Shown: piece by piece, positions 1 to 64,000 of the stretch
Position numbering within the stretch: the first letter of the stretch is position 1
Layout: each line of letters starts with the position of its first letter
Assembly (NCBI RefSeq): GCF_901542335.1
Contig: NZ_LR594036.1
Location: 1,798,001-1,862,000 of the forward strand
Source: Streptococcus porcinus
GTDB taxonomy: Bacteria; Bacillota; Bacilli; Lactobacillales; Streptococcaceae
DNA: 64,000 bases
Direction of reading: 5' to 3'
The notes under the pieces: generated by a model
What the model saw: only the letters and a program-made list of their open reading frames with translations
The model's database searches: none
Told to the model about the DNA's origin: nothing
Program-made: the position numbers and the translations under genes

Positions 1-391
1 TATTTCCCTTCTCAATAAAGAAACTAATTAAATGTGACAAAATTTTAGTTTGCCCGTCATTCTTTGAATTGATAATAAAGAAGAAATGACGAACCAAACA
101 GTCCTCACTAGGGTCAATCATGTGTTTAAAAACAAGAGGTCTTTCGTTTCTAACATAGACTACCTTATTGGTTAAACAATACTTCGTCTCGGTATGAGGT
201 ATAGCAGCATAACGGATGTTGCTACCATCTTTAAAATCAATTTTCAAACCAGTTGGAAACTCTTTCTCTCTATTTTTTAATGCCTCTTTGTAATTCTCCG
301 TGACATAATGTAATTTGTGGAGATGAGAAGCTACCTCATCAAATAATTGATCTTGAGAGGTTACATTCGTAAAAACAATGTCTATGGACAT
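1..391 (-). CDS. PTS sugar transporter EIIA (galactitol/fructose type), 3' end cut by window
   Basis: Phosphocarrier EIIA protein of a sugar phosphotransferase system; it passes phosphate from HPr to its EIIB partner in the cytoplasm. About 130 codons are visible from an ATG at 391 preceded by AAAGGTGG, and the frame runs off the left edge, so the C-terminus (family about 150 aa) is missing. The phosphorylated histidine is seen in AAIPHTE at about residue 66, typical of the EIIA type 2 family. It diverges from lacR, with a promoter, a cre site and LacR-like repeats between them. In pyogenic streptococci this arrangement heads a tagatose-6-phosphate/galactose PTS operon. That operon is inferred here because the downstream genes lie outside the window. 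Confidence 0.85.
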   Translation of the reverse strand, partial: MSIDIVFTNVTSQDQLFDEVASHLHKLHYVTENYKEALKNREKEFPTGLKIDFKDGSNIRYAAIPHTETKYCLTNKVVYVRNERPLVFKHMIDPSEDCLVRHFFFIINSKNDGQTKILSHLISFFIEKGN

Positions 392-439
392 CTAATACCA
401 CCTTTCTAAAATTTTTCAGCCTTTCGATAATATTTCCAA

Positions 440-453
440 AGTAACCGTTTACA
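440..453 (-). promoter_or_regulatory. cre site (CcpA) in leader of the PTS operon
   Basis: Read on the minus strand the site is TGTAAACGGTTACT, one base off the catabolite-responsive element consensus. It lies just downstream of the predicted start of transcription of the EIIA operon, where CcpA binding would block elongation. This fits carbon catabolite repression of a secondary sugar PTS. Confidence 0.7.
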
Positions 454-470
454 TGATTCATTCATAGTAT

Positions 471-499
471 ATAATAGTATATAAATAAACATAAATCAA
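471..499 (-). promoter_or_regulatory. Promoter of the PTS EIIA operon
   Basis: On the minus strand TTGATT (499-494) and TATTAT (476-471) are separated by 17 bases. This sets the transcription start about 70 bases upstream of the EIIA ATG, immediately before the cre site. Confidence 0.55.
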
Positions 500-506
500 C
501 ACTTTT

Positions 507-542
507 TGTTTATTTATATGTTTATTTGTGTTTGTTTATGTT
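507..542. promoter_or_regulatory. Tandem TGTTTAT repeats, candidate LacR operator
   Basis: Three copies of a TGTTTAT-type motif start at 507, 519 and 533, about one helical turn apart, between the divergent promoters. DeoR-family repressors such as LacR bind TGTTTATTT-like sequences, so this is the natural operator for lacR acting on both directions. No footprint is implied. Confidence 0.5.
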
Positions 543-547
543 AATTA

Positions 548-575
548 TTGTAAAAAATAACCTTTATGCTATGAT
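548..575 (+). promoter_or_regulatory. Promoter of lacR
   Basis: TTGTAA (548-553) and TATGAT (570-575) with a 16-base spacer precede the lacR ribosome binding site. The promoter sits next to the TGTTTAT repeats, suggesting autoregulation. Confidence 0.5.
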
Positions 576-607
576 TAGAAAAGGAAATACAGAAAAAGGA
601 GACCAGT

Positions 608-1369
608 GTGTTAAAAAGAGAAAGACTCCTAAACATTATGGATATGGTAAACACTAAGGGAATTATAACCGTCAATGAAATCATCGAAACTTTAAAAATT
701 TCTGATATGACTGCTCGTCGTGACTTAGATGAATTAGAAAATTCCGGGAAATTAGTCCGTATCCATGGGGGGGCACAAAGCATTGCTTATCCAACAAAAG
801 TCGAAAAGTCTAATACCGAAAAATTATCAGTGCAAATAAGAGAAAAAAAAGAAATTGCTAACACCGCTAGCACATTGGTTAGAGATGGCGAAACAATTTT
901 TATCGGCCCAGGTACAACTCTTGAATTCTTCGCTGAGCGATTAGTTCAAAAACAACTTCGTATTGTCACCAACAGCCTTCCCATTTTTACTATTCTAAAA
1001 AATAGCCCCAAGATTGATTTAATTCTTATCGGGGGTGAGTATAGAGAAATTACAGGTGCTTTTGTCGGTTCACTGACCAATCAGAGCATTTCCTCTCTCA
1101 AGTTTTCTAAATGTTTCATCAGTTGTAATGGTATTTATGGCAAAGATATTGCAACTTATAATGAAGCTGAAGGAGAAATTCAAAAATTAGCACTGGATAA
1201 TTCCTTTGAAAAGTTTGTTTTAGTTGATAGCAAAAAATTTAATACCTACGATTTCTCTGTTTTCTACCAATTAGATCAGATTAACCAAGTTATAACAGAT
1301 TCTACTATTTCTAAGGAAACTATAGAAGACTACCAAACATTTACAGACATTATCATTGCACAAAAATAA
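608..1369 (+). CDS. lacR: DeoR-family sugar repressor, LacR-like
   Basis: Cytoplasmic transcriptional repressor of a sugar PTS/tagatose pathway. The N-terminal DeoR helix-turn-helix (residues 5-58, RERLLNIM...MTARRDLDEL...LVRIHGGA) is clear. It is followed by the DeoR C-terminal sensor fold (GPGTTLEFFAE, VTNSLPIF, LIGGEYR, FISCNGI), which in this family binds a phosphorylated sugar. The GTG start at 608 is chosen because AAAAGGAGA lies just upstream. Its 253 aa match the family. It diverges from a PTS EIIA gene, supporting control of that operon. The family is certain; the exact inducer (tagatose-6-phosphate or a galactitol derivative) is inferred. Confidence 0.85.
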   Translation: MLKRERLLNIMDMVNTKGIITVNEIIETLKISDMTARRDLDELENSGKLVRIHGGAQSIAYPTKVEKSNTEKLSVQIREKKEIANTASTLVRDGETIFIGPGTTLEFFAERLVQKQLRIVTNSLPIFTILKNSPKIDLILIGGEYREITGAFVGSLTNQSISSLKFSKCFISCNGIYGKDIATYNEAEGEIQKLALDNSFEKFVLVDSKKFNTYDFSVFYQLDQINQVITDSTISKETIEDYQTFTDIIIAQK

Positions 1370-1397
1370 GGACTTCAAAATTTGAAGTCCTTTTCTA
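1368..1397. terminator. Bidirectional terminator between lacR and copZ
   Basis: AAGGACTTCA and its exact complement TGAAGTCCTT flank a 5-base loop, with a T-rich tract on the plus side and an A-rich tract on the other. It lies between the convergent ends of lacR and copZ, so it can stop both transcripts. Confidence 0.8.
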
Positions 1398-1414
1398 GTC
1401 TCTAAATTAATTAT

Positions 1415-1615
1415 CTAGGCCTTTTCAATTGTAAATTTACTTCCTTTTAAAGCGCGCTTAAGTGATAAAGTAAAAGGGTTTCCTGTAATGACTGCCTTTC
1501 CTTCTGCTAGACGAATATCAACATGTTGAACCCCTCTTACTGATTCTAGTTTTTCAGTTACAGTTTTCACACAGCCCTCACATTTCATACCACTTATCCT
1601 ATAAGTCTTTTCCAT
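1415..1615 (-). CDS. copZ: Copper chaperone CopZ
   Basis: Small cytosolic copper carrier of 66 aa with a single heavy-metal-associated domain. The metal site is GMKCEGC (Cys13 and Cys16). It is expected to hand Cu(I) to CopY and possibly CopA. It is the last gene of copY-copA-copZ, 18 bases after copA, and shares the CopY-controlled promoter upstream of copY. Length and motif are normal. Confidence 0.92.
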   Translation of the reverse strand: MEKTYRISGMKCEGCVKTVTEKLESVRGVQHVDIRLAEGKAVITGNPFTLSLKRALKGSKFTIEKA

Positions 1616-1633
1616 AATTTTCTCCCTCTTAGT

Positions 1634-3868
1634 TTATAATTTGATTGTTTTTAATCGCAGAGCATTCAGAACAACAGAAATCGAACTTAAGCTCATAGCC
1701 ATAGCAGCAAGCATGGGATTAAGTAACGGTCCCCCAAATAAATGGAGAACTCCCATGGCAATTGGTATCATCAAAATATTGTAAATGAAAGCCCAAAATA
1801 AATTTTCTTTAATCACTCGAATTGTTTGACGACTCAATGATATAGCTTTAAGCAAGTCTGTTAGTTGCGTATGCATCAAAATAATATCTGCTGATTCAAT
1901 GGCAATATCTGTTCCAGAACCAATCGCAATCCCTAAATTAGCTACTGCTAATGCTGGGGCGTCATTTATACCATCCCCAACCATAGCTACGAGTTCCTTA
2001 TTAGCTTGTAAAGATTCAATAATAGCTGCTTTTTGTGTGGGTAAAACCTCGCTATAGACCTCTTCAATCCCTACTTTTTGGGCAATTGCCTTAGCCGTCG
2101 ACTTTTGGTCTCCTGTTAACAAGGCTAGTTTGATTCCTAAATCTTTAAGTGCATCAATAGTAGCTTGACTGTCTGTCTTTATCTGATCTTCGATTAAAAT
2201 CAGAGCTTTCAGTTGATAATCTTTTGCCACATAAACAATTGTCGCTTGAGGTGGCAAGGCTTTAATCTTTTCCTCAATTGGTTGATCAAAAATAACACCA
2301 TTTTCAGTCATTAATCTTCTATTGCCAACTTGTAGGGTATGATTCTTAATTTCCCCTTTAAGACCCTGGCCAGAAATCGTTGTAAAGTCTCGGACCGGTA
2401 ATAAAGCCCATTCTTCTGCCTCTGCTTTTGCGAGAATAGCCTGACTTAAAGGATGTTCAGACAGTGACTCTAATGAAGCAACTTCTTGCAAAATTGTTTT
2501 TTCTGTTTGATCTAAAAGCACTATCTGACTAACTTGTGGTCGTCCCTGAGTAATGGTACCGGTTTTGTCAAATACCAAAGTTCTGATATTAGCCAAGTTT
2601 TCGAGGTGTGCTCCTTCTTTGAAGAGAATCCCATTCTCAGCCGCGCGACCAGAGCCTACCATGATAGCTGTTGGTGTTGCTAACCCCAAAGCACATGGAC
2701 AAGCTATAATCAATACAGCTATGGCACTTGTCAAAGAAAAGCTAATGTCTTCTTTCATGATAAAGAGCCAAAACAGACCAGTTAGTATCGCTAAAAGAAT
2801 AACAATGGGTACGAATATACCTGATATTTGATCGGCAATTTTAGCTATTGGCGCCTTGCTCCCTTGTGCAGTTTCAACTAGACTAATAATTTGTGCTAAA
2901 AAGCTTTCAGATTCTCGCTTTGTAACTTCTACAATCAAATTTCCATGTCCGTTGATGGTTCCGGTATAGACAAGACTATCCTTTTGTTTGTTACTTGCCA
3001 CACTCTCACCTGTTAGCATAGCCTCATCGACATAAGATTGGCCAGAAACCACACGTCCATCAACAGGAATTTTTTCGCCTGGTTTAATCATGACATGGTC
3101 ACCTAAACTCACTTGTGCAAGGGGAACTAATTCTTGCTTTTCACCCTTGACTATTCTTACTTCATTTGGTTTTAAAGAGAGCAGTTTCTGAATAGCCTGA
3201 GACGTTCTACTTTTTGATTTATTTTCAAAAAAGTTACCCAAGGTAATCAAAGTTAAAATAACAAGTACGGACTCAAAGTAAAGACTATGGTGGTAGTGAT
3301 TTTCCCCTTGAAAAATTTGAAGAGTCGCAAATAAGCTATAGCCAAAAGCAAAACTGGTGGCTAAGGCAACTAAGCTATCCATATTGGGATGACCTCTAAA
3401 CAAGGAGGTAAAACCATTTTTATAGTAGTCTCTAGCTAGGTAGAGGACTGGTAAGGTAAAAAGTAATTGTAGCAGAGCAAAATTTCCGGGTTGTGAGTTA
3501 GGATTTAGGCTACTAGGAAGCCAAGCTCCTAGCATAGAACCCATCGCGACATAAAGAACTGGCAAGGTCAATAGAGCCGACCATAAAAATCTCTTCCAAA
3601 GCTTTCTATTCTGCCTTTCTTGCCTTTGACTGAGACTTTCATTTTGGTTAGACCTATATAAACTGGCCTGATATCCTGCATCAGCTATTACCTTAGTAAT
3701 ATCTTCTGCATTCATAGTCTGCTCTTGATAGGAAATTGTTAGTTTTTCTGTTGCTAAATTGACTGTTGCTTTTTCAGTGGCTGGTAATTTTTGAACAGCC
3801 TTCTCGACTGTTAGGGCACAAGAGGCGCAAGTCATTCCATCAATAAGATAAACTTCTTCTTTTGTCAT
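1634..3868 (-). CDS. copA: Copper-exporting P1B-type ATPase CopA
   Basis: Membrane ATPase that exports Cu(I). The 744-aa protein has one N-terminal metal-binding domain (MTCASC, Cys14 and Cys17), an actuator loop with LTGES (about 285-289), and the intramembrane CPC metal site (390-392). The phosphorylated aspartate is in DKTGT (Asp434), followed by an HP motif in SEHPLS and GDGINDAP near residue 633. Several hydrophobic segments lie between 90 and 390 and at the C-terminus. It follows copY directly and precedes copZ, so the three form one operon. All catalytic motifs are intact. Confidence 0.95.
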   Translation of the reverse strand: MTKEEVYLIDGMTCASCALTVEKAVQKLPATEKATVNLATEKLTISYQEQTMNAEDITKVIADAGYQASLYRSNQNESLSQRQERQNRKLWKRFLWSALLTLPVLYVAMGSMLGAWLPSSLNPNSQPGNFALLQLLFTLPVLYLARDYYKNGFTSLFRGHPNMDSLVALATSFAFGYSLFATLQIFQGENHYHHSLYFESVLVILTLITLGNFFENKSKSRTSQAIQKLLSLKPNEVRIVKGEKQELVPLAQVSLGDHVMIKPGEKIPVDGRVVSGQSYVDEAMLTGESVASNKQKDSLVYTGTINGHGNLIVEVTKRESESFLAQIISLVETAQGSKAPIAKIADQISGIFVPIVILLAILTGLFWLFIMKEDISFSLTSAIAVLIIACPCALGLATPTAIMVGSGRAAENGILFKEGAHLENLANIRTLVFDKTGTITQGRPQVSQIVLLDQTEKTILQEVASLESLSEHPLSQAILAKAEAEEWALLPVRDFTTISGQGLKGEIKNHTLQVGNRRLMTENGVIFDQPIEEKIKALPPQATIVYVAKDYQLKALILIEDQIKTDSQATIDALKDLGIKLALLTGDQKSTAKAIAQKVGIEEVYSEVLPTQKAAIIESLQANKELVAMVGDGINDAPALAVANLGIAIGSGTDIAIESADIILMHTQLTDLLKAISLSRQTIRVIKENLFWAFIYNILMIPIAMGVLHLFGGPLLNPMLAAMAMSLSSISVVLNALRLKTIKL

Positions 3869-4303
3869 TTAATCACCTACTTTCTGGTGGCATTTACACT
3901 GGCCAAGGCGACAATTACAAGGAATGTCAGCAACAAGTTTTTCTGACTTTTCTTTTAAAAGTTTTTCAAAAGCTTCTAAAACTTCCTCAGTCATGGGCAT
4001 ATCGGCAAGTAAATCTAATAATAAATCGGGGTGTTCTTTTTGACAAATTCTGCTAAAGTCATCAGCTAGCATTTTCTTTTGGTAAGTCGTTTGCTGAATG
4101 TTTGCTTGATAAATAAATGCACGACCTTCTCTTTGTCTCTTAACCAAACCTTTGTCAATCAACCTTCCTAGGAGTGTTTTTATTGTTGATTGAGACCAAT
4201 GACTATTATCTTTCAGAATAGCTATAATCTCTGAACTCTTTATGCCATTATTAGCCCAAATAATACGCATAACTTGCCATTCAGCGGCTGAAATTTTAAG
4301 CAT
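3869..4303 (-). CDS. copY: Copper-responsive repressor CopY
   Basis: BlaI/MecI/CopY-family repressor of 144 aa with an N-terminal winged helix (AEWQVMRIIWA...STIKTLLGRLIDKGLV). Near the C-terminus is the metal-sensing CNC...CKC arrangement (CNCRLGQCKCH, about 130-140). In characterised CopY proteins Zn(II) in this site favours DNA binding and Cu(I) displaces it. The gene heads the cop operon, and two cop boxes flank its own promoter, so autoregulation is expected. Start ATG at 4303 with AGGAGGATAGG just upstream. Confidence 0.93.
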   Translation of the reverse strand: MLKISAAEWQVMRIIWANNGIKSSEIIAILKDNSHWSQSTIKTLLGRLIDKGLVKRQREGRAFIYQANIQQTTYQKKMLADDFSRICQKEHPDLLLDLLADMPMTEEVLEAFEKLLKEKSEKLVADIPCNCRLGQCKCHQKVGD

Positions 4304-4337
4304 CCTATCCTCCTTTATTTTATCATGGTTTTTAGTT

Positions 4338-4347
4338 TACATCTGTA
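4338..4347. promoter_or_regulatory. cop box 1 (CopY operator)
   Basis: TACATCTGTA matches the CopY operator consensus TACANNTGTA exactly. It lies downstream of the -10 element of the copYAZ promoter. Confidence 0.85.
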
Positions 4348-4352
4348 AACAT

Positions 4353-4381
4353 ATTATACTCCTTATGTCTACAATTGTAAA
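4353..4381 (-). promoter_or_regulatory. Promoter of copYAZ
   Basis: Minus-strand TTTACA (4381-4376) and TATAAT (4358-4353) with a 17-base spacer. One cop box overlaps the -35 element and the other follows the -10 element, the usual paired architecture of lactic acid bacterial cop promoters. Confidence 0.75.
4370..4379. promoter_or_regulatory. cop box 2 (CopY operator)
   Basis: TACAATTGTA, an exact TACANNTGTA match overlapping the -35 element of the cop promoter and centred 32 bases from cop box 1. Confidence 0.85.
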
Positions 4382-4404
4382 TATTTAATAATAAGTTTTC
4401 CACA

Positions 4405-4436
4405 ACAAAAAAAGAACCTCATTTGAAGTTCCTTTT
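4405..4436 (-). terminator. Terminator after rbfA
   Basis: On the minus strand a short stem (AGGAACTTC / GAGGTTCTT, loop AAAT) is followed by a run of seven T. It ends the nusA-infB-rbfA operon before the cop promoter. Confidence 0.75.
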
Positions 4437-4441
4437 TCATT

Positions 4442-4798
4442 CTAATCCTTAGATTTAGCATCTAAATCCCTAAGGAGTTGATCAATTTTATTACCATAAG
4501 CAATGGAATTATCTTTTTCGAAAATGAGATCTGGAATTTTATACATCGTTAAGTTACGACCTAACTCACGCTTAATAGTCCCAGTTGCTTTTTCAAGTCC
4601 AATTTGAGCTTTTTGGTTATCGGAAGCTAAATCACTCATTACAGTATAGTACACTTTTGCTGCTGATAAATCTCCAAGCATTTGTACTTCTGTAATCGTT
4701 ACTCCCTCTACTCGAGGATCACGGACTTTCTTCTGTAAAATCTCATTGACTTCACGTTTTATTTCCATGCCAACACGGTCTATTCGATGATTTGCCAT
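4442..4798 (-). CDS. rbfA: Ribosome-binding factor A
   Basis: Small KH-like protein that binds the 30S subunit and helps mature the 5' end of 16S rRNA. The 118-aa sequence starts [21 protein letters not shown] and contains the family segment [14 protein letters not shown]. It is the last gene of the rimP-nusA-infB operon, 93 bases after infB, and is followed by a terminator. Nothing unusual is seen. Confidence 0.95.
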
Positions 4799-4891
4799 AA
4801 ACTATCCTTTCTAAGGGTTAATGAGTGAGAACAACAAGTCATTCTTATTCTTAACTCTAGTAATCAAGACATTCATCATTGTTAGGTTATT

Positions 4892-7765
4892 TTACTTTCT
4901 AACAATTTCTTCCATGATATAAGCTTCAAGTGTGTCATCAACTTGGAGGTCGTTATAATTTTCAATCATTAACCCACCTTCTTGAGCATTACCAACTTCT
5001 TTAACATCATCCTTATAATGTTTCAAGCTAGCAATTTTGCCATCGAAAACAACCACGCTATCACGGATAACACGAACACTAGAGTCGCGTGTTATCTTAC
5101 CATTAATAACCATGAATCCACCAATTGTTCCAACTTTAGATACCTTAAAGGTTTCACGAACAATAGCTTCCCCAAGAATTTTTTCTTTGAAGACTGGATC
5201 TAGTTTACCTTTCATCGCTTCTTCTACTTCTTCAATAACTTTGTAGATAATGCTATGAAGACGAATTTCAACTTCATCAGATTCAGCTTGTTGACGTGCT
5301 TGTGGAGTAGGGCGGACATTGAAACCAATAATAACAGCATTTGAAGCTTCAGCTAATGTAACGTCTGATTCATTGATCGCGCCTACAGCCGAATGAACAA
5401 CATTAACACGAACACCTTCAACCTCTATTTTGAGGAGTGAAGCTGCTAAGGCTTCTACTGAACCTTGAACATCTGCTTTAATAATTACGTTAACTGTCTT
5501 AATTTCACCTGCTTTAAGAGTATCAAACAGATTATCAAGACTGACACGTTGCGTATTTTGGCGTTGTTTAAGAAGAGCACGTTTGGCACGCTCTTCACCT
5601 GCTGCTCGAGCTGCTTTTTCATCTTCATAGACAGCAAAATGATCGCCAGCCATAGGTGTTTCATTTAAACCTGTGATAGAAACAGGCGTTGATGGAAGGG
5701 CTGATTTTACACGACGACCGAGATCATTTGCCATAGCACGGACACGACCAAAGGTGTTACCAATAACGATTGGATCTTGAACGTGTAGTGTCCCTTGTTG
5801 AACAAGAAGGGTTGCTACAGCACCTTTTCCTTTATCAAGCCTTGCTTCAATAACGGTACCAATAGCTCTTACTGTTGGATCTGCCTTCAGCTCTTCTACT
5901 TCAGCAACTAAAAGAATTGTTTCTAGTAAAACATCAATGTTCTTATTGAATTTAGCTGAAATCTCAACAAATTCACAGTCACCGCCCCAGGCTGTGGAAA
6001 TAATACCGTATTCAGCCAGCTCAGCAATCACGCGCTCTGGGTTAGCACCCGGTTTATCAATTTTGTTGATAGCAACAATAATCGGAACTTGTGCAGCTTT
6101 AGAGTGGTTAATTGCTTCGACTGTTTGTGGCATAACGCCATCATCTGCCGCGACAATTAAGATAGTGATGTCAGTAACTGATGCCCCACGTGCACGCATA
6201 CTAGTGAAGGCAGCATGTCCAGGTGTATCCAAGAAGGTAATTTTCTTACCAGCTTCTTCGATTTGATAGGCTCCTATATGTTGAGTAATCCCCCCTGCTT
6301 CCCCAGTAGCTACCCGTGAATTACGCAAAGTATCCAATAAGGTTGTTTTACCATGGTCAACGTGCCCCATGATGGTTACAACTGGTGCCCGTTCAACAAG
6401 ATTTTCTGGATTAAGGTAAGAGTCGTCCTCAAAGAAACGTTCGATATCAGCATCATCAATCTCAACTTTTGCTTTTGCTTCAATCCCATAATCAACCATT
6501 AATAATTCAATGGTATCGCCATCTAGAGATTGATTTTGGGTTGCCATTACCCCCATCATAAACAGTTTTTTAACGATTTCTGCTGGTTCACGTTTAATTC
6601 GTTTTGCTATATCGGCAACTGTCATACCCTCAGTATATTCAAATTCTTTTGGTAATTCATGGAATTTACGCTCAGTTACTGGTTTTGAAGCGACACTATT
6701 ATTCCTGTTATTTTTGCCTTTTTTAGGTTTTTTGTTCCAGTTACTATTTCTTTGATTTCTCACTTGGTTCTGATTATTCCAACTCTTTTTATTTTGTTTT
6801 GGTCCATTGTCATAACCTTGATCAGTGTCATTGACTTTTTCAAGACGTCCCTTTTTACGACGTTTGTCAACAGGCTTAGGAGTAGTAGCTAGGACCTCAG
6901 GTGTAACTCTATCAGCTGCTGTTCCTTTAGATTGCTCAGCTGCTTTTTTTGCAGCTGCTTCGGCTTCCTTTTCAGCTAAGCGACGTGCTTCTTCTTGAGC
7001 AATTCGAGCTTGTTTTTTGGCTTCTTCTTGAGCACGAAATTGATTTTCACGCTGCTTGGTATACTCAGCATTTTGTTCAGCCTTTAGAGCAGCTGCTCGT
7101 GCTTTAAAATCAATTTTAGGAGCCGGTGCCTGTTGTTGAACCCGATTATTTTGTTGCTGCCTATTATCTTTAAAACGATTATTGGAGCGATTAGGTGTTG
7201 TTGTCGGACGATTATTGTCACGGTTGCCAAATTGACGGTTATCTTGTTGATTTCCAGATTGATTTGGTTTACCTTCAAATCGACGTTCTCTGTTCTGCTG
7301 TTGACCTTTACTAGCAAATCGATCATTTTGCTGACCTTTGTTGCGATTGTTAGAATGGCGATCATTAGAACGATTCTGTTTTCCTTCTTGTTGACGCGCA
7401 GCCTCTTCTTTTGCTCTAGCCTCACGCTCAGCCTTAAAGTTACGACTTTTTGGCCTTGCATGAGCAGGATTAACAGGTGCACTTGACCCAACTTCTTCAC
7501 TCTTAGAGGTCGTAGCGACTACTTTCTCTTCAGATTTTTGTATTTGAGCCGGCCTTGAGTCTGTTTTTACTTCTTCTTTGGTTACTGACTGTGTGGCCGT
7601 TTGGGATGTACCTGCAAAACTTGAAGCAATTTTACTTGCTGTTGATTCATCGACACTAGAAGCGTGGCTTTTGACATCTAATCCAAGCTCTTTTGCTTTT
7701 TCAACAACTTCTTTACTTGTTTTACCAATCTCTTTGGCAATTTCATGTAATCTTTTCTTTGACAA
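4892..7765 (-). CDS. infB: Translation initiation factor IF-2
   Basis: GTPase that places initiator tRNA on the 30S subunit and promotes subunit joining. The 957-aa protein has an IF2_N domain at residues 1-50 and a long charged, Gln/Asn/Arg/Lys-rich linker (about 70-370). A second IF2_N region follows. The G domain from about 465 carries [17 protein letters not shown] and NKID, and domains II to IV follow. It comes 19 bases after ylxQ in the rimP operon. The low-complexity linker explains the many open frames seen on the other strand. Confidence 0.97.
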
Positions 7766-7784
7766 TTTGTGTCCTCCTACTCGT

Positions 7785-8087
7785 CTATTCCATAAGAGTC
7801 CTCATTTTCTTTGAAAATCCAGCATCCGCTATGGCAACCACTTTTCGCGCTTTACCAAGAGCAGAACTTAATTCCAGTGCATTTAACACTGTGGAGACTT
7901 CTACATTATAATACTTACTTTTATCTGTAATCTTTTTAGTTACATTTGGTCCTGCATCGTTTGCTAGAAAAATAAGCTGAACGTTTTGATTTTGAATGGC
8001 TTTAACAACCAATTCTTCCCCAGAAACAACTTTTCCCGCTCGCTGTGCTAGACCAATGAGATTAGCCAGTCTTTCTAAATTATTCAA
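7785..8087 (-). CDS. L7Ae-family RNA-binding protein YlxQ (RplGA)
   Basis: Ribosomal protein L7Ae/L30e/S12e-family protein of 100 aa, conserved between ylxR and infB in Firmicutes. The family signature ([32 protein letters not shown]) is visible. It overlaps the end of ylxR by 8 bases, implying translational coupling. It probably binds a kink-turn RNA, but its target is not known from the sequence. Confidence 0.88.
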
Positions 8088-8376
8088 GGCCTAACTCTCT
8101 TCTTTTAACTTTGTGTTCCACATAAGCTATCAATTCATCATAAAAACTTTCAGGTACATCAACGGCAAAACTACGATTAAAAACTTGTTTCTTTTTTGCC
8201 ATAATTGCTTCCTGATTATCAAGCTTAATATAGGCTCCGCGACCATTTTTCTTACCTGTTGGATCTATAAAAATGTCACCTTCCTTGGTTTTTACAACAC
8301 GAAGCAAATCTCTTTTATCAATAATTTCGCCCGAAACTAATGACTTACGTAAAGGTATTTTTTTTACTTTAGGCAT
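8080..8376 (-). CDS. YlxR family protein (DUF448)
   Basis: Nucleoid/RNA-binding YlxR-family protein of 98 aa with the GRGAY core (DPTGKKNGRGAYIK, residues 39-52). It lies in its conserved place between nusA and ylxQ, 15 bases after nusA. The N-terminus KKIPLRKSLVSGEIIDKRDLLRVV is family-typical, although the usual CxxC-like segment is absent. The physiological role is not defined here. Confidence 0.88.
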   Translation of the reverse strand: MPKVKKIPLRKSLVSGEIIDKRDLLRVVKTKEGDIFIDPTGKKNGRGAYIKLDNQEAIMAKKKQVFNRSFAVDVPESFYDELIAYVEHKVKRRELGLE

Positions 8377-8391
8377 AAAACACCTCTTTTC

Positions 8392-9546
8392 TTATTCTTC
8401 CTCAGTCGTTGTTGAATATTGATCTACTTCTTCTGGGGTATTGATCTGCTCCTGTTCAGCTTCTAGTGCCTCATATTCACTAGCCGATTTAATATCAATA
8501 CGATAACCCGTTAAATGGGCTGCTAAACGAACATTTTGACCCCGACGACCAATTGCAAGAGATAATTTACTATCAGGTACAACAACTGTTGCACGCTTGC
8601 TATCTATTTCATCAAAAAGAACCATATCAACCTCAGCGGGAGCAATCGCATTATAAATAAATTCAGCTGGATCGTCTACCCATTGAATCACATCAATGTT
8701 TTCTTCTACTGGAATTTCAATTCCTGTCTTAACATCGTAACGTTTCGGATGAAATTTACTAATAACTTTTTTGATGTTACTTCCACCACGACCTACAATG
8801 GTTCCGATAGCGTCAACATTTGGATTATGACTTCTTACAGCTACCTTTGTCCGATCACCAGCTTCACGTGAGACGCTCATGATCTCAACAGTACCATCAA
8901 ATACTTCTGGAATTTCTTGTTCCATGATGCGTTTGATAAATTCTGGGTGGCTCCTACTTACGAAAACATTAACACCTTTTGGATTATTTTCAACTTTGTA
9001 GACATAGACTTCAATACGGTCATGAGATTTGAAAGTTTCTCCTGGAATTTGGTCTTGGTGTGATAGCTGTGCTTCAAGCGAACCTAAATTCACATAAATG
9101 AAGCGTTGATCAAAACGTTCAACTGTCCCTGTCATGATTTCACCTTCATGCTCTTTATATTCATTGTAGGTGATTTCACGCATTTGGCGACGCATTTTTT
9201 CCATAATCGTTTGCTTAGCAGATTGTGCTGCAACACGACCAAATTCAGCTACCGATTCTTCAAAACGAATTTTATCTCCTAATTCATATGCGGAACTGAT
9301 AGCTAATGCATCACTTAAGCTAATTTCTAAACGACTATCAAAAACTTCTTCGACAACTTCACGGACTGAAAAAACCTGAAAGTCGCCTGTTTTTTCATTA
9401 AACTCAATCACACACGACTCTGATTGACCATAACGTCTCTTATAAGCAGATTTTAAAGATTCCGTAACGGCTTCAATAATATCGTCCTTGTTAATGTGTT
9501 TTTCTTCTTCCAAAATACGGAAGGCTTCTAGCATTTCTTTGCTCAT
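8392..9546 (-). CDS. nusA: Transcription termination/antitermination factor NusA
   Basis: RNA polymerase-associated elongation factor of 384 aa. Domains in order are an N-terminal RNAP-binding domain (1-125), S1 (about 135-200, GEIMTGTVERFDQRFIYVNL), and KH1 and KH2 (GTIVGRGGSNIKKV and LAIGRRGQNVRLAA). A short acidic tail follows. It lacks the C-terminal acidic repeats of enterobacterial NusA, as is usual in Firmicutes. It is the second gene of the rimP operon. Confidence 0.96.
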   Translation of the reverse strand: MSKEMLEAFRILEEEKHINKDDIIEAVTESLKSAYKRRYGQSESCVIEFNEKTGDFQVFSVREVVEEVFDSRLEISLSDALAISSAYELGDKIRFEESVAEFGRVAAQSAKQTIMEKMRRQMREITYNEYKEHEGEIMTGTVERFDQRFIYVNLGSLEAQLSHQDQIPGETFKSHDRIEVYVYKVENNPKGVNVFVSRSHPEFIKRIMEQEIPEVFDGTVEIMSVSREAGDRTKVAVRSHNPNVDAIGTIVGRGGSNIKKVISKFHPKRYDVKTGIEIPVEENIDVIQWVDDPAEFIYNAIAPAEVDMVLFDEIDSKRATVVVPDSKLSLAIGRRGQNVRLAAHLTGYRIDIKSASEYEALEAEQEQINTPEEVDQYSTTTEEE

Positions 9547-9607
9547 AATCTGTGATGCTCTGCAATTCCTTGCAAAAGCAAAATTCCTTTCTTACTTTTA
9601 AAATCAG

Positions 9608-10090
9608 TTAGAGTCTAACTGCCAAACGTGCTTTAGCAACTGTCTGGTATGGGATATCTACTACTTTGTGACGAGTTTTATCTAAATAATCAATCGTTAA
9701 GGTTTCCCCGTCAAAAGATACCAAATCTCCTTGAAAAACCTTGACTTTATCAATAGCTTTATAAAGGCTAACATTCACATAGGAACCGACTGCCTTTTCA
9801 ATAGCTTCCTTGGTCTTGAGTGGTCTCTCCAACCCAGGACTAGATACCTCTAACATATACTGGTCTGGAAAGGGATCCGGAGAAATCTGATCTAAAAGCG
9901 GACTAATAATCTCCGTCAACTCAGTAGTATCTTCAACCGTAATACCACCTTCTTTGTCAACCAGAATGCTTAAGATATGGTCACTCCCCATTTTTTCATA
10001 TTCCACATCAACAAGTTCAAACGGCGACTTGATAACTGGCGATACTGTCTCCGTAACAGTATCGATAATATGTTGATTAGCGATAACAAT
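9608..10090 (-). CDS. rimP: Ribosome maturation factor RimP, start codon uncertain
   Basis: 30S assembly factor with the family signatures [45 protein letters not shown] and VFQGDL. The frame stays open to a TTG at 10138, but that codon has no ribosome site. A strong AAAGGAGGG at about 10099-10091 lies inside this longer frame. The conserved N-terminus then begins at an ATT (10090), GTT or ATC (10084) codon with no ATG, GTG or TTG in range. The 160-residue form from ATT is close to the usual family length. It is the first gene of the nusA-infB operon. Confidence 0.9.
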
Positions 10091-10252
10091 GCCCTCCTTT
10101 ACTATAATTGCATAAAGGAAAATTCCTTTATCGGACAAAATGTCAATACAAAAGTGGCGAGATATTTCTCACCACCTTTCTATATTTGTTACTCCCATTA
10201 TACCACAATCCTTGGACATAGCAAGCCTAAACTTTCTCAAAAGTTAATTCAA

Positions 10253-10339
10253 AGGAGAGGAGGGGATTCGAACCCCCGAGCCCCGTTAAGGACTACACGC
10301 TTTCCAAGCGTGCGCACTCGGCCACTATGCGACCTCTCC
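10253..10339 (-). tRNA. tRNA-Ser (anticodon GGA)
   Basis: On the minus strand a cloverleaf with a long variable arm is present. The acceptor stem is GGAGAGG/CCTCTCC, the anticodon arm ACGCTTGGAAAGCGT has GGA at its centre, and the T loop is TTCGAAT. The large extra arm and anticodon identify a serine tRNA reading UCU/UCC. CCA is not encoded. It stands alone between rimP and trmB. Confidence 0.93.
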
Positions 10340-10372
10340 ATTTAAGAAGTTGATATCAACTTCCAAAACATA

Positions 10373-11008
10373 TTAAAATTGAGCTTCCACTCGGTATATC
10401 ACTTGCCCCTTTTGAGCAAACTTAGCTTCGTACTCAGTCATGACATTTCCTTCATAATCACTAGCATGTAAATCTAACCAAACCTGCTTTAAAGTCATTC
10501 CATACTGAGAAAAGCTAGCTAAGCTATATTCAAATAAGCCACGATTATCTGTTTTAAAATGAAGTTGTCCATGAGGAGGAAGAATAGTTTGATAAGTCTT
10601 AAGGAAATCCTTATAAGTCAGTCGACGTTTCTCATGTCTCGATTTTGGCCAAGGATCTGAAAAGTTAAGATAGAGTAGGCTAATCTCTCCATCATTGAAA
10701 TAGTTCGTCAAACTAGAGCCATCCACTCGCAACAAACGTACATTTGGGATATCTGCCTCTAATACTTTATCTAAAGCATAACTTAAAACCGATAATTGAA
10801 TATCAATTCCAATATAATTAATGTCTGGGTTTTGTTTAGCCATACCAGTGATAAAGCCACCTTTTCCTGAGCCCACTTCAATGTGGATAGGATTAGTATT
10901 GCCAAATACTTCTTGCCAACGACCTTTGGCAACTTCAGGTTCTAATATAACATATTGTGGGTGATTTTCCAAGTGCTCCTCAGCACCTTTTCGTTTTCGA
11001 ACTCGCAT
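10373..11008 (-). CDS. trmB: tRNA (guanine-N7-)-methyltransferase
   Basis: SAM-dependent enzyme that makes m7G46 in tRNA. The 211-aa protein has the SAM-binding loop EVGSGKGGF (about 42-50), DIQLSV after strand 2, and the family motif [16 protein letters not shown] followed by a FKTDN segment. Its start overlaps the stop of the upstream ccrZ-like gene, so the two are translationally coupled. Length and motifs are normal. Confidence 0.95.
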
Positions 11009-11799
11009 TATAACTTTCTAAAACTTTCTTTAAATTTACGGAGGGCGTAAATTTCTTGATTCACATGTTCCATATCACGTTTATCAAAACATCTTAAGAT
11101 CTGAGTCAAATAAGAAAGTTGACCATACCAGAAGATTTTACTCATCACTTTTTCGTTATTTTTATAGCCGTAATAAGATAACCATTCTGCCCACCGTGAT
11201 CTTGGAATATAATGACTCAATAAATAAGCCACATCATACATCCGATCTGTTAAACGTACTGAATCCCAGTCACACAAGTAAATCATACCACTCGTTGTGA
11301 TAACCCAGTTACTGTGCTTAATATCACCATGCACAATGGTAGCTATGTCAGCTCTAAATTCTGGCAGACTTCTTTTAAGTTCTTTGACTACACCTTGCAA
11401 GTAAGAATTTTGTTGAATTTGCAAGGGGGCATTTCGTTCAAAGTCAGCCACTAAATCATAGGGATTTTCAATTTTGTAATTAAGCTGTAACAGTTGGTTG
11501 ACTAGTTGCTTTGACTTATGTAGCCTCAATAATATATGGATAATTTGCTTACTATTCATGTCCTGACGCGAAAGAATACGGCCATCTAGCCATTCTTGCG
11601 CACTCATCATATCACCATTCCCCATGCGTTTTGCCCAAAGTAATTGCGGTGCAATTTGTTCTTTAGACAAGGCTGGCAAAATTGGAGTAGTGTTCAACTT
11701 AATAAAAACACTATCACCATTGGGGTAGGTTCCTTTGTAAGCTTTTCCACTTTTTCCGCGTAAGGGCGTCAAGGTTAAATCATCTTCTGTTATTGTCAT
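11008..11799 (-). CDS. ccrZ: CcrZ-like aminoglycoside phosphotransferase-fold kinase
   Basis: Cytoplasmic kinase-fold protein of 263 aa. It shows the catalytic loop [10 protein letters not shown] and the metal-binding LCDWDSVRL of the APH/choline kinase superfamily. In streptococci the gene beside trmB encodes CcrZ, which links division with initiation of replication through DnaA and phosphorylates nucleosides. Location and length agree with that. The assignment rests on context and fold, so general phosphotransferase is the cautious name. Confidence 0.82.
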
Positions 11800-11859
11800 A
11801 CTATCGCCCTCCTTTTCTATTTCAAATCAGTTATCCCTATTTTACTTGTTTTAGATAAC

Positions 11860-12894
11860 TTAGTCAATTATGTTCTTCAGCTTATAAGGGATATAAGCTA
11901 GAGTTAAAAAGAGCATTATAATAGCTACTCCTCCTAAAATGATTAGTTCATGACAAAAAATAACTTGGAGCAGGAAGGTAAAAGCTGATAAGTATCTTAA
12001 AAAGAGTAATAAATTCTTTTTTTTCAGTTCCCTAGTCGTAGGATAAAGCTGAGCCATAAAATAATAATTGTAATGATGATATAAAGCTAGAAGCTGAAAG
12101 AATAATAAGTAGTTCCATACAAAAGCTAGAGTCAAAGCTAGATAAGAATTCTTTATTAGACTTAGACTCAAGCAGCTTAAGATAGTTAGTCTAAGAAATA
12201 GACCTAAATAATCTGAACTTCTTAAAAAAGCTCGCGCATAGAGGTGTAACCATAGATTATCACTCTTTTTAGGGAAGATAGCCAGTAAGAAATTGAGATA
12301 CCTTCTATTTTTAAACTTACTAGAAAGTCCTTTGACTGTTGTGAAAAGAGCGTAAAATTTTAAGACACCTTGCTGACGCTCTAATTCATAAGCTATAGCC
12401 TTATCCCAATCCAGATGTCCTTCTGCCAACAATGTGTCAACTTTATATTTTTGGACAATCCACTTCAGGCTAGCAAACAAAGCTAAGACGCCTAAAAAGG
12501 TCACTATACCGAATCCCAACTTAAGAAATAACGGGTATAAGAGCAATAAAAGAAGACCACCTAATCCCGTCCAAGTATAAAAGGAACGCCTACCACTTTC
12601 TTTAAGATGCTTGACGACATAAGTTTCTTGACAAAGAAGGAAGTGTTGATCTGCCGGCTCAAGATAGGTGGCCGGTTTTCCAAAACCTGAGAGAAACAGA
12701 AATAAAACCATTATAATAAGTATAATCGGGAAACGGTTCTCAGGGAGATGATTGAGCAATTGACTATATTGATAAAGAATATAACCTAACAAGAAAACTA
12801 AAACTAAAACAAAGTGATCATTTAAAACATAAGGGAGATATTTACGGTGCAAGGCTAAGAAGGCTAACCGACGTTGCTTAAAAAGTTGTCTCAT
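11860..12894 (-). CDS. ecsB: ABC transporter permease EcsB
   Basis: Integral membrane subunit of the EcsAB ABC transporter. The 344-aa protein has about eight hydrophobic segments in pairs (around 20-75, 105-145, 225-270 and 290-340) and a basic N-terminus. It begins two bases downstream of ecsA. In related bacteria EcsAB affects secretion, competence and peptide pheromone handling. That role is inferred from family and was not seen in the sequence. Confidence 0.85.
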   Translation of the reverse strand: MRQLFKQRRLAFLALHRKYLPYVLNDHFVLVLVFLLGYILYQYSQLLNHLPENRFPIILIIMVLFLFLSGFGKPATYLEPADQHFLLCQETYVVKHLKESGRRSFYTWTGLGGLLLLLLYPLFLKLGFGIVTFLGVLALFASLKWIVQKYKVDTLLAEGHLDWDKAIAYELERQQGVLKFYALFTTVKGLSSKFKNRRYLNFLLAIFPKKSDNLWLHLYARAFLRSSDYLGLFLRLTILSCLSLSLIKNSYLALTLAFVWNYLLFFQLLALYHHYNYYFMAQLYPTTRELKKKNLLLFLRYLSAFTFLLQVIFCHELIILGGVAIIMLFLTLAYIPYKLKNIID

Positions 12895-12896
12895 CT

Positions 12897-13622
12897 TTAT
12901 ACCTCAGTTGTTAACGCTAAATAGATATCATTCAAACTGGCTTTTGGATTTCCAAAAGTTGCTCGTAAATCAGATAGAGTTCCTTGAGCTCTTATCTCTC
13001 CCTGGTGTAGAATTACAAAAGAATCACACATTTTTTCTGCTGAATCAAGGACATGAGTGCTCATTAAAATAGACTTCCCTTTTCCTTTTTCAACTTCTAA
13101 ATAATTAATTAAATCCGAGATAGCTAAAGGATCAAGTCCCAAGAAAGGTTCATCTAAAATGAAGAGACTAGGATCAATAATAAAAGCACAAATAATCATC
13201 ACCTTTTGTTTCATTCCTTTTGAAAACTGGCTTGGATACCAATCTAATCGGTCTAACAAACGATAAGTTTTGAGTAGAGGCTGTGCACGTTCAAAAGCGT
13301 CTGAAACCTCTATATCATAAGCCATAGCTATCGTTTCAATATGTTCTGCCAAAGTCAATTCTTCATATAAACTTGGTGTTTCTGGAATAAATCCAATTTT
13401 TTTACGATAAGCTGCTGGGTCTTCTTCCAAGCTTAGCCCATCAATTTTTATTGTGCCCTTATAAGGTCTTAAAAGTCCGATAATTTCATTAATAGTAGTT
13501 GATTTCCCAGCGCCATTTAAGCCGATTAAACCTACTAACTGGCCGTCATCAACTGAGAAAGTAATATCTTTCAGAACAGGAATATTAATATATCCCCCCG
13601 TTAAATTTTCGATTTTCAGCAT
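12897..13622 (-). CDS. ecsA: ABC transporter ATP-binding protein EcsA
   Basis: ATPase subunit of 241 aa pairing with EcsB. Walker A is GLNGAGKST (about 36-44), the Q-loop follows at IGFIPETPSLYEE, the signature is FSKGMKQK (LSGG variant normal for EcsA), Walker B is LFILDEPFLGLDP, and the switch histidine is in LMSTH. It is the first gene of the pair, with a ribosome site AAAGAG before ATG 13622. Confidence 0.9.
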   Translation of the reverse strand: MLKIENLTGGYINIPVLKDITFSVDDGQLVGLIGLNGAGKSTTINEIIGLLRPYKGTIKIDGLSLEEDPAAYRKKIGFIPETPSLYEELTLAEHIETIAMAYDIEVSDAFERAQPLLKTYRLLDRLDWYPSQFSKGMKQKVMIICAFIIDPSLFILDEPFLGLDPLAISDLINYLEVEKGKGKSILMSTHVLDSAEKMCDSFVILHQGEIRAQGTLSDLRATFGNPKASLNDIYLALTTEV

Positions 13623-13842
13623 GTTAACTCTTTCTAAATAATAGCTTTTAATGCCTTCTATTATAACAAATTATAGATAAGAAAGTGAAGCAAATCAGTT
13701 AATTGCTTCTATAGAATTATCATAAATCTAATAACAACACACACTTCAGCTAAATTCTTCCTGAAAAATAAAGATTCCGACAATTTTGAAGCTTATCATT
13801 ATAAGAATCCACATCCGATTATTCTCCTATCTTATTTTGATT

Positions 13843-13869
13843 GAAGTGCTTTCAAAAAAAAGGTAAAAT
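13843..13869 (+). promoter_or_regulatory. Promoter upstream of the 28-aa membrane peptide gene
   Basis: TTGAAG followed by a 17-base spacer and TAAAAT (13864-13869). The leader before the ATG at 13889 would be short (about 13 bases) but includes AAAGAGGAGG. Confidence 0.5.
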
Positions 13870-13888
13870 GTAAAGAGGAGGATTCACA

Positions 13889-13975
13889 ATGTTTAAATGG
13901 TTCAAAGTTTCAATTATTTTTTTACTTGCTTTTTGGACGGGACTTATCGGTAAGTCTTGTAAGAAAGTCCAGTAA
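13889..13975 (+). CDS. Small single-span membrane peptide, 28 aa, unrecognised
   Basis: Short gene with a near-perfect ribosome site (AAAGAGGAGG, 7 bases before ATG). The product has a basic start MFKWFK, a single hydrophobic span (about residues 7-21, SIIFLLAFWTGLIG), and a basic Cys-containing tail (KSCKKVQ). It lies 80 bases upstream of the HIT gene with its own promoter. The strong translation signal argues for a real membrane micro-protein. I do not recognise a family and assign no function. Confidence 0.6.
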   Translation: MFKWFKVSIIFLLAFWTGLIGKSCKKVQ

Positions 13976-14055
13976 ACTTTCATTTAAAGTAGTTATCCCC
14001 ATAATTAAAGATAAATTAAAAATAGCTATAGAATCTAAAGAAGGTAGTAAGCATT

Positions 14056-14475
14056 ATGAATGATTGTATTTTTTGTAAAATAATAAATGGAGATATTCCC
14101 TCGTCAAAAGTTTATGAAGATGACAATGTTTTAGCATTTTTAGATATTTCCCAGGCCACCCCTGGACACACTCTCCTCATTCCAAAAGAACATGTCCGCA
14201 ATGTCCTTGACATGAGTGCAGAAACTGCCAGGAAAACTTTCGCTCATTTACCAAAACTTGCAAGAGCTATTCAAAAAGCCACCGATGCTACTGCAATGAA
14301 TATTGTTAATAACAATGAAGAGTTAGCAGGACAAACTGTTTTCCATGCACACATTCACTTAGTCCCTCGTTATAGCGAAAATGATGGTCTTTCTATTAAA
14401 TACACTGTGCATGACCCTGACTTTGAACACCTAGCACAGCTTGCTGCCAAGATAAAAAAGGAGGTTAACGAATGA
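14056..14475 (+). CDS. hit: HIT family protein (Hint-like nucleotide hydrolase)
   Basis: Cytoplasmic histidine triad protein of 139 aa with the catalytic HAHIHLVPR (His97, His99, His101) and an N-terminal CIFCKI zinc-type pair (Cys4, Cys7). Family members hydrolyse nucleoside phosphoramidates and related nucleotides. It diverges from ecsAB and overlaps the next small gene by ATGA, so both form one operon. Confidence 0.92.
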   Translation: MNDCIFCKIINGDIPSSKVYEDDNVLAFLDISQATPGHTLLIPKEHVRNVLDMSAETARKTFAHLPKLARAIQKATDATAMNIVNNNEELAGQTVFHAHIHLVPRYSENDGLSIKYTVHDPDFEHLAQLAAKIKKEVNE

Positions 14476-14756
14476 AAATCAAACCCTTCTTGATAGGAGG
14501 ATTGGCTTCCTATATTGCTTATATGGCCTATCAGAATAAAGATAAAATTATTTCTAACATAAGCGAAGCAAAAGAAACCAAAGACAAGATTCAATTAGAT
14601 TTAAATAGTATCAAAGCAAATCTGAAACTTATTCAATCCGAAGCTGAAAAAATTCAAACAATTAATGACGACTTGACTTATAAGCTAAGAGTCTTTAACC
14701 AAGAGACACAACCCAAAATCAATCAAATCAAAGAACGCATGGAAAAATATCAATAA
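14472..14756 (+). CDS. Small membrane-anchored coiled-coil protein
   Basis: 94-aa protein with an N-terminal hydrophobic stretch (FLIGGLASYIAYMAYQ, residues 6-21) and a long Lys/Glu/Gln-rich helix with heptad-like spacing (about 25-90). It overlaps hit by four bases (ATGA), indicating coupled translation, and the same pairing occurs in other streptococci. It resembles YtxH-type small proteins in layout, but no motif gives a function. Confidence 0.75.
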   Translation: MKIKPFLIGGLASYIAYMAYQNKDKIISNISEAKETKDKIQLDLNSIKANLKLIQSEAEKIQTINDDLTYKLRVFNQETQPKINQIKERMEKYQ

Positions 14757-14789
14757 CTTTTGATAGCGTTACTAAAAAAGTAAGAACTC

Positions 14790-14857
14790 GTAGAACGGAA
14801 CTTCCTTATATAAACAGTCTAAAGCTTTTTTATATAAGGAAGTTCCGTTCTACTTTT
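14790..14857. terminator. 25-bp perfect inverted repeat, likely terminator of the hit operon
   Basis: Arms 14790-14814 and 14829-14853 are exactly complementary over 25 bases with a 14-base loop. An A-rich stretch lies to the left and TTTT to the right. The position suits a terminator after hit and the coiled-coil gene. The length of perfect pairing is far beyond what termination needs and could instead mark a small mobile palindromic element. Confidence 0.65.
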
Positions 14858-14938
14858 CTAGGGCAATATGATAATCGTAAAAAGTATAATAATTTTGATA
14901 TTAAATAGTAAAAAATATTTACTTTTTCCATAATATTA

Positions 14939-14985
14939 CATTTAGTCAAAAACTTTACATTTTTGATAAAGCTTTTGACTAAATG
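14939..14985. repeat. 19-bp inverted repeat with one mismatch, candidate operator
   Basis: Arms 14939-14957 and 14967-14985 (beginning CATTTAGTCAAAA) pair with a single mismatch around a 9-base spacer. The right arm overlaps a TTGACT -35 element at 14975. There is no T-run after the repeat, so it looks more like an operator than a terminator. It sits in the AT-rich zone upstream of the Rgg-like gene. Confidence 0.55.
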
Positions 14986-15062
14986 CAAATTGTTCTGGTA
15001 AACTGATAATCATGTTTAAAGCAGCTGGACTAACCAGCTCAATCTTTCCCGTGGGAGAGTAG
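14975..15062 (+). other. Candidate short transcript with promoter, two hairpins and a 16-codon frame
   Basis: TTGACT (14975-14980) and TAAACT (14999-15004), spacer 18, predict a transcript starting near 15011. It would contain two hairpins, AGCTGG/CCAGCT and CUUUCC/GGAGAG. A 16-codon frame 15012-15062 (MFKAAGLTSSIFPVGE) starts at the predicted 5' end without a ribosome site. It could be a structured leader RNA or a small RNA; the peptide is less likely. The rest of 15063-15373 shows only weak repeats and a TTG-started 64-codon frame that I do not recognise. Confidence 0.35.
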
Positions 15063-15373
15063 TGTTTCATTATTTCTTAATTAGAATGAAATCATTTGAT
15101 TTTCTGTAAAGTGGTTTGCTGTCACTCAACAAGTTTTTTGAATATACCTCATATTTATCAAAATAGTATCCTACTTTTAATTAAAAACTTGAACATCAGA
15201 AACAAAGTCGGTAATATTATTTTCTTTAGAGATGATAACTATGATAGAGTTTCCTTATTTACCTATTTATTAAAGCGACTTTATACTTAAAAGGTAGTCA
15301 AAGTAGCTAGAATATTAAAACAATTAAAATAGATGCAACCATTGAGTACGCCTAAAAAATTAAGGAGACAGAT

Positions 15374-16231
15374 ATGCAATATATGGGAGAAGTATTCAAA
15401 ATGTTACGTACTTCAAGAAATATTTCTTTAAAAGAAACAACAGGTGATGAATTTTCTCCATCTATGTTAAGTAGATTTGAAAATGGAGAATCAGATATAA
15501 CAATTACTAAATTATTAGTTGGACTAGCAAACATTCGGACGGATTTAGATGAATTCGTTTACTTAGTAAACGGTTTTACAATGTCTCCCTATAATGAACT
15601 AAAGAGTAATATATGGGATGCAATCTCGAAAAACAAATTAGCTACTTTACATCAGATGTATACTAAGGAATTAGATAACTATCACTTGTTAAAAAAAGAA
15701 ATCTTTTTTTTAAATGCTCTTATAATAAAAAGCCAAATGCTTTTTTTAGATGAACATACCCAAATGACCAAAGAAGAGGAACAATTTTTATATGATTACT
15801 TTTTTTCCGTAGATATTTGGGGTAATTATGAATTAAAATTATTTTCAGATATCTCGCTATTATTACCATTAGAAATGTACATAAAATATACGAGGGAAAT
15901 GCTAAATAAAATAGATTTTTTAGGTGATTTTGGAAAAAACAATAATTTAGTTAATAGTATTTTATTGAACGGAATGTTTAAATCAAATAAAGAAAAGAAA
16001 GTATCTTCAGCTGCATATTTTAATAATATGATCAAAAAAAATTTTTTTGAAGAAAATGATACATATTTAAGAATTGTTTATATGATAGCAGAGGGACAAT
16101 ACAAATATTGCAAAGGCGAGAAAGATATCGGATTACAACAAATAAAAGTTGCAATAGACATTTTAAAAGTACTAAATTGTGACGAAAGTGCAGAATATTA
16201 CTCAAACAGCTTACAAGAGTGGCTAAAATAA
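15374..16231 (+). CDS. Rgg/GadR/MutR-family transcriptional regulator
   Basis: 285-aa cytoplasmic regulator with an N-terminal XRE helix-turn-helix (about 5-60, FKMLRTSRNISLKETTG...SPSMLSRFENGESDITITKLL). A helical repeat domain of the Rgg type fills residues 75-285. Relatives are controlled by short secreted peptides or act on neighbouring bacteriocin genes. Start ATG 15374 has AAGGAGA upstream. It is followed by a terminator and then the putative peptide-synthetase operon, its probable target. Base composition is markedly AT-rich compared with the flanks. No obvious hydrophobic SHP pheromone gene was found nearby. Confidence 0.85.
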   Translation: MQYMGEVFKMLRTSRNISLKETTGDEFSPSMLSRFENGESDITITKLLVGLANIRTDLDEFVYLVNGFTMSPYNELKSNIWDAISKNKLATLHQMYTKELDNYHLLKKEIFFLNALIIKSQMLFLDEHTQMTKEEEQFLYDYFFSVDIWGNYELKLFSDISLLLPLEMYIKYTREMLNKIDFLGDFGKNNNLVNSILLNGMFKSNKEKKVSSAAYFNNMIKKNFFEENDTYLRIVYMIAEGQYKYCKGEKDIGLQQIKVAIDILKVLNCDESAEYYSNSLQEWLK

Positions 16232-16239
16232 TTGAATAA

Positions 16240-16274
16240 ATTCAAATTAAGATAATTAATTTGGATTTTTTTTA
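16240..16274 (+). terminator. Terminator after the Rgg-like gene
   Basis: CAAATT and AATTTG form the stem with a 9-base loop, followed by GGA and eight T. The stem is AT-rich and of modest strength. Confidence 0.6.
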
Positions 16275-16357
16275 TTATTGATAAGTATTGAAAATAGCAC
16301 TTAATAGCTTAAAAAGCATATAAAATATCAAAATATATAGTTTGAACATATACACAC

Positions 16358-16385
16358 TTTGAAAAATTTGGAATTTTAGTAATAT
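16358..16385 (+). promoter_or_regulatory. Promoter with embedded palindrome upstream of the peptide gene
   Basis: TTTGAA (16358-16363) and TAATAT (16380-16385) with a 16-base spacer. Between them lies AAAATT-TGG-AATTTT (16363-16377), a palindrome that could be the Rgg operator. The predicted transcript begins about 30 bases before the 29-codon peptide gene. Confidence 0.45.
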
Positions 16386-16422
16386 ACTTAAAAACATAAA
16401 CAAGAAAGGTTTGGTATTAAGC

Positions 16423-16512
16423 ATGACACAATTTGCACATGAAGCTAGTAAACAGTTAGTGCCTAAACAAGAGGTTACTCTCTCTTGGAAATGCACTATT
16501 ATTAAAGGTTAA
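16423..16512 (+). CDS. Putative RiPP (class III lanthipeptide-like) precursor peptide, 29 aa
   Basis: A 29-codon gene encodes a polar, helical-looking leader (MTQFAHEASKQLVPKQE) and a short C-terminal core VTLSWKCTIIKG with one Cys (24) two residues after Ser21, plus Thr19 and Thr25. This Ser-x-x-Cys spacing is the minimum for one lanthionine ring. It lies between an Rgg-type regulator and a LanKC-like synthetase, has its own promoter, and is followed by a hairpin, as is common for precursor genes. The ribosome site (AAAGG) is about 13 bases away. An in-frame TTG at 16411 could add four residues. The role is inferred from position and composition. Confidence 0.55.
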   Translation: MTQFAHEASKQLVPKQEVTLSWKCTIIKG

Positions 16513-16527
16513 AAAGCAACTTAAAAG

Positions 16528-16576
16528 ATCAAAAACGTTAAAGAGTGATAAAAGTTTGAGCGTTTTTGATTTTTTT
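16528..16576 (+). terminator. Hairpin terminator/attenuator between peptide gene and synthetase operon
   Basis: ATCAAAAACG (16528-16537) and CGTTTTTGAT (16561-16570) form a perfect 10-bp stem with a 23-base loop, followed directly by six T. Partial termination here would give much more peptide mRNA than enzyme mRNA. Confidence 0.75.
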
Positions 16577-16599
16577 AATTTTAGAAGGAGTATCTCATT

Positions 16600-16785
16600 A
16601 TGTCAAAAATTACTATTACGAAAAATTGCATTTCAAAAGAATGTCCTAATAAGAAATTAAGTAATTTTGAAAAGCGATTTGAATTATTTATTGAAAAAAA
16701 AGTTAAGAAAATTTTAGATCATCCAGAAAGATATCCCGAAATTCAAGTTATATACGGTGAAGATTATGAACCTGGCAAGTTTTAA
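16600..16785 (+). CDS. Unrecognised 61-aa protein in the lanthipeptide-like locus
   Basis: Small charged protein beginning MSKITITKNCISKECPNKK with two Cys (10 and 15), then a Lys/Glu/Phe-rich helix and a YPEIQVIYGEDYEPG tail. A strong AGAAGGAG lies 9 bases before ATG. Its last 20 bases overlap the start of the synthetase gene, so the two are translationally coupled. It could be an accessory leader-binding protein, a second unusual substrate, or an immunity factor. No family is recognised and none of these is shown by the sequence. Confidence 0.65.
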   Translation: MSKITITKNCISKECPNKKLSNFEKRFELFIEKKVKKILDHPERYPEIQVIYGEDYEPGKF

Positions 16786-18709
16786 ATATGTTGATTCTAA
16801 TGAGTATGCTTTACCTGAATATGGATTTAAAATCCATATTTCAGGTACTTTACAAAATTATAAGGAAATATTTGATTTTGTACTTCCCTTTTTAGACAAA
16901 AATAATCTATCCTATAAATATTTAAAAGATAAGGAAAACGTTTTTGAAAATTTATCTGATATGGAAATACCCTCCGAATCTGGAAAATTAATAACAATTT
17001 ATCCTAAAGATAGAGAACACTGTAAAATTTTATTAAAGGAGTTATATAATTTAATACCTATTGAATTTGAAGGAGTTTATATTCTTAGTGATAGAAACTA
17101 TAAAGATTCAAATATAATTTTCTATAGATATGGACTTATTCAACCCAAGGAAAATACTTTTAAAACAATCATTCCTACTCTAATTGGGCCAAACGGAGAG
17201 CAGTGGAAGGATTTTCAAAAATGTTATTTTGATTTACCAAAATGGATTGAAGATCTACAAGAAAAACAAATTTTTAAGTCGTTATATTTAACTGAAAATT
17301 ATAAAATAGAAGGTTTATTAAAGCAATCTAATGGTGGAAATATTTATAAGGCTACTAATATAACCTCTAAAAAAGAAGTAGTTATTAAAGAATCTAGATC
17401 ACATGTCCTTTGTACATCTCAAGTTAGTAAAACAAAAATGAGAGATAACGAATGGAATATATCAAAAATGGTTACTGATAATCTTAAAAGGATTGAAAAG
17501 GTCGATGAATGGGTCAATAAATATTATATTTATGAATATATAGATAGTCAAAATGTATTAGATTATTGTAATGAGCTTAACTTATTTTCATATAGTACTG
17601 ATAATGCAGACGAATTAGAAACTAATCTTCTAAAATTTTATAAATTATTAACTTTTTTCAATAATATTCTGGAAACAGTTAGATCCTTTCACAGCCGTAA
17701 CATTATACTTAATGATATCCATAATAGCAATTTTATTATTAATAATAAAAATAAAGCTATTTTTATTGACTTAGAAAATTCTTATTTATATGGGAGTTCT
17801 CCGCTAGTTGGTGTATATTCTGAAATTGGATTAAAAGAATGGATTACAAAAGATGGAAAAATTTCAGATTGTAATAAAGTAGGAAACTTATTATTATTTT
17901 TAATGCGAAAGTTACATATAAAAAATAATAATATTTTAACAAATGAACTAAAAAAATTACTATTACAAAAAGGAATTCATTCAAATATTGATAACCTTAT
18001 AACTTATCTTCTAAGTGATGATGCGACCATTGAGCAAGCTATCTATATAGCAAGAAATAATATTTACGCATATAGGTCTGATAATAATTATTATTTTAAT
18101 GATTATGTAATTACCTGTAACGATTGGAACGAGGAACTTACTAAGATAATTTCCCTTCAGGAGATGCTGATTAATCAATATTCTGGTATTTTGGGACAAC
18201 CTACTGAAGTTTTTAATAAACTGAAATCAGAACCTAATCTAGGATTGGATGGGACAGCCGGAGTGCTACTATATCTCCATTCAATCTCCTATGATAATGT
18301 ATTAATTGAGTACGGCATAGAATTCATATTGAAAAAATTAGTTAAAGATTTCAATGGAAACAAAGGTATAAAAATCTCTGATAACTCAGTATCTCCATAT
18401 TTATCTAGTGGAACAGCTGGAATAATTCAACTATTAATAAATGTGGACCCGATTAAGTATATATCCTCTATAAAAAAACTATCTGAAGCATTAATGTTTG
18501 AATTCGCTCAATTTTGTGGAATCTGGGACGGGATGTTAGGAATAGGAATAACATTATTACAAGTCTATGAAATAACAATGGATCAAAAGTATTTAAACAA
18601 AGCAAACAATTTATTAATTAGCAGTAAGATTATGTCTGAACATGATGTGAAATTAAAATATGAGTTCATGTATGTTATACAAATTTTTTATAGAAAAGAA
18701 TTGGGATAG
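16766..18709 (+). CDS. LanKC-like class III lanthionine synthetase, cyclase domain shortened
   Basis: The 647-aa protein has the order of class III lanthipeptide synthetases. The N-terminal lyase-like region has KIHIS (about 22), SGKLITIYPKD (72-82) and FYRYG. A kinase domain follows (Gly-rich loop near 187-196, Lys208 in VVIKE, catalytic LNDIHNSN with Asp317, metal Asp335 in FIDLE). A LanC-like region then has GLDGTAG, LSSGTAG and GIWDGMLG at about 493-592. Full-length relatives exceed 800 aa, and here the later LanC repeats and zinc-ligand region are missing. ATG 16766 (GGTGA upstream) is preferred over GTG 16757. Composition is very AT-rich. It would phosphorylate and dehydrate Ser/Thr in the peptide; cyclisation ability is doubtful. 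Confidence 0.85.
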   Translation: MNLASFKYVDSNEYALPEYGFKIHISGTLQNYKEIFDFVLPFLDKNNLSYKYLKDKENVFENLSDMEIPSESGKLITIYPKDREHCKILLKELYNLIPIEFEGVYILSDRNYKDSNIIFYRYGLIQPKENTFKTIIPTLIGPNGEQWKDFQKCYFDLPKWIEDLQEKQIFKSLYLTENYKIEGLLKQSNGGNIYKATNITSKKEVVIKESRSHVLCTSQVSKTKMRDNEWNISKMVTDNLKRIEKVDEWVNKYYIYEYIDSQNVLDYCNELNLFSYSTDNADELETNLLKFYKLLTFFNNILETVRSFHSRNIILNDIHNSNFIINNKNKAIFIDLENSYLYGSSPLVGVYSEIGLKEWITKDGKISDCNKVGNLLLFLMRKLHIKNNNILTNELKKLLLQKGIHSNIDNLITYLLSDDATIEQAIYIARNNIYAYRSDNNYYFNDYVITCNDWNEELTKIISLQEMLINQYSGILGQPTEVFNKLKSEPNLGLDGTAGVLLYLHSISYDNVLIEYGIEFILKKLVKDFNGNKGIKISDNSVSPYLSSGTAGIIQLLINVDPIKYISSIKKLSEALMFEFAQFCGIWDGMLGIGITLLQVYEITMDQKYLNKANNLLISSKIMSEHDVKLKYEFMYVIQIFYRKELG

Positions 18710-18717
18710 GAAATTAA

Positions 18718-19936
18718 ATGAACATACTAACTAGAAATTCTGTATTTAGAATTATTACTATATCAAGATTTTTAAGTGCTTTAGGGTCGTATATGTATAA
18801 CATTGTATTTATTGTTTATGCCACGACGCTACCTTATTCTAATATTGCCCTTTTTATTGCAAATATAGTCACTATTATCCCTACTGTATTTACTTTTTGG
18901 ATTGGTATAAAAGCTGATAATACTAAAAATAAAGTAAAATTACTTATTTTAATGGGGTTCCTTCAGTCAATCTTATTTGTCATCATAGCACTATTAATGA
19001 AAAATAAAACATTCCTAGTATTTTCTATTGTAGGTTTTATTAATGTTATATCAGATGCTATTAATGATTTTACAAATGGGCTACGTCTTCCAATTATGCA
19101 AAAAACATTGAGTCAGAGAAATTATATGAGGCATACTCTTTTTCCCAATTTATATCATATCTTTCCAATATACTTGGACAAGTTCTAGGAGTTTGGTTAC
19201 TGACTACATCAAATCATAATTACTCTTTTGTAGCAGTCATTAATGCCTTAACTTTCTTATTATCTACATTAATACTTTTATTAAACAAACAAAAGTTAAC
19301 ATATCATTTTATAAAAACACCTACTGAAAAAATTTCATTATCTGAGCAATTCAAAGAGATGTATGCCACAATGAAAGAAATATTCAAGAAAGTTGATGAT
19401 GTATCTTTTGTTAGATTATTAATGTCTATTTTGATATTAAATGTTATAGGGGGAGCAGTTAATAGTATTTATAATTTCTATTTTATGAAGCATCAATTAT
19501 TTGGTTTACACTATGGCCAATCATTAGTTATTGTTGAATCAATTTTAATAGTAGGTGCTATATTAGGAAATTTAACTCCAAACGACTATTTTTCAAAATT
19601 ATCAATTTCTAAATTAGTTATTATTCAAAGTGTTGCATTTGGTTTAGTTGGTATCTCTAATATAACTAAGTTATCACCAATTTTTGGATATTGTTTCTAG
19701 CATTCGCAGCATTCATTATGGGAAAAGCTACACCTAAATTAGATTCACTCTTAATGGAAAATTTACCTACGAATATGTTAGCCCAAAGTAATAATTTTTT
19801 AGGACTTCTTTTTACGCTATCACTACCTTTAGGGGTATTCATATTTTCATCTTTAGCTATATACAGTATCATTTTATGCTGGATTTTATTTACTATGTTA
19901 TCTTTAATAGCAATAATTTTTATTTATATTAAATAA
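18718..19936 (+). pseudogene. MFS transporter, broken by two frameshifts
   Basis: Three successive frames encode one major-facilitator protein of about 400 aa. Frame one starts at ATG 18718 (SFLSALGSYMYN-like start and several spans). The reading must shift near 19125 in a TATAT stretch to continue with YEAYSFSQF, and shift again near 19685 in a run of T to continue with FWILFLAFAAF. Each unshifted frame stops soon after. The gene begins 8 bases after the synthetase with GGAAATTA before ATG, so it belongs to that operon and would be the natural exporter of the peptide. As read it cannot give a full transporter. Confidence 0.8.
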
Positions 19937-19971
19937 AAATTATATAGAGTATATCCTAAAAAACAGAAATT

Positions 19972-20058
19972 TTACCCGATACCAACTGGAGTCTCTATCC
20001 ACTGACCTGAACGATACATGTTTACTGCATTTAATTTAAAATTATAATTATATTTCAT
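19972..20058 (-). pseudogene. Truncated insertion-sequence transposase N-terminus
   Basis: A 28-codon frame encodes MKYNYNFKLNAVNMYRSG followed by QWIETPVGIG and then a stop. The pattern KYxYxFKxxxVxMYRxGxWxETP resembles the first residues of streptococcal IS transposases with an N-terminal helix-turn-helix. Nothing of the remaining transposase is present, so it is a remnant marking the right edge of the AT-rich island. The family assignment is by resemblance and is not certain. Confidence 0.5.
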
Positions 20059-20060
20059 AC

Positions 20061-20097
20061 AAAAACCCCTTTCACTGGATTAGTCCAGTAAAAGGGG
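20061..20097 (-). terminator. Hairpin before the IS remnant
   Basis: On the minus strand CCCCTTTTACTGG and CCAGTGAAAGGGG pair with one wobble around a 6-base loop and are followed by TTTTT just before the ATG of the transposase fragment. It may be part of the insertion-sequence end that blocks read-in transcription. The stretch 20098-20192 between here and the psr terminator shows only a small CTTCGG-type hairpin and no gene. Confidence 0.6.
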
Positions 20098-20192
20098 TAC
20101 ATATCATTTTATGTCTAACCATGGGGGGTGTTCTTAACAGGTGATTTATTGTTACACCCCTTCGGAGTATAACAGACTAAAAACCTCATAAA

Positions 20193-20234
20193 CAAAAAAG
20201 GTATAACCCCCATTGAATTCAGGGAATCATACCT
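20193..20234 (-). terminator. Terminator of psr
   Basis: On the minus strand a 13-bp stem including G-U pairs (AGGTATGATTCCC / GGGGGTTATACCT) with a 10-base loop is followed by TTTTTT. It lies 65 bases beyond the psr stop. Confidence 0.75.
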
Positions 20235-20299
20235 ACAATAATCTGCTTATTTACTTATCCATCTTACTTGAGGTCTAACATAGTTAGGCCTTACTCTTT

Positions 20300-21613
20300 T
20301 TATTGTGTTGGTGTAAGGTTAGTTCCCCCATTCGGTGCAGGAGAGACTGGACTTACCGGTTCAGTAGTTGCTCCTGTATTAGTAGAAAGACTACCTGAAT
20401 TTGTCGCTCCTCCTGTTACCGAGCTATTTGTAGAACCAGGAACCGTTGAAGGAATGCTTTCTGAGGGAACACCCGTATTAAAATTATTTGGAGTTGAATA
20501 GTAAGAACTATTATTATTTACTTGACCTGAATATTGACCATCAGACTGGGTAGTTATCCCAGAGCTAGCTTCTGTTTTAGCTTTTGAACTTCCTTCAAGA
20601 CCATATAACTCTTCGTAAGTCACTGCACTCGTTTTTAGTTCTGTGATTTCGCTTAAGCCCAGTTGACGACGTATCCGATTTTGAATGCCTAATAAGTGGT
20701 CTTCTTTAACAATTTGATAAGAACCACCATCTGCCAAGGTAGCATCCTCACCTTTCAACTGATAAGAATTGATTTCTTTCAAAGCATCGGCATAGCCAAG
20801 TAAAGCCGGAATAGTCTGTGATGAAATTTCGATGTTAGTTTGCATGTTATTGCTAACCGCATGTAAAATTTTTCGGTAAGAACTGATACTGTTTAAGGCT
20901 AGAATTTTCTTAATAACCTTTTGAATAACTAATCGCTGACGTTTTTGTCGACCATAATCTCCTTCAGGATCATCATAACGCATCCGAGCATAAACAAGGG
21001 CTTGCTCCCCATTTACCTTATGAGTTCCTGGCTGAACTTTTGCCTGATACTCCGGTTCATTCTCAGAGATTGAAATCGGAAAATCAAATTCATTTGTAAC
21101 CGTAATACCGCCAACAGCATCAACCAAGTCAATAAGTCCTTGCATATTTATTTGAATATACTTATCGATCTTAATGTTCAATAAATCCTGAACTGTCATA
21201 ATAGCCATCTGAGCCCCACCAGAAGCATATGCGGCATTTAGTTTGGCTTCTGCACCATTCATATCATTTGAGTTTGGGCCGGAAAGTTTCATTAAAATAT
21301 CTCTTTCCAAACTAGTCATAGTTGTTTTTTTAGTTTCAGGATTTATAGTCACCAAAATCATCGAATCACTATTACCTGACCACTTAGACTTACGTTCAGA
21401 TGAGCCAGTATCAACCCCCATTAACAAAATAGAAAAAGGCTTAGTTTGCTTGATAACATCAGTTTTCTTATCAGAAGTATTGAAATCTTTAAAGGTTTTT
21501 GCCAGTTCACCGGTAGAAAAATTATAAGCACTAGTTGCATACACGCCTATTGCTATAAGGGTCATACAGATGATTGTTAAAATCATCAAAAATATTTTTT
21601 TTCCAATTTTCAT
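20300..21613 (-). CDS. psr: LytR-CpsA-Psr family cell wall protein
   Basis: 437-aa type II membrane protein with an N-terminal transmembrane segment (about 7-27) and an extracellular LCP domain. That domain shows ILLMGVDTGSSER, DSMILVTINPETKKTTMTSLERDI, MQGLIDLVDAVGGI and the Arg-rich YARMRYDDPEGDYGRQKRQRLV. LCP enzymes attach anionic polymers to peptidoglycan. The last 110 residues are a Ser/Thr/Asn/Gly/Pro-rich low-complexity tail ending in PTQ. It follows the acetyltransferase gene in a tsaE operon, as in other streptococci. Confidence 0.92.
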   Translation of the reverse strand: MKIGKKIFLMILTIICMTLIAIGVYATSAYNFSTGELAKTFKDFNTSDKKTDVIKQTKPFSILLMGVDTGSSERKSKWSGNSDSMILVTINPETKKTTMTSLERDILMKLSGPNSNDMNGAEAKLNAAYASGGAQMAIMTVQDLLNIKIDKYIQINMQGLIDLVDAVGGITVTNEFDFPISISENEPEYQAKVQPGTHKVNGEQALVYARMRYDDPEGDYGRQKRQRLVIQKVIKKILALNSISSYRKILHAVSNNMQTNIEISSQTIPALLGYADALKEINSYQLKGEDATLADGGSYQIVKEDHLLGIQNRIRRQLGLSEITELKTSAVTYEELYGLEGSSKAKTEASSGITTQSDGQYSGQVNNNSSYYSTPNNFNTGVPSESIPSTVPGSTNSSVTGGATNSGSLSTNTGATTEPVSPVSPAPNGGTNLTPTQ

Positions 21614-21620
21614 TTATTAT

Positions 21621-22145
21621 TTAATTTTCCAGAATTTTTCCCATAAGGTAGACATCCTGAAATTCTCCATCTTTTGTTTTAATAGCTAATTTTCTTTTCC
21701 CTTCAATCCTAAAACCAAACTTTTCATAAACATGGATGGCTTTTTGATTTCTAACCTGAACCTGCAGTTCAATTTTTTTAAGCAATCCCATTTCTCTTAT
21801 CCAGTTTAGGGCGAGCTCAAGTAAATCTTGTCCTAAACCATAACCTTGATAGGCTTCACTAACAACGATAAATAAGTCACCAAGATGAGCTGTTTCCTCC
21901 AGTTGACTATTGGAAATATTCAAAAGACCTATCACATTTTGATTAACTCTGACGACCAAACAGAGTTCTAGTACACTTTCTGTTTGACTCGCTAACAGAA
22001 ACTGCAATTGTTCCAGAGAGGTCTTTTTAAAGACTTCTACTTCTGAGATAAAGGATGTTTCCTGAGCAACCTGATCCATTAAATTGATGATAGCTTCAGC
22101 GTCCTCAGACCGAGCTTCTTCGATAAGCACATTATCATTAGTCAT
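21621..22145 (-). CDS. GNAT family N-acetyltransferase
   Basis: 174-aa acetyltransferase with the acetyl-CoA-binding region (LGDLFIVVSEAYQGYGLGQDLLELALNW) and the typical end VQVRNQKAIHVYEKFGFRIEGKRK. ATG 22145 is chosen because GAGGAA lies 8 bases upstream. It overlaps the tsaE stop by 8 bases, so translation is coupled. The substrate cannot be predicted. It is conserved between tsaE and psr. Confidence 0.85.
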   Translation of the reverse strand: MTNDNVLIEEARSEDAEAIINLMDQVAQETSFISEVEVFKKTSLEQLQFLLASQTESVLELCLVVRVNQNVIGLLNISNSQLEETAHLGDLFIVVSEAYQGYGLGQDLLELALNWIREMGLLKKIELQVQVRNQKAIHVYEKFGFRIEGKRKLAIKTKDGEFQDVYLMGKILEN

Positions 22146-22581
22146 TTTGGAGTTCCTCAAGGAGTTGTTGAGACCTTTGTCCTTGCGCATGAAACTTCAA
22201 CTGGCGTCCATTCGCGATTTTTTCGATGGTGATGACTAAGTAGTCTTCAAAGTCAGCTAAGTTTAACAGGTCGCCCCATTCAATAACTGTCACACCATTA
22301 CCATAAATAAAATCATCTAAATCAATAGAATCAGGATCGTCACCAATCCGGTAGACATCTAAGTGAAAAAGAGGCAAGCGACCTTCATATTCTCGAACTA
22401 TAGTATAAGTAGGACTTTTAATCATTTGGGTAATTCCTAAGCCCTTGGCAATCCCCTTAGTCAAAGTAGTTTTGCCAGCTCCTAAGTCCCCTGATAAAAT
22501 TAACAAATCATTTTCTTCTAGTTTTTGGCCAAGTGCACAACCAAAAGTAATGAGCTCAGCTTCATCTTTACTATAAAACAT
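22138..22581 (-). CDS. tsaE: tRNA threonylcarbamoyladenosine biosynthesis ATPase TsaE
   Basis: P-loop ATPase of 147 aa that works with TsaB and TsaD to make t6A at tRNA position 37. Visible motifs are the P-loop GDLGAGKTT, switch segment SPTYTIVREYEGRLPLFHLDVYR, and VTVIEWGDLL. It is the first gene of the tsaE-acetyltransferase-psr operon. Confidence 0.95.
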   Translation of the reverse strand: MFYSKDEAELITFGCALGQKLEENDLLILSGDLGAGKTTLTKGIAKGLGITQMIKSPTYTIVREYEGRLPLFHLDVYRIGDDPDSIDLDDFIYGNGVTVIEWGDLLNLADFEDYLVITIEKIANGRQLKFHAQGQRSQQLLEELQND

Positions 22582-22674
22582 ACAGTCATTATATCAGAAA
22601 AGCATTTTACTTCCAAGTCCTATCCTATCTATTCTATTCGAAAAAAAAGCAGTTGCATTTGTACAACTACTTTT

Positions 22675-24135
22675 TTAAAGAATAGCAAGGATAATAAAGT
22701 TAAATATAAATAGGAAGGTTGCTCCCCATAAGATTGGATGGACCTCGCGGGCTTTGCCTTTAACTACTTTAACTAGACAGTAGAAGATAAATGCACCTGC
22801 TATCCCATAGGAAATGGAATAACATAAGGCCATAAAAAAGGCGGCAAAAAAAGCAGGTAAAGCATCTTCAAAATTACTCCAATCCACATCTAAAAATGAT
22901 GAAACCATCATAACTCCAACAATAATGAGAGCTGGAGCAGTTGCCGCAGCAGGAACAATTCCTACTAATGGCAACAAAAGAATCGATAATAGAAAACATA
23001 CTGCTGTAGAAACAGCTGTCAAACCTGTTCTTCCGCCTTCTGCAATACCTGCTGCAGACTCCACGTAAGTTGTCGTATTTGATGTTCCAAATAAAGCCCC
23101 AATTGATGTCCCAACAGCATCAGCAAATAAGGCACGATCCATTTTAGACGAAAAGCCAATGCTATTTTCTAAAGCAGCTTCATCTTCTGCTGAAAAAATA
23201 CCCGTACGACGTCCCGTACCAATGAAGGTCCCTATAGTATCAAATGTATCTGATAAGGAGAATGCAAAAATTGTCATAAGAACAAGCGGCAGACGACTAG
23301 AATCCGTAAATAAATTTGTCATGCCATCAAATGCTGCCAAAAAAGTTGTCCCCAATTCATTAAAGGCTTGACCAATATGATTGTCCCCAAGATTGATAGT
23401 TGATAAATCAACAACACCTAAAGGAATCCCTATTAATGTCGTTGCAATAATCCCCAGCAAAATAGCCCCACGAACATTCTTAATAACCAGAACAGTCATT
23501 AAAAGTAAACCAAAGATAGCTAAAAGAACACTTGGTTCTGTAAACGTGGAGATGGCTGGAACCACGCCACCATTAGCTTTTACCGATAAGATGCCATGCG
23601 CAAATGTTTTAGCACTTGTTTTAGCAGGATCTATCCCATTAACGGCAACAATATTTTGAGCGGACAAAGAAAAGTTGATAATATTCGCATTTTTAAATCC
23701 TAAATAGGCTACAAAGACACCAATTCCTCCACCAATAGCATGCTGCAGACTGATCGGAATAGCTTTAATGATACTTTTACGTACCTTAGTCACTGTAATG
23801 AAAATGTTAAACAGACCACAAATAAATACCATTGCTAAAGCTTCTTGCCAAGAAAAGCCTAGCCCAAAAACAACAGTGTAAGTGAAGAAAGCATTTAAGC
23901 CCATACCAGGTGCCAAGGCATACGGTACGTTCGCAAACAAGCCCATAATTAAAGTAGAAGTTACTGCTGCAAGAATTGTCGCAAGAAAGACAGCTTTAGT
24001 TGGCATACCTGCTGCTCCTAGAATACTAGGATTGACAAACAAAATATAAGACATTGCAAAAAAAGTTGTTAATCCTGCAATTATCTCAGTAGAAACACTT
24101 GTAGCATTCTCTTTTAATTTAAAAAACGTATCCAT
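22675..24135 (-). CDS. Purine (adenine/guanine/hypoxanthine) permease, NCS2/AzgA type
   Basis: 486-aa inner-membrane transporter with about 13 hydrophobic segments and AzgA-type signatures near the N-terminus (GLTTFFAMSYILFVNPSIL), ALAPGMGLNAFF, and in the core LSDTFDTIGTFIGTGRR and GTSNTTTYVESAAGIAEGGRTG. The NxxTTxxES and DTxGT segments line the substrate site in the family. A PurBox in the long upstream region suggests PurR control. It is probably monocistronic. Confidence 0.9.
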   Translation of the reverse strand: MDTFFKLKENATSVSTEIIAGLTTFFAMSYILFVNPSILGAAGMPTKAVFLATILAAVTSTLIMGLFANVPYALAPGMGLNAFFTYTVVFGLGFSWQEALAMVFICGLFNIFITVTKVRKSIIKAIPISLQHAIGGGIGVFVAYLGFKNANIINFSLSAQNIVAVNGIDPAKTSAKTFAHGILSVKANGGVVPAISTFTEPSVLLAIFGLLLMTVLVIKNVRGAILLGIIATTLIGIPLGVVDLSTINLGDNHIGQAFNELGTTFLAAFDGMTNLFTDSSRLPLVLMTIFAFSLSDTFDTIGTFIGTGRRTGIFSAEDEAALENSIGFSSKMDRALFADAVGTSIGALFGTSNTTTYVESAAGIAEGGRTGLTAVSTAVCFLLSILLLPLVGIVPAAATAPALIIVGVMMVSSFLDVDWSNFEDALPAFFAAFFMALCYSISYGIAGAFIFYCLVKVVKGKAREVHPILWGATFLFIFNFIILAIL

Positions 24136-24300
24136 AATTAATCGGATTCTCCTTGTTTTCTAGATAAAACAAAAAAATCAAAACAAGGCTTCATTAGTGC
24201 CAAATTACCTTGTTTAATGAATTATTTTTGTTATGAAACGATACAACTATGGTAACATTGATTATTTTAAAATTCAAACATTTTTATAAAATAATATCTA

Positions 24301-24313
24301 AACGTTCGGTTTT
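24301..24313 (-). promoter_or_regulatory. PurBox-like site upstream of the purine permease
   Basis: On the minus strand AAAACCGAACGTT matches the PurBox consensus AWWWCCGAACWWT at 12 of 13 positions. It lies about 165 bases upstream of the permease start, between it and the divergent HAD gene. The rest of 24136-24388 is AT-rich with a CTTGTTTT inverted repeat. Confidence 0.6.
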
Positions 24314-24388
24314 TATTCTAAGCAGAAAGACACTTTTAACCTTCCGATAATACTATAGTTTTTTTGCTTTTTTTGATATACTTTTAGC

Positions 24389-25204
24389 ATGACTAAAAAA
24401 ATAATTGCCCTTGATTTAGATGGAACTTTGCTCCATCATGATAATACTATTTCAGATTATACAAAAAAAGTCCTTCAAAAAGTGGAAAAAAAAGGTCATC
24501 AAGTTGTTATCTCTACTGGACGTCCTTATCGAATGGCCTTAGATTACTATCTTCAATTACAACTCAAAACTCCCATGATTACATTCAATGGTTCTCTAAC
24601 TCATATCCCTGAACAAAAATGGAAATATGAACACAATGTCACTCTGGACCGAAAATACCTCCTTGATATATTAAAACTCCAAGATGATTTCCAAATGGAT
24701 TTTATTGCTAGTGAATATCGCAAAAACTTCTACGTTACATTAAATAATAATAGAGACAAGATTGATCCTCAACTATTTGGAGTAGAGGCAATTACAGATG
24801 ATATGCAACTTATTGAAAATAAGATTACACGGGATCCAAATGCGCTATTAATGCAAACACATCATCAAGATAAGATTGCTTTGGCTAAAAATATGCGTGC
24901 ATTTTTCAAAGATGAGATTGAAGTTAATTCTTGGGGTGGACCTTTGAACATCCTTGAAATTTCTCCTAAAAATGTTAATAAAGCCTACGCTCTCAATTAT
25001 CTTCTTAATCTCTTTAATAAGGAAAGAAAAGACCTCATTGCCTTTGGAGATGAACAAAACGATACAGAGATGCTTGCTTACGCAGGTAAAGGCTATGCCA
25101 TGAAAAATGCGAACGACCTCTTGCTACCCTATGCCGATGAACAAATCGAATGGTCTAATGAAGAAGATGGAGTAGCAAGAAAATTAGAAGCGCTTTTCTT
25201 ATAG
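24389..25204 (+). CDS. Cof-type HAD hydrolase (sugar phosphatase-like)
   Basis: 271-aa haloacid dehalogenase-family phosphatase of the Cof/YxeH subgroup. Motif I is ALDLDGTLL (nucleophile Asp at about 8), motif II is VISTGRP, a cap domain follows, and motif IV is IAFGDEQNDTEML. Members act on sugar phosphates or flavin nucleotides; the substrate is not predictable. It is transcribed alone from a region shared with the purine permease and is followed by a terminator. Confidence 0.88.
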   Translation: MTKKIIALDLDGTLLHHDNTISDYTKKVLQKVEKKGHQVVISTGRPYRMALDYYLQLQLKTPMITFNGSLTHIPEQKWKYEHNVTLDRKYLLDILKLQDDFQMDFIASEYRKNFYVTLNNNRDKIDPQLFGVEAITDDMQLIENKITRDPNALLMQTHHQDKIALAKNMRAFFKDEIEVNSWGGPLNILEISPKNVNKAYALNYLLNLFNKERKDLIAFGDEQNDTEMLAYAGKGYAMKNANDLLLPYADEQIEWSNEEDGVARKLEALFL

Positions 25205-25209
25205 TTAAA

Positions 25210-25247
25210 AACGAAACCACTTTCTTTATTTGAAAGTTGGTTTTTTT
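25210..25247 (+). terminator. Terminator after the HAD gene
   Basis: AACCACTTTC and GAAAGTTGGTT pair with one unpaired base around a 7-base loop, followed by a run of T. Confidence 0.7.
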
Positions 25248-25423
25248 CATGGTCTTTTCTCTGATACCAGCCTTTGTTTTCATATTTCCACATCGCTTCC
25301 AAACCTTTTTCGTATAGCTATCATCTCCTTAAGCTTAAGATAATAGCAATGCTTCAAAGAAGATGATTCTACCTCATATTTTGCGGTATTTTTCCTATAT
25401 TTATAATTAATTTGGAAAAAGTA

Positions 25424-25452
25424 TTGCTTTTTCATTGAAAACGTTTTAAAAT
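25424..25452 (+). promoter_or_regulatory. Promoter of manLMN with overlapping cre site
   Basis: TTGCTT (25424-25429) and TAAAAT (25447-25452) are 17 bases apart. A cre-like TGAAAACGTTTTAA occupies 25436-25449, overlapping the spacer and -10 element. The preceding 25248-25423 holds no gene, only an inverted CTTAAGCTTAAG stretch. Confidence 0.6.
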
Positions 25453-25577
25453 AGAGACGTTCTTGAATTTCGTTTAAATGGAAAAGGATTGCCAACTGTC
25501 AGACAAAAACAACGGTTGGAAGGAGATTATTCTTTTTCATTTCAGCGAAAAAATTTTTAAAAGGAGGAAGAACAAGA

Positions 25578-26567
25578 ATGGGTATCGGTATTATTATTGC
25601 CAGCCACGGTAAATTTGCTGAAGGTATTCATCAATCTGGTTCTATGATTTTTGGCGAACAAGAGAAAGTTCAAGTTGTAACTTTCATGCCAAACGAAGGA
25701 CCTGATGATTTATATGCACACTTCAACAACGCTATCGCTCAATTTGATACTGATGATGAAGTACTTGTACTAGCTGACCTTTGGAGTGGATCTCCATTTA
25801 ACCAAGCTAGTCGCGTTATGGGAGAAAATCCTGAACGTAAAATGGCTATCATCACAGGTCTTAACTTGCCAATGCTTATTCAAGCCTATACTGAGCGCAT
25901 GATGGACGCTAATGCAGGTGTTGAACAAGTTGCCGCTAATATCATTAAAGAATCTAAAGAGGGAGTTAAAGCTCTACCAGAAGAGCTCAATCCAGCTGAG
26001 GTTGTCGCTAGTCCAGTAGCTGCTCCAGTTGTGAAAGGGTCAATTCCAGAGGGTACTGTCATTGGTGATGGCAAACTTAAAATTAACCTTGCTCGTATCG
26101 ATACTCGCTTATTACACGGTCAGGTTGCGACAGCTTGGACACCAGCTTCTAAAGCAAACCGTATCATCGTTGCGTCAGATACTGTTGCTAAAGATGAACT
26201 ACGTAAACAATTGATTAAGCAAGCCGCGCCTGGTGGTATCAAAGCGAATGTTGTTCCTATTAAAAAATTAACAGAAGTTGCAAAAGATCCTCGCTTTGGT
26301 AATACTCAAGCTCTGATTTTATTTGAAACTGTTCAAGATGCCCTACGCGCCGTTGAAGGTGGTGTAGAGATTAAAGAGTTGAACGTTGGTTCAATGGCAC
26401 ATTCAACTGGTAAAACAATGGTTAACAACGTTCTTTCAATGGATAAGGATGATGTTGCTGCTTTTGAAAAACTTCAAGAATTAGGCGTTCAGTTTGATGT
26501 CCGTAAAGTTCCAAATGATTCTAAAAAGAATCTATTTGAGCTTATTAAAAAAGCAAATGTTAAATAA
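25578..26567 (+). CDS. manL: PTS mannose/glucose transporter EIIAB (ManL)
   Basis: Cytoplasmic fused EIIA-EIIB subunit of the mannose-family PTS, 329 aa. The EIIA domain (1-130) has phosphorylated His10 in [12 protein letters not shown]. An Ala/Pro/Val-rich linker spans about 140-155. The EIIB domain has the phosphorylated His180 in [16 protein letters not shown]. In streptococci this is the main glucose/mannose importer and a catabolite control element. It is the first gene of manLMN with AAAGGAGG before the ATG. Confidence 0.95.
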
Positions 26568-26690
26568 GATAGTTTAGGATAATCAAGTCGAACCTAACTA
26601 TTATGACTATATTAAATCGATGAATTCTGTCTTTTACTTTAATATAACATCAAGACAGTCTCTCTATTTACACTTCGAAAGGATAAGAAA

Positions 26691-27500
26691 ATGTCAGATA
26701 TTTCAATTATTTCTGCTATCTTGGTCGTTGTGGTTGCCTTCTTCGCAGGTATGGAAGGTATTCTTGACCAATTTCAATTCCATCAACCACTTGTCGCTTG
26801 TACACTTATCGGTCTTGTAACTGGTAATTTAGAAGCTGGCGTTATGCTTGGTGGCTCATTACAAATGATTGCTCTAGGTTGGGCAAATATTGGTGCTGCA
26901 GTTGCACCAGATGCTGCACTTGCATCTGTCGCTGCCGCTATTATCATGGTTAAGGGTGGAAACTTCACTACTCAAGGAATCGCAGTTGCAACCGCAACAG
27001 CAATCCCTTTGGCTGTTGCTGGTCTTTTCCTAACTATGATTGTTCGTACACTATCAGTTGCCTTAGCCCATACTGCTGATAATGCAGCAAAAGATGGTAA
27101 CATCGCCGGTGTTGAACGTGCTCACTTTATCGCATTACTTATGCAAGGTCTTCGTATCGCGATTCCCGCAGCTCTATTAATCGCTATTCCTGCACATGCC
27201 GTAAAAGATGCCCTTAATTTGATGCCAGACTGGTTAAATGGTGGTATGGCTGTTGGTGGTGGCATGGTTGTTGCCGTAGGTTATGCTATGGTTATCAACA
27301 TGATGGCTACTCGTGAAGTATGGCCATTCTTCGCTCTTGGTTTCGCTTTTGCCGCTATTAGCAATTTAACTCTTATCGCTCTTGGTACTATCGGTGTTGC
27401 AATGGCCTTCATCTACCTAAACCTTTCAAAACAAGGTGGTAACGGTGGGTCTAACGGCGGATCAAATGATCCAATCGGCGATATCCTTGAAGACTACTAG
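26691..27500 (+). CDS. manM: PTS mannose transporter EIIC (ManM)
   Basis: 269-aa membrane channel subunit with several hydrophobic spans and the EIIC signature region GNLEAGVMLGGSLQMIALGWANIGAAVAPDAALASV. It lies 123 bases after manL and 13 bases before manN. The C-terminal tail is Gly/Asn-rich. It forms the sugar path with EIID. Confidence 0.95.
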   Translation: MSDISIISAILVVVVAFFAGMEGILDQFQFHQPLVACTLIGLVTGNLEAGVMLGGSLQMIALGWANIGAAVAPDAALASVAAAIIMVKGGNFTTQGIAVATATAIPLAVAGLFLTMIVRTLSVALAHTADNAAKDGNIAGVERAHFIALLMQGLRIAIPAALLIAIPAHAVKDALNLMPDWLNGGMAVGGGMVVAVGYAMVINMMATREVWPFFALGFAFAAISNLTLIALGTIGVAMAFIYLNLSKQGGNGGSNGGSNDPIGDILEDY

Positions 27501-27513
27501 AAAGGGGCCCACA

Positions 27514-28425
27514 ATGACTGAACAAATTAAATTATCAAAATCCGATCGTCAGAAAGTATGGTGGCGTTCACAATTCTTACAAGGTTCTTGGAACTACGAA
27601 CGTATGCAAAACTTAGGTTGGGCATATGCATTAATTCCAGCCATTAAAAAACTATACACAACAAAAGAAGATCAATCTGCTGCACTTGCACGTCACCTTG
27701 AATTCTTTAACACTCACCCATATGTTGCCGCTCCAATCATGGGGGTTACTTTAGCACTTGAAGAAGAAAGAGCTAATGGGACTGATATTGATGACGCAGC
27801 TATTCAAGGGGTTAAGATTGGTATGATGGGACCTTTGGCTGGTATTGGTGATCCCGTCTTCTGGTTTACAGTTCGCCCAATCTTAGGTGCCCTTGGTGCT
27901 TCTCTTGCATCATCTGGTAATATTGTTGGTCCTCTATTATTCTTCTTTGGATGGAACATCATTCGTATGGCCTTCTTATGGTATACTCAAGAGTTTGGTT
28001 ATAAAGCTGGTTCTGAAATCACTAAAGACATGTCAGGTGGAATCCTTCAAGATATCACAAAAGGTGCTTCAATCCTTGGTATGTTCATTCTTGCCGTTTT
28101 GGTAGAACGTTGGGTATCTATTAAATTTACAGTTGGACTGCCATCTAAACTTCTATCAAAAGGTGCTTATGTTGAGTTCCCTAAAGGAAATATCAACGGA
28201 GCAGAATTAAAAGGAATCCTTGGTCAAGCACTCAATGGTATGAGCCTTGATAAATATCAAGAACAATCACTCCAAGGACAACTTGATTCACTTATTCCTG
28301 GATTAATGGGACTTGCCCTTACATTCCTATGTATGTGGTTGCTGAAGAAAAAAGTTTCACCAATCACAATCATTATCGCTTTGTTTGCTGTTGGTATCCT
28401 TGCTCGTGTACTACATATCATGTAA
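27514..28425 (+). CDS. manN: PTS mannose transporter EIID (ManN)
   Basis: 303-aa membrane subunit paired with ManM. It begins MTEQIKLSKSDRQKVWWRSQF and has the EIID segments NYERMQNLGWAYALIPAIKKLY and GMMGPLAGIGDPVFWFTVRPILGALGASLA, with hydrophobic spans toward the C-terminus. ATG 27514 is chosen because GAAAGGGG lies upstream; the longer frame from 27436 overlaps manM and has no ribosome site. A terminator follows. Confidence 0.94.
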   Translation: MTEQIKLSKSDRQKVWWRSQFLQGSWNYERMQNLGWAYALIPAIKKLYTTKEDQSAALARHLEFFNTHPYVAAPIMGVTLALEEERANGTDIDDAAIQGVKIGMMGPLAGIGDPVFWFTVRPILGALGASLASSGNIVGPLLFFFGWNIIRMAFLWYTQEFGYKAGSEITKDMSGGILQDITKGASILGMFILAVLVERWVSIKFTVGLPSKLLSKGAYVEFPKGNINGAELKGILGQALNGMSLDKYQEQSLQGQLDSLIPGLMGLALTFLCMWLLKKKVSPITIIIALFAVGILARVLHIM

Positions 28426-28432
28426 TAATGAC

Positions 28433-28464
28433 AAAACCTGGGATTGTTATCTCAGGTTTTTATC
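28433..28464 (+). terminator. Terminator after manN
   Basis: AAAACCTG and CAGGTTTT pair with a 12-base loop and are followed by further T. A TATAAT at 28483-28488 then suggests a separate promoter for manO. Confidence 0.7.
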
Positions 28465-28519
28465 TTTACTATTAATATATGCTATAATAACTATAGTTTT
28501 TTTAGAAGGGGTTAGATTA

Positions 28520-28885
28520 ATGGCTAAATCCATGAATAGTTCAGTCATCTTACAAACTAAAGCAGTCTCATACCTTGGTATGGGAGGTAAAGTTGGGAAA
28601 ATTTTAATTGGTGATAAAGCATTTGAATTTTACAGCGATAAAAATGTAGAAGATTATATTCAAATTCCTTGGACCTCCATAAATCAAATTGGAGCTAATG
28701 TTTCAAGAAAAAAAATTAGTCGCCATTTTGAGATTTTTACGGATAAAGGTAAATTTTTATTTGCTTCTAAAGATTCGGGAAAGATTTTAAAAGTTGCTAG
28801 AGAAAGAATCGGAAATGAAAAGGTTGTTAGATTACCAACACTTATTCAAACAATTATCGCTAGATGGTTTAGACGAAAAAAATAA
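28520..28885 (+). CDS. manO: ManO (DUF956), mannose PTS accessory protein
   Basis: 121-aa protein of family DUF956, found next to mannose-type PTS genes in lactic acid bacteria. The segment KAVSYLGMGGKVGKILIGDKAFEFYSDKNVEDYIQIPW and a PH-like remainder ending ARWFRRKK are visible. ATG 28520 has AGAAGGGG upstream. It is separated from manN by a terminator and its own -10 element, so it may be expressed independently. The molecular role is not shown here. Confidence 0.85.
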   Translation: MAKSMNSSVILQTKAVSYLGMGGKVGKILIGDKAFEFYSDKNVEDYIQIPWTSINQIGANVSRKKISRHFEIFTDKGKFLFASKDSGKILKVARERIGNEKVVRLPTLIQTIIARWFRRKK

Positions 28886-28909
28886 ACTGACTTCTTTCAG
28901 TTTATTTTT

Positions 28910-29983
28910 TTAATTATCAAAAGGTAATTTACGATCAATCCACTCCATTAAGTAATTGACTCTTAAGCATTTAAAAAGGTAGATGCGACTTTTCTCAACG
29001 AAAAAGGCACACATATAAATGAGGCAACTTGCTCCTAATATTAAAAATGGATAAATAAAAATAGGTGCGTTAATAAATGGTTCAGCAAAATCACGAATAA
29101 CAAACTTTACTAATAAGGGGTGCAAATGTGCTAGATAAACGCCTAACGTAGTGGGGGCTACTAGTACAATAAAAGCATGAAGCTTGTGTTGCTCAGATAT
29201 AGTCATCTTTGCAAAAACTATAAATAAACAAATAGCTCCTAAACTGAGGCTTGGAGATACATACCAGTACCAAATATTCCCAACAATAAACTTCATAACA
29301 TAAGTGACTACCATTGATATGACATAAACAAGCAGCAACTTGTAAGTACTAAATCGTTTCAAGTCTAATCGCTGTAGATATGCGCCCAAAATATACAGAA
29401 TAAGCAACCAGGTCATCTCAAACCCCTTACTCAATGAAAACTCAGCAACGCGATTATTCATCATAGCAGGTAAGATAGAAAATACAATGGCAATCAAAAT
29501 GACAAGGTTTCGCAACTGTTTATCCGACAAAGCTTTGAGGCCACCATTAAGCATTGGCATAAAAATAAGTAAGCCAAAATAGGCAGACATATACCAGTAT
29601 TGGCCACTAACAATTGGTAAAAAAGCTTGACGCCAATTTAATAAGATCACCGGGAAGCCAGCCAAGGAAAATAATAAAGTAATTGTAAAAGTATAGAAGA
29701 AAACCTGCAACCAGATATTAGCTAATTTTGAATATCGGTATGTTGAATTTATCCCTACATAACCACTAATTAAAGCATAACAATTAACTGCTCCATATAC
29801 TAAAACCTGAATGACCCATGTCACAATAAAATAAGAGTCTGCTTGTCCATCAACTTCCGATCTAAGGCCACCTTTTCCTAATACGTGAGTCACAACAATC
29901 ATAAACATGGAAATAATTCGTAATAAATCCAAACCATAGTGATGTGTTCGGCTTTCTTTTTTCATTTTTGCAGTCATAGCCAT
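28910..29983 (-). CDS. Membrane acyltransferase family 3 protein
   Basis: 357-aa integral membrane protein with about ten hydrophobic spans and the acyltransferase-3 start YGLDLLRIISMFMIVVTHVLG, where the His is the likely catalytic residue. GQYWYMSAYFGLLIFMPMLNG is another family segment. Such enzymes acetylate or succinylate cell-surface glycans. The start is uncertain because no ribosome site precedes ATG 29983; the ATG eight or so codons in also lacks one. It converges with manO and is followed by a short AT-rich stem. Confidence 0.82.
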   Translation of the reverse strand: MAMTAKMKKESRTHHYGLDLLRIISMFMIVVTHVLGKGGLRSEVDGQADSYFIVTWVIQVLVYGAVNCYALISGYVGINSTYRYSKLANIWLQVFFYTFTITLLFSLAGFPVILLNWRQAFLPIVSGQYWYMSAYFGLLIFMPMLNGGLKALSDKQLRNLVILIAIVFSILPAMMNNRVAEFSLSKGFEMTWLLILYILGAYLQRLDLKRFSTYKLLLVYVISMVVTYVMKFIVGNIWYWYVSPSLSLGAICLFIVFAKMTISEQHKLHAFIVLVAPTTLGVYLAHLHPLLVKFVIRDFAEPFINAPIFIYPFLILGASCLIYMCAFFVEKSRIYLFKCLRVNYLMEWIDRKLPFDN

Positions 29984-30045
29984 ATTTTATCATAAGTTTT
30001 TAGGAAATGCAGAAGTCGGCGTTTGCTATAAAAGCATTTTTCTTA

Positions 30046-30073
30046 TTTACATATCAAATAAATTTGATATAAT
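30046..30073 (+). promoter_or_regulatory. Promoter of serS T-box leader
   Basis: TTTACA (30046-30051) and TATAAT (30068-30073) with a 16-base spacer start a leader of about 195 bases before serS. Confidence 0.65.
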
Positions 30074-30079
30074 AAACTT

Positions 30080-30255
30080 GTCGGATAAGTAATATGGTCA
30101 CCTTTTCAGAAAGTCTGTGCTTGCTGTGAACAGATAAGTTGCCCATGTGAAATTCTACCGATTTAATCAATTCAATACTAATTAAGTGCACAGGATGTGA
30201 AGCTGGATGGAACCGCGCAAAAGCGCTCCAGCATTTCATATTCTGTATTTTTTTA
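30080..30255 (+). promoter_or_regulatory. T-box riboswitch controlling serS
   Basis: The leader carries the T-box core TGGAACCGCG (30208-30217). It is embedded in the hairpin GCTGGA...GCGCAAAAGCGC...TCCAGC (30202-30232) and followed by a T-run at 30247. Uncharged tRNA-Ser would favour the antiterminator. A UCU at 30154-30156 followed by A on the 3' side of stem I is a possible specifier codon and would match tRNA-Ser(GGA) in this window. The specifier call is tentative. Confidence 0.88.
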
Positions 30256-30276
30256 TATAAAATAAAGGAGTTTATC

Positions 30277-31554
30277 ATGTTAGATTTAAAACGTATCAGA
30301 ACTGATTTTGATAGTGTGGCCGCAAAGTTAAAAATGCGCGGTGTCTCTGAAGAAACACTTAGCCACTTAAAAGATTTGGATCAAGAACGGCGACAATTAC
30401 TTGTCAAATCTGAAGAATTAAAAGCTGAACGTAATATTGCTTCTGCTGCTATTGCCCAAGCAAAACGTCAAAAAGAAGATGCAAATCAGCAAATTACTGA
30501 TATGCAAAAGGTCTCAGCAGATATTAAAGCAATTGATAATGAATTAGCTGAAATTGATGAAAAAGTAACTGAAATCATTACAACCCTCCCTAATACACCC
30601 CACGATTCTGTTCCCGTTGGTGCTGATGAGGAAGAAAATGTTGAAGTTCGCCGTTGGGGAACACCGCGTGAATTTGACTTTGACATCAAAGCACATTGGG
30701 ATTTGGGAGAAGCTTTAGATATTCTTGACTGGGAGCGTGGCGCAAAAGTTACTGGTGCGCGCTTCTTATTCTATAAAAACTTAGGCGCTCGACTTGAACG
30801 AGCACTCTATAACTTTATGCTAGATGAACATGCAAAAGAAGGCTATCAGGAAATTATCCCTCCTTACATAGTTAATCATGATTCTATGTTTGGAACAGGT
30901 CAATATCCAAAATTTAAAGAAGACACTTTTGAATTGGCTGATACTAATTTCGTTCTTATTCCTACAGCAGAAGTTCCTTTGACCAATTATTACCGTGGTG
31001 AAATTCTTGATGGCAAAGAATTACCGATCTACTTTACCGCTATGAGCCCATCATTCCGCTCAGAAGCAGGTTCAGCAGGCCGTGATACACGCGGTCTCAT
31101 TCGTTTACATCAATTCCATAAGGTAGAAATGGTTAAATTTGCAAAACCTGAAGAGTCTTATGATGAACTTGAAAAAATGACCGCCAACGCTGAAAATATC
31201 TTACAAAAACTTAACCTTCCTTATCGGGTTATAGCATTATGCACTGGGGATATGGGCTTTTCTGCCGCTAAAACGTACGATGTGGAGGTTTGGATACCTG
31301 CACAAAATACCTATAGAGAAATTTCAAGTTGTTCCAACACAGAAGATTTCCAAGCTCGTCGTGCACAAATCCGCTACCGAGATGAAGCCGATGGTAAAGT
31401 TAAGCTACTCCATACCCTTAATGGTTCTGGTCTTGCTGTTGGACGTACCGTTGCAGCAATTTTAGAAAATTATCAAAATGAAGATGGCTCAGTCACTATT
31501 CCTGAAGTTCTCCGTCCTTATATGGGTGGTGCTAACATTATTTCACCAAAATAA
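30277..31554 (+). CDS. serS: Seryl-tRNA synthetase
   Basis: Class II aminoacyl-tRNA synthetase of 425 aa. The N-terminal coiled-coil arm (about 30-100, rich in Glu/Lys/Gln/Ala) contacts the long extra arm of tRNA-Ser. The catalytic core has motif 2 [21 protein letters not shown] and motif 3 [20 protein letters not shown]. It is placed behind a T-box and followed by two inverted repeats. Confidence 0.97.
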
Positions 31555-31578
31555 AAAATCAAGGATAAAACAAAAGAC

Positions 31579-31638
31579 AACCAGACTGCTAGTCTAGTTT
31601 GTCTTAAACCTGAAAGGATAGAAATTTTCTATCCTTTT
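31579..31638 (+). terminator. Two tandem stem-loops after serS
   Basis: A first stem (AAGACAACCAGACT / AGTCTAGTTTGTCTT, two mismatches) is followed by a second, GGATAGAAA/TTTCTATCC with TTTTCTT after it. The second has the form of an intrinsic terminator for serS. Confidence 0.7.
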
Positions 31639-31639
31639 C

Positions 31640-31746
31640 TTATGTCCTTTTCTGATTTAAAACCCAGCTATGATCTTTTTCTTTATAAGATGAATTCTGA
31701 CAAGCAGTTAGCACAACGATAAGTAGCAATAGCTTTTTATTTTCAT
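31640..31746 (-). pseudogene. Small lipoprotein remnant with a one-base slip in poly-A
   Basis: On the minus strand ATG 31746 begins MKIK and then loses frame in AAAAA. If the run had one more A the product would be a 35-aa peptide starting MKIKKLLLLIVVLTACQ, a textbook lipoprotein signal with lipobox LTAC. It would end NQKRT before TAA at 31640. As read it stops after 11 codons. The upstream ribosome site is weak. It may be a dead gene, a phase-variable gene, or a sequencing slip. Confidence 0.5.
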
Positions 31747-31763
31747 ACTACTTCTTCTTTTTG

Positions 31764-31787
31764 CAAAAAAAATCCTAATCAGGATTT
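31764..31787 (-). terminator. Terminator of the fab/acc locus
   Basis: On the minus strand AAATCCT-GATT-AGGATTT is followed by six T and begins right at the accA stop codon. Confidence 0.75.
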
Positions 31788-32558
31788 TTAATATTTTCTA
31801 AATCTGTTGTACCGATTTTCTAATAATTCTTCTAGTGGTAATTTCCGCAAATTTTCAATTTCAGCAATTAAATGCTTTTTCAACTTAGCGATAATCTCAC
31901 TTGAAAAATAACCACGTTCAGGAATAATACGATCTACAATCTTCATTTGGAGTAATTCTCTAGCCGTAATTTTCATCAGATCAGCTGCTTCTGTAGCTCT
32001 CGACCCATCCTTCCACAAAATGGAAGCGAAACCTTCTGGACTAAGAACGGCGTAAATGGAATTTTCAAGCATCCAAACTTGATCAGCTAAAGCTAGTGCC
32101 AATGCCCCACCAGAACCACCTTCACCGATTATAATTGCAATAATAGGAACTTTCAAATCACTCATCTCTAAAAGATTACGAGCAATTGCTTCGCCCTGAC
32201 CTCTTTCTTCTGCACCTACTCCAGGGTAAGCACCAGCAGTATTAATAAACGTAATGATAGGACGGCCAAATTTCTCAGCCTGCTTCATTAAACGCAAAGC
32301 TTTTCGATAACCTTCTGGATGAGGCTGACCAAAATTACGATGCAGATTATCTTGTAGGTTAGAACCTTTCTGGATCCCAACAACCGTAACAGCAAGACCA
32401 TTTAAGTAACCTATACCTCCAACAACTGCACCATCGTCAGCATATAGACGATCTCCGTGAAGTTCCATAAAATCGTCAAACAATTGGTCGGCATAGTCAA
32501 GAGTCGTCATCCGGCCCTGATCTCGGGCTTCTTTTAGAATCCGTGCTACATCCGTCAT
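31788..32558 (-). CDS. accA: Acetyl-CoA carboxylase carboxyltransferase subunit alpha
   Basis: 256-aa subunit that with AccD transfers CO2 from carboxybiotin to acetyl-CoA, giving malonyl-CoA. Crotonase-fold signatures are [38 protein letters not shown] and [33 protein letters not shown]. It lacks the N-terminal extension seen in enterobacteria, as usual in streptococci. It overlaps accD by 4 bases and is the last gene of the cluster. Confidence 0.96.
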
Positions 32559-33421
32559 CTGACACCTCCATGAAATCCCACTAAATGCGCGATAGTATCG
32601 CGAAGCTCTGTCCTTTTAACAATAGCATCCACAAAACCATGCTCTAGGAGAAACTCTGCTTTTTGGAAATCCTCTGGAAGATTCTCTCTAACTGTCGTTT
32701 CAATGACACGTCTTCCCGCAAAACCTACGAGTGATTGAGGTTCGGCAAGAATAATATCACCTAACATAGCAAAACTCGCAGTGACACCGCCCGTTGTCGG
32801 GTCTGTCAAAATCGTCAAATAGAAAAGCCCAGCATTTGAATGCTTCTTCACAGCCGCAGATACTTTTGCCATCTGCATCAAACTCATAATACCTTCTTGC
32901 ATTCGCGCTCCACCAGAAGCTGTAAAAACAACCAGCGGTAAGTTTTCTTTGGTGGCATATTCAAAAAGGCGGGTCAATTTTTCTCCAACAACCGTTCCCA
33001 TACTAGCCATAATAAAGTGAGAATCCATAACCGCCAAAGCAAGTTTAAAGCCTTTTACCTTAGCTACTCCAGTCAAAACAGCTTCGTGTAAGCCGGTAAG
33101 CTCTTTTGCTTTAGCTAATTTATCCTTATATTGTGGAAAATTCAAAGGATCCTCAGTCTCAAAGTCCGTAAAAAGTTCTTGGAAGCTACCTTCGTCAATA
33201 GTTAAAGCAAGACGCTCTTGAGCAGATATCCGAAAATTATAGGAGCATTCTGGGCATATTTTAGCAGGTCCTAAGTCCTTTTGGTAAATAGAATGTTTAC
33301 AAGCCGGACATTTAGCAAAGAGTTCATCAGGAACTTCTGGAACAAGCTGACTGACAACGCTCTTTTGGGTGATATGAGGGGTAATTCGAATGTACTTATC
33401 TTTTTTACTAAATAAAGCCAT
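32555..33421 (-). CDS. accD: Acetyl-CoA carboxylase carboxyltransferase subunit beta
   Basis: 288-aa partner of AccA. The N-terminal zinc ribbon is [10 protein letters not shown]...KICPEC, and the carboxyltransferase fold shows [22 protein letters not shown] and [19 protein letters not shown] 33421 has GAGGAG seven bases upstream; a GTG at 33427 lies too close to that site. It overlaps the accC stop and accA start. Confidence 0.96.
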
Positions 33422-33423
33422 AA

Positions 33424-34797
33424 TCACTCCTCTTCTTTGTTAGAATAGGCTGGTAAAAAGCTTTCCATCAAAAAAGCTGTATCATAGTCACCAGCTATAA
33501 CATGCTGATCTGCAATCAAGTCCAATTGAAAATCGATATTAGTCGAAATCCCCTCGATTTCTAATTCATATAAAGCTCTTTGCATCTTCATTAAGGCATC
33601 AAAACGATTTTCCCCGTGAACAATAACTTTAGCAATCATGCTGTCATAATACGGAGGGATAGTATAGCCATTATAGACTGCCGAATCAACCCGCAAACCA
33701 ACACCACCACTAGGCAAATACAGGTCAGTAATTTTCCCAGGGCTCGGTGCAAAATTGAATTTAGGATTTTCAGCATTGATACGGCATTCAATAGCGTGGC
33801 CAGAAATCCTAATATCGTCTTGCTTGATTTCCAGCTCCATACCAGCAGCTATCTTAATTTGTTCCTTAACAAGATCAATACCAGTTACAAACTCTGTCAC
33901 CGGATGCTCAACTTGAATACGCGTATTCATTTCCATGAAATAAAATTGGCCACTTTTCTCATCTAATAAAAATTCAATCGTTCCAGCATTTTCGTAACCA
34001 ACTGCTTGCGCAGCTTTAACGGCAGACTCCCCCATCTCTTTACGAAGGGTTTCGCCGATTGCAATAGAAGGACTCTCTTCCAGAACTTTTTGGTTGTTAC
34101 GTTGTAATGAGCAATCTCTCTCACCCAAATGAATTACATGTCCATAAGAATCACCTAAAATTTGCACTTCAATATGTCTAGCTGGATAAATGACCTTCTC
34201 AACATACATCGCACCATTTCCAAAAGCACTAAGAGCTTCTTGAGAAGCAGACTCAAAAGCTTCTCTTAAGTCATTAGCAGTCGTGACTTTGCGAATACCT
34301 TTACCACCCCCACCAGCAGAGGCCTTTAACATAATGGGATAACCTACTTTATCTGCAACCTCTTGTGCTTCTTGTACTGAGAAAACCTCACCATCAGAAC
34401 CTGGAATAACAGGGACGCCTGCTTTCTGCATTTCTGCACGTGCATTAATTTTATCTCCCATCTTATCCATAATGGTTGCAGCTGGACCGATAAATTTTAT
34501 ATTCATTTCTTCACACATAGTTGCGAATTTAGAGTTTTCACTTAAAAAACCAAAGCCTGGATGAATAGCCTGCGCCCCTGTCACAATAGCAGCAGATAAG
34601 ACTGATTTCATATTTAAATAAGAATCAGTTGAACGAGCAGGACCTATACAAATAGCTTGATCAGCAAGCATGGTATGTAGAGCTGTCTTATCAGCTTCAG
34701 AATAAACGGCTACTGTGGAAATCCCTAATTCTCGAGCTGCTCGGATAATCCTAACAGCAATTTCGCCACGATTAGCGATTAAGATTTTTTTAAACAT
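33424..34797 (-). CDS. accC: Biotin carboxylase subunit of acetyl-CoA carboxylase
   Basis: 457-aa ATP-grasp enzyme that carboxylates the biotin on AccB using bicarbonate. The N-terminal domain is [25 protein letters not shown], the Gly-rich loop is [14 protein letters not shown], and the metal/ATP site is [14 protein letters not shown]. It lies 27 bases after fabZ with GGAGG before its ATG. Confidence 0.97.
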
Positions 34798-34824
34798 TAT
34801 TTTCCTCCACAGAATCTGTAGTTC

Positions 34825-35247
34825 TTAGTTACCAATCGCAAAAGTTAGAATACCACTAGCAGCCAATTGACCATCAACTTCTGCTTTTGACTCTACGACA
34901 GCAATAGTTCCACGTCTTTTAAGGAAGGTTGCTGTCATGATGAGTTGATCTCCAGGAACAACTTGTTTTTTAAACTTAACTTTGTCCATACCGGCATAAA
35001 AGACAAGTTTCCCTTTGTTTTCTGTTTTTGATAACTCTAGTACACCAGCTGCTTGCGCTAAAGCTTCCATAATTAAAACTCCTGGCATTACAGGATAATC
35101 AGGAAAATGTCCTTCAAAAAAAGGTTCATTAATCGTTACATTTTTTAAGGCAACGATTTTATCCTCTGTAACATCTAAAACTCTGTCAACCAGTAACATA
35201 GGATAGCGGTGCGGCAAAGCTTCTTGAATTTTCTTAATATTTATCAT
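34825..35247 (-). CDS. fabZ: 3-hydroxyacyl-ACP dehydratase
   Basis: 140-aa hot-dog fold dehydratase of type II fatty acid synthesis. The core is [13 protein letters not shown] and [28 protein letters not shown], holding the catalytic His (GHFP) and Glu. No fabA or FabN-type isomerase is seen; unsaturated fatty acids are expected from FabM at the other end of the cluster. It overlaps accB by 4 bases. Confidence 0.96.
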
Positions 35248-35729
35248 TTTAGTCTAACCAACCCACTTCCGAATTCGACAACTTCTTCATTAGAAACAAG
35301 AATTTCTGTTATGACACCATCGTGAGGAGCCGGAATTTCATTCATAACTTTCATAGCCTCAATAATTAATAAGGTTTGTCCCTTCTTCACTTGACTTCCA
35401 ATAGTTACATAATTATCTTTACCTGGACCAGGGGACAGATAAGCAACTCCAACTAGAGGGCTTTCAACCAATTCTCCTTCAGCTTTCTCATCTAATAAAG
35501 GGTCTACGGCCACTGTGTTTTGAGTGATAGAATCAGTGATAGTGACTTTATTTGTAGGTAGTGATGATTCTGTTGCTAACCCCGGTTCTTCAAAAGACGG
35601 CGTTTGCAGAGCAATATTGGTTTCATTTTTACTAAAACTTAAAACCTCATCTTGTGATTTAAATGAAAATTCTCTTAGGCTTGATTGATCAAATTGTGTC
35701 ATCAAATCCTTAATTTCTTGAATATTCAA
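35244..35729 (-). CDS. accB: Biotin carboxyl carrier protein
   Basis: 161-aa carrier with an N-terminal helix, a Thr/Glu/Pro-rich linker (about 45-85) and a C-terminal biotinyl domain. The biotin is attached at Lys127 in EAMKVMNEI. It lies one base after fabF and overlaps fabZ. Confidence 0.96.
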
Positions 35730-35730
35730 C

Positions 35731-36963
35731 TTATTCCTCCCACTTTTTGAAAGCTAATACTGCATTATGCCCACCAAAACCAAAAGTGTTTGAAATGGCA
35801 TAATGGATTTCTTTTTCTTGTCCTTGTCCAAATATCACATTTGCTTCAATATCGTCAGATAGTTCTCGTGTCCCAGCTGTCATCGGAACATAATCATTGC
35901 GCATTGCTTCCACAGTTGCAATAGCTTCAATCGCACCAGCTGCTCCTAAAAGGTGGCCAGTAAATGATTTGGTTGATGATACAGGCACTTCCTTACCAAG
36001 TACTGCCACAATAGCTTGACTTTCTCCTTTTTCATTTGCAGGAGTTGAAGTTCCGTGGGCATTTACATAGTCAATAGTGTCAGCAGAAATTGAAGCTTCT
36101 TCTAATGCAAGTTTAATAGCTTTACGAGCACCTAAACCTTCCGGATGAGGCGATGTCATATGATAAGAATCGCAAGTATTTCCATAACCCACAATCTCCG
36201 CAAGAATAGTCGCACCTCGTTTTTGAGCGTGTTCAAGACTTTCTAAAACTAGCATGCCTGAACCTTCTCCCATAACAAAGCCATTTCGATCTTTATCAAA
36301 AGGAATCGAAGCACGTGTAGGATTTTCTGTAGTGGATAAAGCAGTTAAACTTTGGAAACCAGCAATGGCAAATTTAGATATAGCTGCTTCTGCTCCACCA
36401 GTTATCATAATATCTTGTAAGCCGAATTTGATAAGATGAAAAGCATCGCCAATGGCATCATTTGATGATGCACAAGCTGTATTAATTGATTTACAAATAC
36501 CATGGGCTCCTACTCGCATAGCAACATTTCCTGCTGCCATATTCGGCAAGGCTTTGGGTAATGTCATTGGTTTAACGCGACGGGGCCCTTTTTCATGTAG
36601 ACGAATGACCTGCTCTTCAATTTCCTGAATGCCACCAATCCCCGTCGCCACAATGACACCGAAACGATCCGAATTAATTGTTTCTAGATCTAATTTAGCG
36701 TTATTTACCGCTTCATTAGCCGCATACAATGCATAAAGAGAATAAGTATCAAATCGATTTAAATCTTTTTTTACAAAATACTTATCAAATGGAAAGTCAT
36801 TCACTTCAGCGGCATTTTTTACAGCAAAATCACTGGTATCAAATTTTGTAATTGGGCCAATACCAATTTTACCATTTTTCAAGCTTGACCAAAAGTCTTT
36901 AGGGGTATTTCCAATCGGAGATGTCAGGCCATATCCTGTTATTACTACTCGCTTAAATGTCAT
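35731..36963 (-). CDS. fabF: 3-oxoacyl-ACP synthase II
   Basis: 410-aa elongating condensing enzyme. The nucleophile is the Cys in NTACASSNDAIG (about 164), and the two catalytic histidines are in NAHGTSTPANEKGE and TKSFTGHLLGAAGAIEA. FGFGGHNAVL marks the C-terminus. It lies 16 bases after fabG. Confidence 0.97.
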   Translation of the reverse strand: MTFKRVVITGYGLTSPIGNTPKDFWSSLKNGKIGIGPITKFDTSDFAVKNAAEVNDFPFDKYFVKKDLNRFDTYSLYALYAANEAVNNAKLDLETINSDRFGVIVATGIGGIQEIEEQVIRLHEKGPRRVKPMTLPKALPNMAAGNVAMRVGAHGICKSINTACASSNDAIGDAFHLIKFGLQDIMITGGAEAAISKFAIAGFQSLTALSTTENPTRASIPFDKDRNGFVMGEGSGMLVLESLEHAQKRGATILAEIVGYGNTCDSYHMTSPHPEGLGARKAIKLALEEASISADTIDYVNAHGTSTPANEKGESQAIVAVLGKEVPVSSTKSFTGHLLGAAGAIEAIATVEAMRNDYVPMTAGTRELSDDIEANVIFGQGQEKEIHYAISNTFGFGGHNAVLAFKKWEE

Positions 36964-36979
36964 TTTTATTACCTCAATC

Positions 36980-37714
36980 TTATTGCATGGTCATTCCGCC
37001 ATCAATGGCGATAACTTGACCTGTGATATAACTTTGACTAGCTAAATAACTTGTCAATTTAGCGACTTCTTCAGCCTTCCCAATTCGTTTCATAGGAATT
37101 TGACTAAGAATAGCCTCTCTTGTTTTTTCCGATAACACATCAGTCATATCTGATTCAATAAATCCTGGAGCAATAGCATTGACAGTAATTCCGCGTCCTG
37201 CCACTTCTCTAGCAACTGATTTTGTAAAACCAATCAATCCTGCTTTTGAAGCTGCATAATTGGCTTGACCAATATTCCCAGTTAAGCCAACTACACTAGA
37301 CAGGTTGATAATAGCACCTTGTCGTGCTTTTGACATCGGTTTTAAGACTGATTTTGTCATATTAAATGCTCCGGTTAAATTAATTCTTAACACAGTCTCA
37401 AAATCTTCCTGAGTCATTTTTAATAAGAGTTTATCATAGGTAATACCAGCATTATTAATGAGAATGTCTACTGATCCAAATAATTCAATAGCTTCATTAA
37501 TCATTCGCTCAGCGTCTTTTTGATCTGAAACGTCTCCAGAAATAAAGAATACCTTACCCTCAAATACTTCAAAAGATGATAAAACTTCTGGTGCCACAGA
37601 TGATCTGCCATTTAAGATGACATTAGCTCCCAATTGAGCAAATTCTTTTGCAATAGCTAAGCCGATACCTCGAGTTGATCCAGTAATAAAAATATTTTTA
37701 CCTTTTACATCCAT
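36980..37714 (-). CDS. fabG: 3-oxoacyl-ACP reductase
   Basis: 244-aa short-chain dehydrogenase using NADPH. The Rossmann motif is GSTRGIG (about 12-18), the NNAG motif INNAGIT, and the catalytic Ser-Tyr-Lys run is INLSSVVGLTGNIGQANYAASKAG. The C-terminus YITGQVIAIDGGMTMQ is typical. It overlaps fabD by 10 bases. Confidence 0.97.
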   Translation of the reverse strand: MDVKGKNIFITGSTRGIGLAIAKEFAQLGANVILNGRSSVAPEVLSSFEVFEGKVFFISGDVSDQKDAERMINEAIELFGSVDILINNAGITYDKLLLKMTQEDFETVLRINLTGAFNMTKSVLKPMSKARQGAIINLSSVVGLTGNIGQANYAASKAGLIGFTKSVAREVAGRGITVNAIAPGFIESDMTDVLSEKTREAILSQIPMKRIGKAEEVAKLTSYLASQSYITGQVIAIDGGMTMQ

Positions 37715-38646
37715 TTCTTTTCTTTCCTACCTTCTAAATAGTGTCGCAATGAAGCTATATCTTCAATACTAGTTGTTTCTAAGCTTTTATCAATTTTTTT
37801 AATGAAGCCACTTAAAATACTTCCAGGACCAATCTCAATCACTTGGTCGCAACCTCTCTCCTGAAGTTTTTTGATGCTCTCATAAAACCTGACTGGTTCC
37901 ATAACTTGGCGAGCTAATAATTGAGGAACTTCATCTCGGTTCATAACATCTGCTTCCGTATTCCCAATTAAAGGACATTCGAAATCTTTAAAGTCTATTT
38001 TTCCCAATTCTTGACTTAGTTTAATGCTGGCTGATTCTAACAAAGCTGTATGAAATGGTCCAGAAACATTAAGTGGAATCAAACGTTTAACTCCTCTTTC
38101 CTTTAAAAGCTCAACCGCTTCATTAACTGCTTCAGTTTGGCCTCCTATAACTATCTGACCAGGTGTATTATAGTTAGCCGGTGATACAACCCCTTTATGC
38201 GATGCCAATTGACATACTTTTTCAATCAGTTCAGCAGGGGTGTTCAATACAGCTACCATTTTACCTGAACCTACTGGAGCAGCTTCTTCCATGAATTGAC
38301 CACGTTTAGCAACTAATTGCAAAGCCTCCTCAAAAGAGATAGCTCCTGACGCTACTAAAGCCGAATATTCTCCAAGGGAAAGTCCTGCTACCATATCAGG
38401 TTTGATATCAAAACTTGTTAATACTCGGTAAATAGCAATTGAAGTCGTCAAAATCGCTGGTTGTGTGTAACGAGTTTGATTTAGTTTTTCAGCATCTGTA
38501 TCAATTAGCTGTCGTAAATCATAACCTAGTAATTCTTGAGCTTGATCAAAGGTTTTCTTGGCAATAGGATAGGTCTCATAAAAGTCGTGACCCATACCTA
38601 TTTTTTGAGCTCCCTGTCCTGCAAATAAAAAAGCAATTTTTGTCAT
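37705..38646 (-). CDS. fabD: Malonyl-CoA-ACP transacylase
   Basis: 313-aa enzyme that loads malonate on ACP. The oxyanion motif FAGQGAQ, the nucleophile Ser in GLSLGEYSAL (about 92), the Arg in KRGQFMEEA and the His in GPFHTALL are all present. It lies 28 bases after fabK and overlaps fabG. Confidence 0.97.
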   Translation of the reverse strand: MTKIAFLFAGQGAQKIGMGHDFYETYPIAKKTFDQAQELLGYDLRQLIDTDAEKLNQTRYTQPAILTTSIAIYRVLTSFDIKPDMVAGLSLGEYSALVASGAISFEEALQLVAKRGQFMEEAAPVGSGKMVAVLNTPAELIEKVCQLASHKGVVSPANYNTPGQIVIGGQTEAVNEAVELLKERGVKRLIPLNVSGPFHTALLESASIKLSQELGKIDFKDFECPLIGNTEADVMNRDEVPQLLARQVMEPVRFYESIKKLQERGCDQVIEIGPGSILSGFIKKIDKSLETTSIEDIASLRHYLEGRKEKKWM

Positions 38647-38674
38647 TTATCATCCTCGTCTATGTCAAAATGAT

Positions 38675-39643
38675 TTAGTCTATCTTAATGGTTTCCCAAC
38701 GCTTAAATTCTTGTTGAATAACAGCTGCTGCTCCATAGAAGATATCTTCAATGATCGCTTGACAACTTTCTTCTTTTTGAATTAAGCCAGCAATTTGACC
38801 AGCCATAACGGATCCATTAACCACATCACCGTCAACAACAGCGTTTCGCAAAGCTCCAGCTCCCATTTCTTCAATATCTTGAACTGTACGTTTATCCGCT
38901 AAAAACTCTTTTTCAGCTTTTGCATAAGCCGATGTCAATTTATTTTTTAAGGCACGTACTGGGTGTCCAACAACTTGGGCAGATACAATAGTGTCGATAT
39001 CTTTTGCTTTTAAAATTTTATCCTTGAAATTCTGATGAGCATTTGATTCTTTTGCAACAACAAAACGTGTTCCAACTTGTACAGCTTCCGCTCCAAGCAT
39101 AAAGGCTGCAGCGGCTCCTTGTCCGTCAGCAATCCCTCCAGCTGCAACAACTGGTATAGAAATACTGTCCACCACTTGGCGCACCAATGTCATAGTAGTC
39201 AATTTCCCAATATGACCCCCAGCTTCCATTCCTTCAGTAATGACTGCATCAACTCCTAATTTTTCCATACGTTTTGCCAGTGCAACACTTGGAACTACCG
39301 GAATCACAATGATTCCTGCTTGGTGCAATCTCTCCATGTATTTACCAGGATTCCCCGCACCAGTCGTTACCACTTTAACACCTTCTTCAATCACTAAGTC
39401 AACTATATCATCCGCAAAGGGTGAAAGTAGCATAATATTGACACCAAATGGCTTATCGGTAATTGATTTAACGCGGTCAATATTGGCCTTAACGACTTCT
39501 TTTGGTGCGTTTCCTCCACCAATAATGCCTAAGCCACCAGCATTGGAAACTGCTCCCGCAAGGTCACCATCTGCAACCCAAGCCATCCCTCCTTGAAAAA
39601 TAGGGTATTCAATATCTAGTAATTCTGTAATACGTGTTTTCAT
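38675..39643 (-). CDS. fabK: Enoyl-ACP reductase II (FMN-dependent)
   Basis: 322-aa TIM-barrel flavoenzyme that replaces FabI in streptococci. Signatures include YPIFQGGMAWVADGDLAGAVSNAGGLGIIGGGNAP, TTGAGNPGKYM, TEGMEAGGHIGK and VPVVAAGGIADGQGAAAAFMLGAEAVQVGTRF for FMN/NADH binding. It is the first gene after an internal promoter region with a FabT box. FabK makes these bacteria naturally insensitive to FabI inhibitors such as triclosan, which is established for the family. Confidence 0.97.
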   Translation of the reverse strand: MKTRITELLDIEYPIFQGGMAWVADGDLAGAVSNAGGLGIIGGGNAPKEVVKANIDRVKSITDKPFGVNIMLLSPFADDIVDLVIEEGVKVVTTGAGNPGKYMERLHQAGIIVIPVVPSVALAKRMEKLGVDAVITEGMEAGGHIGKLTTMTLVRQVVDSISIPVVAAGGIADGQGAAAAFMLGAEAVQVGTRFVVAKESNAHQNFKDKILKAKDIDTIVSAQVVGHPVRALKNKLTSAYAKAEKEFLADKRTVQDIEEMGAGALRNAVVDGDVVNGSVMAGQIAGLIQKEESCQAIIEDIFYGAAAVIQQEFKRWETIKID

Positions 39644-39668
39644 AGTATCCTTCTCTTGCCGTAAAATA

Positions 39669-39684
39669 ATTTGATAATCAAACT
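39669..39684. promoter_or_regulatory. FabT box upstream of fabK
   Basis: ATTTGATAATCAAACT contains the palindrome TTTGATAATCAAA, matching the FabT operator. It lies 26 bases upstream of the fabK start, in the interval after acpP, so FabT can act on an internal promoter as well as its own. Confidence 0.8.
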
Positions 39685-39783
39685 ATATAGAAATAAAGAA
39701 AGAGTGAGTTAGGTCCTTTTGACAGGGGGCTAATCTCACCCTCAATGATATGATGTCTCGTCATATACTTAAAAAGCTAAGTT

Positions 39784-40008
39784 TTATTTTGTTTTTTCTT
39801 CAACATAGGCAACCAAATCACCTACAGTATTCAAACCTTCTTCAGTTTCAATTTGAATATCAAAAGCATCTTCAATCTCTGAAATGACTTGGAATACATC
39901 GAGTGAATCAGCATCTAAGTCATCAAAAGTTGTTTCCATTTTGATTTCCTCTGCTTCTTTACCAAGTTCTTCAACGATAATTTCTTGTACTTTTTCAAAT
40001 ACTGACAT
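39784..40008 (-). CDS. acpP: Acyl carrier protein
   Basis: 74-aa acidic carrier with the phosphopantetheine site DADSLDVF (Ser35). ATG 40008 ([10 protein letters not shown]) is chosen since AAGGAGA lies just before; the frame is open further upstream without a ribosome site. It sits between fabH and fabK. Confidence 0.95.
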
Positions 40009-40068
40009 TATATTTCTCCTTAAATATTCTTTATTTATTTTTATAATGTGCAAAGGCACATAATATAA

Positions 40069-41043
40069 CTAGATTTTAACAATTAGACTTCCCCATGTCA
40101 AACCTCCACCAAAACCAGAAAGTAAGACAGTTTGGCTACCATCTAATAAAATATGACCATCTTGAACTGCCTCTGATAGGAGAATTGGTATACTAGCTGC
40201 GCTAGTATTACCATAGTTCATCATATTTTCTAAAAATTTCTCACGAGGACAAGCAATCTTTCTAGCCATTTTATCTAAAATGCGTCGATTTGCTTGATGA
40301 AGTAAGAAATAATCAATATTTTCTTTCGATAATGAGGAATCTTCTATCAACTGCTTGATGTTTTTGGCAACATCTCGAATAGCAAAATCAAAGATAGCTC
40401 TTCCATCCATTCGGATAAAAGGAGAACTGTCCGTTTCATCAGAAAAAGGTGAATTCAATCCACTCTGTCCAGATGTTAAGCTAGAGCCTCTTCTACCGTC
40501 AGTATTCAAAGACTCAGCTAAAAAATGACAAGTTTCAGATGATTCTAACAAAACACCCCCAGCACCATCACCAAAAAGAACAGCGGTTGAACGGTCTGAC
40601 CAGTCTAAGCTCTTAGAAAGAGTTTCAGCTCCGATAACCATTCCTTTTTGATAAGCCCCTGAACTAATCAACTTGTCTGCCATTGCTAAGGCAAAGACAA
40701 AGCCACTACAAGCAGCAGTCATATCAAAAGCAAAAGCTTTTGTTGCACCAGTATAAGCTTGCACCTTAGCTGCTACTGAAGGCATAACGGTATCAGCAGA
40801 AATTGTCGCAACAATAATAAAATCAATATCAGTAGCTTGATAATCTGATTTTTCTAGCAATTGCTGAGCAACCTGACTAGCTAAATCACTAGTCGTTTCC
40901 GATTTTGTTATACGTCGTTTTCTAATGCCTGTCCTTGAAGAAATCCACTCATCGTTTGTCTCTAAAATACTGGTCAAGTCCTCATTACTAACCACTTGAT
41001 CGGGTAAATAATGAGCTACCTGACTAATTTTTGAATAAGGCAT
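40069..41043 (-). CDS. fabH: 3-oxoacyl-ACP synthase III
   Basis: 324-aa initiating condensing enzyme that joins acetyl-CoA with malonyl-ACP. The catalytic triad is Cys112 in [11 protein letters not shown], His in [10 protein letters not shown] and Asn in [10 protein letters not shown]. Its start overlaps the fabT stop, implying co-translation with its regulator. Confidence 0.97.
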
Positions 41044-41477
41044 TAAACCAAGTCCTCCAGAAACTGATGTAAATTTTCTAAGCCTCTTAGAAGGGCTTTC
41101 ATAGCTTCTTCATCCATGTCTGCAACAACGTGTCCGACCATGTTTTTATGAAATTGAGCATGTAAACGATCCAAGAGTCTTCCTTTTTTCGTCAAATTTA
41201 AATAGACAACTCGACGGTCTGAACTGGAGCGTCTTCGCTCAATATAGCCTTTAGCTTCGAGTTTGTTGAGACTAGTGGTTACAGTGCCTAAAGTCACCAT
41301 AAGCTCCCTAGCGATATCACTTGGAGTAACATTTTCAAACTTTCCAATAATTTCAATAGTATGCATTTCTTTTATAGAAACATCCTTGAACTGGCTAGTT
41401 TTCAAACTCATTTCTTCAATGACCAAAATCCGATTGAACACATCAACTAGGTAGTCATTTATTTTTGTATATTCCAA
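41043..41477 (-). CDS. fabT: MarR-family fatty acid synthesis repressor FabT
   Basis: 144-aa repressor with a winged helix ([47 protein letters not shown]). In streptococci it uses long-chain acyl-ACP as co-repressor to shut down the fab genes except fabM. The TTG start at 41477 is chosen because GGGAGGTGACAAC lies directly upstream and gives the family length. A FabT box lies 24 bases upstream, indicating autorepression. Confidence 0.94.
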
Positions 41478-41500
41478 GTTGTCACCTCCCAACAATAAAC

Positions 41501-41515
41501 TTTGACTATCAAATT
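41501..41515. promoter_or_regulatory. FabT box upstream of fabT
   Basis: TTTGACTATCAAATT, one base from a perfect TTTGATTATCAAA palindrome, upstream of the fabT start. Confidence 0.78.
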
Positions 41516-41550
41516 ATATCAAACACCAAAGTATTTTGCAAGGTTTTACT

Positions 41551-42342
41551 CTATTTTCCTTGAAATTTAGGTAATCGTCTTTCCGAGAAAGCTCTAACAC
41601 CTTCCTTGAAATCCTCTTTGAAAGCAAGTTGTTCTTGGAGGTCCAATTCTAGACGAGCATAATCAGTCCACTCTTTAAAAAAACTTTCCCAAATAAGCTT
41701 TTTCATAGCAGCGTAGGAATTTGATGAGCCACGTCTTAATCTTTTTAAGAGTTGGCTTAATGTTTTTTCAAGCTCTAGACTTTCAACTGCTTTATAAACA
41801 AAACCATATTCTTGAGCCTTTTCAGCTGTTACCCCTTCTCCTGTCATAACCAGATGAGTGGCTCGATTAAGTCCTACCGCCCTTGTCAAAAAGAAGAGTC
41901 CACCAGCATCCGGAGCTAAAGCAACATTAACAAAAGCTTGGATAAACTTTGTTTTCAGACTTGAAATACAAAAATCAACTGCTAGAGCCATGTTTGCTGC
42001 TGCTCCTGCAACTGCTCCATCGGTACACATGATTACTGGCTTCGCTAATTGCTTGATTGCAAAGGAGATTTCCTGAACTAATTTAGCAATATCCACAAGT
42101 GACTGGATGTCGTCATCAGCCACAGCTTTTTCCATTTCAACCAGATCCCCACCCACAGAGAAAACTGAACCCTTAGCCTTAATAATCAAAAAACGTATAG
42201 CATCATCACTAGCAACAGTCTTGATTGCATGTAGTATCTCCTGACACATAGGAACGTTGAAACCATTTGATACTTCCGGTCTGTTGAGAGTTAAAACAGC
42301 TAAGTCACTTTCTTTTTCAAACATAATATTTTGAAATGTCAT
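41551..42342 (-). CDS. fabM: trans-2-decenoyl-ACP isomerase
   Basis: 263-aa crotonase-fold isomerase that converts trans-2- to cis-3-decenoyl-ACP for unsaturated fatty acid synthesis in streptococci. Crotonase features are [39 protein letters not shown] and the oxyanion region [12 protein letters not shown]. It stands first in the locus with its own promoter region and FabT-like box, separate from the fabT-fabH operon. Confidence 0.9.
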
Positions 42343-42395
42343 ATTAGCCTACTTTCTTATTTTATTTGATCACAAAATTATTTTTATATAAAGTT

Positions 42396-42411
42396 ATTTG
42401 ATAATCAAACT
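42396..42411. promoter_or_regulatory. FabT-like box upstream of fabM
   Basis: ATTTGATAATCAAACT, identical to the 16 bases found upstream of fabK. It lies about 54 bases upstream of fabM, which is usually reported as weakly or not FabT-regulated. Confidence 0.75.
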
Positions 42412-42461
42412 AAATATGTTTAATATTCTACACCACATATTCCAAAGATGCAAGTTTTTTT

Positions 42462-42499
42462 CAAAAAAAAATAACTTAGAAGAGTATCTTCTAAGTTAT
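42462..42499 (-). terminator. Terminator after dnaJ
   Basis: A perfect 13-bp stem (ATAACTTAGAAGA and complement) with a 3-base loop, followed on the minus strand by a long T-run. Confidence 0.88.
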
Positions 42500-42505
42500 G
42501 ATTTT

Positions 42506-43645
42506 TTAAATATCTTCTAAAGCATCCTTCATTTTATCAAAGAAACCTTTTTTCTTTGGTGTGCTAACTTCTTGGCCACTTGCTTGCGCAAAAGCTTGAA
42601 GAGCTTCTTTTTGTTTATCATTTAGTTTGGTTGGAGTTACAATATTAATTGTAACATGCTGATCGCCTTGTCCTGCACCCCGAAGTTTAGGAGCACCTTT
42701 GCCTTTCAAGCGGAAAACTTTTCCTGTTTGCGTTCCTGCAGGAATAGCCATTTCAACATCTCCATGAACTGTAGGGATATCGACTACATCTCCCAAAGCA
42801 GCTTGTACAAAGCTAATGTTCATCGTATAGTAAATGGTTGAGCCGTTCCGTTCGAATTTCTTACTTGGAAGAACATTTAAGACCACGAATAAGTCTCCAT
42901 AAGGACCTCCATTAAACCCTGCCTCACCTTGACCTTGCAAACGAATCTGTTGGCCTGTTTCTACTCCTGCTGGTATTTTAACAGAAACTTTATGAGTCTC
43001 TTTTTCATGACCTGTTCCATGACAAGTTTGACATGGTTCTTTAATTTCTTGTCCTGTTCCATGACAAACATCACAGGTTACTTGACGACGCATCATTCCA
43101 AGTGGTGTTTGAGTGTCTACATTGATAACACCCGAACCATGACAGCGACCACACGTTACAGGACTAGTTCCTGGTTTAGCACCTGAGCCAGCACACGTAT
43201 GACAAGTTGCTTCACGATGATAAGAAACTTCTTTTTCAGCTCCGAAAATAGCCTCTTCAAAGGATAGGTTAACGCGGTACTGTAAATCGTCACCTTGTCT
43301 TGGAGCATTAGGATTACGCATCCCGCCGCCCCCTCCAAAGAAACTGGAGAAAATATCTTCAAAGCCACCGAATCCAGAGCCATCAAAACCACCGAATCCA
43401 CCAGCACCGCCACCAAAACCACCTTGTGCGCCTGCTGCACCATATTGGTCATAAGCAGCTCGTTTTTGTGAGTCACTCAAAGTTTCATATGCTTCCTGAA
43501 TGTCTTTATATTTTTGCTCAGCTCCAGTTTCTTTATTGATGTCTGGATGGTACTTTTTTGACATCTTCCGATAAGCTTTTTTAATTTCATCTTGCGAGGC
43601 ATTCTTTGATACCCCCAAGCGGTCATAAAATTCTGTATTATTCAT
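42506..43645 (-). CDS. dnaJ: Chaperone protein DnaJ
   Basis: 379-aa Hsp40 co-chaperone. J domain with HPD (KKYHPDINK) at about 33-35, Gly/Phe-rich linker (75-115), four zinc-binding CxxCxGxG repeats ([32 protein letters not shown]), and the C-terminal substrate domain. It is separated from dnaK by 417 bases with a terminator, so it probably has its own promoter. Confidence 0.97.
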
Positions 43646-43848
43646 AGTATTAAGATATAAAAGTCGTTAATATCTCCACAAAAATAAGAACAAGAGTCAA
43701 GTATTTGCCTCTAGAAAATTCCTTTTTATAGAGCTGCGGCCCATTTAAGCACATTTAGCTGCCCGCCTTCACATGAACGACCGTGTTCAGCTTTTGAACA
43801 CCTTGATTCCTTTCTGTATGATTAAAAGGTAAACCTAATCAATTAGCC

Positions 43849-43875
43849 AAAAACAGAGGTCTGGTAAAACCTCTG
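43849..43875 (-). terminator. Terminator between dnaK and dnaJ
   Basis: CAGAGGT/ACCTCTG stem with an 8-base loop and TTTTT after it on the minus strand. It lies about 190 bases beyond the dnaK stop. The rest of 43646-44062 contains short inverted repeats (GAGAC/GTCTC, TGTTCA/TGAACA) and no gene. Confidence 0.8.
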
Positions 43876-44062
43876 ACTTTGGATATTTTACTCATCATAG
43901 ACTGAGACAATACAAAGTCTCACCCAAATATCGATTATTGTTTTATTAAACAGGAGGAGAGACAATCACGCATTTTCAAATGATTACCTCGCCTTTTTAC
44001 TAACTTCAACACCTAATAATATAAGGAACTAGCTTAGATTAGCTCTGTCTAATAGGATAAGC

Positions 44063-45922
<1,860 letters not shown>

Positions 45923-45974
45923 CTAGTTTAACGACTTGGCGGTCGAAAATGATTATCTGTTAAATGAATAGTTG

Positions 45975-46514
45975 TTAATTATAAACAAGAACCATTGCGG
46001 GTCTAAGTAATCTTTCATGAAGCTTATAGCCTTTTTGGAAAACCTCTGCAATGCTATCTGCTGGATGATTGTCATCAGCTGGCAATGTTTGCACGGCCAT
46101 ATGTAAATTATGGTCAAAGCTTTCTGTCGCTACTTCTTCAATTCCTTCTTCTTTTAATGCCTGAACGAGACTTTCTTGAACCATCACTAAACCTTTTTTA
46201 ACATCGTCGGTTAAGCCTTCAACAGCAAGCGCGCGTTCAAGATTATCTAAGCTCGGTAAGATTTTTTTTGCTAAATCCTGTGAACGATAGCGTTGAAGGT
46301 TCTGACGTTCTTCATTAGCTCGGCGTTGAATATTTTGCATTTCAGCATGGGCACGAAGGTATTTATTTTCAAAATCTTCCGCCTTCTCAAGAGCTAATTC
46401 TAATTCTGTTTTTTCAATGGGTGCCTCAGTTTCTTCAACCTTTTTTTGCTCAGTCTCCTCGGTCACATTTTCAATTTCTTCTTTTTGAATATCTTCTTTA
46501 TCTTTCTTTGACAA
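45975..46514 (-). CDS. grpE: Nucleotide exchange factor GrpE
   Basis: 179-aa dimeric exchange factor for DnaK. An acidic N-terminus rich in Glu/Lys is followed by a long coiled coil (about 40-95, [25 protein letters not shown]) and the beta domain [36 protein letters not shown]. It sits between hrcA and dnaK. Confidence 0.96.
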
Positions 46515-46557
46515 TTGAAGGTCCTCTTTCTTTATTTTCTTTGAACAAGGTTATAAA

Positions 46558-47598
46558 CTAATGAACCTCGTAATGATTACTGTTTAAATAGCGATAGTAA
46601 TCTCTCAGTTTCACTGCCAAAATACGTCCTACCACATTAATTAAACTAACATTTCGTCGATAATTCATATCAATGGGGCCTATTAGGCTAAGTAAACCAA
46701 ATCCTCGATAAGGGATAAGAAATTTATAAGTCAAAAGACTTAAGTCTGCTAAAGCTGGTTCACTACTATCAGCAACTTGAACGGTAGCCATTTCATTTTC
46801 TGCCATACTTTGGCGTATTGTCAAAGCTAAACTTTGTTCATTGTCTAAATACTGATAAGTTTGTAAGCCTGCATAATCAAGGGCATGAACCTTGCCATCT
46901 ACAAAAACACTTTCTTGAAATAATCCCTTAAAAATATAATCAAACAAATCTAAAACATTATCCGTTACTGTAAAATATTTCTGAAGAACTTGAGGAATTT
47001 CAGTTCTTAGTTTGTAGTGAACATCCATTAGTTCTCGTCCTAGTAAACGTTCATCTACAATTTCCTTTAAGATGAATAAATCACGCTTTAGAAAGTTTTT
47101 AGGAATAGCAAACTGGACTGTAATCGGCTTAGATTCATCCAGATTAAGGACAGCTAAAGCATCGTGATTGGAAAGTTTAACAATTTCAAAACCTGTCAGC
47201 TTTTGCCTCGACGGCTCTACATCCAAAATAGCAACTGTATAACCTGTAATCGCAGCTAAGACATGACTTGCTTTTGCCAGTATATCCTCTAGCTTAAAGG
47301 CTTCAAAATCAAAAGCTTTCACAAGCTGATAGACATCTCTTTCATCAATACTGTCAAGATTCAAAGAATGCTCGACAAAATATTTAAACCCTGCCGCACT
47401 AGGCATTCGTCCACTTGAGGTATGAGCTTTTTCTAGCAACCCCAACTTCTCAAGCTTAGCCATTTCATTACGAATGGTCGCGCTACTCGTCTCTATACTT
47501 GCTTGCAGAGCTTTTGACCCGACCGGTTCATGAGTTTGCGTGAACAAGTCAACAATCAAATTTAGAATTTCATTCTGACGCTCTGTGATCACTAACAA
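46558..47598 (-). CDS. hrcA: Heat-inducible transcription repressor HrcA
   Basis: 346-aa repressor of class I heat shock genes that binds CIRCE. Winged helix at 1-70 ([28 protein letters not shown]...[38 protein letters not shown]) and a GAF-like dimerisation domain with [16 protein letters not shown] near the end. It is the first gene of the operon, downstream of a consensus promoter bounded by two CIRCE-like sites. Confidence 0.96.
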
Positions 47599-47613
47599 TC
47601 ACCCCTTTCGGAA

Positions 47614-47640
47614 TTAGCACTCAAACCTCAAGACTGCTAA
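47614..47640. promoter_or_regulatory. CIRCE element 1 (HrcA operator)
   Basis: TTAGCACTC-N9-GACTGCTAA, one mismatch from the palindromic CIRCE. It lies between the -10 element and the hrcA start. Confidence 0.88.
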
Positions 47641-47651
47641 CTTATATTTCT

Positions 47652-47679
47652 ATTATACTCTTAATATCCTACCTGTCAA
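47652..47679 (-). promoter_or_regulatory. Promoter of hrcA-grpE-dnaK
   Basis: Minus-strand TTGACA (47679-47674) and TATAAT (47657-47652), spacer 16. Both hexamers are perfect consensus, typical of a vegetative promoter held down by HrcA. Confidence 0.85.
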
Positions 47680-47690
47680 GAAAAAACCTC

Positions 47691-47722
47691 AAAAAATTAG
47701 CACTCTTTTTTTAGAGTGCTAA
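47691..47722 (-). promoter_or_regulatory. CIRCE element 2 doubling as an upstream terminator
   Basis: TTAGCACTC-N8-GAGTGCTAA (47697-47722) has both CIRCE half-sites perfect but an 8-base spacer. On the minus strand the same palindrome is followed by TTTTTT, the form of an intrinsic terminator for the glucosaminidase gene that ends two bases away. One sequence may thus serve as operator and terminator. Confidence 0.75.
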
Positions 47723-47723
47723 T

Positions 47724-48311
47724 TTATTTGTCGAACTGAGTCAAATCGTTATCTTCAATAACTTTTATTAATTTGTTAGAGTAATCTTTATCGTAAGAAT
47801 AGATGTAATCTTCGAGAGCTTGAGCAGGAGCCTTATAGCCTTCTTGTGTAGCTAATTCCCGATAAAGTTGTTTATCCCAAACCTGTCCTTTACGTAGAGT
47901 TGAAAAATAATCAGCAATTGAATTCTGCCAATCAGAATAGCGGGTAAAACGAACAAAGCTATCATTTGATTGAGAGGCTACTTTCTTTGAAACATATAAG
48001 TTTGCAAATGCCTGACCAGGTCTAGCTTCCATTCCGAACAAATTATGATAACGTGAAGCTAAAAGGGTTTGTCCATTCTGACTTTCCAACAAAATTTGGC
48101 CAATAATAACCGATGATCGAATACCATAAACTTTGGCATAAGGAATAACTTCTTTGCTTATTTCTTTTATAAATTCTTTTTGAGTGTAAGGGACCTTTAC
48201 CTTTTTATAAGCTTGATTAGCATGACTATTAATAACAAGTGGCAAAACGCAAGCCAGTAGAAAGAAGGCAATTATTGCTAAAAACACAGGTAATTTCAAA
48301 CGCGCTCTCAT
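47724..48311 (-). CDS. Glucosaminidase-domain (GH73) cell wall hydrolase
   Basis: 195-aa secreted or membrane-anchored protein. The N-terminal hydrophobic segment (about 8-30) is followed by a glucosaminidase domain with YAKVYGIRSSVIIGQILLESQNGQTLLASRYHNLFGMEA, where Glu in LLESQNG is the likely catalytic acid. VRFTRYSDWQNSIADYFSTLRKG is also family-typical. It overlaps the carboxypeptidase gene by 4 bases, so the two wall enzymes are co-translated. Confidence 0.88.
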   Translation of the reverse strand: MRARLKLPVFLAIIAFFLLACVLPLVINSHANQAYKKVKVPYTQKEFIKEISKEVIPYAKVYGIRSSVIIGQILLESQNGQTLLASRYHNLFGMEARPGQAFANLYVSKKVASQSNDSFVRFTRYSDWQNSIADYFSTLRKGQVWDKQLYRELATQEGYKAPAQALEDYIYSYDKDYSNKLIKVIEDNDLTQFDK

Positions 48312-49063
48312 TGTTTCTCCTTCAAAACCTTAATATATTCTTCTAAAGAAAGGTTATGCTTTGTCATATATGCCGCTGATTCCTTACCTACATAACGGTA
48401 ATGCCAATCTTCATACCCAACGCCAGTACTTTCCTTTTTGTCATCTTTAAATCGTAGAACAAAACCATACTTAGGCGCTAAAGCAATAATTTGTTTAACA
48501 ACTGCTGGATCACTTTGATTTAGCTGGTCAACTGTACTCATATCAATAGCTAGACCAGTTTGATGTTCACTAGAACCCGCAGGTTGAGAGTAGGTTTGAA
48601 CCAGTTTCTCCGCGGCTTCTTGTGTTAGATTAGGATCCTTTGCCATTTCCTGAGCAAGGTAAGTCTGATAAAGCTGTGCCTGATATTCGACACTTCTATA
48701 ACCAGAAATGAGATGTTCCTGAGGACTCACAGCCTGAGCTGCCGCTAAAAAATCAGCTGTTGCATCTGCAATCCTTTTATCCACATAGATACCATTAATC
48801 TCCGAAAGTTCCGGATTCATCTCTTCTTTTATATGGTCACGATTAACTAAAACTAACTCCCAGTCTTTAGCTGAAACCTTGGGTAAATCACTATTAGCTT
48901 TCGAAGTAACTGTTGTCTTTTTTTCTGTAACACTCTGACTCTCTTGAACCTTTTTAGGATTTAAAAGGGTAGCATCGCCCTTAATAAAAATATATAAGCA
49001 AAGGACAAACAAAAGCAAGGCTAAAACCTGCATCAAAAAAAGTAGTAACTTATTATTTTTCAT
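48308..49063 (-). CDS. ldcB: D-alanyl-D-alanine carboxypeptidase, VanY/LdcB type
   Basis: 251-aa membrane-anchored peptidase (hydrophobic 4-30, then a Ser/Thr/Lys linker). The zinc site of the VanY family is seen in SSEHQTGLAIDMS (His and Asp) and GYEDWHYRYVG (His), with SGYRS near the substrate pocket. In streptococci LdcB trims peptidoglycan tetrapeptides to tripeptides. It overlaps both neighbours by a few bases. Confidence 0.88.
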   Translation of the reverse strand: MKNNKLLLFLMQVLALLLFVLCLYIFIKGDATLLNPKKVQESQSVTEKKTTVTSKANSDLPKVSAKDWELVLVNRDHIKEEMNPELSEINGIYVDKRIADATADFLAAAQAVSPQEHLISGYRSVEYQAQLYQTYLAQEMAKDPNLTQEAAEKLVQTYSQPAGSSEHQTGLAIDMSTVDQLNQSDPAVVKQIIALAPKYGFVLRFKDDKKESTGVGYEDWHYRYVGKESAAYMTKHNLSLEEYIKVLKEKQ

Positions 49064-49760
49064 TTGATATTTTCTCTATAATCTCTTGGCCACGATAACG
49101 ATAACTCATATCACCAATAGCTTTAATGTGAAATTGTCCCTCTTCAAAGTCAACAATAGTTACACTGCCGTTATCAATAAATTGTTTTTCACGGTTAGGA
49201 TCAATCAACCACATAAAAGTTCCAATTGTCATACCATGACTAACAACAATAGCATTTCCACCTCCGGAATTTTCAATGGATAAAGCGATAGCCTCAAAAC
49301 CTTCATAAATCCGTTTTTTCAAAACATCCCACGACTCAGCCCAATTAGCGGTGTCGACCTCAACGATACTTTCAGCCAACTCAGAATATGGAACATCACG
49401 CATATCTTTTTTTCCTTCAAAGGCTTTAGTTCTTGGCAAAACCCCCATAAAAAGCTCTGCATCATAAGCACCATCTAGGCTACCAGAACACCATTCCCGA
49501 ATTCTTTTATCTCTAGTATAGGGGAGAAATTCGTTTTCGGATTCCTTAAGAATAATCTCCATAGTTTGCATTGTTCGACCAGAATCGCTAGAGAAAGCTG
49601 CTTTAAAAGGAATGCCTGCATCTTTTAAGCCAAGGCCTAATTCTCGAATCCCCTCTTCTCCTTTTTTAGTTAAGGGGGTATCACTCCAACCTTGAGCACG
49701 ACCAATTGTATTAAACATGGTTTTTCCATGACGGGCAATATATAATCTCGTTTTCGACAT
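49053..49760 (-). CDS. Histidine phosphatase (phosphoglycerate mutase-like)
   Basis: 235-aa cytoplasmic protein of the histidine phosphatase superfamily. The catalytic RHG is in RLYIARHGKTMFN and the second histidine in AIVVSHGMTIG. ATG 49760 is chosen because GGGAGGATAAG precedes it; the open frame upstream has no ribosome site. It heads a three-gene operon with two wall hydrolases. The substrate is not evident, and a true glycolytic mutase is unlikely from its sequence and context. Confidence 0.85.
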   Translation of the reverse strand: MSKTRLYIARHGKTMFNTIGRAQGWSDTPLTKKGEEGIRELGLGLKDAGIPFKAAFSSDSGRTMQTMEIILKESENEFLPYTRDKRIREWCSGSLDGAYDAELFMGVLPRTKAFEGKKDMRDVPYSELAESIVEVDTANWAESWDVLKKRIYEGFEAIALSIENSGGGNAIVVSHGMTIGTFMWLIDPNREKQFIDNGSVTIVDFEEGQFHIKAIGDMSYRYRGQEIIEKISNEK

Positions 49761-49856
49761 CTTATCCTCCCAGATTCTATAGATAATAAGATTATAGCAT
49801 GATTTTGCTTTTACAGGCAATCAAATCAACGTTTAGGGTTATTTGCCACTCATGAA

Positions 49857-49881
49857 AAGACACCACCTAAGTGATGTCCTT
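49857..49881 (-). terminator. Terminator after the CsbD-like gene
   Basis: On the minus strand GACATCAC and GTGGTGTC pair around TTAG and are followed by TTTTC. Confidence 0.72.
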
Positions 49882-49888
49882 CATTCGT

Positions 49889-50038
49889 TTATTTTTCGAA
49901 TTTTTGTTTGATCTTTCCAATTTCCTTTTCGACCAAGCCTTCAACTTCTAACTTTTTATCCCCGAGGACTTTTCCAGTAGCCTCTTTAGCACGACCTTTA
50001 ACTTCTTCAAATTTAGAATCTAACTTTTCTTCTGTCAT
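49889..50038 (-). CDS. CsbD-like small stress protein, 49 aa
   Basis: Small hydrophilic protein MTEEKLDSKFEEVKGRAKEA continuing TGKVLGDKKLEVEGLVEKEIGKIKQ, which matches the CsbD family (general stress proteins of unknown mechanism) in its KGxxKExxGKxxxDxxLExEG pattern. ATG 50038 has AAAGGAGG upstream. It stands alone with its own terminator. Confidence 0.88.
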   Translation of the reverse strand: MTEEKLDSKFEEVKGRAKEATGKVLGDKKLEVEGLVEKEIGKIKQKFEK

Positions 50039-50130
50039 TGTAAAATCCTCCTTTTATTTCCTAAAATCTTATCATTTGGAAAGAAAATTTGCAAGGAAAA
50101 ACAGCAATCAACAGATTAACTAGTCTATTA

Positions 50131-51468
50131 TCAATTTTTAAAGCTATGTATTGGTGCAGGAATCTGTCCACCGCGCGCAATAAAATCTGCTGAGGAATTT
50201 TTGTTGACAGGCATGACCGGTGCCATCCCAAGTAGGCCACCAAACTCAATCAAGTCGCCTACTTGACCTTTAGGGATAATCCGAACTGCAGTGGTCTTCT
50301 GATTTATCACACCAATTGCGGCTTCATCAGCAATCATTGCTGCGATGGTCTGATATGGTGTATCCTCTGGAATAGCAATCATATCTAATCCAACTGAACA
50401 AATAGCTGTCATTGCTTCAAGTTTCTCAAGGTTTAACGCACCATTTTGCACGGCAGCAATCATCCCCTCATCTTCAGATACCGGAATAAAAGCACCTGAT
50501 AAACCACCTACTTGGTTACAAGCCATAACACCACCTTTTTTTACAGCGTCATTAAGTAAAGCTAAAGCTGCTGTAGTCCCGTGCGTTCCTACTGTTTCCA
50601 AGCCCATTTCTTCCAGAACACGCGCGACAGAATCTCCAATTGCTGGCGTTGGCGCTAAGGATAAGTCAACAATGCCAAATTTAACACCCAAACGTTCGCT
50701 AGCCATTTGCCCTACCAGCTGACCAATACGGGTAATTTTAAAGGCTGTTTTCTTAACTGTTTCTGCTAAAACATCAAAACTTTCTCCACGAACTTTTTCC
50801 AGTGCACGCTTAACAACACCAGGGCCAGATACCCCAACGTTGATGACTACATCTGCTTCACCAACACCATGAAAAGCACCTGCCATAAAAGGATTATCTT
50901 CAACAGCGTTAGCAAAAACAACCAACTTAGCGGCTCCTAGGTCTGATTTTTGGGCAGTCTCTTTAATAATACGTCCCATATCAGCGACCGCGCTCATATT
51001 AATCCCCGACTTAGTCGAACCAATATTGACAGAAGCACAGACTTTTGACGTTTCTGCTAAGGCTTGAGGAATAGAATTAATCAAAATGTCATCACCTTTT
51101 TGATAGCCTTTTTGAACCAAAGCAGAAAAACCACCAATGAAATCAACTCCAATTTCATGCGCAGCTTTATCTAGTGCTTTTGCTAATGGTAGGTAATTGG
51201 TAGCGTCTGTTGCCGCCCCAATCAAAGAAATCGGTGTAACAGACACCCTTTTATTAACAATAGGTATCCCTAATTCAGCAGCAATCTCATCTCCAATCGC
51301 TACTAAAGTTGAAGCTTTCATCGTAATTTTCTGGTAAATTTTTTCTGCCGCACGATTGATATCGGAATCAATACAATCTAAGAGGGAAATTCCCATGGTA
51401 ATGGTTCGAATATCAAAATGTTGCTCCTCAATCATTTCGATGGTTTCACGAACTTGTCTAATATCCAT
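50131..51468 (-). CDS. PFL family protein (UPF0210/DUF711)
   Basis: 445-aa cytoplasmic protein of the UPF0210 family, distantly related in fold to pyruvate formate-lyase enzymes. Family segments include [54 protein letters not shown] and [17 protein letters not shown]. It lies 14 bases after the ACT-domain gene, the standard pair in Firmicutes. The reaction is unknown. Confidence 0.88.
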
Positions 51469-51482
51469 TGGTCAATATCTCC

Positions 51483-51749
51483 TTATAGCTTATGCATGGC
51501 ATCAAAGATCGCTGTGCTTTGGATATTTATCTTCACCTGAAGGCTTTCTCCAAAAGCATCAAACTCTTTACGTAACTGAGAAAAATCTTCCTTATTTTCA
51601 CTTGATACTAGAGCCATCATTGTAAAATAATCATTTAATACAGTTTGTGAAATATCGTCAATGTTTAATCCTAAGTCTGCAATCTTTCCTGAAACTCCGG
51701 CGACAATACCTCTGTTATCCTTACCGACAACTGTAATAATAGCTTTCAT
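51483..51749 (-). CDS. ACT domain protein (UPF0237)
   Basis: 88-aa single ACT domain (AIITVVGKDNRGIVAGVSGKIADLGLNIDDISQTVLNDYFTMMALV). ACT domains bind small ligands, commonly amino acids. It is co-transcribed with the UPF0210 gene and may give it ligand control. The ligand cannot be read from the sequence. GGAGG precedes the ATG. Confidence 0.88.
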   Translation of the reverse strand: MKAIITVVGKDNRGIVAGVSGKIADLGLNIDDISQTVLNDYFTMMALVSSENKEDFSQLRKEFDAFGESLQVKINIQSTAIFDAMHKL

Positions 51750-51823
51750 GAAAGCACCTCCTTATATTTGTTACATTTTACCACAAAAGAAGTCATTATT
51801 CTAGGCTACTTAACCCTCTATAC

Positions 51824-51843
51824 CATCTTGATTGCATCTTGAT
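51824..51843. repeat. Direct repeat CATCTTGAT x2, 11 bases apart
   Basis: Two exact copies of CATCTTGAT at 51824-51832 and 51835-51843, one helical turn apart. They lie about 70 bases upstream of the -10 element of the candidate small RNA and could be an activator site. Confidence 0.5.
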
Positions 51844-51910
51844 GTCAAATGTCACAGACATGCTGAATTTTGTTACCAAATTGACAGATAATTTCAATAT
51901 TACTGCTCTA

Positions 51911-52002
51911 TAATGATGATTGGGCAACCAATTAAAAAGATAAGACAATTTAAAAGTTGCTGATCACAGCACCCCTTCTCTGATAGGGGTGCATTTTTTA
52001 TC
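51911..52002 (+). ncRNA. Candidate orphan small RNA or attenuated leader
   Basis: A TATAAT at 51911-51916 is followed, about 45 bases on, by TGCTG-ATCA-CAGCA and then a strong terminator GCACCCCT...AGGGGTGC with TTTTTT. TTGACA is present upstream but 22 bases away, so the promoter may need an activator. The transcript (about 80 nt, from near 51922) contains a 16-codon frame (MMIGQPIKKIRQFKSC) without a ribosome site. All neighbouring genes are on the other strand, so it is not an obvious leader. The remainder of 51750-52106 holds no gene. Confidence 0.5.
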
Positions 52003-52106
52003 TTAGGCCAATCTTTTTTCAAATACTACTAAAAATGATTTATAGTTGCCTAGTAAATACTGATATTCAATAAATTGAAGAAAAAAGCCCACTTTCTTGT
52101 GAGCTT

Positions 52107-52343
52107 TTACTTTTTACCTATTAAATAAGATACTAACACAACAATGATAGCTGCACCAATAATAGAGGGAAAGAGTGCCATACCCGCCAAATGAGGGCCC
52201 CAGTTCCCAAAAAGACGTTGCCCCACATATGAACCTGCAAGACCCGCTACTATATTGGCTAAACAACCCATTTGTCCGCCTTTTTCTGTAATTTTACCAG
52301 CAATCATCCCGATGATAGCGCCGACGATTAATGATCCAATCAT
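52107..52343 (-). CDS. GlsB/YeaQ/YmgE family small membrane protein
   Basis: 78-aa protein made almost wholly of three Gly-rich membrane segments (IGSLIVGAIIGMIAGKI, CLANIVAGLAGSYVGQRLFG, IIGAAIIVVLVSYLIG). It matches the transglycosylase-associated (stress response) family. Function is unclear. It is apparently monocistronic with AAAAGGAG before ATG. Confidence 0.88.
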   Translation of the reverse strand: MIGSLIVGAIIGMIAGKITEKGGQMGCLANIVAGLAGSYVGQRLFGNWGPHLAGMALFPSIIGAAIIVVLVSYLIGKK

Positions 52344-52407
52344 AACTTTCTCCTTTTATATTTTCCATATTATAACATAATCTAGCTTTATAAACAGAAA
52401 AACGACC

Positions 52408-53343
52408 TCAGATAGGCAAATTATCTCCTTCATTCATTTTTTTAAGACTACGCATGATAAGCCAATCTCGATACGAAATCAAAAGAACATAAATCAAAAT
52501 CAATAGCATTCCTATAAGATCAATCGGATAAAAAACTTCTTTTAAAAGTATAATAGCAAAGCCAACAGAGACAACTGGTTCGATAGAAGCTAACAAACTA
52601 CCATTAACAGGACCAACCAAGGCTGTGCCTTTCAGAAAAATAGTATATGCAAAAATAGTCCCTATTCCTATCAAACCAAATAAAGCTAAAAGATTATAGC
52701 CCCCTAATGATAGCGGGTATTGCCAGGCTTGTGTAGCAAGTGGAAAAAAGATTCCTGAAAACAGCATCCCAAAGCCAATTACCACCAAGCTTCCCCATTT
52801 TTCAATTAGCCGTATCGGAATAATAATATATAAAGCCGCTGTTACTGCTGCTAATAACCCCCATGTTAATCCTTTTGGTGTAATGGCTAATTGTGACAGA
52901 TGACCATGGGTAGCAATAATCAATGTCCCTAGGATAGCCAAAAGCATTGAAAAACACTCACTTAACGATGGCCACCTTTTTTCTACAAGCGAAACATAAA
53001 CCAAAATAAAAATTGGCGATAAATATTGAAGGACTGTTGCTGTGCCTGCATTTGTGTACTGAATAGCATTCAAATAAGCATATTGATTCATTAATAAACC
53101 AAAAATAGCAAATAAAAAAATAGCAACTAGCAACTTCGGATTAGTAAGTATTTTCTTAACATTACTTTTTTGTGTGACTAAAGCCAGACCACATAAAAAA
53201 AGTCCTGACAATAATAAACGTAATGAGGTTAATAGATTAACATGGATACCATGACTCATCAAATATTGTCCTGAAACTCCTGAGATACCCCAAGCTATTC
53301 CAGCAGACAAAACCATGATACTTCCACTCCATTTTTTGGACAT
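52408..53343 (-). CDS. EamA/DMT family transporter
   Basis: 311-aa drug/metabolite transporter with ten predicted spans arranged as two EamA repeats (about 10-140 and 155-295). The first repeat shows GISGVSGQYLMSHG and AYLNAIQYTNAGTATVLQYLSPIF; the second shows ALVGPVNGSLLASIEPVVSVGFAIILLKE. The substrate is unknown. It is transcribed alone. Confidence 0.88.
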   Translation of the reverse strand: MSKKWSGSIMVLSAGIAWGISGVSGQYLMSHGIHVNLLTSLRLLLSGLFLCGLALVTQKSNVKKILTNPKLLVAIFLFAIFGLLMNQYAYLNAIQYTNAGTATVLQYLSPIFILVYVSLVEKRWPSLSECFSMLLAILGTLIIATHGHLSQLAITPKGLTWGLLAAVTAALYIIIPIRLIEKWGSLVVIGFGMLFSGIFFPLATQAWQYPLSLGGYNLLALFGLIGIGTIFAYTIFLKGTALVGPVNGSLLASIEPVVSVGFAIILLKEVFYPIDLIGMLLILIYVLLISYRDWLIMRSLKKMNEGDNLPI

Positions 53344-53460
53344 AACTTTCCCTTCTTTATAACTAACTAATTCTAGTGTAACACAGTTGCTTTGGCTTTA
53401 AAAGTACTCCTTATTTCATTGTTTACTTCACTCCTCATAAATGAGATACAGCTCAGCCTA

Positions 53461-53493
53461 TAATAAAAAGGAAACAAAGCTTCCTTTTTATTA
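53461..53493 (-). terminator. Terminator after gatB
   Basis: Perfect 13-bp inverted repeat TAATAAAAAGGAA/TTCCTTTTTATTA with a 7-base loop, about 24 bases after the gatB stop. Confidence 0.7.
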
Positions 53494-53516
53494 TGAATCT
53501 ATTTTCGTGTTTTACA

Positions 53517-54956
53517 TTAATCTAATAATTTTTGTAGTTCCTGTGCTAACAGTTTTTGAGCGACTTGTGGGTTGGCTTGGCCTTTAGTCGCTTTCATAAG
53601 GAAACCGGTAAAAGCTTTATCCGCATTACGTTTGCCGGATTTAAAGTCAACAACCGCTGCTTCATTATCTGCAAAGACCTGATGAATAATTGGAATTAGG
53701 ACTTCTGGATCTGAGATTTGTACTAAGCCAGCTTCTTGGACATATTGACGAGCGGAACCACCGTTTTTAGCCAAATGAACAAAAACTTTTTTAGCAATTT
53801 TAGATGAAATCGTACCATCTGAAATCAACTGAATCATTTCCACTAAGTTATCTGGTGTTAGCTGAATCGTTTCAATCGTTTGGTCCTGAGAATTAAGGTA
53901 TTGAGCAACTTCACCTTGTAACCAATTGGAAACTTGCTTAGCATCTCCGCCAACTGCAACTGCTTGTTCAAAGAAATCAGATAAGGCCTTACTTGCTGTT
54001 AATTGATTTGCATCATAGTCAGATAAACCTAGTTTTGTGATGTAGTTGGCACGACGTTGAGCTGGAAACTCTGGTAACTCTGAGCGCATCTCTTCAATCC
54101 AAGCATCGTCAATTTCATACAAGGGTAGATCTGGTTCTGGGAAATAACGGTAGTCTGCAGCACCTTCTTTGACCCGCATTAAAATTGTTCCCTTATTAGC
54201 TTCATCATAGCGTCGTGTCTCTTGCCGAATAGTTCCACCTGAACGCAAGATTTTAGCTTGTCGTTCAACTTCGTACTCCAAACCTTTACGGACGTTAGAG
54301 AAAGAATTGAGGTTTTTCAACTCTGTTTTCGTACCAAATTCTTCTTGACCATACGGGCGAAGAGAGATGTTGGCATCCACGCGCATTGAGCCTTCTTCCA
54401 TTTTCACGTCAGAAATACCGGTATACTGGATAATTTCTTTAAGAGCTGTAAGATAGGCATAGGCTTCTTCAGGAGAACGCATGTCTGCTTCTGAGACAAT
54501 TTCAATTAAGGGAACACCTTGACGGTTGAGGTCAACATAGGAGTAGCCATCTGTTCCATGGGTATTTTTTCCTGCATCTTCTTCTAAGTGAGCTCTTTCA
54601 ATTCTGATTTTTTTCTCAGTTCCATCTTCCAGCCTGATATCAATCCAACCATTATACCCAATAGGTTCATCAAACTGAGAAATTTGATAAGCTTTGGGAT
54701 TATCAGGATAAAAATAATTCTTGCGGTCAAAGTGCATCTTTTTATGGATATCCATATTAAGAGCCAGCGAAGCTTTGATTCCCGCATCAATTACACCCTT
54801 ATTCATGACTGGTAAAACACCTGGGAAAGACCAGTCAATGACGTTGGTGTTTGCGTTAGCTTCTTGCCCAAAATGTGCCGAAGAAGGTGAGAAGATTTTC
54901 GAATTGGTATTCAGTTCAACGTGAACTTCTAGTCCAATAATTGTTTCAAAATTCAT
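53517..54956 (-). CDS. gatB: Asp/Glu-tRNA(Asn/Gln) amidotransferase subunit B
   Basis: 479-aa subunit that binds the misacylated tRNA and activates it for transamidation. Signatures include [64 protein letters not shown] and [10 protein letters not shown]. The C-terminal YqeY-like domain follows. It abuts gatA by overlapping stop and start. Confidence 0.97.
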
Positions 54957-56422
54957 TACTTGTCACCTCCAAAAATAAATGGCTGTTGCTTATGGTAGTC
55001 TGTACTAGCTTCAAAAGCTGCTGCTGCTTGATAAATTGTTTCTTCACTGTATTTTGGTCCAATTAACTGTAAGCCAACTGGCAAGCCATCTGCAAATCCT
55101 GAAGGGATTGAGATTCCTGGCAAACCAGCTAAATTAACCGGAATAGTCAATAAGTCAGCTAAATACATCGAAACAGGATCATGATTGAGAGTGTCTAGTC
55201 CAAAAGCAACTGAAGGTGTTGTTGGCCCAAGAATAAGATTATAATTAGCAAAAACTTTAGCAAAATCCTCAATAATCAAGGTACGAACTTGACCAGCTTT
55301 TTTGAAATAAGCATCATAGTAACCCGAAGATAAGCTAAAAGTTCCTAGCATAATTCGGCGTTTCACTTCATCACCAAAGCCTTGGCTACGTGTTTGTACA
55401 TAGATGTCATCTAAAGATTTCGCATTCTCAGCACGGAATCCATATCTAATCCCATCAAAACGTTGTAAATTCGATGATGCTTCTGATGAAGCAATAATAT
55501 AATAGACAGCTACCCCATACTTACTATGCGGAAGACTCACTTCTTCTACACGTGCTCCTAATTTTTCAAACTGTTTAGCAGCTTCTAGAATATTTTCTTT
55601 GATTTGAGGATCAATACCTTCTCCTAGATATTCTTTTGGAAGAGCAATCTTCATCCCTTTTATCTCTTGACCAATCTTGCTAGTATAGTCAGCTATCTTC
55701 ACAGGCGCCGAAGTTGAATCTTTCTCATCTGGACCAGCGATAGCATTCAACATACAAGCATTTTCACTAACGGTTTGCGAAATAGGACCTATTTGATCTA
55801 AGGAAGATCCAAAGGCAATTAAGCCATAGCGAGAAACTGCCCCGTAGGTTGGTTTCATTCCCACAACACCATTAAAAGCTGCCGGTTGACGAATAGAGCC
55901 ACCTGTATCCGAACCTAGAGAGAGACGGACTTGTCCTGAAGCTACTGCTGTCGCAGAGCCACCTGAAGATCCCCCAGGTACTTTAGTCTGATCCCAAGCA
56001 TTTTTGGTTTTTTTGAAATAAGAAGTTTCCGTTGATCCCCCCATGGCAAACTCATCCATGTTGGTTTTTCCTATAACAATCATATCTTTAGCAAGTGCAT
56101 TATCAATAGCTGTCGCGTTAAAAATAGGCTCATAATTATAAAGCATTTTTGAGGCAGCTGTTGTTAGGATACCTTTGGTCGAAATATTATCTTTGACAGC
56201 AAACGGAATTCCAGACAAAAGGTTATCAGCATCAATACCTTTATCATCTATCGCTTGCGCTTGAGCAAGTGCTGAATCTTCACTGATCGTAATAAATGAG
56301 CCGATACTATCTTCACGTTTTTTGATATCTTCAATCGTAGCAGCAGTTAATTCTTTAGCAGAAATCTCTTTTTTCACCAATAAGTCATGCAATTCTGTTA
56401 AATCTTTAGTGTTAAATGACAT
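54956..56422 (-). CDS. gatA: Asp/Glu-tRNA(Asn/Gln) amidotransferase subunit A
   Basis: 488-aa amidase that releases ammonia from glutamine. The Ser-cis-Ser-Lys centre is visible: Lys in FAVKDNI (about 77), and the Ser residues in [18 protein letters not shown] and [14 protein letters not shown]. It overlaps gatC and gatB by one base each. Confidence 0.97.
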
Positions 56423-56724
56423 TAGGCATCTCCTCCATCTTCTAAAATGGCAGGTACTTTGATAAAGTTATTTTCTTTTTCTGGTACATTTTTAAACAAG
56501 AGTTGGCGATCTGTGCCAGCATGAGCTATGTCTTGTCGCATTACATTTTTTCGGTCAGCCATGGTTGTAGTAATTGCAATGCCTTCTGTGTCAACTTCAT
56601 TTAATAATTCAATCATATCAACAATTTTCGTTAAGCTAGTGGCAAACGCGCTAGTCTCTTGATCAGAAAATGTTAATTTTGATAAAGTGGCTACGTGGCG
56701 CACTTCTTCTTCAGAAATTTTCAT
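56422..56724 (-). CDS. gatC: Asp/Glu-tRNA(Asn/Gln) amidotransferase subunit C
   Basis: 100-aa small subunit stabilising GatA, with [22 protein letters not shown] at the N-terminus and LRQD-like [16 protein letters not shown] later. The ATG at 56724 is preferred over 56727 by spacing from AAGGAG. It heads gatCAB, the indirect route to Gln-tRNA (and possibly Asn-tRNA). Confidence 0.95.
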
Positions 56725-56814
56725 CATTTCTCCTTAGTTCTATTTTTACATAGTCTTATTCATTATATCACAATTGTCACCTATTCAGCTAGCGTACTAA
56801 TCTTCATTTCTTAA

Positions 56815-56862
56815 CAAAAAAAGTGAATCTAACAAAAGACAAATGTCCTCCACTAGACTCAC
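56815..56862 (-). terminator. Terminator after ppdK
   Basis: GTGAGTCTA and TAGATTCAC on the minus strand form the base of a long stem-loop with an inner GACA/TGTC pair, followed by seven T. Confidence 0.7.
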
Positions 56863-56921
56863 GCACTCTCTTTTTACAGCTCTTATCTACCCCTGTTTTA
56901 ATAATAACTACCTATCAAAAC

Positions 56922-59567
56922 TTATTTGTCACGACTAAAACTATTTCCTGACCGGTTAATCTTAGCCTGAGCTACTGCTAATTTAGCAATTGGTATTCTA
57001 AAGGGCGAGCAAGAAACATAGTTTAAATCTTGTTGGTAACAGAAACCGACTGTCGCTGCTTCACCACCGTGTTCCCCACAAATCCCCATTTTTAAATCAC
57101 TCTTAGTTTGACGACCGAGTTTAACAGCCATCTCTAATAATCGGCCTATACCTTTTTGATCTAATACTTGGAAAGGGTCTTTATCAAGGATTCCCTTCTC
57201 ACTGTATTCGCCTAAAAACTTACCTGCATCATCACGAGAAAAACCAAACCCCATTTGTGTTAAATCATTAGTTCCAAAACTAAAGAAATCTGCTTCTTGA
57301 GCAATCTCATCAGCAGTGACGCAAGCACGCGGAATTTCAATCATCGTCCCTATGCTATATGACATGCTTATTCCTGCCTCTTCCAGTTCTTGATCCACCG
57401 TCTCTGCAATTAATTTGCGAAGAATCCGTAATTCATCAACAATACTAACCAATGGGATCATAATTTCTGGAGCTACATGATAACCTTCTTGGATAGCCTG
57501 AATAGCCCCTTGAGTAATAGCACGTACCTGCATCTTATAGATTTCTGGATAGGTGATCGCCAAGCGGCAACCCCGATGTCCCAACATCGGATTAAATTCT
57601 GATAAGTCGCGAATCCGCTTTTCAAGCAAATTAACATTTAAGCCAAGCTGATTAGCAAGACTAGTAATAGAAGAAATATCTTGCGGTAAAAATTCATGTA
57701 GAGGCGGATCCAGTAAGCGAATGGTACCTGACTTGCCATCTAGCGCTTTAAAGAGTTCATAAAAATCTCTACGTTGATGCGGTAATAATTTTGCTAAAGC
57801 TTTTTCACGATCTTTCAAATTGTCAGCCACAATCATTTCACGGACAAGTTGAATGCGCTCTTCATCAAAGAACATGTGCTCAGTCCGACATAACCCAATA
57901 CCTTCTGCGCCAAATTCCAAAGCCTTTCGGGCATCGCGCGGATTATCAGCATTAGACCGTACTTTCATGTCACGTTCCTCATCTACCCAAGACATGAACA
58001 TTTGAAAATCACTATCAAGGTTTGTAGCCACCATGGGGATTTGACCAATATAAACAGCCCCTGTTCCGCCGTCAATTGATAAGAACTCCCCTTCTTTAAT
58101 AGTTATTTGTCCTATTGTTATTTCTTTGCATGCTTCGTCAACCAAAAGCTGACTACAACCTGCAACACAGGGTTTCCCCATCCCACGCGCAACTACGGCT
58201 GCGTGCGATGTCATGCCACCTCGAGCTGTGATAATCCCCTTGGCAGAAACCATACCTTCAATATCTTCCGGAGACGTTTCTTGTCTGACAAGAAGGACAT
58301 CTTTACCTGCTTTAGCTTCTCTAACAGCGTCATCGGCATGGAAATATACCCGTCCACAAGCTGCACCTGGTGACGCTGGTAATCCGTTTGTAAGGCACTC
58401 AGCTTTTTGCACTTCATCAGAATCAAATGTAGGGTGCAAAACTTGTTCAAGTTGGTGAGGTTCAATACGCATAATAGCAACTTTTTTACTAATTAATCCT
58501 TCTCTAACCTGATCAACAGCAATCTTAATCGCAGCCTTTGCTGTACGCTTACCATTTCGAGTTTGTAACATGAAGAGTTTGCCTTTTTCGATTGTAAATT
58601 CAACATCTTGCATATCTTGATAATGTTTTTCAAGTAGCTGTGTTGTCTTTAAGAGTTCTTGGTAAATATTAGGCATATCCGCTTTTAACCTATCAATACT
58701 TTGAGGGGTCCGAATACCAGCTACAACATCTTCTCCTTGAGCATTAATCAAATATTCACCAAATAACTTGTTTTCTCCAGTTGATGGGTTACGCGTGAAA
58801 GCAACTCCTGTTCCGCTGTTTTCACCCATATTACCAAAGACCATTGCTTGTATATTAACAGCTGTTCCCAAACTTTGTGAGATATCATTTAATCGCCTAT
58901 AGACTTTAGCACGTGGATTATTCCAAGATTTAAAAACAGCTTCAATGGCTAATACTAATTGTTCTTTGGGCTGTTGTGGGAAAGCTTCTCCGGTTTCATC
59001 TAAATAAATTTGCTTGTATGCGGTTACAATTTCTTGTAAGTCCTGACTGCTTAATTCGGTATCATTTTGGATACCTTTTTCTTCTTTTGCTCGCTCTAAG
59101 ACCGCATCAAATTTATATTTTGAAATACCAATAGCAACATCTGCAAACATTTGGATAAAGCGACGATAAGAATCGTAAGCAAAACGCTCGTTCTGAGTTA
59201 CAGCGATTAAACCTTTTACACTAGTATCATTAAGTCCCAGATTAAGAATGGTGTCCATCATTCCTGGCATCGAAAAAACAGCACCCGAACGAACAGATAC
59301 CAAAAGGGGATCTTGGTCACTCCCAAGGCCTTTTCCTTGTTCTTTTTCTAAAGTCACTAAAGCTTGGTCAATCTCTTGTAAAATTTCTGAACGGATTAGT
59401 TCCCCACTATTATAATAATCATTACATGCTTCTGTCGTAATGGTAAAGCCTTGAGGCACAGGTAAGCCAATCCCGGTCATTTCTGCCAAATTAGCCCCTT
59501 TACCACCTAACAAAGATTTCATATCTTTATGACCTTCCGAAAAAGGATACACAAACTTTCCTCTCAT
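56922..59567 (-). CDS. ppdK: Pyruvate, phosphate dikinase
   Basis: 881-aa enzyme interconverting pyruvate, ATP and phosphate with PEP, AMP and PPi. The N-terminal ATP-grasp begins KFVYPFSEGHKDMKSLLGGKGANLAEM. The phosphohistidine swivel domain has GGMTSHAAVVARGMGKPC (His about 455) and the PEP/pyruvate TIM barrel has GLCRTEHMFF and GICGEHGGE with the catalytic Cys. ATG 59567 has TTGGAGGAAAAC upstream. It follows the PDRP gene by 23 bases, so enzyme and regulator share one transcript. Confidence 0.96.
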   Translation of the reverse strand: MRGKFVYPFSEGHKDMKSLLGGKGANLAEMTGIGLPVPQGFTITTEACNDYYNSGELIRSEILQEIDQALVTLEKEQGKGLGSDQDPLLVSVRSGAVFSMPGMMDTILNLGLNDTSVKGLIAVTQNERFAYDSYRRFIQMFADVAIGISKYKFDAVLERAKEEKGIQNDTELSSQDLQEIVTAYKQIYLDETGEAFPQQPKEQLVLAIEAVFKSWNNPRAKVYRRLNDISQSLGTAVNIQAMVFGNMGENSGTGVAFTRNPSTGENKLFGEYLINAQGEDVVAGIRTPQSIDRLKADMPNIYQELLKTTQLLEKHYQDMQDVEFTIEKGKLFMLQTRNGKRTAKAAIKIAVDQVREGLISKKVAIMRIEPHQLEQVLHPTFDSDEVQKAECLTNGLPASPGAACGRVYFHADDAVREAKAGKDVLLVRQETSPEDIEGMVSAKGIITARGGMTSHAAVVARGMGKPCVAGCSQLLVDEACKEITIGQITIKEGEFLSIDGGTGAVYIGQIPMVATNLDSDFQMFMSWVDEERDMKVRSNADNPRDARKALEFGAEGIGLCRTEHMFFDEERIQLVREMIVADNLKDREKALAKLLPHQRRDFYELFKALDGKSGTIRLLDPPLHEFLPQDISSITSLANQLGLNVNLLEKRIRDLSEFNPMLGHRGCRLAITYPEIYKMQVRAITQGAIQAIQEGYHVAPEIMIPLVSIVDELRILRKLIAETVDQELEEAGISMSYSIGTMIEIPRACVTADEIAQEADFFSFGTNDLTQMGFGFSRDDAGKFLGEYSEKGILDKDPFQVLDQKGIGRLLEMAVKLGRQTKSDLKMGICGEHGGEAATVGFCYQQDLNYVSCSPFRIPIAKLAVAQAKINRSGNSFSRDK

Positions 59568-59590
59568 GTTTTCCTCCAATTTAAAACCTA

Positions 59591-60397
59591 TTATTTTTCC
59601 AATATCTCCAAAATGATAGTTGCTGTTTCTTCAATCGCTTTGTCAGAAACATCAATGATTGGACATTTTAATTGACGCATAAGCTTTTCTGCATAGCGCG
59701 TTTCTTCATAAATACGGTCACAATTTGCATAAGAAATTGAACTAGTGATTCCCATTGATTTCAGTCGTTCTTTTCGAACCTGGCTCAGGCGCTCTACGGA
59801 ATTGGTCAACCCAATAATTTTCTTAGGATCAATCTCATAAATTTCCTTCGGTATTGGCACCTCTGGAATCAAGGGAATATTAACAACCTTGACGTGTTTA
59901 TCGGCAAGAAACATGCTTAAAGGTGTTTTTGATGTCCGAGAGATTCCTAAAAGAACTAAATCTGCTAATAAAATACCTCGCGGATCTTTACCATCATCAT
60001 ATTTCACAGCGAACTCAATAGCTTCAACACGTCTAAAATATTCTCGATCCAGTTTCCTTAAAAGCCCTGGTTGACCTAGAGGTGCCAATCCAGAAATTTT
60101 TGACATAGCTTTAATAACATTGGATAAGAGGTCAACATAGACAAAATTTTCCTTTTCTGAACGTTGCTGAGCGTAATTAGCAAGGTTATCATCCACTAAA
60201 CTAAACATAAGGCAAACATTTTTTGTTTTAGCTTTTTCAAAAACCTCATCTAAAAGCTCCTTAGTATTTATATAAGGGAAACGTTCAAACTGCCAATTTT
60301 CATGTTGAGGGAATTGTTGCATACAGGCATTAGCAATAGCTCTAGCAGTTTCTCCTAAGGAGTCAGAAATAATATAGAGTGATAATTGGTCGTCCAT
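59591..60397 (-). CDS. PPDK regulatory kinase/phosphorylase (PDRP, DUF299)
   Basis: 268-aa bifunctional regulator that phosphorylates and dephosphorylates the active-site threonine region of PPDK using ADP and phosphate. The P-loop GISRTSKTP (151-159) and the start [18 protein letters not shown] are diagnostic. It sits between a CcpN-like gene and ppdK. The exact partner, PPDK rather than PEP synthase, is set by the adjacent gene. Confidence 0.93.
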
Positions 60398-60409
60398 AGT
60401 GTCTCCTTC

Positions 60410-61042
60410 TTACTCTTTTAGCTCTAAAAAGAGTTTTGTGATGATCGTCTTAGAAAACTTCCCGACTACAAGGGCTTTTCCATTCTCTACCAAACGAATA
60501 ACTGGTAGACTGTCAACTTGCCTTTGAACTAATTTTTCGGTGGCTTCAAAAACAAAGTCAGACTCCAGAACAGTTGCAATATTTGGTACGCGAGTCATTA
60601 TCATGCCTATCGGAATATTGGATAAATCCCCACCACCAATACTCGCTTTGAGTAAATCTTTGCGCGAAACCACGCCACAAAGAAAACCATCATCATCTAG
60701 AATAAAAGCACAACCTGCATCCTCCATAAAAATTTTGACAATCACCTCATATACTGAATCTGCCTGATGTGACGTTAAAGGTATCCCCATAATATCGGAT
60801 ACTTTCGTATCTTTAAAATGGTAATATTCGTTTTTCTGATTCTCCAATCCTACATAAAAGTATCCGACCTTCGGTTTAGCATCCAATAGTCCTAGCATGG
60901 TTAAAACAACCAAGTCTGATCGGAGAGCTGCACGCGTTACATGCAATAGGTCAGCAATTTTTTCACCTGTAATAGGTTGGTTTTGCTGAACAATCTGACT
61001 AATCTCTTCTTGTCTTTTAGTTAGTTGAATAATACCCACCAC
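60410..61042 (-). CDS. CcpN-like regulator (HTH plus two CBS domains)
   Basis: About 210-aa regulator with an N-terminal winged helix (LTKRQEEISQIVQQNQPITGEKIADLLHVTRAALRSDLVVLTMLG) and two CBS domains (about 75-200). It matches CcpN of Bacillus, a repressor of gluconeogenic genes that senses ATP/ADP. Here it leads an operon with PDRP and ppdK. The start is unclear: GTG codons at 61042 and 61039 overlap or touch the ribosome site AAGAAGG, and an ATT eight bases after it is another option. Confidence 0.88.
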   Translation of the reverse strand: MVGIIQLTKRQEEISQIVQQNQPITGEKIADLLHVTRAALRSDLVVLTMLGLLDAKPKVGYFYVGLENQKNEYYHFKDTKVSDIMGIPLTSHQADSVYEVIVKIFMEDAGCAFILDDDGFLCGVVSRKDLLKASIGGGDLSNIPIGMIMTRVPNIATVLESDFVFEATEKLVQRQVDSLPVIRLVENGKALVVGKFSKTIITKLFLELKE

Positions 61043-61150
61043 CTTCTTAAATATGATATACTATTTATTATATAGTGTATTATAATACTTCGTTTTTCAA
61101 AATTCAAGTTTAAAATTGAAAAAAGAACTTTATTTGTATCTACTATTTGC

Positions 61151-61198
61151 TTGTGATTTTCACTTTTATCTGATAGAATGCTTTTGTAAACGTTTACA
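61151..61198 (+). promoter_or_regulatory. Promoter and perfect cre site of the hydroxyacyl-CoA dehydrogenase gene
   Basis: TTGTGA (61151-61156) and TAGAAT (61174-61179), spacer 17, are followed at once by TGTAAACGTTTACA (61185-61198), a perfectly palindromic cre that covers the predicted transcription start. Strong CcpA repression is expected. Confidence 0.82.
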
Positions 61199-61219
61199 AA
61201 AATATTTGGAGGTGTTTTT

Positions 61220-62182
61220 ATGATAATTAAACGAGTTACAGTCGCCGGTAGTGGTGTTTTAGGCAGCCAAATTGCTTTCCAAACAGCCTATAAAGGGTTT
61301 GAAGTGACCATCTATGATATTGATGAGCAGGCTATAGAGCGTGGTAAAGCAAAGATTAAACATCTTGCTTCTCTATATAAAGATGAAATATTGGTCGCTA
61401 AAAACAATTACAGTGAAAAAGTTGAGAATCTTTCCTATAATAAAAATCTACTCCCTAAATTGGATGACGTCTTTCTAGAAAAAGTAAATCAATCACTTGA
61501 ATTAGTTGAGGAACTCCCTCGTAAGATTCACTTCTCAACAGATTTAGCAAAAGCTGTCGAAGAGGCTGACCTTGTGATTGAAGCTGTTCCTGAACAAGTC
61601 AAGATAAAAAAAGAATTTTATCAAAAACTAAGTCACCTTGCTCCTAAAAAAACTATTTTTACAACTAACTCCTCCACACTACTGCCAAGCGAATTTGCAC
61701 AAGCGACTGGCCGTCCTGAACAGTTCATTGCGCTTCACTTTGCTAATAATATCTGGCAAAATAACATTGTTGAAATTATGGGACATGAGCATACTAGTTC
61801 CGAAACACATCAAACAGCCTTAGCGTTTGCCCAACAAATTGGCATGGTTCCTTTAGAACTCAAGCAGGAACAGCCAGGTTATGTTTTAAACTCAATACTT
61901 GTTCCTTTTTTAGAATCCGCTCTAACACTTTACTATAAGAAAGTTGCCGATTCAAAAACCATTGACCAAGCATGGAAATTAGGTACTGGAGCACCTTATG
62001 GTCCTTTGGAAATTCTAGACATCATCGGTATCGAAACAGCCTATAACATCCTCAAAAATTATGCTGATACTACTGAAAACCCAGACAGTTTGCACGCTCA
62101 TTTAGCAAAAATGTTAAAAGAAGAATTCATTGATAAGGGTTATCTTGGTAAAGTCGCAGGTCATGGTTTTTACCCCTATTGA
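61220..62182 (+). CDS. 3-hydroxyacyl-CoA (3-hydroxybutyryl-CoA) dehydrogenase
   Basis: 320-aa NAD-dependent dehydrogenase. The Rossmann motif GSGVLGSQIAFQTAYKGF is at 11-28 and AVPEQVKIKKEFYQKL and the catalytic His region FIALHFANNIW (His about 174) are in the family positions. The C-terminal dimer domain has GTGAPYGPLEILDIIGIETAYNIL. It stands alone without other fatty acid oxidation genes, so its pathway is unclear. Tight cre control suggests use when good sugars are gone. Confidence 0.88.
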   Translation: MIIKRVTVAGSGVLGSQIAFQTAYKGFEVTIYDIDEQAIERGKAKIKHLASLYKDEILVAKNNYSEKVENLSYNKNLLPKLDDVFLEKVNQSLELVEELPRKIHFSTDLAKAVEEADLVIEAVPEQVKIKKEFYQKLSHLAPKKTIFTTNSSTLLPSEFAQATGRPEQFIALHFANNIWQNNIVEIMGHEHTSSETHQTALAFAQQIGMVPLELKQEQPGYVLNSILVPFLESALTLYYKKVADSKTIDQAWKLGTGAPYGPLEILDIIGIETAYNILKNYADTTENPDSLHAHLAKMLKEEFIDKGYLGKVAGHGFYPY

Positions 62183-62280
62183 TTGAAAACCAGCAGGATA
62201 TCTTCAAAAATCAATTCGAAATCACCATATCAGCTTAACAAATTAAAAAGCTATCTATTTCATTTGAAATAGATAGCTTT

Positions 62281-62583
62281 TTAATTTTCTAGTGGCCATA
62301 GCCAGGCAACTGTACCACCTTCAACATTAACAACATGATAACCCTTGATTGCCAAGAATTCACAAGCTCTTTGAGAGCGATGACCAGATTGACAAATAAT
62401 ATGAAGAGTCTTATCTTTTGAAAGGGACTGGTAATAGTCACCCAATTGACTTAAGGGGAAATTGACAGCACTTGGAACATGGCCTAAAGCAAATTCTTCT
62501 TTCTCTCTCACATCAATCAGTTCAATCGATCCTACTGCTAATTGATCTGCTAGCGCCTTAATACTTTCAGTTTTCATCATCAT
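62281..62583 (-). CDS. Single-domain rhodanese
   Basis: 100-aa sulfurtransferase-type protein with the active-site loop CQSGHRSQRA (Cys64) and the usual IELIDVREKEEFALGHVPSAVNFP. It diverges from a CsoR-family gene across 330 bases, a pairing often linked with persulfide handling. Three ATG codons in a row leave the exact start open. The interval 62584-62863 contains no convincing gene. Confidence 0.88.
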   Translation of the reverse strand: MMMKTESIKALADQLAVGSIELIDVREKEEFALGHVPSAVNFPLSQLGDYYQSLSKDKTLHIICQSGHRSQRACEFLAIKGYHVVNVEGGTVAWLWPLEN

Positions 62584-62863
62584 CCGTCCTTTTTAAGTCA
62601 TAATTTTCATAAAGAGCACAAGCTTTATCTAAATTTAAAAATGTCAAGATTAAGCTGCTTAATAATATAATGGTTTAAACATACTCAAAAGTTTTAAACC
62701 ACTAGTCTAGACAACCGCCTTTAGAAGGAGATTCCATAGACAACTGGCCATTCCTAAAACTTCACCAAAGCAATCAGAAGAAACAGCCACTGAAATACCC
62801 GATACCGTATTTCTATAATAACATCTATCCTATAATCATTTAACCAAAGCACTTTAGAAAGAA

Positions 62864-62892
62864 TTGACAAAGGCTACTTCACCACGTATAAT
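62864..62892 (+). promoter_or_regulatory. Consensus promoter of the CsoR-family gene
   Basis: TTGACA (62864-62869) and TATAAT (62887-62892) with a 17-base spacer, a perfect vegetative promoter. Confidence 0.85.
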
Positions 62893-62913
62893 GGCTAGAG
62901 AAGCGAGGTGTAT

Positions 62914-63175
62914 ATGAGGTCCGAGAAAAAAAGACATTATTAATAGATTGAAACGTACAGAGGGACAACTTCGAGGCGTCCAAAAAATGATTGAAGATGA
63001 GAAAACGTGTTTTGAAATTATTACCCAGCTAACTGCTATCAGATCTAGTATCAACAGTACCATGGGAGTTATCATTGGGAATAGAATCACTCAGGTTATC
63101 GAAAATCCAGTAGATAATCCTGAAGTTCAGGAAGAGCGCATCAACCAAGCAATCAATTTAATTATCAAAAAATAA
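62914..63175 (+). pseudogene. CsoR/FrmR-family (DUF156) regulator, frame broken near the start
   Basis: The natural start is ATG 62914 (GAGGTG upstream, perfect promoter), but a seven-A run at 62926-62932 puts MRSEKK out of frame and stops the product after nine codons. With six A it would read MRSEKKDIINRLKRTEGQ and continue through the intact family core LRGVQKMIEDEKTCFEIITQLTAIRSSIN to the stop at 63175. A TTG at 62948 could start a shorter 75-aa form lacking helix 1. Only one of the usual Cys/His metal ligands (Cys in KTCFE) is kept. It may be a pseudogene, a slippage-controlled gene, or a sequencing error. Confidence 0.75.
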
Positions 63176-63205
63176 AGACATGAGTTGCATCATGTCTTTA
63201 TTTTT
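63174..63205. terminator. Bidirectional terminator between csoR-like gene and pncA
   Basis: AAAGACATGA and TCATGTCTTT pair around GTTGCA and are flanked by A-rich and T-rich tracts, between two convergent genes. Confidence 0.78.
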
Positions 63206-63208
63206 ATT

Positions 63209-63757
63209 CTATATTATCTTAGCTCCTAGGACATGTTCAAAATGTTCTAGTGCCCAGACTTTACTTTCCTCTGTTAGACTAGCCACTGCCAAAGATGGAA
63301 TCACAATCCGATAACCTAAATTATAGGCATCAATGGCAGTATGTAAGACGCAAATATCTGCCAAAACTCCAGTTAGAATCAACGTATCGACCTTCCGTTC
63401 GCGCAGCCGAATGTCCAAATCCGTACCTGAGAATGCAGAATAATGCCTCTTATCTAACCAAAATACTTTTGAATCAGCCTTAATTTCTTGATAATAGGAC
63501 CCCAGCAAACCATAGAGGTCCCGTCCATTTGTTCCCTTAAGATTATGTGGCGGAAAGAGCTTACTTTCAGGATGAAAAGGGTCCGCTGCATCATGGCAAT
63601 CAATAGCGAAGAAAACATAGTTTCCCTCTTCAAAAGCCCTCTTAGTGACCTGAAAGATTCCTTCTGAAATAGCTTGTGCTGCTTTTCCTGCGGTTAATTT
63701 ACCATCATCAGCTACAAAATCGTAAGTGTAATCAATTGAAATTAAAGCCTTTGTCAT
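63209..63757 (-). CDS. pncA: Nicotinamidase/isochorismatase-family hydrolase
   Basis: 182-aa cysteine hydrolase. The catalytic triad is Asp9 (ISIDYTYDF), Lys103 (LDKRHYSAF) and Cys136 (LADICVLHT). The metal site includes IDCHDAADPFHPES. In streptococci this gene after codY encodes nicotinamidase (nicotinamide to nicotinate). It starts 5 bases after the codY stop, so they are co-transcribed. Confidence 0.9.
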   Translation of the reverse strand: MTKALISIDYTYDFVADDGKLTAGKAAQAISEGIFQVTKRAFEEGNYVFFAIDCHDAADPFHPESKLFPPHNLKGTNGRDLYGLLGSYYQEIKADSKVFWLDKRHYSAFSGTDLDIRLRERKVDTLILTGVLADICVLHTAIDAYNLGYRIVIPSLAVASLTEESKVWALEHFEHVLGAKII

Positions 63758-63761
63758 TATT

Positions 63762-64000
63762 TTAGATTTCCTTTAGTTTTTCGAAGATACCTTCATTAAT
63801 AACCTTAAGATAAGTACCCTTCATTCCTAAAGAACGGCTTTCAATAATACCCGCGCTCTCCAATTTACGCAGTGCATTAACAATTACTGAACGTGTGATA
63901 CCAATACGATCAGCAATCACTGAAGCTGTTAAGCGGCCTTCATTTCCATCTAATTCTCCTAAAATAGCAGCCACAGCTTTCATTTCTGAATATGACAAAG
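63762..64000 (-). CDS. codY: Global regulator CodY, C-terminal part
   Basis: The last 79 or so codons of CodY, with the DNA-binding winged helix [48 protein letters not shown]. The start and the branched-chain amino acid-sensing GAF domain lie beyond the right edge. CodY represses amino acid and virulence genes when branched-chain amino acids are plentiful. The frame is open to the window end. Confidence 0.95.

Follow-up and report, generated by a model that had tools for sequence, protein, structure and literature searches.

Genes and features of the locus

The locus lies in a 64,000-nucleotide stretch of Streptococcus porcinus DNA, which is referred to here as the window. Its features are collected in Table 1. 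A regulator gene is followed by a very short peptide gene, a hairpin, a gene for a 61-aa protein, the gene of a short LanKC-like synthetase and the pieces of an MFS-like gene. The first-pass annotation of this DNA had described the same run ending in an MFS transporter. The Rgg gene, the 29-aa peptide, the hairpin, the 61-aa ORF and the lyase-kinase-LanC-like enzyme all stood, but the transporter is broken into three frames and no intact MFS product is expected from the window. The contrast in composition was also confirmed, with a GC content of 25.9% for the gene set (15374-19936) against 36.5% for the whole window. The same site is empty of the AT-rich island in all four relatives fetched (L189-L192), where the spacing from p94 to the LytR gene is about 90-200 bp. 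No protease or known immunity gene was seen within the unit. A phage origin was rejected, as no phage record matched.

The broken MFS pieces match intact homologues of 406-426 aa in relatives. An uninterrupted MFS-like ORF lies 3' of the short LanKC gene in 15 of the 17 uninterrupted streptococcal loci, the two exceptions being L039, where no such ORF follows, and the window. Among four intact relatives tested, two (L126, L031) reached Pfam MFS_1 and two (L092, L093) missed it.

Table 1. Coordinates of the genes and sequence features at the locus.
Feature	Position	Strand	Evidence or remark
AT-rich island	14757..20299	.	flanked by the 94-aa gene (p94) that lies downstream of hit and by the LytR-CpsA-Psr gene, which is convergent
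Rgg/MutR-family regulator, 285 aa	15374..16231	+	Pfam Rgg_C 1.5e-39, TIGR01716 6.2e-31
Possible Rgg operator GAACATATACACA	16344..16356	+	pattern with a -10-like box 24-30 bp away in 8/25 loci
-10-like box TATACT of peptide gene	16383..16388	+	sequence, spacing to operator motif
Precursor peptide gene (LanA-like), 29 aa	16423..16512	+	alignment, 24/24 with [ST]xxC, purifying selection in relatives
Codons of S21-W22-K23-C24, predicted ring	16483..16494	+	ORF and peptide alignment
Hairpin and T run directly 3' of peptide gene, likely partial terminator	~16523..16575	+	MFE -17.6, z -3.92
61-aa protein, T7-K-N-C10	16600..16785	+	family alignments
Codons of T7-x-x-C10 in 61-aa protein	16618..16629	+	family alignment
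Short LanKC-like synthetase, 647 aa	16766..18709	+	lyase ~1-170, kinase ~175-435, short cyclase-like ~440-647
MFS-like transporter gene broken into three frames	18718..19936	+	pieces 18718-19188, 19359-19700, 19691-19936

The precursor peptide

The 29-codon gene with a Ser-x-x-Cys core was recovered as first described. A peptide of 27-38 aa adjoins all 23 near-complete streptococcal LanKC copies, 17 of them uninterrupted and six interrupted, and 23 of 24 aligned precursors measure 27-32 aa, in agreement with the earlier claim of a very small substrate. None was found beside the remnant L101, and the peptide gene beside L102, a second and partial copy, is cut short. Neighbourhood mapping in other streptococci, which had been proposed as a check, showed the peptide-LanKC pair at every streptococcal locus with an uninterrupted synthetase gene (17/17). 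Together with four of four inspected Lactococcus plasmids, this places the pairing beyond chance.

All 24 aligned peptides carry [Ser/Thr]-x-x-Cys, with the Cys as constant as the Ser/Thr. The labionin core S-x2-S-x3-5-C occurs in none of the 24, and the looser pattern [ST]-x2-[ST]-x2-5-C in two. Synonymous change exceeds amino-acid change in the peptide ORF in nine of nine pairs, and with the position conserved in 23/23 near-complete loci the possibility of a chance ORF was rejected. Shuffling of the motif gave products of 6.4e-9 for eleven peptides and 1.4e-6 for six representatives of the 61-aa type, all hand-chosen, and these values are only indicative because related sequences were counted as independent. 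The hairpin that follows, seen already in the first reading and scored against 200 shuffles of 70 nt, is likely a partial terminator. A hairpin with z ≤ -2 follows the peptide gene in 14 of 24 loci, and this threshold was missed in ten (L031, L032, L033, L035, L040, L091, L092, L099, L126, L176).

The short LanKC-like synthetase

Three Pfam matches follow one another along the 647-aa ORF, first RamC_N (1.9e-32), then Pkinase (2e-6) and last LANC_like (1.4e-4), which upholds the proposed lyase-kinase-LanC arrangement. RamC_N (PF25816) is far above its cut-off (112.7 against 27 bits). Because Pkinase (27.8 against 31.7) and LANC_like (21 against 23.2) fall below theirs, and NCBIfam NF038151 gives 234.2 bits over a best stretch of residues 6-345 where the equivalog cut-off is 575, the class assignment depends on its relatives and the structure model for support. 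The profile search put forward with the first reading found RamC_N in 15 of 15 aligned members and Pkinase in 13, and LANC_like (E 0.01) in only two. Neither of the outcomes named beforehand as refuting the first reading, a failure to match the class III lyase and kinase profiles or intact synthetase homologues lacking the peptide gene, was obtained. The Ser/Thr kinase domain, catalytic residues included, is found in the central part. A full-length LanC-like domain of about 370 residues is absent, the cyclase part being about 200 residues long.

This short form is a property of the family. Its members measure 614-658 aa (17 rows, including the non-streptococcal L126 and L123, with L094 taken from a later start), and in an alignment of eight the relatives stop close to where the window enzyme stops, so a truncation peculiar to this genome was rejected. 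Decay of the enzyme is likewise not supported: it departs from otherwise invariant columns at three positions, compared to 0-6 in the other 14 members. The cyclase-like region keeps an invariant SPY (543-545) and G589-M590-x-G592, and beyond residue 371 no Cys or His that could serve as a zinc ligand is invariant, or nearly so, across the 15 members. Since Pfam places residues 493-616 on positions 58-192 of 350 of the LANC_like profile and HHalign pairs the end of the short family with the end of long LanKCs, we do not assign the loss to either half of the LanC toroid. In the structure model, lyase residues 106-171 have a pLDDT below 50, and its whole-length structural matches show large rmsd values. 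A LanKC-like gene of 667 aa at L103, from another family of the order, was not accepted as a member (match over residues 16-336, 30%).

The Rgg regulator and the pheromone question

The assignment to the Rgg/MutR family was confirmed, and the ORF also matched Rgg-type structures in the PDB at about 2e-17. The window has the Rgg adjacency seen in Rgg/SHP loci of the RaS-RiPP type. An Rgg gene lies upstream in 14 of the 17 uninterrupted streptococcal loci, split in one of them, and L033-L035 lack it. Of the 25 loci searched, eight have the candidate operator with a suitably spaced -10-like box (the window, L032, L036, L037, L038, L093, L095 and L096); L174 and L175 are among those that miss it. 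The pattern was present in six of eight chosen loci, where 2000 mononucleotide shuffles gave 0.39 on average and 4 at most, but the pattern was designed from the very sequences counted, so the count is biased and the site is suggestive only. The distances of Rgg and of MFS correlate (r 0.97), which co-inheritance alone can produce as well as co-function.

It was suggested in the first reading that the system is peptide-regulated. A filtered scan lent this no support, since it gave no ORF of pheromone type that was shared within the window's clade. At each of 18 loci the scan took in some 800 bp on the upstream side and 700 bp on the downstream side, with a filter for RBS-like sequence and hydrophobicity that could miss one. 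Five loci had hydrophobic ORFs that passed it (the window, L031, L032, L091 and L094), and similarity was confined to the ORFs of L031 and L091. SHP144-like genes adjoin a different Rgg in the mitis-type loci L031, L040 and L091 (L040 from outside the 18-locus scan), where the SHP is the probable signal. The only ORF to pass in the window, hydrophobic and 16 aa long, was not accepted as its pheromone; it lies antisense to where the 61-aa gene begins and lacks a counterpart elsewhere.

The 61-aa protein

The 61-aa ORF noted earlier was confirmed. Only M1, T7 and C10 are invariant in its family (10-row alignment), and three orphan copies of this type, found with no enzyme, lack the Cys. Sequence profiles revealed no PDB relative, and no Pfam family for the protein was found, nor any Pfam match common to more than one member. 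Presence of the gene on the LanKC tree (17 rows) requires four changes, and as few were obtained in 56-59 of 500 shuffles. One tentative reading is that the short LanKC acts on two substrate types of opposite polarity: the ~30-aa peptides with a C-terminal T/S-x-x-C, and proteins of 44-70 aa (61 aa in the window) as class III-like substrates of reversed architecture. In the latter, residues 3-10 would contain the T-x-x-C ring site, and the recognition part would come after it and serve as a follower, not a leader.

Distribution and mobility

A search of genome contigs gave no hit with the window protein as sole query and 27 loci with an alignment. Among 284 Streptococcus genomes, the short enzyme is uninterrupted in 17, interrupted in six and a remnant in one. 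Fifteen Lactococcus plasmid records, pMRC01 included, carry the set, with gene order and peptide motif the same in the four inspected and cadmium-resistance genes adjoining it in two of these. The locus is a small mobile gene set with Rgg, peptide, 61-aa protein and short LanKC. No full-length member was found outside Streptococcus in an order-level sample of 395 genomes, a sample that missed strain and plasmid variation since Lactococcus does carry the set. The pMRC01 peptide recurs unchanged at two Clostridia MAG loci (L123, L124), which may represent plasmid sequence wrongly assigned to a MAG. In PLSDB, whose table is incomplete, the plasmid genes are listed as hypothetical protein or protein kinase and the peptide gene is unlisted.

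Relation to known systems

Class III synthetases were said in the first-pass annotation to be described mostly from actinobacteria and bacilli, a view that is outdated because they are already known in streptococci. A Streptococcus salivarius plasmid (NZ_CP015284) bears an annotated lanKC, and the PDB holds PneKC and SalKC (8WGO, 8W7L, 9UGQ), which with their peptides PneA and SalA we take to be of streptococcal origin. Their chains, of 865-871 aa, have a full cyclase domain, unlike the short family, and the best phmmer stretch to the window enzyme spans the lyase-kinase part only. Family III 3, a class III cluster from Streptococcus pneumoniae, has a Sx2Sx3C core and genes for a prolyl oligopeptidase and a CAAX protease in the available text of its description (PMC7268733), in contrast to the peptides here.

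ThurKC from Bacillus thuringiensis (PDB 8SAM, 8SAO, 8SAP) gave the highest structural Z to the model of the short enzyme (18.4, rmsd 15.6), and both have the metal-independent class III layout. Its cyclase comprises residues 491-862, and its substrate ThurA1 undergoes 11 dehydrations, forms a labionin ring and has a LELQL leader motif, according to the accessible part of PMC10604976. Here there is a single [ST]xxC motif, and a LELQL-type motif is absent from the streptococcal peptide rows. RaS-RiPPs likewise have an Rgg gene beside a small streptococcal precursor, but the accessible accounts (PMC11002830, PMC13361665) describe a radical SAM enzyme and control by SHPs, whereas a kinase-lyase synthetase is found here and the window's clade has no recurring SHP-like gene in the filtered scan. 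The Lactococcus plasmid sets such as that of pMRC01 share the order Rgg-LanKC-MFS and the peptide motif and differ in a leader of the MKxxVxxLN type, an intact MFS and, in the gaps that were inspected, the lack of a 61-aa gene. No description of this gene set was found in the searched literature. Published class III mining filters (size, profile cut-offs), as far as their available text goes, would probably skip this copy.

Proposed function and alternatives

On the most likely reading, the locus is a compact class III-like RiPP unit, mobile and linked to Rgg, whose product is a peptide with one (methyl)lanthionine ring; the earlier view that it is not a standard lantibiotic cluster holds. The short LanKC would phosphorylate the conserved Ser/Thr of [S/T]-x-x-C near the C-terminus of the ~30-residue peptide and eliminate the phosphate to give Dha/Dhb, to which the Cys would add to form one four-residue ring. 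It is uncertain whether the enzyme itself closes the ring, because the cyclase domain has about half the usual length and LANC_like is reached at E 0.01 in 2/15 members. The short leader would be cut off by a protease encoded outside the unit, and the MFS protein would export the product, which may serve as a secreted signal or weapon.

With its exporter broken, the unit is probably silent or crippled in this genome. The chance that it is a decaying passenger making nothing here falls somewhat short of even: the three-frame MFS suggests so, but the other four genes are open and the enzyme, with three departures, is within the range of its relatives.

For the single-ring product, we lean slightly toward a signal sensed by the neighbouring Rgg, in which the processed peptide would be a cyclised pheromone inducing its own operon. 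This possibility is consistent with the frequent upstream Rgg, the common motif at near-fixed spacing from the peptide promoter (8/25 loci), the correlated distances and a pheromone scan in which only mitis-type ORFs were alike. However, co-inheritance alone could explain the correlation, L033-L035 have no adjacent Rgg, a pheromone gene may have been missed by the filter or sit elsewhere, and mitis-type loci probably signal by the SHP. Held a little more doubtfully, the same chemistry could yield a narrow-spectrum antimicrobial, with the MFS and perhaps the 61-aa protein as exporter and self-protection. Unit turnover is high, the short enzyme being interrupted or a remnant in seven of 24 streptococcal genomes bearing it, and L174, L175 and L101, where the enzyme is lost or nearly so, keep an uninterrupted MFS-like ORF as immunity-keeping strains would. 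L174 and L175 also keep the 61-aa-type gene, and plasmid carriage, next to cadmium-resistance genes in two of the four records inspected, points the same way. Against this, L174 and L175 keep Rgg as well, the window retains the enzyme but not the MFS, the core is very small and the unit shows no known immunity family. It is improbable that the short enzyme is degenerate or dehydrates only, leaving a phosphorylated or dehydrated peptide that it does not cyclise: its cyclase is short beside that of ThurKC and LANC_like is scarcely detectable in the family, but Cys and Ser/Thr are equally constant, the SPY and G-M-x-G residues are kept, and small [ST]xxC rings could close unaided.

If the single-ring reading is true, these very small lanthionine peptides form a widespread family that published class III mining would probably pass over, and a cyclase domain of about half the usual size bears on how little LanC domain is needed. 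The copies on dairy Lactococcus plasmids make the set open to experiment in a harmless laboratory host, and through the Rgg link it could be tested directly whether a peptide with a thioether ring can act as a cytoplasmic pheromone.

Discussion

The Rgg-peptide-LanKC unit of the window is real, widespread and mobile. Its most plausible reading is a RiPP unit of class III-like type whose enzyme has a short cyclase and whose product would carry a single ring. The Rgg gene, 29-codon ORF (ending ...VTLSWKCTIIKG), hairpin, 61-aa ORF and 647-aa ORF reported by the first-pass annotation were all found within 15374-19936, and the claimed AT-richness held (GC 25.9% vs. 36.5% for the whole window). Its lyase-kinase-LanC order for the 647-aa protein (short LanKC) was recovered as matches to RamC_N, kinase and, weakly, LanC-like profiles. 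The MFS transporter placed in the same run is not an intact gene, as it lies in three ORF pieces across three frames. The 94-aa gene and the convergent LytR-CpsA-Psr gene flanking this island are about 90-200 bp apart in all four fetched relatives vs. 5.5 kb in the window, and therefore the whole block is an insertion. The short ORFs at both its edges resemble insertion-sequence remnants, the one at 19972 looking like a transposase start. DNA overlapping the latter shares 78-82% identity with parts of Agathobacter and Finegoldia plasmids, the Finegoldia part underlying a helix-turn-helix protein.

Coordinates of features in the window and in related fetched loci
Feature	Sequence	Position	Strand	Detail
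AT-rich island	window	14757-20299
Short ORF, island edge	window	14942-15070	minus	resembles insertion-sequence remnant; begins MKHYSPTGKIELVSP...
Peptide gene	window	16423-16512	plus	29 aa
61-aa protein gene	window	16600-16785	plus	T7-K-N-C10
Short LanKC gene	window	16766-18709	plus	647 aa
Short ORF, island edge	window	19972-20058	minus	resembles insertion-sequence remnant; begins MKYNYNFKLNAVNMYRSGQW...
Two-site peptide	L097	4344-4439	LanKC strand	SPGC plus TKSC or TNAC
Two-site peptide	L098	4119-4214	LanKC strand	SPGC plus TKSC or TNAC
Orphan 57-aa homologue	L177	2429-2602		TLSL where others have TLSC
Orphan 57-aa homologue	L178	2315-2488		TLSL where others have TLSC
Orphan homologue	L179			TLSL where others have TLSC
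Complete Rgg-peptide-LanKC-MFS set	pMRC01 (L193, NC_001949.1)	4921-9065

A protein query matched 23 of 147 Streptococcus genomes at E 0.001, long (full-size class III) LanKCs included. With a seven-row alignment, 29 of 284 matched at E <= 1e-40, and long LanKCs were told apart by matching over about 320-435 residues only. The short gene is uninterrupted in 17 of the 284 and interrupted in six (G187, by a single stop near the N-terminus, G167, G011, G107, G110 and G130); G182 has only a remnant, and the other five matched at this threshold through long LanKCs only, one of them (G021) also carrying a 48-residue remnant. Carriers include S. suis, S. gallolyticus BI02, S. intermedius SK54, S. mitis, S. 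thoraltensis, S. sciuri, S. ovuberis, S. castoreus, S. taonis and, further, Lactococcus cremoris NBRC 100676. LanKC reads as two ORFs in loci L037, L038, L040 and L041, with the break near the kinase-cyclase boundary in the first two; these could be genuine splits or frameshifts. In a variant (L039 and L176), an 88-aa secreted-looking Asp/Ser-rich protein lies between peptide and LanKC, and the downstream MFS is absent.

Among 65 plasmid records matching the window LanKC, all 15 with at least 80% coverage are from Lactococcus. Of these 15, pMRC01, pUL8B and the unnamed plasmids from KMGR2-43 and SCB469 were inspected. All four have Rgg, LanKC and MFS together with a peptide ORF that is missing from the listing; in SCB469 LanKC falls into two ORFs, and KMGR2-43 has the peptide gene twice, differing at silent positions only. 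pMRC01 is known for lacticin 3147; its PLSDB table gives LanKC as a hypothetical protein and has no entry for the peptide gene.

A peptide ORF adjoins LanKC at all 17 uninterrupted and all six interrupted streptococcal genes (two ORFs each in L033-L035). Streptococcal ORFs have 27-38 codons, an MTxF start and [ST]xxC near the end; the two Lactococcus-type rows begin MKEQ. All 24 aligned peptides contain [ST]xxC followed by 2-14 residues, 20 have a single Cys, and S-x2-S-x3-5-C occurs in none. Peptides of L097 and L098 have two sites, of which the first, SPGC, resembles ring B of nisin. Synonymous exceeded amino-acid change in nine of nine pairs, which include one duplication inside L033 and two pairs involving enzyme-less loci (L174 and L176); dN/dS was 0.05-0.44 in eight, dS being saturated in the ninth (window-L038). 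The peptide profile matched 25 of 279 Streptococcus genomes at E <= 1.5e-6: 22 have the match at a near-complete short-LanKC locus, mostly the profile's own members, and in three (G147, G238 and G021) the enzyme survives as a remnant or has disappeared. Ten further matches at E 0.009-0.1 look like noise.

Rgg lies upstream in 14 of the 17 uninterrupted loci (split in L036), the exceptions being L033-L035. Distances correlated for Rgg-MFS (r 0.97), Rgg-LanKC (0.80) and LanKC-MFS (0.75); the 17 LanKC rows used there are 614-658 aa long. A motif with near-constant spacing to the -10 box, first spotted by eye, is common to eight of 25 loci. Mitis-type loci have a different Rgg, and convergent with it lies a gene that ends in EWVIIIPFLTNR or EIIIIFPFLTNR, close to the SHP144 pheromone EWVIVIPFLTNL as given in PMC13361665. 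A filtered ORF scan of the window's clade returned no recurring SHP144-like gene, and the window's sole ORF passing the filter is antisense to the 61-aa gene. L174 and L175 have lost LanKC, yet Rgg, the peptide, the 61-aa-type protein and an MFS-like ORF without interruption remain, a pattern suggestive of retained immunity or sensing.

Judged from sequence, the unit would work like a class III lanthipeptide system. Short LanKC lacks a full-length LanC domain and falls below the NF038151 cut-off, two of the class III features tested, and the unit is therefore classed as a divergent variant. The window enzyme was modelled with AlphaFold from a 15-row alignment (mean pLDDT 78.6, pTM 0.74; residues 106-171 below 50). 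The model matches ThurKC, SalKC, PneKC and CuvL over 499-554 residues; unrelated kinases match its kinase domain with nearly equal Z. Whole-length rmsd is large (6-16), which means that the domains superpose individually rather than all together. The cyclase-like part, mostly helical in the model, spans about 440-647, compared with 491-862 in ThurKC (PMC10604976).

Class III precedents in streptococci include an S. salivarius plasmid with an annotated lanKC and, among the structural matches, PneKC and SalKC, both of streptococcal origin. Family III 3 was already known there from PMC7268733, a mining study that left out ORFs <30 aa and set its Pfam E-value threshold at 1e-5; the window peptide (29 aa) and LANC_like match (1.4e-4) lie outside both. 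PMC13361665 names a protein for lanthionine biosynthesis within the Rgg939 regulon, a related precedent. In a literature set that lacks most subscription journals, we found no paper describing the unit among work on class III or LanKC with Rgg, streptococci or S. suis, on Firmicutes cyclase domains or on pMRC01, and a search joining class III with Lactobacillales returned no paper.

The T-x-x-C site of the 61-aa-type protein makes it a conceivable, if rather doubtful, second substrate of short LanKC. Relatives of 44-70 aa lie between peptide and LanKC in nine of the 17 uninterrupted loci (window, L032-L035, L093 and L096-L098), and the gene, intact or broken, is in four of six interrupted ones (L037, L038, L041 and L095). 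Only M1, T7 and C10 are invariant in ten rows; the site (TKNC, TKYC, TRYC, TLSC, THYC, TKSC or TKAC) always falls inside residues 3-10, and dN/dS was 0.12-0.64 over five pairs. However, eight uninterrupted loci do without the protein, TKYC is kept in the enzyme-less L174 and L175, and orphan copies persist (L177-L179) in genomes without short LanKC or a peptide match, with LanKC, peptide and MFS absent from the fetched stretch. Their TLSL may be one event; the L179 copy has no clear ATG start. On the LanKC tree, presence of the gene needs four changes, and as few were needed in 56-59 of 500 shuffles.
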